DNA from: a virus
DNA: 31,796 nt
Direction: 5' to 3' (one strand)
IMG/VR virus record: IMGVR_UViG_3300043548_000664
Coordinates: 1 to 31,796 of that record
Below, piece after piece: positions 1 through 31,796 of this stretch. A program made the position numbers and the translations under genes. The notes under the pieces were generated by a model that was not told the origin of the DNA, did not search any database, and was given only the letters and a program-made list of their open reading frames with translations. Every line of letters starts with the position of its first letter. Position 1 is the stretch's first letter.

Positions 1-509
1 TCGAAGCTAACCGTGTTGCTGTACGCAACCGTCGCGGTCCTGCCAACTTCATCATCGCCACACCCCGTGTTTGCGCTCTCTTAGAAACACTTCCTAACTT
101 CACCATTCTTCCTACCCAAGGTAATGTTAACACATCACCTGTCGGTATTGCTAAGGTTGGTTCAGTTGGTGGTCGTTTCCAGATCTATCGCGATACCCGC
201 ACAGAAGCACAAGCTGCTGATAGTTACGCTAACGCTGGTTATGCCAGCCCACGCGCTGCTACAGTTGACTATGCTCTCTTAGGTTACAAAGGCAGTGAAG
301 TGTATGACAGCGGTATTTTATATTGCCCATACATTCCTGTCATGGTACAAAGAACTGTCGCTCCAAACGACTTCAGCCCACGCGTTGGTCTCTTGACACG
401 CTATGGTGTTGTTGACAACATTTGGGGTGCTGATCTTTATTACCACCTTGTAATCTGCACCGGTTTCGGCGAAAGCTTCACACCAGGTTCAGCCGCCATT
501 TACCTCTAA
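1..509 (+). CDS. 23: Major capsid protein gp23-like, C-terminal part (5' truncated by window edge)
   Basis: Open from base 3 with no start inside the window; about 168 residues remain. The reading contains RRGPANFIIATPRV, then YKGSEVYDSGILYCPYIPVM, and ends LITE-like in TPGSAAIYL. These match the C-terminal region of T4-type gp23 major capsid proteins: the RRG.xNFII segment and the Y(K)GS...DxGxxYCPYIP segment. The protein forms the hexamers of the prohead and mature capsid. Codon choice is G+C-richer than in nearly every other gene here (CGT/CGC for Arg, AAC, TTC, ATC), which fits a very highly expressed gene. A strong terminator follows 31 bp after the stop. Identity is confident at family level; the gene's full length cannot be seen. 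Confidence 0.93.
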   Translation, partial: EANRVAVRNRRGPANFIIATPRVCALLETLPNFTILPTQGNVNTSPVGIAKVGSVGGRFQIYRDTRTEAQAADSYANAGYASPRAATVDYALLGYKGSEVYDSGILYCPYIPVMVQRTVAPNDFSPRVGLLTRYGVVDNIWGADLYYHLVICTGFGESFTPGSAAIYL

Positions 510-540
510 TAGGTTACAGGCAAAAAAAAGAGTCTCAACA

Positions 541-578
541 AACCCCGATCGAAAGGTCGGGGTTTTCTTTTTCTTTTT
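541..578 (+). terminator. Rho-independent terminator after the capsid gene
   Basis: AACCCCGATC and GGTCGGGGTT form a 10-bp stem (one T-G wobble) closed by a GAAA tetraloop at 551-554. Two T-rich tracts (TTTTCTTTTTCTTTTT) follow. It is the strongest hairpin-plus-U-tract in the window and separates the capsid transcript from the HNH/methyltransferase gene. Confidence 0.93.
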
Positions 579-602
579 ATGTGATAGATCATATCTGGGT
601 GA

Positions 603-609
603 CTAAATA
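603..609 (+). promoter_or_regulatory. Late-promoter-like box CTAAATA
   Basis: CTAAATA ends 6 nt before the GTG start at 616, directly after the capsid terminator. T4-type late promoters use TATAAATA as the -10 element. The same element-to-start distance recurs at 2187 and 5474, which supports it as a real site, but the region is AT-rich and chance matches are easy. Confidence 0.45.
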
Positions 610-615
610 ATAATA

Positions 616-2190
616 GTGAATGAAGAATTAAAAAAAGAGGTTTTAAAATATTTTGTTGAAAATCAAAACATAAATTTGGTTTATAAACAGTTTGAAGGAC
701 AGGCAGGCAAGAGAACTCTGCAAAGGTGGTGTTTCCCTGAGTTAAATGAAAAAGCCAAACAAGAGGCTAGAGACTACCACAATAAACACAAAAATAACAC
801 AGACTATGTCGAAAAAAGAAAATTAAAATCTCAAGAATTTCGTAAAACAGAACATTATAAACAATTACAAAAACAATACTACGAACTTAATAAAGAAAAA
901 ATTCAAGAGACTGTTAAAGAACATCGACTTAAAAATATAGAACATTACAAACAAAAAGCTAAAGAAAACTATCAAAAGAATAAAAAAGCTCATCAAGCTA
1001 ATGTTAAAAAGTATAGATTAGAAAATAAACAAAGATTACAAGCTTTAGAATTAGCGAGATACCATAACGACCCCATTACTCATTTAAAACAGGCTTTAAG
1101 AATGTCTTTAAATAGAGCGTTAAAACACGGTAAAGATGTCAAGACTAATCGTTCTTTAAGTTATTTGGGTTGTTCTATAGAGGAGTTTAAAAATTATTTA
1201 GAGGTTCGTTTTAAAGAAGGTATGAATTGGGAGAATCGATCTGAATGGCATTTAGATCATATTATTCCTTTAGATAAAATTAATGAAGGTTATACTCTTG
1301 AGCAATTATGCCATTACAGTAACTTTCAGCCTCTTTGGAGGACGGACAATTTATCTAAAGGTAATCGCTTAACTTTAAATTTAAATTTTCAGTTAGAAAA
1401 ATTAAATTACGAAAAAATTTTTTATCTACAAAAAGAAGGGAATTATGAAATTTTACCAACACATAATAAAATTGTTTTAAATTTTCAACCTCACTTTTAT
1501 GACCAAGAAAGAATTCTTTGGGGTGATAATAATGTACGTCAAAAATTGATAGACAACAGATGCCGATATTTGGGTAAAAGTTCTGAAGAATTAACCGATG
1601 TTGAAATTCTAAGAGGATTTAAAATTTCAGGAATTTATTACGGGTACTCACATTTTTCTCCTTTATGGTTTAAAAAATTTCTAACAGATTATTCTATTCA
1701 AAGTGTTTATGATCCTTGTGGTGGTTGGGGTCATCGAATGATTGGCTTGTTAGGTACTAATGTCAAAAAATATATCTATAATGATTTTGATATTAAAACA
1801 GTTAGTGGTGCGAAAAAAATAAAAGACTTTTTAGAATTAAATGATGTGGTAGAGATTCATAATAAAAAAAGTGAAGAATTTGTACCAAATGAAAAGGTAG
1901 ACGCTATATTCACATGCCCACCATACTTTAATAAAGAAAAATACAATAATAAATCATTCAAAGACTTAAATGATTTTTCTGATTGGTGGCGTAAAACAGT
2001 AGACAATTGTTTAAAATTAAAGCCGAAATATTTCGGTGTTGTCATTGATAATCAACACCTAGAGATAATTTCTAATCCCTTTAAAAATAACATTTTGACT
2101 TTACAACAAAAGTTACAAAAAACGCAAATGCACTTTTCTAAACAATCTCATAGTTCAGAAACCTTGTTAGTCTTTCAATTTCCAGAATAA
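616..2190 (+). CDS. HNH endonuclease fused to a DNA methyltransferase-like domain
   Basis: 524 aa with a GTG start; the nearby ATG at 620 is out of frame. Residues 1-155 are Lys/Glu/Gln-rich and helical with repeated KxxHYKQ/ENYQKNK-like segments. An HNH nuclease domain follows at about 165-255: the WHLDHIIPL motif (H212, D214, H215) and YSNFQPLW with N236, ending near KGNR, is the layout of phage HNH endonucleases. Residues 360-500 carry methyltransferase signatures: a motif I-like VYDPCGGWGHRMIG (D366) and a motif IV-like TCPPYF (433-438), as in N4-cytosine/N6-adenine enzymes. The gene sits alone between a terminator and the fibre genes, as a mobile homing-type gene might. Whether both domains are active, and on which site, is unknown. 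The fusion is seen in the sequence; the function is inferred. Confidence 0.82.
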   Translation: MNEELKKEVLKYFVENQNINLVYKQFEGQAGKRTLQRWCFPELNEKAKQEARDYHNKHKNNTDYVEKRKLKSQEFRKTEHYKQLQKQYYELNKEKIQETVKEHRLKNIEHYKQKAKENYQKNKKAHQANVKKYRLENKQRLQALELARYHNDPITHLKQALRMSLNRALKHGKDVKTNRSLSYLGCSIEEFKNYLEVRFKEGMNWENRSEWHLDHIIPLDKINEGYTLEQLCHYSNFQPLWRTDNLSKGNRLTLNLNFQLEKLNYEKIFYLQKEGNYEILPTHNKIVLNFQPHFYDQERILWGDNNVRQKLIDNRCRYLGKSSEELTDVEILRGFKISGIYYGYSHFSPLWFKKFLTDYSIQSVYDPCGGWGHRMIGLLGTNVKKYIYNDFDIKTVSGAKKIKDFLELNDVVEIHNKKSEEFVPNEKVDAIFTCPPYFNKEKYNNKSFKDLNDFSDWWRKTVDNCLKLKPKYFGVVIDNQHLEIISNPFKNNILTLQQKLQKTQMHFSKQSHSSETLLVFQFPE

Positions 2191-2193
2191 ATA
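2187..2193 (+). promoter_or_regulatory. Late-promoter-like box ATAAATA
   Basis: GAATAAATA overlaps the stop codon of the HNH/methyltransferase gene and ends 6 nt before the ATG at 2200. It would place a T4-type late start point at or next to the start codon of the first fibre paralogue. Confidence 0.5.
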
Positions 2194-2199
2194 TCATTA

Positions 2200-2778
2200 A
2201 TGGCAACCTGTCCAACTTATACTTCTACTATCAGACCCTCTGAAAATATCGGAGATTCTCTTATAAAGATTAATAATAATTTTTATAATTTAAGAGAAGA
2301 ACTTTGTTCTATAAAAGCAAAATTAGATGGTACTATACAAGTAAGAACCTTCTTTTACTATGGACCTAATGCTGCTAATGACCCAGTAAGCGGCATGAAT
2401 GACAATACAGCTTCTAGACCATCAGATTCTACTATTGAAAATTTTGTTAATCAACCTTCTCAATTAAATGTTCCTTCTATTTCCAAGGTTAATGATCAAG
2501 TTTATGTCATTTATCAAAAAACAGGTTTCTATCAAAATGATATAACTAGAGTTACTAGTGGTGTAGCAACAGCAAACGTTATTAGTTTTTCAACAAATAT
2601 CCCTTGGTCTGTAACAACCCCGGAAAGATTTGATACTTACTCTCCCGTATTCATCATCTGGCTATTAGTTTATGATGGTAATAAATATACCACAGTGACT
2701 GGTTATCCAAAATTTTCACAAGCTCAAACCTTATCTTCACCAAATTGGAATAACCCTACAACCTGGTCACAATATTAA
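2200..2778 (+). CDS. Tail-fibre-like structural protein, paralogue 1 of 3
   Basis: 192 aa. The N-terminus holds ENIGDSLIKINNNFYNL followed by a short heptad-like helix, a segment common at the start of phage tail/fibre proteins. Three blocks are shared with the next two genes: VRTFFYYGPNA (about residue 48), a central YVIYQKTGFY block, and a C-terminal GYPKF...NWNNPTTWSQY block. The stretch between the second and third blocks differs between paralogues. This is the shortest copy and may be the base version of the fold. No enzymatic motif is visible. A late-promoter box lies just upstream, and the following gene starts 8 bp after the stop. A role as a virion fibre or receptor-binding subunit is inferred from the N-terminal motif, tandem duplication and baseplate context. 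Confidence 0.72.
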   Translation: MATCPTYTSTIRPSENIGDSLIKINNNFYNLREELCSIKAKLDGTIQVRTFFYYGPNAANDPVSGMNDNTASRPSDSTIENFVNQPSQLNVPSISKVNDQVYVIYQKTGFYQNDITRVTSGVATANVISFSTNIPWSVTTPERFDTYSPVFIIWLLVYDGNKYTTVTGYPKFSQAQTLSSPNWNNPTTWSQY

Positions 2779-2786
2779 AATAATAT

Positions 2787-3755
2787 ATGGCATCTTGTAT
2801 TGATACACTCATTGAAAGTATTGGAGAAACCTCTTGTTTAAGAAATTCATTACCTATTATTAATAATAATTTTAATGAATTAAATGAAATAGTATGCACA
2901 TTAAGAGAAAGAGCAAACGCTAATAGACAAATTAGAACTTTTTTTTATTACGGTCCTAATGCTCAAGTAGCCCCTGCTTCTGGCATGGATAATAATTTAC
3001 TTAGTAGGCCTTCTAATTTAACAATTGAAGCTTTTGTTAATAGTCCAACACAGCTTAATTTACCTTCTATGTCTAGTCCAGGAGATATAGCTTATGTTTT
3101 ATATCAAAAAACTGGATTTCAAGGAGCATTACCTTCTCAATCTTCGGGGTTCAATCCTCAGACCGGATCAGCACAAAATTATTCTATTGGACGGGCTGTA
3201 ACTCTTCAATTTAATAGGTGGTATAATATAGATGATTATCATTCTGTTTTAGCTAATGCAGACGGAACTTCTAGCAATTTAGGAACATTAAAAGTTCAAT
3301 TTAAAACTTCAACAGGTCAAACCTCAGAATATTCTTATACTGCATCCGGTGTGGGAGATGACACTTATTTGGAATGGGATCCGTATAGTGTCATCTGGTC
3401 TGAGGGACATCCTATTCCTAAAACAACTAAAGGTTTAGCACCTAGACCATTTAAAAACCTACCAGGAACTCAATTTTTATTTTCTGTCTCTGGTTCTCCT
3501 ACTACAAGTTCGGTGACGGCGTTTTTGAAAAAAATAGAGACGACTCCCGGATTAACTCCACCTTCTACCACCAGTGATCTTAGAACACAAATTTCACCGA
3601 CTTTTATAATTTGGAAATTAAACTATTTCGATACTCAATACTTTGTTGAAATTGGGTTTCCTAAATTCACTAACGGCACTACTTCCATTACAGGCGCAGC
3701 TAATGCGAATTGGAATAAACCACAAAATTGGACAACCTTTGAATCTTGGACTTAA
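2787..3755 (+). CDS. Tail-fibre-like structural protein, paralogue 2 of 3 (with large insertion)
   Basis: 322 aa. It shares the SIGETSCLRNSLPIINNNFNEL start, IRTFFYYGPNA, YVLYQKTGF and the PxFIIWKLNY...GFPKF...NWNKPQNW end with its neighbours. It carries about 130 extra residues between the YQKTG block and the C-terminal block (roughly residues 115-270), rich in Ser, Thr, Gly and aromatic residues and likely a beta-rich exposed domain. The start context AATATATGG is the same as at the next two genes. The conserved frame with one variable inserted region fits diversification of a surface-exposed fibre module. Function is inferred; no catalytic motif was recognised. Confidence 0.7.
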   Translation: MASCIDTLIESIGETSCLRNSLPIINNNFNELNEIVCTLRERANANRQIRTFFYYGPNAQVAPASGMDNNLLSRPSNLTIEAFVNSPTQLNLPSMSSPGDIAYVLYQKTGFQGALPSQSSGFNPQTGSAQNYSIGRAVTLQFNRWYNIDDYHSVLANADGTSSNLGTLKVQFKTSTGQTSEYSYTASGVGDDTYLEWDPYSVIWSEGHPIPKTTKGLAPRPFKNLPGTQFLFSVSGSPTTSSVTAFLKKIETTPGLTPPSTTSDLRTQISPTFIIWKLNYFDTQYFVEIGFPKFTNGTTSITGAANANWNKPQNWTTFESWT

Positions 3756-3758
3756 TAT

Positions 3759-4439
3759 ATGGCTGACTCTTGCGCAACTAACGTACAACTCATTTATGGT
3801 AATGAAAATATTGGAGATTCTTTAAACAAGATCAACAATAATTTTAATTTACTAAAGACCGCGGCCTGTGACATAGAAAAACAATTAGACGACATTGTTA
3901 ATGTTAGAACTTTTTTCTATTACGGACCTAATTCCGCAACTAATTCTGAGGATGGAGTCGACTCCGGTAATTTAACATTACCTTCTACCACTACTATTCA
4001 AAACTTTGTCAATAAATCTTCTGGTCTTAATTTACCTACAATGTCTGAAAAGGGGGACATTGCTTATGTGGTTTATCAAAAAACCGGTTGGTATACTAAC
4101 GCACTAAATTATTATAGATCTGGTAGTGGAACTGTTTCTTATAATAAATTAGTCCAATATCAAAGAACTGAAACATATAGAGTTCGACGAATTGGTATTG
4201 GATGGACAACGAGAACAAGAACCTATTTGGTCTCGGAATATCATACTCACTATGCAGGATATTTCTGGTCTACAAATATTAACGATACCTACAATATCTA
4301 CACACCTATTTTTGTTATTTATAAATTGACATTTGATGGAACCAATTACTCAGCAGATGCCGGTTTTCCTAAATTTACCAGAGCTTCTTCTAATTCTACC
4401 TTGAACTGGAATAATCCCGCAGCCTGGAGTATATATTAA
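3759..4439 (+). CDS. Tail-fibre-like structural protein, paralogue 3 of 3
   Basis: 226 aa, starting 3 bp after the previous stop. The N-terminal ENIGDSLNKINNNFNLL is nearly the same as in paralogue 1, followed by VRTFFYYGPNS, YVVYQKTGWY and a terminal GFPKFTRASS...NWNNPAAWSIY block. The middle (about 120-175) is a Tyr/Arg/Thr-rich variable insertion unlike those of the other two copies. The three-copy tandem array is best explained by duplication followed by divergence of the central region. It is likely a virion fibre component, perhaps assembling with its paralogues into heterotrimers, but that is speculation. Confidence 0.7.
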   Translation: MADSCATNVQLIYGNENIGDSLNKINNNFNLLKTAACDIEKQLDDIVNVRTFFYYGPNSATNSEDGVDSGNLTLPSTTTIQNFVNKSSGLNLPTMSEKGDIAYVVYQKTGWYTNALNYYRSGSGTVSYNKLVQYQRTETYRVRRIGIGWTTRTRTYLVSEYHTHYAGYFWSTNINDTYNIYTPIFVIYKLTFDGTNYSADAGFPKFTRASSNSTLNWNNPAAWSIY

Positions 4440-4442
4440 TAT

Positions 4443-4934
4443 ATGGAAATAACCATAAACAATATCTACGATTACTTACAAGAGAATAAAAAGAATCTCA
4501 ATTTTAAACAAAGAGATGACGTGGTCACCGAATGCGGTACTAGTAAATTTCAAACTCTTTTTTATGATAAGAAAGCACAGTTTTATGACATTCCTGAAGA
4601 AGTTAAAAATTTCTTAATAAAATCTTTTAATATACAAGAAAGAGATTACCATTTTCTTCAAATTCAAAAGTATGAAGTAGGAGATTACATTCTTCCTCAC
4701 AAAGATTGCTATCCTCAATTTGCTTTGTTGCATCTTTCAACCTCTTCTTTAGACGGATTGACCTTAGAAGACCATGAAGGAAAATATAAATTCTTACCAG
4801 ACATCGCGGGAAATTTAGTTCAAATCCCTAAATATCGTTGGCATTGGGTTAATCCAGTAAGAGAAAAAACTAGATATACTGCAGTGTATGGATTAAATCC
4901 TCTCAAAGATTACGATACAATTTTAGATCAATAA
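4443..4934 (+). CDS. 2-oxoglutarate/Fe(II)-dependent oxygenase
   Basis: 163 aa. It has the metal-binding facial triad of this superfamily: HxD in LPHKDC (H86, D88) and a distal histidine in RWHWVNP (H134), followed by the 2-oxoglutarate-binding arginine in TRYTAVYGL (R144). Spacing and the surrounding strands fit the prolyl-hydroxylase-like small oxygenases common in T4-like phages of aquatic bacteria. The substrate is unknown. It lies within the fibre gene block, 3 bp after paralogue 3, and its stop overlaps the next start by 1 bp (TAATG). Hydroxylation of a fibre protein is therefore an attractive but untested idea; nucleic acid or a host protein is also possible. Confidence 0.85.
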   Translation: MEITINNIYDYLQENKKNLNFKQRDDVVTECGTSKFQTLFYDKKAQFYDIPEEVKNFLIKSFNIQERDYHFLQIQKYEVGDYILPHKDCYPQFALLHLSTSSLDGLTLEDHEGKYKFLPDIAGNLVQIPKYRWHWVNPVREKTRYTAVYGLNPLKDYDTILDQ

Positions 4935-5473
4935 TGAAAAACTACGCACTATTCTCACAAAATGGCCGATTTATCGGTTTTACTAATTTCAAACCAACTA
5001 ATGGTCTCTATAAAGAGATGCCAGATTCTTTTGATCCCACTCTAAATGTTTATGTCGGAGATTACGAAACAGGTGAACTGAAGGATATTAGCACTCTTCA
5101 GCCTAGAGATTATCGAGAAGCTAATGTAGATAAAAAGTGGGTTCTTTTAGAATCAGAAATGAATCGTGAAGCTGGTACTGTTATTACAGAACAGTACGGA
5201 TATCAAATATTTAAACAACTAAACGTCATCATGGATGTTTTAAATAAAAATAGCGACAAAATTCAATTGACTCCAGAATTTACAGAAATGTACGATAAGA
5301 TTCAAGAAGTTCGTTTTAATGTTAAAGCTTCTGTGGAATCTTATAAAGAAGCTCCTAAAGCCAACGTAGTTACTAAAGAAGAAGAAAGACTCTTCATTGA
5401 AAAATACACTCAGCAACAATTAAACATTAAAGATGAACCTGTAATTTTAAATCCAGGACTCGCTCCTCAATGA
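4934..5473 (+). CDS. Conserved phage protein of unknown function in the fibre block
   Basis: 179 aa. The N-terminal half looks like a small beta-rich domain (YALFSQNGRFIGFTNF...), with a conserved-looking WVLLESEMNREAGTVITEQYGYQIFKQLNVI segment at about 88-120. The C-terminal part is helical and charged. No signal peptide, membrane segment or catalytic motif is seen. Its start overlaps the oxygenase stop by 1 bp, so the two are probably translationally coupled. Position between fibre genes suggests a fibre accessory or assembly protein, but I cannot assign it to a known assembly family. Confidence 0.62.
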   Translation: MKNYALFSQNGRFIGFTNFKPTNGLYKEMPDSFDPTLNVYVGDYETGELKDISTLQPRDYREANVDKKWVLLESEMNREAGTVITEQYGYQIFKQLNVIMDVLNKNSDKIQLTPEFTEMYDKIQEVRFNVKASVESYKEAPKANVVTKEEERLFIEKYTQQQLNIKDEPVILNPGLAPQ

Positions 5474-5480
5474 ATAAATA
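5474..5480 (+). promoter_or_regulatory. Late-promoter-like box ATAAATA
   Basis: TGAATAAATA starts at the stop codon of the preceding gene and ends 6 nt before the ATG at 5487, the same spacing as at 2187. Confidence 0.5.
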
Positions 5481-5486
5481 ATTGAT

Positions 5487-6131
5487 ATGGCTTTTACTTT
5501 AGTACAAAATATTTTAGGTTCGGAATGTATCGGGACTAGTAGACAAAAAATTGTAGATAACTTCACCTCTTTAGAATCTACTGTTATTGCTCTAAGTTCT
5601 CAAACTATCAATACCACCGACACTAACACTATTGATTTTACCTATAATAATACTACTCGCAATTTACAAGCCACTATCAAAGACAATAGTATACAAGAAA
5701 GCTTTTTACAATCTAATTCTGTTAGTACTAATAAAATTGCAGACAATTCAGTAACTTACGACAAATTGTATACTGATGTAACTCCTAAGTTAGCCAAAGC
5801 GTGGGTTAATTTTAATGGTACTACCAATCCTCCAACCATTAATGCCAGTTATAATGTTTCGGGGGTAGTTAAAAATTCTGTAGGGGATTATACTATTACT
5901 TTTGAAAATAGTTTAGGAACACCTAATTATTCGGTTTGTGGAACTTCTCGCCACCAAACCACTAACACTTCTAATTTAGGTTTTGGTACCTCTGTTACTT
6001 TACATCCTACAGAAGCTCCTACAGATACTACTGTTCGTATTTGGAATACTTCTTTTCAAAAAACTAACGTAGTCTCTAATATTATGTCAGAAGCCGATTC
6101 CTCTTCGATTTCTGTACAAGTTTTTGCTTAA
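5487..6131 (+). CDS. Tail-fibre-like structural protein
   Basis: 214 aa. The N-terminus (GSECIGTSRQKIVDNFTSLESTV) is a diverged version of the IGDSLxKINNNFxxL segment of the three upstream paralogues. Repeated short blocks ending in SVSTNKIADNSVTYDKL follow, a repeat type seen in phage fibre shafts. The C-terminal domain AKAWVNFNGT...ASYNVSGV...GDYTITFEN...NYSVCGTS (about 107-165) matches a common phage tail-fibre C-terminal beta domain. Likely part of a tail fibre. It is preceded by a late-promoter box and followed by a 72-bp gap with a hairpin. Confidence 0.78.
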   Translation: MAFTLVQNILGSECIGTSRQKIVDNFTSLESTVIALSSQTINTTDTNTIDFTYNNTTRNLQATIKDNSIQESFLQSNSVSTNKIADNSVTYDKLYTDVTPKLAKAWVNFNGTTNPPTINASYNVSGVVKNSVGDYTITFENSLGTPNYSVCGTSRHQTTNTSNLGFGTSVTLHPTEAPTDTTVRIWNTSFQKTNVVSNIMSEADSSSISVQVFA

Positions 6132-6153
6132 TTGGTAACTTTAAATTGAAGCC

Positions 6154-6160
6154 ATAAATA
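6154..6160 (+). promoter_or_regulatory. Late-promoter-like box ATAAATA
   Basis: CCATAAATA lies 43 nt before the ATG at 6204 and directly upstream of a perfect hairpin. If used, the resulting 5' UTR would begin with that hairpin, unlike the leaderless arrangement at other late genes. Confidence 0.4.
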
Positions 6161-6184
6161 CAATAAATGATATTTCATTTATTG
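6161..6184. repeat. Perfect 10-bp inverted repeat, 4-nt loop
   Basis: CAATAAATGA (6161-6170) and TCATTTATTG (6175-6184) pair perfectly around TATT. AAATATTTTTATAATA follows. The stem is nearly all A-T, so it is at best a weak terminator. It could instead protect or structure the 5' end of the mRNA for the 590-aa protein. Confidence 0.6.
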
Positions 6185-6203
6185 AAATATTTTTATAATA
6201 GGC

Positions 6204-7976
6204 ATGAAAGTTACAACCACAAGATCAGGTTTAAATAATGCACAAATACAAGCATTAAGAAAAGAAGGAAAAAGTGATGAACAAATTAGAGCTATTTCCA
6301 GATCACAATCTGATCAATTGTTACAAACAAAAGCTTCTAAAAACGGTTCTGAATTTAATAAGGCTTTTAATGATGCCCGTAAACAAAATAAAGATGTAAC
6401 AAATGCTTACAATCAAGCAGACCTAGCAGTTAAGGCAAATGCCAATAAAACACCCGCTGGTGGTGATGGGGGAAGTTCTTCTGATGCAGTTAGAAGAAGG
6501 GCAATGTGGGAACCAAAAAAACATTTAAAAGAAATTTTTGGTAAGGCTGGGGAGGCAGTATTAGGAGGGAGTAATGAAGCTATAGATGCTTTAGCTGGAG
6601 CCAGTTCCTCGATTCAAAAGGTTACTAGACAAGCAGCTACCCATTCTAAAAGATATAAAAGATTAGCAGAACAAACCGCGGAAAATATTACAGGAACCAC
6701 AGCTGGGATCACTGGAGGCATTGATAGTTTTAGTGATTCTATTACTAGATCTTTAGATACGTTCTCGGAACAAATTCGAACTAACACTAAACCCATATCG
6801 GATTTTATGGGTCAAACCTTAGGAACTCTCACTGGTGTTATTGAAGATCCTCTAGGTCCTAATGGTTTAGGAAACGCTGCAACAAAACTCATTAATTCGG
6901 TGGCTCCTGGAATGGGAGATAAAATTAATGGCTTAAACAAAAGTTTACATTTAGAAGCTTTAGGAAGACTGCCTAGTCAAGTCATGTCAAGTATTGGTCA
7001 TATCATGCAGGCAGTCAATGATCTTTTAGCTATTCCATTAAGCATACTCTCAGAAATTTATTACGGATTACAGGCTATTATGAAATCCATTTCTAAAATG
7101 ATTAGTAGTATTATTGATGGATTCATGAAACTATTAATGGATTTCTTAGATAGTATTATACCCATTAAAAGTATTATGGGGTTGTTAAATTCTATTTCAG
7201 ATTTAGCTGGTCAAATTGGAGGGCTAGCCGGAGCTTTTAATTTGAGTATGGTAACAGATATTACAAGCCAAATTACGGGATTCACTGATCAATTTACTAG
7301 TATATTAAACAATCCTTTAGATTTTGCAACTTCTTTCCTGCCAACAGATGTATCAAACATTTTAAATGGTTTAAATGATCCTGAAAAATTATTAGGGCAA
7401 TTTTTACCAGAAGAAGTTAGTGGGTTTGTTGATGGTATAAAAAATCCAAATAATTTAATCAAACAATTCTTACCCCCACAACTCGCTCAAGGTTTTGATA
7501 AAATTGCGGATATGACTGGTTTAGGATTTACTGGTAATATGGGTTACGGTTTTGGTTCTTCTTTAAAAGAAGGACAAGGAGATGTGTTAAACAATTTAAT
7601 GGCGAAATTCCAAGACCAACTTCCTATTTTAGCTCCTTTATTAGCGGGTCAAGCGGAGACATCAGAAGTACAAACACCTAAATTATTAGGGGAAGGAGAT
7701 ACTGTGGCTAGTCATCATCTTTATCAGAACAGAAATAAACAACCACAATATCAAAAAGCAACTTCGTCGAATAATAGTGGTAGTTCTAATCAGTCTGTTG
7801 GTGGTTCTAGTGGATCTACTAGTGCATCTAATCAAGCCAAACCTAAAGTAGGTGATAGAAGAACTGTTAATGCTTATAACGTAAGGGAAGAACAATTTTT
7901 TAACGGAAAAGACTGGCAACCAGTTAAAGAAGGAACTGTTACAGCTTATGGTGTTACAGCACCTGCTGTGAGATAA
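6204..7976 (+). CDS. Virion/baseplate-associated protein of unknown function
   Basis: 590 aa. Residues 1-95 are polar and helical (Q/K/N/A-rich, SDEQIRAISRSQSDQLL). Residues 255-345 form long hydrophobic or amphipathic helices (LLAIPLSILSEIYYGLQAIMKSISKMI...) rich in Ile, Ser, Met and Gly. Residues 500-545 are a Ser/Gly/Asn/Gln low-complexity linker, and a short C-terminal domain ends VTAYGVTAPAVR. No enzymatic motif is visible. It is immediately upstream of the gp5-like hub (11 bp) and behind the fibre block, so it is probably a baseplate, tail-tip or injected protein. The hydrophobic core could be membrane-active during infection. It is short for a tape measure protein and the pattern does not show tape-measure repeats. 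Confidence 0.62.
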   Translation: MKVTTTRSGLNNAQIQALRKEGKSDEQIRAISRSQSDQLLQTKASKNGSEFNKAFNDARKQNKDVTNAYNQADLAVKANANKTPAGGDGGSSSDAVRRRAMWEPKKHLKEIFGKAGEAVLGGSNEAIDALAGASSSIQKVTRQAATHSKRYKRLAEQTAENITGTTAGITGGIDSFSDSITRSLDTFSEQIRTNTKPISDFMGQTLGTLTGVIEDPLGPNGLGNAATKLINSVAPGMGDKINGLNKSLHLEALGRLPSQVMSSIGHIMQAVNDLLAIPLSILSEIYYGLQAIMKSISKMISSIIDGFMKLLMDFLDSIIPIKSIMGLLNSISDLAGQIGGLAGAFNLSMVTDITSQITGFTDQFTSILNNPLDFATSFLPTDVSNILNGLNDPEKLLGQFLPEEVSGFVDGIKNPNNLIKQFLPPQLAQGFDKIADMTGLGFTGNMGYGFGSSLKEGQGDVLNNLMAKFQDQLPILAPLLAGQAETSEVQTPKLLGEGDTVASHHLYQNRNKQPQYQKATSSNNSGSSNQSVGGSSGSTSASNQAKPKVGDRRTVNAYNVREEQFFNGKDWQPVKEGTVTAYGVTAPAVR

Positions 7977-7987
7977 ATTATAAACAT

Positions 7988-10426
7988 ATGAAGGAATTTT
8001 ACGGAAATTATTTAGGAGTTGTAATTACTGGAGGAGATAAAGATCCAGAAGGCAGAGGTAGAACACAAATTTTTATTCCTAATATCATGCCAGCTCTTTA
8101 TAAACTTTGGAATGAGCAAGGAGAAGATATTAGTTTTGAGGTGATTGGAGAAGGATTAGAAGGTTCTTTAAATCCAGAAATTTTACAACGACTTCAGCAA
8201 GTTCTTCCTTGGGCGGAATGTGCGGTTCCTATTACAGGGGCTTCTCCTTCTTATAAACCTAGTGTGTTGGGTCAAGCCTCTGAAGTTCTTCGTAACGTAG
8301 GTAGTGCTGTAGTAGATGCTGGAAGAGCCGCACTAGATGCAGGTAAAGCGGCTTTGGGAATAGATCAAGTACCCCCAGGAGACAAAGCGGGTCTTATGGC
8401 TTTGACCGATGCAGCAGCAAAAGAAAAGTCTGCTGCAAATTATTGCGGTAGGGGAACCAAGAATATTTTAACTGGGGTTTTTGGTTACTCCAAAGACATT
8501 CCAGGTGCTGATGGTCAAAACTGGGGTAAGAATTTTGAAAGTCTCAAGACTACTTTACCTGATGGTAAAGTTGTAAATGATTTCGATAAAATTCCAATTA
8601 AATCGCCAGCAGATGCACCTCCAGGTTCATTTTTAGTTTATGATAGTGATGACAGACGAGGACGACCCAGAACTAAAAACAGTAAAGGATATGATACAGG
8701 TGGTTCGAAATCTGGACACGTAGAATATAAAGGTGCTGATGGGAAATATTATTATGGCAATACAGGAAATAAGCCTGGAGGTTCAGTACCACATAACTTT
8801 ACAGGATATGCCTATGTGCCTAGACCTCACATTACTGCTAGAGCTTTACAAAAATTAGGTGTCCCTACAACCAACCCTTCAGCTGATGCTCAAGCTTCTA
8901 CCACCAACATGACTCCAGATCCAGGTACTGCTGGAAAGAATGAAGAAGAATTGACAATGAGTTATGATCAACAATTGACATCTACTCAATCTTTTGGGGA
9001 TCAAAATTTAAGTTTGGCTTCAGGAACGGGTTCTGGAGCAGCTACTGGATTTGGAAGTATTGATGGAGTAGGGGATGCTAGAAGTAGTTTTTCTGGTGGT
9101 AAAACTGCAGGAGGTTTACCTGTTATTAATCCTGCTGACGTCAAATCAACCGGCAGTTCACAAACAAGAAAAGTATCTGTTTACGGTTCTGTGTTTTCAG
9201 ATTTCACAACATATTTAGATGTGAAACCAGAACAAAGATCAGCTGAAGCCACAGAATATTGGAGAAATAAAGGTTATAATATAGAAAAGCAAGAAACGCA
9301 ATTAAAAAGTAGATTACCCGGGTGGAAACCTTCTCTTAATATACAAGACACAGGTAAAGGTGCTTTTTTGGGAGGACAAGGTAATGCTAATTTAACACCA
9401 GGATTCAGTATTGCAGTACCTTCAGATAATTCTTATGGACTTAAACCTGGTTCATTTGTTCAAATCAAAAACAAAGCAGGCGAACCGATAGGACCAAATA
9501 ATGGATACTTTCAGGTTGCTGATAAAGGCAATTCACAAAACCTTAAAAATTTAAATGCTATAGATTTTTATTCTGGAAATGATCCAGAACTTAAAAAATA
9601 TTTTGAGGGTTTAAGTGGGCAAAGTACTGATTTAGATGTCACTCCAGTTGAAATTGGAGGAGAGTCATTAGCAAAATTAAAAGAATCTTTAAATCAGCAA
9701 GAAAATTCTGCACTTGCAGGTACTACATTTACTGATACTACAGGTTTAGCAGGATCCGTAGCAGGCCAACCCACTATTAAAAACCCGACCTCTCATCCTG
9801 GTGTAGCTGGACCTAATACAAATAACCAAGCTTTAGGTATGTTTGGTTATGCTTCAGAGGGTCAAGCTGTTTGGGTTTTCTTTAGAGAGGGTAACCCATT
9901 ATTTCCAGTTTACTTTGCAGCCTCTTATGGTCAAAAAGAATGGGCATCTATGTTTGGTCATGCATCTCCTGGTGTAGGAGCAGGTGTTACTAATCCCCAA
10001 GCTGATGGTAAATTTCCTTCAGCTCCAGGTGCTGCACCAACCGGTGCTATTCCAGGCACGGAAGCTTCGCAATGGAATAGCTATGGTGGAGGCATCCGCT
10101 CCGCTATGTCAACGGACGAATCTCCGTTGGGAACAGAATTTTTATTTCAACTTTACGGTAAGAATGGATCTCATTTTACTTTCTTAAAAGACCATACGGA
10201 ATTTTATTCTCCTTATGATCATGTTAGTAGAGTCATGGCAGACCATCAAGATATTACTGAAGCTAACAAAGAAGTAAGAGTTCGTGGTGATTACAATACC
10301 TATGCAGAACAAGATTTAATCATTAGTGTGGGCAATTGGTCTCAAGAAGCCATTGATGCTTCAGATGAAATTCAAAAATATATCAATGAAGCCATGAAAA
10401 TAAAAACTGAGGCAGGAAACTCCTAA
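7988..10426 (+). CDS. 5: gp5-like baseplate hub with two putative cell-wall-degrading domains
   Basis: 812 aa. The N-terminus (GNYLGVVITGGDKDPEGRGRTQIFIPN, to about residue 80) is the first half of the gp5/VgrG OB fold. The matching second half (LGMFGYASEGQAVWVFFREGNPLFPVYFAAS) comes only at about 616-650. Between them lie two candidate muralytic domains. The first is CHAP/NlpC-like: YCGRGT with C153 and GHVEY with H244. The second resembles a double-psi beta-barrel (3D/RlpA/MltA-like) at about 395-540: VSVYGSVFSDFTTY, FQVADKGN with D512 and AIDFYSG with D526. Residues 690-812 resemble the start of a gp5-C/VgrG spike. No T4-lysozyme domain is seen. The hub would pierce and locally digest the cell envelope during injection. 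OB-fold identity is confident; enzymatic assignments are inferred from motifs. Confidence 0.83.
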   Translation: MKEFYGNYLGVVITGGDKDPEGRGRTQIFIPNIMPALYKLWNEQGEDISFEVIGEGLEGSLNPEILQRLQQVLPWAECAVPITGASPSYKPSVLGQASEVLRNVGSAVVDAGRAALDAGKAALGIDQVPPGDKAGLMALTDAAAKEKSAANYCGRGTKNILTGVFGYSKDIPGADGQNWGKNFESLKTTLPDGKVVNDFDKIPIKSPADAPPGSFLVYDSDDRRGRPRTKNSKGYDTGGSKSGHVEYKGADGKYYYGNTGNKPGGSVPHNFTGYAYVPRPHITARALQKLGVPTTNPSADAQASTTNMTPDPGTAGKNEEELTMSYDQQLTSTQSFGDQNLSLASGTGSGAATGFGSIDGVGDARSSFSGGKTAGGLPVINPADVKSTGSSQTRKVSVYGSVFSDFTTYLDVKPEQRSAEATEYWRNKGYNIEKQETQLKSRLPGWKPSLNIQDTGKGAFLGGQGNANLTPGFSIAVPSDNSYGLKPGSFVQIKNKAGEPIGPNNGYFQVADKGNSQNLKNLNAIDFYSGNDPELKKYFEGLSGQSTDLDVTPVEIGGESLAKLKESLNQQENSALAGTTFTDTTGLAGSVAGQPTIKNPTSHPGVAGPNTNNQALGMFGYASEGQAVWVFFREGNPLFPVYFAASYGQKEWASMFGHASPGVGAGVTNPQADGKFPSAPGAAPTGAIPGTEASQWNSYGGGIRSAMSTDESPLGTEFLFQLYGKNGSHFTFLKDHTEFYSPYDHVSRVMADHQDITEANKEVRVRGDYNTYAEQDLIISVGNWSQEAIDASDEIQKYINEAMKIKTEAGNS

Positions 10427-10448
10427 TCAGGATAAATTATTAATATCT

Positions 10449-11852
10449 ATGGCAAAAAGAAAAATACCTTGTCCCTATTGTAAAGGAGAAGTTCTCGCAA
10501 CACAAAACGGAAGAGGAACTTCTTCGCAAGCATTATTTCCTAGACTTCAAAATTTCTTAACGTCTATTGGAGATCTCATAAGTGCTTTAACTGGAGGACA
10601 AAAAACAGTTTCTCGTAAAGATGCGTTAAAAGGAAAATGTAAAACTTGTGGAGGCTCTGGTCAAATTGAAGATGCCACAGACACAAAAGATTCTGATAAA
10701 GCAGCAGCAGATTATTTAGCTAGTGTAGCAGATAAAATTGAAGAACTCAATTTGAAAAGAGGTAACTCTCCTGGGGGTAATATGTTGGAAAGAATCTCTG
10801 GAGTTAAAGTTACTTTAGTGGGAACTACTCTTAATAATGCTCCTAGTGTTACCACTCATAAAGGTAAGGGTGCTAATCCAACTAGTCAAGAAGTTAAAGA
10901 AAAAGCCGCTGGTATTCCACAAGGACCTGAAAAAGGAAAGGGTACTAATGTCATTACTGGTAACAACGTCCCTTCTAATGGTGGCGGTCTTTATTATATT
11001 CAATGTGGTAACAAATTTAAATTAACAGCAGGAGCTCAAGGTATTGAAATTGGATCTCACGGACCAATTAGTATTGATGGTTCTCAAGTTCGTTTAACAG
11101 GAGCTGAAGTCACAGTTGGAGGAAGTGGAGGTCCTACGGTTATTGAAGGAGACCATTTACAAGTTAATGGTAAGAGTATTGCTTTAACTCCTTCCGGTCA
11201 AGCAGGGGAAGTAGTAATTCAAGGTTCCGCTTCTTGTTCAGGCAATTTAAAAGCTGGAGGTGGATATATAGAAAATATGTATTGTGCCTCGCTCACTATG
11301 CCTTCGTCACAATCCTCTTCTAAAGTAGCGGCAGGAACTACAGATTATATTACAGGACCTGCTAAGTGGTCTGGTATGTCTGTGGGGTTCACTAAATTAG
11401 CAGTTCAAAATTTGATTAAGTGGTTTCAAGATAGTACCACAGACATTAATTTAGCTGGTAGTATGAGTCCTATTAATCCTAGAAGCATATTGAAAAATAA
11501 TAACAATATGTCTAATTTGATTTATGCCATTCAAAGCATAGAAACCACCCCTACAGGAATATGTATTACAGCTGCTGGGCCTGGTTTAGTTTATAATTTC
11601 CCACACGCACACGCTCTTCCAGATTCTCCTCACACTCATGATATGACTCTGCCCGCTATTAGTCACGATGGTAATTCTACTGCGGAAGTAGTTCGACAAA
11701 AATTTGAAGCCGCTGGTGGTAATACTAAAGTTCCTTGCGGTCCTACAGAAAGTGGTAATCCTTTAGTAAAATTAATAAGTGGTGTTGTAGGTGCAGCTAA
11801 AGCGGTTGGCGGTGCATTTACTGCATTGATTGATCCTTATTCAAACCCTTAA
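10449..11852 (+). CDS. Baseplate spike-like protein with Zn-finger cysteines and HxH tip motif
   Basis: 467 aa. The N-terminus has CPYC (C8, C11) and CKTCGGSG (C64, C67), a DnaJ-like four-cysteine zinc site. Residues 185-275 are short Gly/Val/Ile/Thr repeats (FKLTAGAQGIEIGSHGPISIDGSQV...), as in the triple-stranded beta-helix of gp5-C/VgrG spikes. Near the end, HAHALPDSPHTHD (H386, H388, H395, H397) gives paired HxH motifs. In P2 gpV- and phi92 gp138-type spikes and in T4 gp37, such motifs bind iron along a trimer axis. It directly follows the gp5-like hub and probably forms the distal spike or its tip. The C-terminal tail (VGAAKAVGGAFTALIDPYS) is hydrophobic. Its stop overlaps the convergent next gene by TTAA. 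Confidence 0.7.
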   Translation: MAKRKIPCPYCKGEVLATQNGRGTSSQALFPRLQNFLTSIGDLISALTGGQKTVSRKDALKGKCKTCGGSGQIEDATDTKDSDKAAADYLASVADKIEELNLKRGNSPGGNMLERISGVKVTLVGTTLNNAPSVTTHKGKGANPTSQEVKEKAAGIPQGPEKGKGTNVITGNNVPSNGGGLYYIQCGNKFKLTAGAQGIEIGSHGPISIDGSQVRLTGAEVTVGGSGGPTVIEGDHLQVNGKSIALTPSGQAGEVVIQGSASCSGNLKAGGGYIENMYCASLTMPSSQSSSKVAAGTTDYITGPAKWSGMSVGFTKLAVQNLIKWFQDSTTDINLAGSMSPINPRSILKNNNNMSNLIYAIQSIETTPTGICITAAGPGLVYNFPHAHALPDSPHTHDMTLPAISHDGNSTAEVVRQKFEAAGGNTKVPCGPTESGNPLVKLISGVVGAAKAVGGAFTALIDPYSNP

Positions 11853-12373
11853 ACCACTTTAATATATTCCGAGATGATCTTCTTGGCGATAGGTAGATAA
11901 TTAAAGTCTGTAATAGAATCCAAGGGAATATTACGCACCATTTCCACAAACTCAATGTAATTTCTTTGTTTGTCATAATCAGGGACTACACAATTACAAG
12001 ACATTTGTGTGAATGCTGTATCGACTTTTTCTTCCTCACAACAAGTTAAATTGTGAAAAGTAGTCGACATTAATTCTTTATTTTTATTTTTAATATACTC
12101 TAAACAACTCTCTAAAGGAATGTCGTCTGGTTCTTCTAAATCGTCAAATTTTTTAAATTCATAGTCAGGACCAAAATAATCATATTTGAGTCTTTCATAA
12201 GGATGCAAAGGAATAGCACTCAAAGAGGCTGTCATTTCTTGCTCTAAGGAAGTAATGGTATGAGTAAAAGAAGTAAGGTCGTTTTTAAATTCTAAAAATT
12301 CTGGAGTTTGTAAAGAAGTTAAAGTAGCTGTTAAAAGAGAAGATAATTGGTCTACAATAGTATCTGAAGTCAT
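11849..12373 (-). CDS. Hypothetical phage protein
   Basis: 174 aa, not recognised. The N-terminal 55 residues are a Leu/Thr/Ser-rich amphipathic helix region (coiled-coil-like). A middle segment (PYERLKYDYFGPDYEFKKFDDLEEPDD) is aromatic and acidic, and the C-terminal half has cysteines in LTCCEEE and MSCNC that could bind metal. It is the last of three minus-strand genes downstream of phoH (18 bp after the preceding one) and meets the spike gene convergently through a TTAA overlap. No function is proposed. Confidence 0.6.
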   Translation of the reverse strand: MTSDTIVDQLSSLLTATLTSLQTPEFLEFKNDLTSFTHTITSLEQEMTASLSAIPLHPYERLKYDYFGPDYEFKKFDDLEEPDDIPLESCLEYIKNKNKELMSTTFHNLTCCEEEKVDTAFTQMSCNCVVPDYDKQRNYIEFVEMVRNIPLDSITDFNYLPIAKKIISEYIKVV

Positions 12374-12391
12374 AAAAATAATTTATGCTTT

Positions 12392-12883
12392 TTAAATAAA
12401 AAGTTCTCCTAAAAACCCTTCCCATTGTTCATGGTGAGCTGCTATATCTTTTTGTTCATGATTACTAAAAACGGTTTTTGATACTTGACGATAAAAAGAA
12501 GGAGAAGGGGCTCCATGATACTTCCATCTATTTTCCATAGCTTTAACTCTAAAAGACAAAGCCATTAAAGTCTTAGAGGCAAATTCTAAACCTTCATCGT
12601 CTATTAAAGAAGGAATAACATCTTTAGGTTTATCAAAAAATTGATATATGGTAATCGCTACTCGATGACACTCATCTTCGGAAGAAGCAAATTTAGCAGT
12701 CAAACAAAGAAGACAAATAATATCTAAAGCATTAGTAGTAAGAATTTTGTCTTTTTCTAAAACAATTTTATTACCGATAGCCTCTCTTAAAGATAAACGA
12801 GAAGAAGGATCTTCTAAAAACAATTCTTTAATTGTTTTACATTCTTTCTCTCCATAGAGTTCTTCTATGAGTGCCAGTGGCAT
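12392..12883 (-). CDS. Conserved phage protein of unknown function, phoH neighbour
   Basis: 163 aa. It is mainly helical, with a C-terminal segment SFRVKAMENRWKYHGAPSPSFYRQVSKTVF...HHEQWEGFLGELF that looks like a family-conserved core and resembles uncharacterised proteins of T4-like phages of aquatic bacteria. No catalytic motif, membrane segment or signal peptide is seen. It starts 8 bp after the phoH stop on the same strand and is probably co-transcribed with it. Confidence 0.62.
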   Translation of the reverse strand: MPLALIEELYGEKECKTIKELFLEDPSSRLSLREAIGNKIVLEKDKILTTNALDIICLLCLTAKFASSEDECHRVAITIYQFFDKPKDVIPSLIDDEGLEFASKTLMALSFRVKAMENRWKYHGAPSPSFYRQVSKTVFSNHEQKDIAAHHEQWEGFLGELFI

Positions 12884-12891
12884 GAAATTAC

Positions 12892-13665
12892 TTATGTATT
12901 TTTGGTATCTCTGTAGAGTTGAACCTTCTCAATAATAAATTTAAGAATTTCCGATCTCATAATATCTTCTTTAGTAAATTCTACGCAATAGATTCCTTGT
13001 TTTTGAGATTCTTCGTCATTGAACAAATCAAACATAGCTTTGAAACCAGATTGCTCTTTATGTTTCAAATCGGTTTGCATTGGATCTCCTAAAATAAAAT
13101 ACTTGGTAAATTTACCAATACGAGTTAAAGAGGTGAGTAATTCCGAGAAGTTAGCATTTTGCGCTTCATCTACAATGACTGCTTTAGCGTTATAAGAAGC
13201 TCCTCGAAGATAATTGACAGGCATTCCTTTAACTCTTTCGTCGGTATGGAGTCTCTTAATATCCCCTGAAGGAAGCAATTCTTCTAATTTATCATTCAAA
13301 ACAGAAACGAAAAATTGCAGCTTTTGATCTGCATCTCCTGGAAGAGTTCCCATAGAATGAGCGGCACTTTCTACAATGGTTCTCACATAGATGATGTCAC
13401 TAATTCTTTTAGAATTTAAAAGTTCTAAAGCCGAATAAACTGCCAATATAGATTTAGAAGTACCAGCAGGCCCAGAAAGAAATATAATTCGAGTGTCTTT
13501 GTCTGTGGCTAATTGTATAAAAGCTTTTTGTTTCTCTGTCCAATCTAATCCTCTTAAATTTAAAGTATAATCAATTTTTTCTCTTTGATGAACTCTCGGA
13601 GAGGTATCTTTAGTAGGTTGAGTATTAGTGGGGTTATTGACTTTAGGTTTTTTAATTTTTTTCAT
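12892..13665 (-). CDS. phoH: PhoH-like P-loop ATPase
   Basis: 257 aa. Walker A GPAGTSKS (65-72), Walker B VIVDEAQN (163-170, D166/E167) and the following GDPMQTD sensor are the PhoH-family signature. YVRTIVE and LPGDADQK in between are also typical. The Walker A ends SKS instead of the usual GKT; Lys and the last Ser are kept, so nucleotide binding is still plausible. The first 30 residues are a Lys/Pro/Thr-rich tail. PhoH proteins are widespread in marine phages; a role in RNA metabolism or the phosphate response is debated. An intrinsic terminator lies in the short 5' UTR, suggesting attenuation. It leads a three-gene minus-strand unit. Confidence 0.93.
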   Translation of the reverse strand: MKKIKKPKVNNPTNTQPTKDTSPRVHQREKIDYTLNLRGLDWTEKQKAFIQLATDKDTRIIFLSGPAGTSKSILAVYSALELLNSKRISDIIYVRTIVESAAHSMGTLPGDADQKLQFFVSVLNDKLEELLPSGDIKRLHTDERVKGMPVNYLRGASYNAKAVIVDEAQNANFSELLTSLTRIGKFTKYFILGDPMQTDLKHKEQSGFKAMFDLFNDEESQKQGIYCVEFTKEDIMRSEILKFIIEKVQLYRDTKNT

Positions 13666-13670
13666 GATAT

Positions 13671-13696
13671 AAAAAAAGCAGCCTAGAAAGACTGCT
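13671..13696 (-). terminator. Terminator/attenuator-like hairpin just upstream of phoH
   Basis: Read on the minus strand, AGCAGTC and GGCTGCT form a 7-bp stem (one T-G wobble) around TTTCTA, followed at once by seven T. The T tract ends only about 5 nt before the phoH ATG. On the plus strand there is no T tract. It would stop minus-strand transcripts before phoH, as an attenuator or as a barrier to antisense read-through from the 13777-16860 region. Confidence 0.65.
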
Positions 13697-13776
13697 GGAG
13701 ATTAACGTATGATTAAATGTTGATACTTTTGATAGCATCGTTATTATTTATCTTTTAAAGTTAAATATTAAACCAT

Positions 13777-15183
13777 ATGTCACAAGATTACTTTTTGTCT
13801 AAAGTTTACGAGTCTGTTAGAGATAAAACAGCTCCTCCTTCTAATAAGCCACAAAATCTTAAACAGGCTTATTATCGAGTTGTCCTTGAACAAATCAACG
13901 AAGACACAGAAATTCTCATGCAACAGCAAGGCAGTGACAACGTAGAAGAATTTAAAGTTTCTGATGAATTAGCTAAAAGAATTAAATCTAGTATCAAAAA
14001 AGAAACAGGGTTTGCAGCAACTGAAGAAAAAACCAATTTACAAGAAATTATTAAAAGGGTTTTAACTGTTAGTGGATGGGGTAAAACCGGCAGATTGAAT
14101 TATTTGATAGATAATATTTCTAACATTTTCGATAAAGAAGATTTAATGGTGGATAACATTGTCAAATATCCAGGAACCATAGAAAATTTAAAAACTTCTC
14201 CTTTAGAAGAAAAATTAATCAACAAACCGTTAAATCGAATTGAATTAAAAGATTTAATCCCGGATTGGTTTCATTCGTTATTTGAAACCAATAACGGTTT
14301 TAGTGTGATAAATGAATTATGGAATTTGGTTCCTGTTACTAAACCAGCTTCAGGTGCTGGAGAGTTGGCTTTAACTTTAATTTCTAATGCTAAAAAAGAA
14401 ACAGAGGGAGATCTTTCATTGAAGGGGAATTTAATAGAAGTAAAAGGTTCTAATGGTTTAATGGGAGCAGACGGGCAGGTTTTAAGCACTGCTTCAGAAC
14501 TTAATGAAATTTTAAAGGGAGATTTGGTTGGCGTCAGTAAAGTTAATAGAAAAAGAGAATTGATTAAACGATTAGGAGATTTAATTTCTTCGAGATATGA
14601 AGAGTTTAAAAAGAATCTTATTCAACAAGTAGAAAATAATACATCATTTGATGAAATTAAAAAAATTATTGACGCAGGACCTTTAACTCCTAGAAATAAA
14701 ATTAATTTATATAGAACCTTAGTAGCTTCTTTAACTATTCCGGAATACAATTATAGAGATTCATTATTGGCGTTTTTCAGTCAATATGAAATTTTATCAG
14801 ACGATCAATTAGCTGGTGGTGTTTTTGCATCAAGAAATTATAAGAATGTTTCTTCAGAAGAAGGAGTTAAAAACAAAATTAAAGAAATTATAATTTCTAA
14901 TAAAAATTCTCTTTTTAAAAAACACCATGAAAGATATTTTACCTATGAATTATCGGCTTTGATCGCTGCATTGCATCTTTGCTGTTATCAAGAAAAACAA
15001 AAATTTAATGGAATTGTTTTTGCCAATGACACCAATAAAAATATGGTTTATTTTAAATTTAATGGGGAAGGTGTAGCACAGAATTTAGAAAGTGCTTATT
15101 CTTTTATATTACAATTTAAACCTTCCATAACATTGAGCATGTCAAAAATGCAAAGTTCGGCAGGATTTCTTTTCTTCAAATAA
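13777..15183 (+). CDS. PD-(D/E)XK nuclease-like protein
   Basis: 468 aa. The central region has a GAGELALTLI helix (E196), then GDLSLKGNLIEVKGSNG with D212, E221 and K223. E...D-x8-E-x-K is the restriction-endonuclease-fold (PD-(D/E)XK) pattern. Flanking regions are helical (1-185 and 235-340), and the C-terminal 120 residues include Cys-containing AALHLCCYQ and a beta-rich end, perhaps DNA- or partner-binding. It starts after the 111-bp divergent region shared with phoH, with TTAAATA 9 nt before the start. It could act in host DNA breakdown, genome processing, recombination, or as a virion nuclease. Nuclease fold is moderately confident; its role is unknown. Confidence 0.72.
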   Translation: MSQDYFLSKVYESVRDKTAPPSNKPQNLKQAYYRVVLEQINEDTEILMQQQGSDNVEEFKVSDELAKRIKSSIKKETGFAATEEKTNLQEIIKRVLTVSGWGKTGRLNYLIDNISNIFDKEDLMVDNIVKYPGTIENLKTSPLEEKLINKPLNRIELKDLIPDWFHSLFETNNGFSVINELWNLVPVTKPASGAGELALTLISNAKKETEGDLSLKGNLIEVKGSNGLMGADGQVLSTASELNEILKGDLVGVSKVNRKRELIKRLGDLISSRYEEFKKNLIQQVENNTSFDEIKKIIDAGPLTPRNKINLYRTLVASLTIPEYNYRDSLLAFFSQYEILSDDQLAGGVFASRNYKNVSSEEGVKNKIKEIIISNKNSLFKKHHERYFTYELSALIAALHLCCYQEKQKFNGIVFANDTNKNMVYFKFNGEGVAQNLESAYSFILQFKPSITLSMSKMQSSAGFLFFK

Positions 15184-15227
15184 TAATTTTAGTTGCTATA
15201 ATTTTATAAATTTGCCATACTTTCAAC

Positions 15228-15758
15228 ATGGCATTCTGTAAATTATCTAACTATCAAGGTCAAGTATTCAAAGATATGAATCTTTGGGCACCTCCAGGAG
15301 CTTATGTTTTTGATGCAGAGACTCACGAACCTATAGAGGTCACAGAAAAGACAGCCTTTTATACGACAGGAAATATGAGATTGGGTATTGGAAAATATCG
15401 AATCAACATGATCTCACTAAACGGTAAAAAGGTTTATTGCAATAACTACATGATGGGAAGCACTAAAAAGCGTTTTTATGCGATATGGGAACTCAAAGAT
15501 AAACCTTATACATCTGAAGATATATTTCAAAAATATGGTTATAAAGTGACTCCAGACCATCAACGCGTTAAAAGGTATAAATTGACTGGTCGGGTTAGAG
15601 TTAAAAAGACAGCTAAAATTCTTCGAGAACAAGGTCGACTAGAAGAAGCTAATCGAATCGAAAAAGAATTAGAAGAACATTTGAAAATGGGTAAACGATA
15701 CATTTGCCCTATTTGGATGGATTTTAAAACCGAAGAACAGAAAAAATCTTTTCATTAA
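15228..15758 (+). CDS. Hypothetical phage protein
   Basis: 176 aa, not recognised. The first 85 residues look beta-rich (FCKLSNYQGQVFKDMNLWAPPGAYVFD..., FYTTGNMRLGIGKYRINM). The C-terminal half is strongly basic and helical (RVKRYKLTGRVRVKKTAKILREQGRLEEANRIEKELEEHLK). The basic region could bind nucleic acid. It begins a run of small plus-strand genes 44 bp after the nuclease-like gene; TATAAATT lies 15 nt upstream of the ATG. Confidence 0.6.
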   Translation: MAFCKLSNYQGQVFKDMNLWAPPGAYVFDAETHEPIEVTEKTAFYTTGNMRLGIGKYRINMISLNGKKVYCNNYMMGSTKKRFYAIWELKDKPYTSEDIFQKYGYKVTPDHQRVKRYKLTGRVRVKKTAKILREQGRLEEANRIEKELEEHLKMGKRYICPIWMDFKTEEQKKSFH

Positions 15759-15799
15759 GGCGTGACACTTTTTACAAAATACTATTTAATTTTCAAGAT

Positions 15800-16138
15800 A
15801 TGATTACAAAAGAAACCCAAGAATTGGCTCGTCAAGTTAAAGCAACCAACATTCAAATTGTGGTCGATGATCCGGAGTGGCAGACCTTGCGTCTTTGGCT
15901 CAAAGGAAAATGGGCAGTAAAAGGTAAAGAGTGTGTTCAAAGGATGCGAAATTACTTTGAGGTCGATAAAGAGAATCCTTGGAGGGTTCGTCGTCTTTTG
16001 AATTATCTGACCTGTTCTGGTTTTAGGACAGGAGCCATCAAAGAACCTTCTGCAGAAGCCTTGCGTGAAGAGGTTCGAGAAGCTTGGCATAATCTTCTCG
16101 GAGAGAATGCTACCTGTCGAATTGGTGGTAAGTTGTAA
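15800..16138 (+). CDS. Hypothetical basic protein
   Basis: 112 aa, not recognised. It is rich in Arg, Trp and Glu (PEWQTLRLWLKGKWAVKG, NYFEVDKENPWRVRRLLNYLTCSGFRTG, EALREEVREAWHNLLGENATCR) and predicted mostly helical. Codon use is somewhat G+C-richer than in its neighbours (CGT, GAG, TGG-rich), suggesting a well-expressed or more recently acquired gene. No SD sequence is evident; the leader is TTTAATTTTCAAGATATG. Confidence 0.58.
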   Translation: MITKETQELARQVKATNIQIVVDDPEWQTLRLWLKGKWAVKGKECVQRMRNYFEVDKENPWRVRRLLNYLTCSGFRTGAIKEPSAEALREEVREAWHNLLGENATCRIGGKL

Positions 16139-16181
16139 TCTCTCTTGATTATTTTTTTCTTTATATTAAAGTAATTTTAGT

Positions 16182-16355
16182 ATGGATAAAAATCTTCAAG
16201 AGCAACTTCATCGCATCGAAAATAAATTGGATTTAATTCTTAAAACTTTTTCACCAGAGATTAAAAATACAGAAGTTTCCCAAGAACCAGATCAATATTA
16301 TTTTCCTTGGTATCATGAATGTAAAGCAGCCGTACCTTCTGATATTTTGATGTGA
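16182..16355 (+). CDS. Small hypothetical protein (57 aa)
   Basis: The ATG at 16182 opens 57 codons ending TGA at 16353-16355. It starts with an amphipathic helix (MDKNLQEQLHRIENKLDLILKTF) that looks like a coiled-coil segment, then a polar linker and YYFPWYHECKAAVP. The stop overlaps the GTG start of the next gene (ATGTGA). Coupling to a downstream gene and plausible protein composition support a real gene. Confidence 0.55.
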   Translation: MDKNLQEQLHRIENKLDLILKTFSPEIKNTEVSQEPDQYYFPWYHECKAAVPSDILM

Positions 16356-16672
16356 CCGCTTTTAAATTAAATGAAGACCTTAAAGAGAGATGTATTCTCT
16401 TAGGAGCTTCAGAGTGTTACACTCAGTATATCGAAGACCCCAAATACCAAAACTCTCCGTTTTGGTATAACGTGATTAAAATGGGCCCACAAATGCATAA
16501 AAATTATGTTATGGTCATTTGTAATTTAATTGATAGTTATCTAGAGGAATTTGATTTTTTAGGATTTTCTGATTCTTCAACAGATGTTATGATAAAACAG
16601 GATTGTCGATTTGTGATATATTGTCTTTATTCAGATAAAGAAAATTTCTGCAAAGAAGTAAACTTGGAATAA
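16352..16672 (+). CDS. Hypothetical protein (GTG start)
   Basis: 106 aa, not recognised. It is mostly helical with aromatic residues and five Cys spread along it (CILLGASECYTQYIED, VMVICNLIDSYLEEFDF, CRFVIYCLYSDKENFC). The GTG at 16352 lies inside the stop of the 57-aa gene, giving a 4-bp overlap typical of translational coupling. The first in-frame ATG comes only at about residue 44, which would lose a well-formed N-terminus, so the GTG is preferred. Confidence 0.55.
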   Translation: MTAFKLNEDLKERCILLGASECYTQYIEDPKYQNSPFWYNVIKMGPQMHKNYVMVICNLIDSYLEEFDFLGFSDSSTDVMIKQDCRFVIYCLYSDKENFCKEVNLE

Positions 16673-16675
16673 ATA
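16669..16675 (+). promoter_or_regulatory. Late-promoter-like box ATAAATA
   Basis: GGAATAAATA overlaps the stop of the preceding gene and ends 8 nt before the ATG at 16684. Confidence 0.4.
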
Positions 16676-16683
16676 AAAAAAAT

Positions 16684-16860
16684 ATGTCACTATCCAAGAA
16701 TGAAATTGAATGTTTCGTAGATACCGCAATCGATGAAGCCATCTTTGAAATTTTTAAAAATGAATTCAATTCTCTAAAAGAAATTGAATATGCTATTGAA
16801 TATCTTCAAACCAAAATTCAAGATTTAGATCCTGAAGATTTTGAAGATTCTATTTCTTAA
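16684..16860 (+). CDS. Small acidic hypothetical protein (58 aa)
   Basis: The ATG at 16684 opens 58 codons ending TAA at 16858-16860. It is acidic and helical (MSLSKNEIECFVDTAIDEAIF..., LKEIEYAIEYLQTKIQDLDPEDFEDS) and coiled-coil-like. It has a late-promoter box upstream. The stop meets the convergent minus-strand gene in a TTAA overlap, the same junction seen between confident genes, which supports this ORF being real. Confidence 0.55.
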   Translation: MSLSKNEIECFVDTAIDEAIFEIFKNEFNSLKEIEYAIEYLQTKIQDLDPEDFEDSIS

Positions 16861-17387
16861 AGACCTTTAAGATATTGAGAAGTGTCAGCTGGTTGTTCAG
16901 CACCTGGTAATTGAGAAGGAGTTTCTCCGACTTGAGCAGGTACTTCGTTTCCTGCTGTTTGTTGATTCTTAGCTTCTGTTTGTTTAGTTTCTAAATAATC
17001 AACAATCTCTGATATAGAATCTTCGTCATAGGTATTATCTATGACTTTTGGTTTTTCGTCTTGTTTAGGTGGAACAGAAGTAACTCTAACAATTAAATTG
17101 TTAGTGGATTGATTTTCCGCAGACTTAGTAGTACTTTCACCCCCCTTAAAAATAAAATCTATTTTTTGTGAAACCCCTGTTTTTTCGTCTATGAAATTAA
17201 AATATCTTTTACGTACAATATCAGTGGCTAATTTACGAACATCAGACAATTTATTAGGATCTAATAAATTTTTTTGTTTAATCTGTTGCAACATAATAAC
17301 AACATAATCATAAAAAGAAGGATCATTACGATCAGCAACATTAAATTCTTTTAATAATTGTGAATAGACTAAATCAAATTTTTTCAT
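16857..17387 (-). CDS. Hypothetical protein with disordered C-terminus
   Basis: 176 aa, not recognised. Residues 1-80 form a helical domain (MKKFDLVYSQLLKEFN..., KLSDVRKLATDIVRKRYFNFIDEKTG). From about 85 onward it is Pro/Glu/Gln/Thr-rich and probably disordered (KQDEKPKVIDNTYDEDSISE..., ending AEQPADTSQYLKGL). The short conserved-looking tail could be a docking peptide. Its start is only 12 bp from the divergent small ORF at 17400. Confidence 0.58.
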   Translation of the reverse strand: MKKFDLVYSQLLKEFNVADRNDPSFYDYVVIMLQQIKQKNLLDPNKLSDVRKLATDIVRKRYFNFIDEKTGVSQKIDFIFKGGESTTKSAENQSTNNLIVRVTSVPPKQDEKPKVIDNTYDEDSISEIVDYLETKQTEAKNQQTAGNEVPAQVGETPSQLPGAEQPADTSQYLKGL

Positions 17388-17399
17388 TATATAATAATT

Positions 17400-17534
17400 A
17401 TGAGAAAGAAAATCCTTTTTACCTTATTTTTTGTTTATTATTTTACAATTAATTTACCAGAAATTGTTTATCTTTTTTGTTTAAGAGAATGGTTATACTT
17501 TAAAGCGGTAATTAAAGAGTTATTTTATTATTAA
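17400..17534 (+). CDS. Small membrane peptide candidate (44 aa)
   Basis: The ATG at 17400 opens 44 codons: a basic start (MRKKILF), then a very hydrophobic aromatic stretch (TLFFVYYFTINLPEIVYLF), then a second hydrophobic end (WLYFKAVIKELFYY). It is likely membrane-associated. Its TAA meets the endolysin stop in a TTAA overlap, the recurrent convergent junction. Being next to the endolysin gene, it could take part in lysis (holin or antiholin), but it runs on the opposite strand. A short AT-rich ORF can occur by chance, so confidence is limited. Confidence 0.42.
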   Translation: MRKKILFTLFFVYYFTINLPEIVYLFCLREWLYFKAVIKELFYY

Positions 17535-18025
17535 AGTAATGCAGCCTGAAAATGCATATAATCGTAGCCTCTAGTCCTACCTAAACTAAGCCAGCCTTCA
17601 GACTCTACAATTTCCCAAAAAGGTTCATATTCTTTTTTAGCAAATGAAGCTTGTTTACTGGTCATTTTTAAAGTATTTCTATCTGGGTCTAAATCAACCG
17701 CAGCCCCCCAAGAATGAATAGACCAAGAAGTAGCACTTCCCCTCATTTTACGAACATTTAAGCAACCACCAAAATAGTCTAATCTTAATTTTCTTAATTC
17801 CTTTTCCCCATAAAGGTTTAAAGTTTTTTCAAAAATAGTATACAAAGATGAAGCTACTTTTTGATGACAAGACATTTTCTTAACTACTGCTGAAGCATCC
17901 CAAGCCAACTTCATAGAATAAGGCAAATCTATTCGAGTTTGATTCTCCCCAACGGATCCATAAAAATTTACCATTGATTGGTAGTTTTGTTTAGGCCAAT
18001 GATTCATATTAAAAGTTTCTTTCAT
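17531..18025 (-). CDS. Endolysin, M15-family peptidase
   Basis: 164 aa. SIHSWGAAVDLD (H104, D111) and YDYMHFQAAL (D155, H158) are the zinc ligands and catalytic site of M15 (VanY/L-alanyl-D-glutamate or DD-carboxypeptidase-like) enzymes. Phages use these as endolysins that cut peptidoglycan peptides. No signal peptide is seen, so a holin must release it. ATG at 18025 overlaps the upstream gene by 17 bp. The second ATG at 18007 (MNHWPKQNY) sits 1 nt after the upstream stop in the AATATG context common here and is an equally good start. It is the last gene of the minus-strand lysis unit. Confidence 0.88.
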   Translation of the reverse strand: MKETFNMNHWPKQNYQSMVNFYGSVGENQTRIDLPYSMKLAWDASAVVKKMSCHQKVASSLYTIFEKTLNLYGEKELRKLRLDYFGGCLNVRKMRGSATSWSIHSWGAAVDLDPDRNTLKMTSKQASFAKKEYEPFWEIVESEGWLSLGRTRGYDYMHFQAALL

Positions 18026-18467
18026 TAATCCAATCTAAAGGAGCATAAGAAGGATCATCTTTGTATTTTTCTGCGTATTGTTCTACAATTTTTTGATCCA
18101 CCTCTTCTTTAATATATTCACTAGATAAAGATACTTTAGAATCCGAATTGTGTCTCCAGTCAACCAATCCCTGAATACCCACTAGTGTTGCTACAATACT
18201 AGCAACAGCTACAATCATGTCTTTATACATATTAACCAAGGCAGAGACAAAAGGATCTCCTGGTAAAAGAAATAAAAATAATACAGATGCAAAATACATG
18301 AATGCGATAATAGCAACAGCAACCATAGTCATGGCAAATTTTTTAGATGCCATGTGATTCATATTTTTTAACTCTTCTAAATTAGAAACATTTTTAGTAC
18401 TAGGTGTAATACCAGAACGAAGGTACCAAGTCATGTCATTTATGATACCTTTTAATTTTCCTAGCAT
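18009..18467 (-). CDS. Holin candidate, two transmembrane segments
   Basis: 152 aa from the ATG at 18467, chosen because TAGGAG lies 7 nt upstream; the frame stays open to 18542, but that extension covers a real small gene in another frame. Hydrophobic segments lie at about 45-69 (FAMTMVAVAIIAFMYFASVLFLFLLP) and 84-103 (MIVAVASIVATLVGIQGLV). An amphipathic N-terminus precedes them and a charged C-terminal tail follows. Two membrane segments, a charged tail and a place directly before the endolysin fit a class II-type holin, though it is longer than most. No sequence family was recognised, so the call rests on topology and context. Confidence 0.62.
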   Translation of the reverse strand: MLGKLKGIINDMTWYLRSGITPSTKNVSNLEELKNMNHMASKKFAMTMVAVAIIAFMYFASVLFLFLLPGDPFVSALVNMYKDMIVAVASIVATLVGIQGLVDWRHNSDSKVSLSSEYIKEEVDQKIVEQYAEKYKDDPSYAPLDWINERNF

Positions 18468-18580
18468 AAAACAGCTCCTACAATAAAACCTAAAACAAAA
18501 CCAGTTAAAAAAATGCTTTTTACTGGATTTTCCATAGACCAAGCTTTATACTTTTCTGCTATTTTTTTAATAGTTTCCAT
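18461..18580 (-). CDS. 39-aa single-TM membrane protein in the lysis cassette
   Basis: The ATG at 18580 opens METIKKIAEKYKAWSMENPV followed by one hydrophobic segment (SIFLTGFVLGFIVGAVLC) and TAG. AAAGGA about 10 nt upstream lies in the end of the spanin-like gene, with a 1-bp gap between that stop and this ATG. The stop overlaps the next ATG (ATGCTAG), and this gene's own coding sequence supplies the next gene's TAGGAG site. Tight packing on both sides argues that it is real. With an amphipathic N-terminus and one TM, it may be a holin, antiholin or pinholin-like partner. Confidence 0.62.
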   Translation of the reverse strand: METIKKIAEKYKAWSMENPVKSIFLTGFVLGFIVGAVLC

Positions 18581-18581
18581 A

Positions 18582-19172
18582 TTATAATATTCCTTTCATT
18601 CTTAAATAAACCCCACCACCGATAGACAAGACCAAACAAACAATAATTATATTTCTTTTTAAGATCGCTAAATCTTTTTCAATTAATTGTTTTTGCATTC
18701 TATTAAGGTCTTGAATCATCTTATTGTTATAATTTTCTTGTCTGGTTAATTCTTCATCGACATTTTTAGTGTGCAATTGAAGATTAGCATGATCTTTTTG
18801 AAGTTGATCAAAAATATTTTTATCATTCAATAGTTGTTGATATTCCAGGGAACTAACTACTATAACCGTTTGATTTTTATATCTTTCAGGAACAATAACA
18901 ATACGTTCTTTTGTTGAATCTTTATTAGAAGGAATTGTTTCTGAAAAAGGAATAGATGGTTTATATACTCCTTGTATATCAATTCTTTTTTTAGGAGGTT
19001 TTACTATTCGAGCAGCTTGCTCTGTGTATTTGTCTGCGAGATCAATCCGAGCTTCATTAATAGAATCTTTCGCAGCATAAACAGATTGAGATAAAGCTTC
19101 TGATTGTTTTTCAGTATAAACAGTACATGATGTTAAAAATATGCAAATTAAAAAACCAAGTACTTTATTCAT
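18582..19172 (-). CDS. u-spanin-like lipoprotein with C-terminal transmembrane segment
   Basis: 196 aa. The N-terminal signal ends in a lipobox, LTSC with Cys16, implying lipidation and outer-membrane sorting. A periplasmic region follows, with a Lys/Pro stretch and a long predicted coiled coil (about 105-170, LQKDHANLQLHTKNVDEEL...LIEKDLA). A C-terminal transmembrane helix (IIIVCLVLSIGGGVYL, about 174-190) ends in a short basic tail. Lipid anchor at one end and inner-membrane helix at the other is the layout of unimolecular spanins such as T1 gp11, which fuse inner and outer membranes in the last step of Gram-negative lysis. It is longer than T1 gp11. The call rests on topology and position in the lysis cluster. 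Confidence 0.68.
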   Translation of the reverse strand: MNKVLGFLICIFLTSCTVYTEKQSEALSQSVYAAKDSINEARIDLADKYTEQAARIVKPPKKRIDIQGVYKPSIPFSETIPSNKDSTKERIVIVPERYKNQTVIVVSSLEYQQLLNDKNIFDQLQKDHANLQLHTKNVDEELTRQENYNNKMIQDLNRMQKQLIEKDLAILKRNIIIVCLVLSIGGGVYLRMKGIL

Positions 19173-19178
19173 ATAAAG

Positions 19179-19835
19179 TTATTTATTGTCTTCTGTAGAA
19201 AGTTGAGCTACATACCCAGATAACAAATGAGCCTTTTTCTTTAAATTGTTATGAACATGATCGTCTAATACGTCATCTTTTTTAACGAAATCTACCCCCA
19301 GAATACCCACAAATCCCCCTTGAATACAAATAATCGGAAAAAGATAAACACAATTAATACCTCGATTTGACCAAAAAGATTGGAGTGCGTAATCCTCTTC
19401 CGTATCAATATTTATAATACAGCTTTCACTACCACTGCTTAATTTTTGTAATGCCGAAGAAAAGAACGACACTGGTAAATTTTGCATTTTCATTAGGTCT
19501 GTAGAAATACCAGGTGCTGTAGATTCAAAAGTTACTGACATTTTTTTCATAGACCTATTACCGGGGAAAAAATTACCCCCGTTATGGAATTGAGCTAACC
19601 AAACACGGTCTAAATTATATTGATCTTGTAAAGAATTTAATGTTTCATTAACAACTTTTTGAATTTCTATGGTATGTATAAAGTCTTTTTTTCTTTTTTC
19701 TAACTCGTAATTTTTACGATTTAAACGATGCCTGATAAGAGCTAATATAACAGGGCCTGCTACACCTGTTAAGAATGCCACAATAATGGTGGTATACTCT
19801 ATAGTATGCAAGAAAGAAGTCGACAAAAATAACAT
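19179..19835 (-). CDS. Membrane-anchored GAF-like sensor protein
   Basis: 218 aa. One N-terminal transmembrane helix (about 15-36, TTIIVAFLTGVAGPVILALI) is followed by a basic juxtamembrane helix. A GAF-like alpha/beta domain spans about 60-212: LNSLQDQYNLDRVWLAQFHNGGNFFPG, then FWSNRGINCVYLFPII...GGFVGILGVDFV. The RVxLxxFHNGG segment is typical of GAF-like domains that bind small ligands. No output domain (kinase, cyclase) is present. It is the first gene of the minus-strand lysis unit, 6 bp before the spanin candidate, under an ATAAATA box. A link to lysis timing is an inference from position only. Confidence 0.66.
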   Translation of the reverse strand: MLFLSTSFLHTIEYTTIIVAFLTGVAGPVILALIRHRLNRKNYELEKRKKDFIHTIEIQKVVNETLNSLQDQYNLDRVWLAQFHNGGNFFPGNRSMKKMSVTFESTAPGISTDLMKMQNLPVSFFSSALQKLSSGSESCIINIDTEEDYALQSFWSNRGINCVYLFPIICIQGGFVGILGVDFVKKDDVLDDHVHNNLKKKAHLLSGYVAQLSTEDNK

Positions 19836-19852
19836 AATAAACTGTGTAAAAC

Positions 19853-19859
19853 TATTTAT
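19853..19859 (-). promoter_or_regulatory. Late-promoter-like box ATAAATA for the lysis unit
   Basis: On the minus strand CAATAAATA ends 17 nt before the ATG of the GAF-like gene. It points away from a second box at 19874 on the other strand. Late expression is what a lysis cassette needs. Confidence 0.5.
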
Positions 19860-19873
19860 TGGTTTTGGTCACC

Positions 19874-19880
19874 ATAAATA
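19874..19880 (+). promoter_or_regulatory. Late-promoter-like box ATAAATA
   Basis: CCATAAATA ends 14 nt before the ATG at 19895. With the minus-strand box at 19853-19859 it makes a compact divergent pair. Confidence 0.5.
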
Positions 19881-19894
19881 TTATAAAATTACCT

Positions 19895-20317
19895 ATGTCT
19901 AATAGATTTCACAACAAATACCACAGACACAATCACCATAGTTATACTATAGACGATGTTAGATACCCAGATGCAGGTCATGACCCTATAGCATCCTATG
20001 ACTCTCCTTTCTTAGGTGAATTTGTTATGCATGGAACTCTTTCAGCTACTGCTACTCCAGGATTTTCAGATGTCGAAGGTTTACCTGCCGGATCATTTTC
20101 AGGAGAAGAAATCGGTTTAAAAGCCACCGCTCCTTCAACGGGTATAGCCGCTTTAATTGATGGAAATCTTAAAGTTTTAGGTGATTTATCAGCATCAAAT
20201 GTTTTTTTAGAAGGCGTTACTGAAGTAAACCCAGGAGAAGCAACAACTACTGGTAGATTTTTGGTAGTTAATATTAATAGTGTACCTTACGGTATTCGTT
20301 TGTGGAATTTAAGCTAA
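19895..20317 (+). CDS. Putative virion/fibre protein
   Basis: 140 aa from the ATG at 19895. An in-frame TTG at 19859 would add 12 residues but lies before the late-promoter box, so the ATG is preferred. The start is His/Asn/Arg-rich (MSNRFHNKYHRHNHHSY). The rest is Gly/Ser/Ala/Thr-rich with FVMHGTLSATATPGFSDV and NLKVLGDLSASNVFLEGVTEV, the strand-turn style of phage fibre or decoration proteins. It shares the DLSAS/LSASN style with the fibre-like protein at 25585. Structural role inferred. Confidence 0.62.
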   Translation: MSNRFHNKYHRHNHHSYTIDDVRYPDAGHDPIASYDSPFLGEFVMHGTLSATATPGFSDVEGLPAGSFSGEEIGLKATAPSTGIAALIDGNLKVLGDLSASNVFLEGVTEVNPGEATTTGRFLVVNINSVPYGIRLWNLS

Positions 20318-20336
20318 AATGGTTTAAATTACATTA

Positions 20337-20615
20337 ATGCTTTTCAATAAAAAGAAAATAGCCCAATATCCAAAAGATAGAGGAGTTTATGCTTTTACTA
20401 AACATAGAAGAGGGGATTTTCTTTTATTTTTAAAAGAACCTTTCCCTGGTGTATTTGAATTTATGCAATTACCTGATCGATATGTTTTATCTCTTACTTC
20501 TAAAGAATTTACAGAAGGATGTGAAAGCAAACTATTGGATTTTGTCGAACAATTGCCAGAAGACGTTTTCGAGGTAGCTTTAGCTAATAAAATAATTTTA
20601 GAAAAAACTTCTTGA
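20337..20615 (+). CDS. Hypothetical protein
   Basis: 92 aa, not recognised. It looks like a small alpha/beta protein (DRGVYAFTKHRRGDFLLFLKEPFPGVFEFMQLPDRYVLSLTSKEF, then an acidic C-terminal helix ending in LANKIILEKTS). No membrane segment, signal or metal site is seen. It lies 19 bp after the structural gene. Confidence 0.55.
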   Translation: MLFNKKKIAQYPKDRGVYAFTKHRRGDFLLFLKEPFPGVFEFMQLPDRYVLSLTSKEFTEGCESKLLDFVEQLPEDVFEVALANKIILEKTS

Positions 20616-20641
20616 TTTCCGTTATCATTTTTTCATATATT
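20612..20641 (+). promoter_or_regulatory. Possible sigma70-type promoter
   Basis: TTGATT (20612-20617), 18-nt spacer, TATATT (20636-20641), about 11 nt before the ATG at 20653. Weak evidence in AT-rich sequence. Confidence 0.3.
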
Positions 20642-20652
20642 AAAAGTCTCAT

Positions 20653-20895
20653 ATGAAAAAAGTAAAATCAAATATTAAAAGTGACGTGGATATTAATAAG
20701 ATGTCTCTTTACGAACTTTGTCGTTGGACCGCTTTGGAAGAAGCAGTTAATATCATTGGAGACAAAGCAGAAGATCGCGGAGTCCCGTTTGAGTCTATTG
20801 AATTGAAACCTCTGGATTTGTTCAAATATATTGAATCAGCCACTGATAAAATTTATGAAAAAGTATCTGCAGTGGTTGACATTCAGCACAAATAA
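20653..20895 (+). CDS. Hypothetical protein
   Basis: 80 aa, not recognised. It has a basic start (MKKVKSNIKSDVDINKM) followed by a helical domain (SLYELCRWTALEEAVNIIGDKAEDRGVPFESIELKPLDLFKYIESATDKIYEKVSAVV). Composition and the helical pattern look like a folded small protein. 19 bp separate it from the next gene. Confidence 0.58.
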   Translation: MKKVKSNIKSDVDINKMSLYELCRWTALEEAVNIIGDKAEDRGVPFESIELKPLDLFKYIESATDKIYEKVSAVVDIQHK

Positions 20896-20903
20896 TATAT
20901 TTT
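20876..20903 (+). promoter_or_regulatory. Possible sigma70-type promoter
   Basis: A consensus TTGACA (20876-20881) and TATTTT (20898-20903) are 16 nt apart, about 11 nt before the ATG at 20915. The -35 match is perfect; the -10 is poor. Confidence 0.33.
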
Positions 20904-20914
20904 AATTTTAGTTT

Positions 20915-21244
20915 ATGAAAAACAAATATACGATTAAATGCAATGTAACAGGTCTTGATTTGGTTAGGACACCCAAGTACCTTAAGGAACAAACCGAAAA
21001 ATATGGATTTGAATCTGTGGACGCTCTTCGCAGTCAATACATTGGAAGGACTGCCCGTAAACTTTTGAAGGAGGGTAAGTCTGTAGATGAAATTCGCAAT
21101 CAATATAATTGCAGTATTCAAACCCCAGTTACTGCCGAAACACTAATTCGGTTTAAAGTACAAAAAGCTTCAGGAACGATTAATCTGCGTCGTTCTGAAC
21201 AGAAACCAACTCTCAAGAAAGTTGACGAAAATCAACCTTTCTAA
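20915..21244 (+). CDS. Conserved phage protein of unknown function
   Basis: 109 aa. CNVTGLDLVRTPKYLKEQTEKYGFESVDALRSQYIGRTARKLLKEGKSVDEIRNQY (about 9-66) looks like the conserved core of a small protein found in T4-like phages of aquatic bacteria; I know no function. Two cysteines (C9 and C68) are present. The C-terminal part is basic and probably flexible. It is followed by a strong bidirectional terminator 17 bp after the stop. Confidence 0.65.
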   Translation: MKNKYTIKCNVTGLDLVRTPKYLKEQTEKYGFESVDALRSQYIGRTARKLLKEGKSVDEIRNQYNCSIQTPVTAETLIRFKVQKASGTINLRRSEQKPTLKKVDENQPF

Positions 21245-21260
21245 AAGAGTTTAAAAGTCG

Positions 21261-21298
21261 AAAAATAAAGGATGTCTTCCATGGCATCCTTTATTTTT
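21261..21298. terminator. Strong bidirectional intrinsic terminator
   Basis: AAAAATAAAGGATG (21261-21274) and CATCCTTTATTTTT (21285-21298) pair perfectly over 14 bp around a 10-nt loop. The A/T flanks give a U tract on either strand. It follows the 109-aa gene and precedes the membrane zinc-ribbon gene. Confidence 0.88.
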
Positions 21299-21315
21299 TA
21301 TGTTAAGATATATTA

Positions 21316-21759
21316 ATGTTTAAAAATATTTTCAAAAAACCAGAATATTTGGTTCTGTTAGTTTCTTTAGGATTTACTACTTTAATCAGTATAGCTGTTG
21401 GAGTAGGGGGTTTCCTAATTACTGGTAAATTTTTAGGTTTTTTTATAATTGCCTTTGTTCTTCAATTTATAATTTTTGGAGTAGCTAATACCTATTTCCA
21501 ACATAAAGATCTCATTGAAGGAGCCAAATTAATGAACGAACAATTAGAGGTGACCTCTAAATACTTTATTAATTTAACTTGTTCTTATTGTCAAGTAAGT
21601 AATGCAGTTCCTATCATTTTAAATCAAGAAAATAGATTTAAATGCGAATCTTGTAGTCAAGTCAATGGAGTAAAAATGCAATTTTTCTCGACACAAATTA
21701 CAACTCCTCTCAAAAAGATTACAATGCCTCTTGATGAGGATAACGAACAAATTAGTTAA
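21316..21759 (+). CDS. Membrane protein with cytoplasmic-type zinc ribbon
   Basis: 147 aa. Two hydrophobic segments lie at about 11-36 (YLVLLVSLGFTTLISIAVGVGGFLI) and 40-60 (FFIIAFVLQFIIFGVANTY). A soluble tail follows with a four-cysteine zinc ribbon: CSYC (C89, C92) and CESC (C110, C113). The acidic C-terminus ends DEDNEQIS. A membrane-tethered zinc ribbon could dock a nucleic acid or protein at the host membrane; no function is known to me. It overlaps the convergent gene by 8 bp (TTAGTTAA). Confidence 0.68.
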   Translation: MFKNIFKKPEYLVLLVSLGFTTLISIAVGVGGFLITGKFLGFFIIAFVLQFIIFGVANTYFQHKDLIEGAKLMNEQLEVTSKYFINLTCSYCQVSNAVPIILNQENRFKCESCSQVNGVKMQFFSTQITTPLKKITMPLDEDNEQIS

Positions 21760-21991
21760 TCCAAAAAGTATCTAAATCTTTTGTTAAATTTTTCACAAAA
21801 GACATGACAGTGTTAATTTTAAACTGCATTTTCTTTAATTTTTTAATTCTAGCCGGTGTTAAATTAACCACATTATTTCTTTTAGTTACTTCAATTCTTT
21901 TACGAATTTTATCTAATTCAAAATAAACGTTAGCCAAGTCTTCCTCAATATTTTCTAAAGGAAAAGGTAATACTTTTTTAGAATTAAACAT
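21752..21991 (-). CDS. Small basic helical hypothetical protein
   Basis: 79 aa, not recognised. It is nearly all helix and Lys-rich (IEEDLANVYFELDKIRKRIEVTKRNN, TPARIKKLKKMQFKINTVMSFVKNLTKDLDTFW), likely a two-helix coiled coil. It is single-gene on its strand, divergent from 22041 with a 49-bp gap containing ATATTT/AAATAT inverted halves. Confidence 0.55.
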   Translation of the reverse strand: MFNSKKVLPFPLENIEEDLANVYFELDKIRKRIEVTKRNNVVNLTPARIKKLKKMQFKINTVMSFVKNLTKDLDTFWIN

Positions 21992-22040
21992 ATGTTATAT
22001 TTAAGGGAAATATAAGATATGAGCCATAAGTATTATTGTT

Positions 22041-22412
22041 ATGCGCAAACTCAATAAAAAGCACATAACTGAGGTTTACAAAAAATGTTTAAACCTGATT
22101 AGGAGAAAGCCTCCAGGTTTTGTCGTTTTTAAAAAACTTCGTTATTATGGTTGGTGTAAAGCAGACGAAGACATTCTTGAAGTTGATCACCGTAAAGATA
22201 TGCTAAGAACAGCGTATCATGAATGTATCCACTACCTTTATCCTGATTGGTCGGAAACCATGGTTTTATACGCAGAATCAAGAGTAGTTAATAATTGTAC
22301 AATTTTGGATAATGTCCGTTTTTTAAAGCACCTTTCAGATAAGGTTTATAAAGCGGTTTTAAAACAATCCCGAATTAAAAAGGCTAAAAAAAATGCACCT
22401 AGAAATAGATAA
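22041..22412 (+). CDS. HExxH metallopeptidase-like protein
   Basis: 123 aa. AYHECIHYLYPDWSE has the HExxH zinc motif (H60, E61, H64), with E72 and E79 as possible third ligands in YPDWSETMVLYAES. A preceding GWCKADEDILEVDHRK strand pattern and a basic tail complete a minimal zincin-like domain. Such small HExxH proteins occur in phages; the substrate is unknown. The downstream gene starts inside its last 20 bp, so the two are coupled. Anti-host or virion-processing roles are possible; neither is shown by the sequence. Confidence 0.68.
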   Translation: MRKLNKKHITEVYKKCLNLIRRKPPGFVVFKKLRYYGWCKADEDILEVDHRKDMLRTAYHECIHYLYPDWSETMVLYAESRVVNNCTILDNVRFLKHLSDKVYKAVLKQSRIKKAKKNAPRNR

Positions 22413-22599
22413 AATATATTTTAATGGAAATCGGGTTGGTGTAGATTTTGAATATGACGAAGACTTTCTTAAAGAAGTTTCAAACGTATGTGGGTCTAAT
22501 CGTTTATCAAAAAAAGAATTACAACTTTATATTATGTCAGTTTTAACTGACACTATTTCACAGGAATATATTACAGAACTTCGTCAGTACTTAGATTAA
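22393..22599 (+). CDS. Small hypothetical protein
   Basis: 68 aa, acidic, not recognised (MHLEIDKIYFNGNRVGVDFEYDEDFLKEV..., LSKKELQLYIMSVLTDTISQEYITELRQYL). The start overlaps the HExxH gene by 20 bp. It ends in a TTAA overlap with the convergent exonuclease gene. Confidence 0.55.
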   Translation: MHLEIDKIYFNGNRVGVDFEYDEDFLKEVSNVCGSNRLSKKELQLYIMSVLTDTISQEYITELRQYLD

Positions 22600-23498
22600 A
22601 GTCTCGAAATCAAATCTACTAAAGTTTGATTTCTTACAAAAGATTCTTTCCAAGAATCTAACGACTTCAAAAAAGAATAAAATTCTGATTCATGACACAT
22701 CTTTTCAAATTGTTTAATGTCTGGTTTTAAAGATTGTAGTTCTTTGTATTGTTTTTCGTAAGATTCTACTTCTCCTTCTTCTTTAAGATACGATCCTAGA
22801 AGATTAACTAGTAAAAGATTTTTATCTAATTTTTGTCTATTATCTTCAGACAAAACCCTTATAACACCATCATACCCCTCGGATACTAATCGTTTAGATT
22901 TGACAACTCCATATCCTTCTATCCCGTCAATATTATCCGATTGGTCACCTAATAGAGCTTTGTATAAAGCATATTGTTCTACTTTAACTCCAATTTCTTC
23001 TTCAAAATTTTCTAGGTTAATCAATTTCTTTTTAATAGGATTGAAATAATCTGTATTAGCATCTACTAATTGAAGCATATCTTTATCAACAGAAACAATG
23101 GTAGATGAAATACATTTTTCTTTAACAAGCCAAGAAATAATATCGTCAGCTTCTAATACCCAAGGATACATTTGTTTAATGCCTAAAACTTTTAACCAAG
23201 GCTCAATAAGACTGTGCTGTTCATGAACCTTATCCGCTAAATCCGAGTCTCGATTTTGTTTGTAGGTTTCAGCTGCTAATTGTTTACGATAATTAGACGA
23301 AGGATAATTTAATTTTTTATCCCAACATAACCACGTTTCATCTGGTTTAAATTTATCTTGTAGAGATTTAAGCGACTTTAAAAAAAGATAAACAGGACCA
23401 GTCCAATTACCGGAAGAGTTAATAAATTTAGGCTGAGACTCAGCGATCCAATAAGCTCGAAAAAGTAAATTGGATCCATCTATAATAAGTGATTTCAT
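22596..23498 (-). CDS. FEN-type 5'-3' exonuclease (T4 RNase H / Pol I 5'-nuclease family)
   Basis: 300 aa. The family's acidic metal-binding residues appear in order: IIDGSNLLFRAYW (D7), CWD (D60) followed by the Y(K)QNRDSD segment, VLEADDI (E116, D118, D119), VSVDKDMLQL (D138, D140), and the helix-hairpin-helix ALLGDQSDNIDGIEGYG (D185, D188). This matches flap endonucleases such as T4 RNase H and the 5' nuclease domain of Pol I. It would remove RNA primers and flaps during phage DNA replication. It stands alone on the minus strand with a possible TTGAAA/TAGAAT promoter right before the ATG. Confidence 0.9.
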   Translation of the reverse strand: MKSLIIDGSNLLFRAYWIAESQPKFINSSGNWTGPVYLFLKSLKSLQDKFKPDETWLCWDKKLNYPSSNYRKQLAAETYKQNRDSDLADKVHEQHSLIEPWLKVLGIKQMYPWVLEADDIISWLVKEKCISSTIVSVDKDMLQLVDANTDYFNPIKKKLINLENFEEEIGVKVEQYALYKALLGDQSDNIDGIEGYGVVKSKRLVSEGYDGVIRVLSEDNRQKLDKNLLLVNLLGSYLKEEGEVESYEKQYKELQSLKPDIKQFEKMCHESEFYSFLKSLDSWKESFVRNQTLVDLISRL

Positions 23499-23504
23499 TA
23501 TTAC

Positions 23505-23532
23505 ATTCTAAGATTAAAAATAATAATTTCAA
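23505..23532 (-). promoter_or_regulatory. Possible sigma70-type promoter for the exonuclease
   Basis: On the minus strand TTGAAA (23532-23527), a 16-nt spacer and TAGAAT (23510-23505) lie 6 nt before the ATG. The -35 is part of TTCAAGTTGAA (23528-23538), whose other arm gives TTGAAT toward the plus-strand gene at 23568. The element resembles the TTGAAA-N16-TATATT before queC. Confidence 0.4.
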
Positions 23533-23567
23533 GTTGAATTTTTTTAAAAGCCATTTAATCTTTTCTC

Positions 23568-23828
23568 ATGATCAATAAAGACGAAATTAAAGACCAACTT
23601 AAAAATAACATCGGTACCATTAAATTTAAAAAGAAAGATAATAGTATTCGAATTATGAAATGCACTCTTTCAGAAGAGTTGCTTCCAGAATCTGATTTTA
23701 ATCCAGAAACGTATAAATCAAAAAAAATCTCTAATGCAGACTCTCTTGCGGTATGGGATTTGGATAAATTGGCATGGAGGTCTTTTCGCCTAGATTCTAT
23801 CCTGGAATATTCTTTCGAAACGATTTAA
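23568..23828 (+). CDS. WYL_2/Sm-like SH3 beta-barrel protein
   Basis: 86 aa. NIGTIKFKKKDNSIRIMKCTLSEELLP and a closing VWDLDKLAWRSFRLDSI match the small phage family annotated as WYL_2, Sm-like SH3 beta-barrel (DUF2693). Members have F.KKDGs.R.M.CT...VWD...WR.F as core. The family is common in T4-like phages; it is thought to be a nucleic-acid- or protein-binding barrel, without proven function. Confidence 0.75.
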   Translation: MINKDEIKDQLKNNIGTIKFKKKDNSIRIMKCTLSEELLPESDFNPETYKSKKISNADSLAVWDLDKLAWRSFRLDSILEYSFETI

Positions 23829-23836
23829 TTATTTTT

Positions 23837-24103
23837 ATGCAAGTATATCACGTCAAACCAGAACAAGTAGGACAACAAGACCTTCACCAATTTTTACATT
23901 TTGTGGTGGGTAAAGAATTTCAAGGTAGAGATTATGCTATTGTGAATGAAGTACCCCTAGACCGGTTGCTTCCAGGATTTCAAGGCCTTCGTAAAATTAT
24001 TGGAATTAATGTAGAATCAAATGGAGAAAACCATTCTATCTATTTTGATGTCACAGATGTTCAGACAGCTAATACCGTAAACTGGATGGGTAGTAGATAT
24101 TAA
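23837..24103 (+). CDS. Hypothetical protein
   Basis: 88 aa from the ATG at 23837. The frame is open upstream to 23774, but that would overlap the previous gene by 55 bp, so the internal ATG is chosen. It looks alpha/beta (MQVYHVKPEQVGQQDLHQFLHFVVGKEFQGRDYAIVNEVPLDRLLPGFQGLRKIIGINVESNG...). Not recognised. It ends in a TTAA overlap with the convergent 66-aa gene. Confidence 0.55.
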   Translation: MQVYHVKPEQVGQQDLHQFLHFVVGKEFQGRDYAIVNEVPLDRLLPGFQGLRKIIGINVESNGENHSIYFDVTDVQTANTVNWMGSRY

Positions 24104-24300
24104 GGTTTAGCTAAAATAGCACAAAGAACATTAGTAATAGTAGTCAATTGTTCTTGAACATTTACAGGGTAAACAGTTTGAGCATAAAGGGGTCTACCTG
24201 TACCAGCAATAGGTACCCATGAAAAAGTATCAGCCATTGATGGATTATATCCGACCATATTACCTGGTGTTGCAGTTAAAACTGGAGTGAATAAAGGCAT
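24100..24300 (-). CDS. Small hypothetical protein, possibly structural
   Basis: 66 aa from the ATG at 24300; an in-frame TTG at 24324 would add eight residues and is less likely. It is rich in Pro, Thr and small residues (MPLFTPVLTATPGNMVGYNPSMADTFSWVPIAGTGRPLYAQTVYPVNVQEQLTTITNVLCAILAKP-like overall) with a C-terminal amphipathic helix. Composition resembles small virion or fibre-associated proteins. TTAAATAT lies 10 nt upstream on the minus strand. Confidence 0.52.
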   Translation of the reverse strand: MPLFTPVLTATPGNMVGYNPSMADTFSWVPIAGTGRPLYAQTVYPVNVQEQLTTITNVLCAILAKP

Positions 24301-24336
24301 ATATTTTATTATATTTAACCGCAATTAATTTAAAAC

Positions 24337-24777
24337 ATGGATAAAAAAATAATTATTGACGTTGAATTGTACCCTAATTCAAATTTAGATTTTGTTTTTA
24401 TTACAGGATTACCAGGTTCAGGCAAATCAACCTTTGCAAATAATTGGTACTTTAAAAATCATTTCGAAGCGGATGATTGGATGATCGATCAAAAGGGAAT
24501 TTATCAATATGATCAGAAAAAATTAGGATATTGTCATCAACAATGCCTTCTCTCTACAGAAAAAGCTATGAAAGCTTCTGAAGAAGTAATTGTTTCAAAT
24601 ACCTCTTTGACAAAAAAAGAAGCAAAACCTTATTTTCTTCTTGCAAAAAAATACAAATATAATATTGTTTTAATTCATCTCATGACACAATATAAGTCTA
24701 TTCATAATGTACCAGAAGATAAAATGAAACAAATGCAAAATCGCCGGGAAATTTACAAAATTCAAGAAATTATTTGA
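24337..24777 (+). CDS. P-loop kinase / AAA-family ATPase (polynucleotide-kinase-like)
   Basis: 146 aa. FVFITGLPGSGKSTFAN carries Walker A (24-32), followed by EADDWM and VIVSNTSLTKKEAKPYFLLAKKY. This layout matches small P-loop kinases of the polynucleotide-kinase/N4BP2L1-like group found in many phages. It is shorter than T4 polynucleotide kinase and lacks a phosphatase domain. The substrate is unknown; RNA or DNA end-phosphorylation is one possibility. It is followed after 1 bp by a small gene. Confidence 0.75.
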   Translation: MDKKIIIDVELYPNSNLDFVFITGLPGSGKSTFANNWYFKNHFEADDWMIDQKGIYQYDQKKLGYCHQQCLLSTEKAMKASEEVIVSNTSLTKKEAKPYFLLAKKYKYNIVLIHLMTQYKSIHNVPEDKMKQMQNRREIYKIQEII

Positions 24778-24778
24778 T

Positions 24779-24952
24779 ATGACAGAGCACGAATTTAATC
24801 TACTTTCTCTAGAAGATCGAGAAAAAGCTGTTCAACAACACCTAGACTATCTCGTAACAGAGGGAGTTGCGGTGTTGATGGATAACGGTAAATACCGTAT
24901 GAAAACAGAAGCAGAAATCGAAACAGAAATCCAAAATATATATAATAGTTAA
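24779..24952 (+). CDS. Small hypothetical protein (57 aa)
   Basis: The ATG at 24779 opens 57 codons ending TAA at 24950-24952. It is acidic (MTEHEFNLLSLEDREKAVQQHLDYLVTEGVAVLMDNGKYRMKTEAEIETEI), resembling a small winged or helical fold ending in a Glu-rich helix. The start is 1 bp after the P-loop kinase stop and the next gene starts 3 bp after its own stop, so it fills an otherwise empty operon slot. Confidence 0.6.
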   Translation: MTEHEFNLLSLEDREKAVQQHLDYLVTEGVAVLMDNGKYRMKTEAEIETEIQNIYNS

Positions 24953-24955
24953 AAT

Positions 24956-25162
24956 ATGAACCAAGAAGCACAAGAACTCGTCAAGCAATACATCAAAGAA
25001 ACCCTGAAGGATACTCACGGTATTTCTGCTCAGGCTTATTCTCTTTTGGAATGTATGATGAAGACCGATCGGAATATGGCATCACACCTCCATGATGTGA
25101 TGTTGGAATGCCAAGAAGCCTATAATAGGTATTTTATTCCAGCCGATAACGATTTGAATTAA
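24956..25162 (+). CDS. Small helical hypothetical protein
   Basis: 68 aa, not recognised (MNQEAQELVKQYIKETLKDTHGISAQAYSLLECMMKTDRNMASHLHDVMLECQEAYNRYF). All-helical, mildly acidic. It is the third gene of the kinase unit and ends in a TTAA overlap with the convergent 128-aa gene. Third-position G+C is somewhat higher than in the neighbours. Confidence 0.57.
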   Translation: MNQEAQELVKQYIKETLKDTHGISAQAYSLLECMMKTDRNMASHLHDVMLECQEAYNRYFIPADNDLN

Positions 25163-25545
25163 TCACAAGTCATTCCTGACTTAGCGGCATCGTATCTGGT
25201 AGATCTCATGACAGCTTCAAGATTGTCTGCACATACAGCAATCTTTTGTTGCATCCAGGGTTCTAAGGACATGCCGCTTTCTAGGAAATGATGAATTTTT
25301 TTAGCATTGCTAAAGAGTGAAAATAAATTAGCCATGTCCATGTAACTCTCTTCTTGTTCCTCAGATCCACCACAACCACACGCGGAATCTTGATGAGGTT
25401 CTTGCATTGGAATTTCTTCTTGAGGAGTGTTTGTAACTGCAACAATTTCAGGAGCAGGATTAATAAGATTAGAAGGCAAATTTATCGACTTTTGTGAAGC
25501 GGAAATATAAGCTTCTTCTAAAAGAGTTTTATCTTTAAATACCAT
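25159..25545 (-). CDS. Conserved phage protein with Cys/Gly motif
   Basis: 128 aa. The N-terminal half is Pro/Glu-rich with SACGCGGSE near the middle. The C-terminal half (MDMANLFSLFSNAKKIHHFLESGMSLEPWMQQKIAVCADNLEAVMRSTRY) resembles a helical domain with an LEPWxQxKI core that recurs in T4-like phages of aquatic bacteria, function unknown. Divergent from the fibre-like gene at 25585, each with a TTAAATAAT box 5-6 nt before its start; late, perhaps virion-associated. Confidence 0.6.
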   Translation of the reverse strand: MVFKDKTLLEEAYISASQKSINLPSNLINPAPEIVAVTNTPQEEIPMQEPHQDSACGCGGSEEQEESYMDMANLFSLFSNAKKIHHFLESGMSLEPWMQQKIAVCADNLEAVMRSTRYDAAKSGMTCD

Positions 25546-25551
25546 ATACAG

Positions 25552-25579
25552 ATTATTTAAGCATTTTGCCTTAAATAAT
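25552..25579. promoter_or_regulatory. Palindromic pair of divergent late-promoter-like boxes
   Basis: ATTATTTAAG (25552-25561) and CTTAAATAAT (25570-25579) form a perfect 10-bp inverted repeat with an 8-nt spacer. Each arm reads TTAAATAAT toward the gene on its side, ending 6 nt (minus) and 5 nt (plus) before the ATGs at 25545 and 25585. The geometry equals that of the ATAAATA boxes elsewhere. Confidence 0.5.
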
Positions 25580-25584
25580 TCAAA

Positions 25585-26154
25585 ATGGGATTAGAATATA
25601 TTTCACAACCACAGGTTTTTATGGCTCCAATTACTGCACTTGGAGGCATTGAAGGTTTTGTCGATATTTCTTTAAATACGACCAATTTAACTGCTAGTAA
25701 TCTATCTGCAGACTTTGGAGATTTCGTCTACCTAGTTTCAGATGGTGCTGAAATTATAGATTTAAATTCAACTAAAATTACAGTAGATGTCATAGAATCT
25801 AACAATATTGAAACTAATAATTTAGTTGCTTATAAATTCTTTTTAATTCCTCAAACTATTACTTTAGAAGCTTCAGGTACTATAGAGTTACCTTTAGATA
25901 CTGCAGATATTGAATTAACGGGAAATACTCCAGTAACCATAACAAACTTTATTAACACAACAAAGGGAGTAACCTACACAATCACCAATGAAAGTACTCA
26001 TACTATGACTATTTCTTCTTCGCCCACAGTCTATGTAAGGAATGGATCAAATTGGAGATCTAATACTTTTAACCTTTCAGCTGCTTATTTAGAATTACCC
26101 CACAGAACCTCTTGTTGTATTCGTGCTGGGAATACTTTTGTTTCTGTTTGGTAA
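25585..26154 (+). CDS. Fibre-like structural protein
   Basis: 189 aa. It is beta-rich and dominated by Thr, Ser, Asn, Ile and Leu: NTTNLTASNLSADFGDF..., KITVDVIESNNIETNNLV, TPVTITNFINTTKGVTYTITNESTHTMTISSSPTVYVRNGSNW. The short repeated strands and the C-terminal domain look like phage fibre or tail-tip proteins. CCIRAG near the end has paired cysteines. It lies alone between a divergent promoter pair and the queC operon. Structural role inferred. Confidence 0.65.
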   Translation: MGLEYISQPQVFMAPITALGGIEGFVDISLNTTNLTASNLSADFGDFVYLVSDGAEIIDLNSTKITVDVIESNNIETNNLVAYKFFLIPQTITLEASGTIELPLDTADIELTGNTPVTITNFINTTKGVTYTITNESTHTMTISSSPTVYVRNGSNWRSNTFNLSAAYLELPHRTSCCIRAGNTFVSVW

Positions 26155-26158
26155 ATTC

Positions 26159-26186
26159 TTGAAATATATAAAAAATATCTTATATT
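26159..26186 (+). promoter_or_regulatory. Possible sigma70-type promoter of the queC operon
   Basis: TTGAAA (26159-26164), 16-nt spacer, TATATT (26181-26186). Transcription would begin within a few bases of the queC ATG at 26196. The -10 lies inside the hairpin at 26175-26197. Confidence 0.4.
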
Positions 26187-26197
26187 ATATAAGATAT
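26175..26197. repeat. Perfect 10-bp inverted repeat covering the queC start codon
   Basis: ATATCTTATA (26175-26184) and TATAAGATAT (26188-26197) pair around TTA; the right arm contains the first two bases of the ATG. It could hide the start codon in mRNA made from a more distant promoter, or serve as an operator over the putative -10. Confidence 0.7.
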
Positions 26198-26936
26198 GTC
26201 TAATAAAAAATGTGTAGTGGTTTTCAGTTCAGGAATGGACTCAACCGTGGTTCTTCATCATTGTTTAAAGGAATATGATGAACTTTATTGTTTAACATTT
26301 AATTACAATCAAAGGCATCGAAAAGAAATTGATAAAGCTTTAGAATATACTACTTCTTTAGGTGTTGGGGATGGTTGTTCTATTAAACAACACATTGTAG
26401 TAGATTTAAAATTTCTTTCTCAATTAGCTCCCACTTCTGCTTTAACCAATAAAGACATTAATGTCCCACAAATGAAGCAAGTTATTGGTGAAGCACAAAA
26501 TAAAGCACACGTTCCTAATCGCAATATGATTATGTTGTCTATTGCTGCTTCCTATGCTGAAGCTAATGAATGTCCGGAAGTCTTTTATGGGGCAGCTTTA
26601 GTAGATGATACTAGCGGTCATTGGGACGGTACTTCTCAATTCCGTAATAGTCTTAATGATTGTTTGGCTTTTAATAGACTTCACAAGGTTCAAATTCAAG
26701 CGCCTTTAGTTAAAATGTCTAAAAAAGAAATCATCGAATATGGAATTTCTTTAGGAGTTCAATTTGATAAAACTTGGACTTGCTATGAAGGCTTAGATTT
26801 AAGTTGTGGTACCTGCCCTGCTTGTTCAGCAAGACTTCAAGGTTGGGTTCAAACAGGATATGAAGATCCTCTTCCCTACTCAAAAGAAATTCCCTGGCAA
26901 AAGTATAATTGTGTGACATTATCAAAGAATGTGTAA
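26196..26936 (+). CDS. queC: QueC, 7-cyano-7-deazaguanine (preQ0) synthase
   Basis: 246 aa. QueC uses ATP and ammonia to turn 7-carboxy-7-deazaguanine into preQ0. The PP-loop is SSGMDST (11-17; usually SGGLDS). VPNRNMIML (106-114) and the zinc site TWTCYEGLDLSCGTCPAC (C196, C204, C207, C210) are complete, and the length is typical, so the enzyme should be active. It heads a dense operon, overlapping the glutamine amidotransferase by 8 bp. In phages QueC usually feeds 7-deazaguanine DNA modification that blocks restriction. The upstream enzymes (FolE, QueD, QueE) and a DpdA-type transglycosylase are not in this window and may be elsewhere or supplied by the host. A hairpin spans the start codon. 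Confidence 0.95.
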   Translation: MSNKKCVVVFSSGMDSTVVLHHCLKEYDELYCLTFNYNQRHRKEIDKALEYTTSLGVGDGCSIKQHIVVDLKFLSQLAPTSALTNKDINVPQMKQVIGEAQNKAHVPNRNMIMLSIAASYAEANECPEVFYGAALVDDTSGHWDGTSQFRNSLNDCLAFNRLHKVQIQAPLVKMSKKEIIEYGISLGVQFDKTWTCYEGLDLSCGTCPACSARLQGWVQTGYEDPLPYSKEIPWQKYNCVTLSKNV

Positions 26937-27561
26937 CATTTGTGGATCTACTTCTTTAGAAAAAGCTCATCAGCTTTATGTAGAAGGATTAGAAAGAGGT
27001 TCCTTTGCTTCTGGATTTTTGGTGTTTACTAAAAATCATTTCCGGCTTTTTAAACAAGAAAATCCTTTTGAATTAGATTATCTTCAAAAAGAAATTAAAC
27101 AATCATTAGACGAATTTGGAATTTATTACTTGTTTCATTCTCGAGCACCAACCAATTCGAAACAACCTCATTTCGATTACACTACCACACATCCCTTTAA
27201 TTTTGGATTCAATTTTGTAGCTCATAACGGTATTATACAAAATTTTACTGAATTTCCTAATCATCAAGAATTTAATGTAGATTCATCTATTATTCCTTAT
27301 CATCTGTATACTAACAAAGGAGATATAGTTAAAACATATTCAGCTTATAAAGGGCTTTTAACTTCTTGGATTTATACTACAGAAAAGCTTTATTTGGTTA
27401 AAGCTGGATCTTCTTTGCATATGGATCAAGATTCTTTTAGCTCTACCTCATTTGAAGGATCCCATATCATTGAAGAAGATGGAATTGTTTATGAATTTAA
27501 TGGATTAAAGTTTGATCAAATTAATACATTTCCTTATGAAAACCCTTACTTTCTTTTATGA
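26929..27561 (+). CDS. Class II glutamine amidotransferase (GAT), partner of QueC
   Basis: 210 aa. It begins MCNICG, so Cys2 becomes the N-terminal Ntn nucleophile after Met removal. Further class II GATase residues follow: FHSRAPTNS (R72), a HPF turn (88-90), AHNGIIQN (N100, G101) and VDSS (D118). It would release ammonia from glutamine. There is no synthetase domain fused to it, so it needs a partner. The 8-bp overlap with queC makes QueC the natural one: archaeal GAT-QueC fusions form archaeosine from preQ0. The pair could therefore amidate preQ0 to the formamidine, or deliver ammonia to QueC. The next gene overlaps its stop by 4 bp. Confidence 0.88.
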   Translation: MCNICGSTSLEKAHQLYVEGLERGSFASGFLVFTKNHFRLFKQENPFELDYLQKEIKQSLDEFGIYYLFHSRAPTNSKQPHFDYTTTHPFNFGFNFVAHNGIIQNFTEFPNHQEFNVDSSIIPYHLYTNKGDIVKTYSAYKGLLTSWIYTTEKLYLVKAGSSLHMDQDSFSSTSFEGSHIIEEDGIVYEFNGLKFDQINTFPYENPYFLL

Positions 27562-28232
27562 ATAAATTACTAATAGTAACTTGCACTGAAACCAAAACCG
27601 ATAAAGAATTTGAAAAGAAACCTATTTTTCAAAGTTTAAAAAAACAATTTGAATCTAATTCAAATATTGATTTTCATGTATTTAAAGACAATAAAAGAGG
27701 GTTATCTGAATGTTATAATGAAATATTAAAAGATCCTAAAAACCAAGACAAAATGGTTTTATTTGTTCATGATGATGTTGTATTGGAGGATATTTTTCTT
27801 TACGAAAAATTAATGAATACTCCTTACTCCATTACAGGGTTAGCTGGTACAAAATCTTTTAATAAGAAAGTGGACAAAACCGCTTGGCACTTATGTGCTA
27901 CTTCGAAAGAAGATTTCGTTGGAGAGGTAGCTCATATTAAAGACAATCAAATATGGACCACAGTTTTTGGTCGCACACAATCTCGAGCCTTGATCGTAGA
28001 TGGATTGTTTATTGCTTGTAAGGTTAATGACTTAGTACAAAAAGATTTATATTTTAATGAAGAATTTTCTTTTCACCATTATGATATGACTTTTTGTTTA
28101 AATGCGAATGAAAAGAAAGTCAGTGTAGGGGTTTTACCTATTAGGGTAATTCATTATGGTTTAGGAGATTCTATGTTGACTGCTCAATGGGAAGAATCAA
28201 ATAAAAAATTTAAGGAGATTTATTGCAAATAA
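27558..28232 (+). CDS. GT-A-type glycosyltransferase (StrF/Glyco_tranf_2_5-like)
   Basis: 224 aa. LFVHDDVVLED (D72, D73) is a DxD-like nucleotide-sugar/metal site. VDGLFIACK, FNEEFSFHHYDMTFCL and VIHYGLGDS follow in the order typical of StrF-domain glycosyltransferases. No membrane segment or signal is present, so it acts in the cytoplasm. Its start overlaps the amidotransferase stop (ATGA), which ties it to the QueC/GAT pair. Possible targets are a modified base in phage DNA, as T4 glucosylates hydroxymethylcytosine, or host surface sugars. The base-glycosylation idea is inference from operon position. Confidence 0.78.
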   Translation: MNKLLIVTCTETKTDKEFEKKPIFQSLKKQFESNSNIDFHVFKDNKRGLSECYNEILKDPKNQDKMVLFVHDDVVLEDIFLYEKLMNTPYSITGLAGTKSFNKKVDKTAWHLCATSKEDFVGEVAHIKDNQIWTTVFGRTQSRALIVDGLFIACKVNDLVQKDLYFNEEFSFHHYDMTFCLNANEKKVSVGVLPIRVIHYGLGDSMLTAQWEESNKKFKEIYCK

Positions 28233-28250
28233 CTTTTATAATACAGCTTT

Positions 28251-28838
28251 ATGATTATTACACGCGAACAACTAAAAGAAGCATCAGGATCAGATTATTA
28301 TTGTGGGAAAATTTTGCACGAACCTTTTGGTTACAAATTTCTCAAGAAGTCTGTAACTCCTACAGGAGATATTATTTCCTTTATTGCACCTATGCAGGTT
28401 ACAGATCACCTCATTGATTTGGAAGATTCCATGAGCAAGGATTATATCTATTCGGATTTGGCTATGCAATTTCTTATTGAAATTCCTAATATTGATTTGT
28501 ATGCCTCTATTTGTTTTCAAAGACTCTTTAATGCCCAACTAGGCTCTCTACTATGTTCAAACTTTATTAAGAAACAAGGTTATGTAGATGGAGATGATAT
28601 TATGATTGTTGATGGAGAAGAACATAAAAAGTGTTCAGTGTCTATTGCAGCTCAAAAGAATAATTGTGCTTTAATTCATACAGGTATCAATATCCGAGCA
28701 GGAGATAAAGCTCCTTCTTTTGCTTATTCTACTAATCTAGAAGAGACAGAAGCTTTGACGTTTATGCAACAGGCTGAAAATATTTTTCAAAACATGACTA
28801 TGGATATTCATGTAGCTATGCGTAAAGTCATTGTATGA
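28251..28838 (+). CDS. DUF366-like protein
   Basis: 195 aa. Segments ISFIAPMQVTDHLIDLEDSM, YSDLAMQFLIEIPNIDL, FQRLFNAQLGSLL, and GDDIMIVDGEEHKKCSVSIAAQKNNCALIHTGINI resemble the DUF366 family (VDxED, MxHFIxE, QRL, GDDLxV...KLSVSIA, IHTGxN), known mostly from archaea and some phages. Function is unknown to me. It lies 18 bp after the glycosyltransferase and overlaps the gp62-like gene by 4 bp. Its link to deazaguanine chemistry is suggested only by neighbours. Family match is from memory of the motif order. Confidence 0.66.
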   Translation: MIITREQLKEASGSDYYCGKILHEPFGYKFLKKSVTPTGDIISFIAPMQVTDHLIDLEDSMSKDYIYSDLAMQFLIEIPNIDLYASICFQRLFNAQLGSLLCSNFIKKQGYVDGDDIMIVDGEEHKKCSVSIAAQKNNCALIHTGINIRAGDKAPSFAYSTNLEETEALTFMQQAENIFQNMTMDIHVAMRKVIV

Positions 28839-29200
28839 CGATCTTTGATTATTTAAAAGACATCACAGTAACTAAGAAGGGGGATATGCCTTTAGAAGGA
28901 TACCCCCCTTTCCTTATTAACCGATGGATGAGTTTCATTTCTCCATCTTCTTGTTTAGCTATCAATGAATCCGTTAATACTTTAGGAAATGTTGACAAAG
29001 ATATTCATTATAAACTTTTGATATCTTGTTTCCCTAAGCAAAAATATAATCCGAGAATTAATTACATTAAAAAAATTAAACAAGAAAAAGAAGATAAAGA
29101 TGATAAAATTTCTATATTAGCTAAATCTTTAGAACTTTCTCAAAAAGAAATACAACAAATGCTTGACTTTAAAGAACAATTGAATAAATCAAATATATGA
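28835..29200 (+). CDS. 62: Sliding-clamp loader small subunit, gp62-like
   Basis: 121 aa. MTIFDYLKDITVTK, PPFLINRWMSFISPSSCLAINESVN, DIHYKLLISCFPKQKYNPRINYIKK and a helical C-terminus with SQKEIQQML follow the layout of the short gp62 proteins of T4-like phages of aquatic bacteria (T4 gp62 itself is longer). With gp44 it loads the gp45 clamp on DNA. Neither gp44 nor gp45 is in the window. ATGA overlaps on both sides place it in the queC transcription unit, so replication and modification genes may be expressed together. Confidence 0.82.
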   Translation: MTIFDYLKDITVTKKGDMPLEGYPPFLINRWMSFISPSSCLAINESVNTLGNVDKDIHYKLLISCFPKQKYNPRINYIKKIKQEKEDKDDKISILAKSLELSQKEIQQMLDFKEQLNKSNI

Positions 29201-29568
29201 ATCTACCAACAGAAAATAACGGAATCACCCCAGAAGACTATAAAGATCTTCCTCTCCCAGAAGATTATGAAATCACAGAACTCTTAGGTGATGTAATTAT
29301 GGTCAAGTACCTCGATATAGTTGATGGAGGTGTTAAAAGAAATGGAATCATTCTCCCTAATCAAATTGTGGACAATCGTGCGTGGAGAGTTGGTGAAGTG
29401 GTATTAGCAGGGCCTGCTTGCAAACAAGTTAAGAAAGGATCTAAAGTTATCTTTCCGGGAGACCGTGGACTTCAGGCTATTCGACAAAAAGAAGGTATGG
29501 TGATTTTTTTGTCAGAGAATAGAATCTTCGGTATTTGTGATGTTGTTGCTAAAGCAGAAGAAGCATGA
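29197..29568 (+). CDS. 31: GroES-like co-chaperonin, gp31-like
   Basis: 123 aa. LGDVIMVKYLDIVDGGVKRNGIILPNQIVDNRAWRVGEVVLAGPACKQVKKGSKVIFPGDRG (about 30-92) is a GroES-type beta-barrel with a mobile-loop region (VKRNGIILPNQ), as in T4 gp31. It would cap host GroEL and allow folding of the major capsid protein. The N-terminal 25 residues are an acidic extension. It is placed between the clamp-loader gene and a conserved unknown, with ATGA overlaps at both ends. Confidence 0.85.
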   Translation: MNLPTENNGITPEDYKDLPLPEDYEITELLGDVIMVKYLDIVDGGVKRNGIILPNQIVDNRAWRVGEVVLAGPACKQVKKGSKVIFPGDRGLQAIRQKEGMVIFLSENRIFGICDVVAKAEEA

Positions 29569-29954
29569 GACTTGGAAGAGATGCGTTAGCTTTAATGCTT
29601 CTTCAAAATGTTATTGAATTAAGGTTTCGTAGAAGAAAAGAAAAACCTGGATTCAGTGATTATAGAAGAATGCTTTGTAGTAATGATCGCAACCTCTTAT
29701 TGTCTAAATTAGGTCGAGAAATTTTAAATTATGATCCACCAAAAGGTTTTAATTTACCTTATGATCCTAAATCAAAAAATTTAGTAATTGCTTACGATAT
29801 CTTTATGCAAAATTTTAGAGCTATTAATTGCAATGACGTAGAAGTGGTTTCGGTTATTAAAACTTCACCAGACGCAACAGAATTTTGGAAATATTTCAAT
29901 GAAAACATTTACCCTATGAGTGCTGAACAAAAAGCCTCCTTTATGAACAAATGA
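29565..29954 (+). CDS. Conserved T4-like phage protein of unknown function
   Basis: 129 aa. Motifs MRLGRDALALMLLQNVIELRFRRR, RRMLCSNDRNLLLSKLGREIL, YDPKSKNLVIAYDIFMQNFRAIN and EFWKYFNENIYPMSAEQKASFMN look strongly conserved and recall uncharacterised proteins of T4-like phages of aquatic bacteria. The NLVIAYDIFMQ/WKYFN segments suggest a WYL/SH3-like small fold. It is basic at the N-terminus. Coupled to gp31-like and to the next gene by ATGA overlaps. Confidence 0.7.
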   Translation: MRLGRDALALMLLQNVIELRFRRRKEKPGFSDYRRMLCSNDRNLLLSKLGREILNYDPPKGFNLPYDPKSKNLVIAYDIFMQNFRAINCNDVEVVSVIKTSPDATEFWKYFNENIYPMSAEQKASFMNK

Positions 29955-30304
29955 TTAACGTATCAAATATATGCCTAGACGAAATGCCAGGCGAAAGCTT
30001 CTTCACTAAAAATCTTCAAAATAATATGGTTTTCAATTTAGGACAAAAAACCATAAGAAAAGGTCGTTTAATAATTTTTAAAAGGAGTCATTTCTTTATT
30101 CAAATTTCTTTATTGTCTGTAAAAAATGAACAAGAAACTTTTGAATCAGAATATCATAAAGAAGAAAATTTAATGTATTTTGATTATAGGCCCAAATCAT
30201 TAATAGGTAATGATGAAGATATGCGTGATTTAGTTTTACAACAAACTATTAAAACATCTCCATCTCAGTATTACAATAAAATTTTAGAAATTCAAACCTA
30301 TTAA
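29951..30304 (+). CDS. Hypothetical protein
   Basis: 117 aa, not recognised. It looks beta-rich (ESFFTKNLQNNMVFNLGQKTIRKGRLIIFKRSHFFIQISLLSVKNEQETFESEYHKEENLMYFDYRP) with a short helical end. It is the last gene of the chain that starts at queC. It ends just before a late-promoter box. Confidence 0.55.
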   Translation: MINVSNICLDEMPGESFFTKNLQNNMVFNLGQKTIRKGRLIIFKRSHFFIQISLLSVKNEQETFESEYHKEENLMYFDYRPKSLIGNDEDMRDLVLQQTIKTSPSQYYNKILEIQTY

Positions 30305-30306
30305 GA

Positions 30307-30313
30307 ATAAATA
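30307..30313 (+). promoter_or_regulatory. Late-promoter-like box ATAAATA
   Basis: AGAATAAATA ends 8 nt before the ATG at 30322, the same geometry as the other boxes. Confidence 0.47.
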
Positions 30314-30321
30314 TAAAAAAC

Positions 30322-30912
30322 ATGAATACTCCCAAATTTAATGAACTTTTAGAAAATCTTCTTTCTAATCTCCAAGAAAAAAAATTAAGCAATATCACTT
30401 ATATTTTTAATGATGTTCGAGCCGGGCAATTAGACGGAAAAGATAGAGAAAGAAGAGTTTGGGAAATTGGGTTTAAAGAAGGAGAAGGACTTCCTAGTGG
30501 AGATCTTTTAGATTTGCTTAGTAATAGAACCGGATTAAAGATATCTGCTATTTTAAGAATTTTAGATAAGTTGGAACAAATGGGGGTAGTTGAAGCTTCT
30601 TCAGAGGATGAAGCAGAAGCCCCAGAAGAAATTGAATCCTTTGATGACGAAGAAACCCTCAATCCCGATGAAGAAGCGGAAAGTTATTTAAAGGGTGATT
30701 ATGATGATGAAGGGGAAGATGAATATCGTTTTGAAAGTCTTCAAGAAGCTAAAAAATCTTACTCTGCTAAAGAAGCTCGTAAAGGTAAAGACATCGGTAA
30801 AAAGGGAAAAATGTTTGGTAAGATTGCTAAGTCCGCTGGTAAGAAATACGGATCTAAAGAAGCCGGTAAAAAAGTTGCCGGAGCGATTCTTAAAAAACTT
30901 CGTACGAAGTAA
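30322..30912 (+). CDS. Putative virion protein with winged-helix-like domain and histone-like basic tail
   Basis: 196 aa in three parts. Residues 1-92 look like a winged-helix fold (KISAILRILDKLEQMGVVEA is a recognition-helix/wing-like segment). Residues 93-137 are a very acidic disordered linker (SEDEAEAPEEIESFDDEE...). Residues 138-196 are Lys-rich and Ala/Gly-rich (KSYSAKEARKGKDIGKKGKMFGKIAKSAGKKYGSKEAGKKVAGAILKKLRTK in part), histone-H1-like. The KGKDIGKxGKxFxKIA...YGSxEAGxxVAGAxLxKL pattern recalls tails of structural proteins in related phages. A late-promoter box supports late expression. It may bind or package DNA. It overlaps the convergent deaminase gene by 23 bp. Confidence 0.6.
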   Translation: MNTPKFNELLENLLSNLQEKKLSNITYIFNDVRAGQLDGKDRERRVWEIGFKEGEGLPSGDLLDLLSNRTGLKISAILRILDKLEQMGVVEASSEDEAEAPEEIESFDDEETLNPDEEAESYLKGDYDDEGEDEYRFESLQEAKKSYSAKEARKGKDIGKKGKMFGKIAKSAGKKYGSKEAGKKVAGAILKKLRTK

Positions 30913-31315
30913 TTTGAATTAATTCAATACCAAATTTTTTAGCTAACTCTATTGTAGAAGGATCCTGTTTATAGATTTCTTCATAAACAATTTTCTTAAT
31001 ACCATAAGAGGCTAAAGATTTCAAACAATCATTACAAGGTAAAAGAGTAACCGCAGCCAGATAACATTCTTCTGGTCTTACATATCGAAGAGCATTAGTT
31101 TCTGAATGTACTACGTATTTTCTTCGTTCATTACGATCATTCCAATCTTCTTCCATTCCTGAAGGAAATCCATTAAATCCTAAAGAAGCTACACTGTTAT
31201 CATGCCTCAACAAACAACAACCTACTTGAATGTAAGGATCTTTAGATTTAAGAGCCGCTACTTGAGCTAACTTTAAAGCATATTCTTCCCAACTCAAATT
31301 GTTAATGGGTTTCAT
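30890..31315 (-). CDS. Deoxycytidylate (dCMP) deaminase
   Basis: 141 aa. The zinc site is VHSETNAL (H70, E72; HSE instead of the usual HAE) and LLPCNDCLKSL (C94, C97). The N-terminal WEEYALKLAQVAALKSKDPYIQVGCCLL and GFNGFPSGMEEDW are typical of the dCMP deaminase family. It would convert dCMP to dUMP for dTTP synthesis in phage replication. T4 cd is longer. The start is shared over 14 bp with the end of the upstream deaminase-fold gene, so they form one unit; the 3' end overlaps the plus-strand gene by 23 bp. Confidence 0.88.
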   Translation of the reverse strand: MKPINNLSWEEYALKLAQVAALKSKDPYIQVGCCLLRHDNSVASLGFNGFPSGMEEDWNDRNERRKYVVHSETNALRYVRPEECYLAAVTLLPCNDCLKSLASYGIKKIVYEEIYKQDPSTIELAKKFGIELIQITSYEVF

Positions 31316-31721
31316 ATCCGTTATTAGTAGACCAAATGACCTGTTTAAAATTGTGATATCTGAGAAGAGAGGTACAACTCATACAGGGTTTAGCCAAAGC
31401 TTTAAAACCGTTACGATCGTAACGAAGATTGATTAAAGTGCATTTACGAGTATCTATATTAGTTAAGCGTTTTAATTTAAGTATCGCACTCAATTCAGAA
31501 CAGGTTTGTTTTTGATTAGAATAATCCTCTCCAGTAACTCTAGAAATTTTTCTATTACGAAGATTTAAAGGATGTGTTTTATTAGAATTTAGCCCTGTAG
31601 ATATAAGACGATTTTTATAGATAATAAAAGAAAAATGTCTACAACGATTAGCGTTATGATTATCTAGCAAAGAAAGAGCAATGTCTTCTAGTCTTTCAAA
31701 CGGGATTGTCGTCGATATCAT
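31302..31721 (-). CDS. Second cytidine-deaminase-fold protein
   Basis: 139 aa from the ATG at 31721 (MISTTIPFERLEDIALSLL). Upstream ATGs at 31733 and 31769 are in frame but would extend further into the preceding gene. HFSFIIYKNRLISTGLNSNKTHP, CSELSAIL (C74, E76) and KPCMSCTSLL (C113, C116) give a C-x-E...PCxxC zinc site, as in cytidine deaminases where Cys replaces His. It is not a copy of the neighbouring dCMP deaminase. The substrate (nucleoside, nucleotide, nucleic acid) is unknown. It overlaps its upstream partner by about 26 bp and the downstream deaminase by 14 bp. Confidence 0.72.
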   Translation of the reverse strand: MISTTIPFERLEDIALSLLDNHNANRCRHFSFIIYKNRLISTGLNSNKTHPLNLRNRKISRVTGEDYSNQKQTCSELSAILKLKRLTNIDTRKCTLINLRYDRNGFKALAKPCMSCTSLLRYHNFKQVIWSTNNGYETH

Positions 31722-31796
31722 TAGAGAAATCATCAATCTTTTTTTGAAGCAAATCAACAATAATATCATTGATTGGTAAATCTTTTTCTAATGATT
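31696..31796 (-). CDS. 3' end of a gene cut by the window edge
   Basis: An open frame enters from the right edge and ends TGA at 31698-31696. The last 32 residues (SLEKDLPINDIIVDLLQKKI, then DDFSNDIDDNPV) are an acidic helix and tail with natural-looking composition. Its end overlaps the start of the second deaminase-fold gene. Function cannot be told. Confidence 0.5.
   Translation of the reverse strand, partial: SLEKDLPINDIIVDLLQKKIDDFSNDIDDNPV

Follow-up and report, generated by a model that had tools for sequence, protein, structure and literature searches.

The stretch of DNA analysed here (the 'window') is a 31,796-base IMG/VR fragment of an uncultured T4-like phage, and it carries on its plus strand a short run of genes whose identities are established by sequence and by fold: a QueC homologue, a stand-alone glutamine amidotransferase (GAT), a glycosyltransferase (GT) and a protein of the DUF366 family. 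The first two of these were recognized in an initial annotation of the same sequence; the GT and DUF366, the next two genes of what proves to be a conserved cluster, were missed.

The first gene (26196..26936) encodes a 246-residue homologue of QueC, the enzyme that synthesizes preQ0 (7-cyano-7-deazaguanine). It matches Pfam PF06508 (E=1.6e-57; 194.9 bits against a cut-off of 22) and NCBIfam TIGR00364 (179.3 bits against 150.3), and its closest solved chain is the QueC structure 2pg3 (E=1e-30). All four zinc cysteines are present (C196/C204/C207/C210, as C...CxxCxxC), as are the motifs VPNRN (VPxRN) and YNQRHRKE (YxQxHxxE), so that the initial description of a complete QueC with a PP-loop and four zinc cysteines was borne out. 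Two motifs depart from the canonical enzyme throughout the clade to which the window belongs: the P-loop reads SSGMDS, not an exact SGGxDS, and HWDG replaces YPDC, which places a histidine at the position of Y131, the tyrosine of YPDC and the essential aromatic residue of E. coli QueC (PMC13329287). Because of these deviations, membership in the QueC family was assigned from the curated model and the remaining motifs. Among deposited sequences, the QueCs of the KVP40 group come closest, with 37-38% identity.

The second gene (26929..27561, plus strand) encodes a stand-alone class II (Ntn) GAT of 210 residues, identified by its family profile and conserved residues. Taken as a single sequence it falls below threshold against Pfam (PF13522, E=0.014), while a profile of 25 relatives matches the glutaminase domain of GlmS in the PDB at E=1e-13. 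The catalytic residues are intact: C2, N100, G101 and D118 are kept family-wide; R72, which had been listed with Cys2, N100 and G101, is confined to the window's near clade and is Gln in the remaining relatives. The ORF contains no synthetase domain of its own, as had been reported, and the 8-bp overlap with QueC (26929-26936) was also described correctly; since this junction ranges among relatives from an overlap to a short gap, the overlap is ordinary phage gene packing. The idea that the GAT is a remnant of a GlmS- or AsnB-type enzyme with no relation to QueC is unlikely, as the gene keeps company with QueC in two groups of phages.

The GT gene (27558..28232, plus strand) encodes 224 residues with a GT-A fold and a conserved HDD motif; it scores 33.6 bits against PF13712 (cut-off 27), and its predicted model (pLDDT 92) finds UDP-bound majastridin, 2qgi, as its best Foldseek match (E=5e-10). 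The DUF366 gene (28251..28838, plus strand) encodes 195 residues, matches PF04017 at E=4e-22 (79.2 bits, cut-off 29.9) and is predicted to adopt a biotin/lipoate-protein-ligase fold: its model (pLDDT 84) retrieves the solved DUF366 protein 2ddz at E=4e-11, followed by LplA/BirA proteins at about 1e-5.

Two more plus-strand genes follow, in an order that is the same in relatives: a T4 gp62-like clamp-loader small subunit (28835..29200; phrog_225, E=1.5e-12), a conserved neighbour that is probably not part of the pathway, and a Cpn10-like (gp31-type) co-chaperonin (29197..29568; PF00166, 21.4 bits, at the cut-off), which serves as a synteny marker. Elsewhere in the window, a large ORF at 616-2190, with HNH-like and methyltransferase-like parts discerned by eye, has no match in the compared relatives and is probably a mobile insertion. 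Two overlapping cytidine-deaminase-like genes (30890-31769, minus strand) are both conserved in relatives; the first matches dCMP deaminase well and the second weakly (21.3 bits, below the cut-off).

Two phage families with a separate amidotransferase

An alignment scan recovered 80 viral loci that fall into two families. Family A, to which the window belongs (70 loci), has the order QueC, GAT and then GT; family B, typified by Vibrio phage KVP40 (10 loci), has QueC and GAT together with QueD, QueE, FolE, DpdA2 and often QueF. Where there is room to see it, a same-strand QueC lies upstream of the GAT in 37 of 39 family A loci and in all six family B loci, counts that take in related contigs and hence do not represent independent events. 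The description of QueC and GAT as a functional-looking pair was thus upheld by their retention in two groups of T4-like phages. QueC abuts the GAT in the window's clade and in most family B loci, while in distant marine members of family A a distance of 1.3-2.4 kb separates the two genes, and the GAT is bound more tightly to the GT than to QueC. The GT itself is found directly downstream of the GAT in 69/69 readable family A loci versus 0/10 in family B, counts that likewise take in related contigs.

In most distant marine members of family A, three of the four zinc cysteines of QueC are gone, so that not every member of the clade need be an ordinary preQ0 synthase. A number of these proteins (L052, L064, L071, L075, L085, L105 and others) read TCY...ADATTPSSS(M/L)R where the zinc cysteines stood, and retain the P-loop, YxQxHxxE, VPFRN and YWDG; one of them, L085, still scores above the QueC model cut-off.

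The unfused pair is also present in well-known phages. It occurs in KVP40, nt-1 and roughly 50 deposited phage records in which the GAT has been left 'hypothetical'; the KVP40-type GAT is found in 51 deposited records, 49 of them from Vibrio phages. In KVP40 itself, QueC (KVP40.0124) overlaps by one base the next gene, KVP40.0125, which encodes a 202-residue GAT with PF00310 that is annotated as hypothetical and is 22% identical to the window GAT across its full length, with Gln in place of Arg72. In nt-1 and 6E35.1a, too, QueC is followed at once on the same strand by a stand-alone class II GAT, again unnamed, and the pair recurs in Pseudomonas phage pf16. The QueCs of these phages belong to one clade with that of the window, and in KVP40 and nt-1 gp31 lies nearby, as it does in the window. 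In contrast to the window, the KVP40-type cluster is without GT or DUF366 and is adjacent to DpdA2, FolE and often QueF. A table in the literature of the deazaguanine genes of KVP40 includes 0120, folE, 0122-0124 and 0284 and omits 0125 (PMC8056088), although the separate GAT may already have been noted in earlier literature.

A comparison with the fused Gat-QueC proteins of phage 9g/JenK1, Vid5, Quinobequin and Crenarchaeota is the natural one, as both combine a class II GAT with a QueC PP-loop domain. The likeness ends with these two activities. The fused enzyme, which yields dG+ together with DpdA (PMC6884629), is one polypeptide with its GAT first, whereas the window has two ORFs with QueC first. 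In a 34-row tree of QueC sequences, those of families A and B, which are accompanied by a separate GAT, group in a single clade with support of 99/94, and the fused Gat-QueC domains are placed elsewhere, on a long branch. The GAT domains are no closer: the N-termini of fused Gat-QueCs score 31-39 bits against the GAT family profile, versus 55-60 bits for phage class II GATs that belong to other proteins and 55 bits for GlmS. An origin by breakage of a Gat-QueC fusion is rejected by the tree and by these scores, and the label 'split GAT-QueC' that the locus had been given is not supported insofar as it implies descent from, or equivalence to, the archaeal or 9g enzyme.

One deposited record, that of BSTP10 (MW354677.1, BSTP10_081; L186), carries an annotation of a GATase/QueC fusion; the protein is a 223-residue QueC alone, and it was rejected as an example of the fused enzyme. 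A separate glutaminase that feeds a PP-loop ATPase has a parallel in the archaeal GMP synthase with its separate GAT subunit (PMC13329287), which differs in acting on XMP and in using a class I GAT (PF00117), whereas that of the window is class II.

Pathway genes and the DUF366 connection

A search of the rest of the genome for folE, queD, queE and a dpdA-like transglycosylase had been proposed. FolE, QueD, QueE and DpdA were not found in the window or in its near relatives, which are fragments of 20-55 kb, but the first three steps are present in long family A relatives. In these long and more distant records QueD and QueE flank a phoH-like gene and FolE or FolE2 is present, so that with QueC the FolE/FolE2, QueD, QueE and QueC steps are all found. 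In the long relatives, too, the gp62-cpn10 block of the window comes after DUF366, and a sugar epimerase gene lies next to DUF366. QueF occurs in one of them (G013), with a gene for a PurN-like formyltransferase nearby; in the same genome QueF and QueE are each accompanied by an AAA_28 kinase-like gene (L127:17258-19342, minus strand; L125:16401-17144, plus strand), and these formyltransferase and kinase-like neighbours might carry out a formylation of preQ1 or be nucleotide kinases. In two other relatives (G002:4094-4978 and G005:4226-5116), an opposite-strand ORF that by eye is GIY-YIG-like lies between GT and DUF366, where the window has none.

No recognizable transglycosylase emerged from the long relatives. 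A search of five long family A records (309 ORFs) by PF01702, a motif regular expression, purpose-built DpdA1/2/3 profiles and hhalign found no DpdA; its control comparison recovered DpdA1 versus DpdA3 (97%) and did not recover DpdA2, so that a divergent DpdA could escape it.

DUF366 was found beside QueC in five of the seven bacterial genomes first examined, Gastranaerophilales and Oligoflexia among them; of these five, one from Oligoflexia has QueD adjacent as well. The same linkage holds in Bdellovibrionota, where DUF366 adjoins QueC in 28/30 loci (L154-L183; the best-scoring 30 of 48 positive genomes), on the opposite strand in one of the 28 pairs; DUF366 also occurs in two methanogen control genomes. 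These bacterial pairs resemble the phage cluster in having QueC and DUF366 side by side. They differ from it in being directly adjacent, with no GAT or GT between them, and they are cellular, presumably serving tRNA queuosine. The possibility that DUF366 stands in for bacterial QueD or QueF was rejected, as 7/7 tested genomes have both. A literature search for a function of DUF366 or COG2029 found no paper. As a guess from fold and motif, DUF366 might share with its fold relatives the ability to activate a carboxylate. The only match to DUF366 in deposited phages, in Microcystis phage MaAM05 (MW495066.1, L028), looks bacterial and was set aside; it is 99-100% identical to Vampirovibrio, and the record carries secF, glyS, fabI and fliM.

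Likely product and competing interpretations

The cluster probably makes a 7-deazaguanine, and the reading favoured here, with somewhat better than even confidence, is that QueC and the GAT form a two-polypeptide, glutamine-dependent preQ0 synthase within a 7-deazaguanine pathway, with GT and DUF366 belonging to the same cassette. The GAT would hydrolyse glutamine and pass the ammonia to QueC, which would use ATP to convert 7-carboxy-7-deazaguanine to preQ0, possibly by way of the amide or partly halting there. The remaining steps (FolE or FolE2, QueD, QueE and sometimes QueF) would be encoded elsewhere in the T4-like genomes, and GT and the ligase-fold DUF366 protein would probably work on the 7-deazaguanine product or in steps close to it. 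What we infer are the physical pairing of GAT and QueC, preQ0 as the product, DNA as its destination and the functions of GT and DUF366. Several observations weigh against this reading: the histidine that the window QueC has in place of the essential Y131; the distant marine phages, in which QueC is poor in zinc cysteines and the GAT lies nearer to GT; and the fact that the window and its closest relatives, as fragments, show no FolE, QueD, QueE or DpdA. Other QueC enzymes function without a GAT, so why these would need one calls for an explanation.

The product itself is judged here by analogy with phages that carry the same pair. The DNA of nt-1 contains 232 dPreQ0, 72 dADG and 44 dG+ per million nucleotides (PMC6884629), and in 6E35.1a, which has QueF, 15% of dG is modified, with a mass that fits dPreQ1 (PMC12028318). 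By this analogy, ammonia transfer from GAT to QueC with preQ0 as the main product is most likely, and deoxyarchaeosine as the main product is less likely, since both phages share the pair yet show mainly dPreQ0 or dPreQ1. The earlier proposal, that this phage makes deoxyarchaeosine or a related base from two polypeptides, therefore survives as to the pairing and is weakened as to dG+ as the chief product. That QueC and GAT act together as a Gat-QueC, converting preQ0 to the formamidine G+ so that the phage DNA carries deoxyarchaeosine, is accordingly regarded as improbable: the Gat-QueC of phage 9g does give dG+ with DpdA, and dG+ is detectable in nt-1 (PMC6884629), but dPreQ0 exceeds dG+ about fivefold there, Hutinet et al. 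credit nt-1 with an ArcS homologue for the step from preQ0 to G+, and neither the QueC nor the GAT of the window is close kin to the halves of Gat-QueC.

Gene order raises the question of whether the GAT serves QueC at all. It might instead serve the GT, by aminating a sugar or a glycosylated product, with its closeness to QueC a matter of shared regulation only; this would suit the invariable GAT-GT order of family A, the distance to QueC in most of those loci, the standing of GlmS as the nearest solved GAT and the epimerase that adjoins DUF366 in long relatives. It sits poorly with family B, which keeps QueC beside the GAT with no GT, with the absence of a sugar isomerase domain and with the presence of QueC alongside the GAT in nearly all informative family A loci, and we hold it to be quite improbable. 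The cassette could also do nothing more than top up the tRNA queuosine of the host during infection and leave the phage DNA unmodified, as the lack of a recognizable DpdA in the five long records and the QueF of G013 would allow. This, too, seems unlikely, given that DpdA2 and modified DNA both occur in the related phages of family B, that GT and DUF366 lie outside known tRNA queuosine synthesis, and that the formyltransferase-like gene near QueF in G013 would fit hypermodification of phage DNA. A hypermodified base of this kind, fdPreQ1, has been published.

Returning to the favoured two-polypeptide preQ0 synthase, GT and DUF366 are conserved genes of its cluster that have not previously been linked to such base-making by phages. 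A bolder extension, put forward only tentatively and with considerable doubt, is that family A makes a new 7-deazaguanine derivative that is processed by GT and DUF366 (for example, glycosylated) and enters DNA without a known DpdA, DUF366 being a 7-deazaguanine enzyme common to phages, Bdellovibrionota and archaea. The linkage of DUF366 to QueC, in a phage operon and in Bdellovibrionota, together with its occurrence in methanogens, gives a first functional context to this family, which has a solved structure and for which no assigned role could be found. The GAT of KVP40 and nt-1 has long been in plain view as a hypothetical protein, and its recognition allows a direct test of the origin of the mixed 7-deazaguanines of nt-1. 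Finally, a preQ0 pathway and a conserved GT, in one phage lineage and without a recognizable transglycosylase, would be a sign of a modification or an insertion route not yet known.
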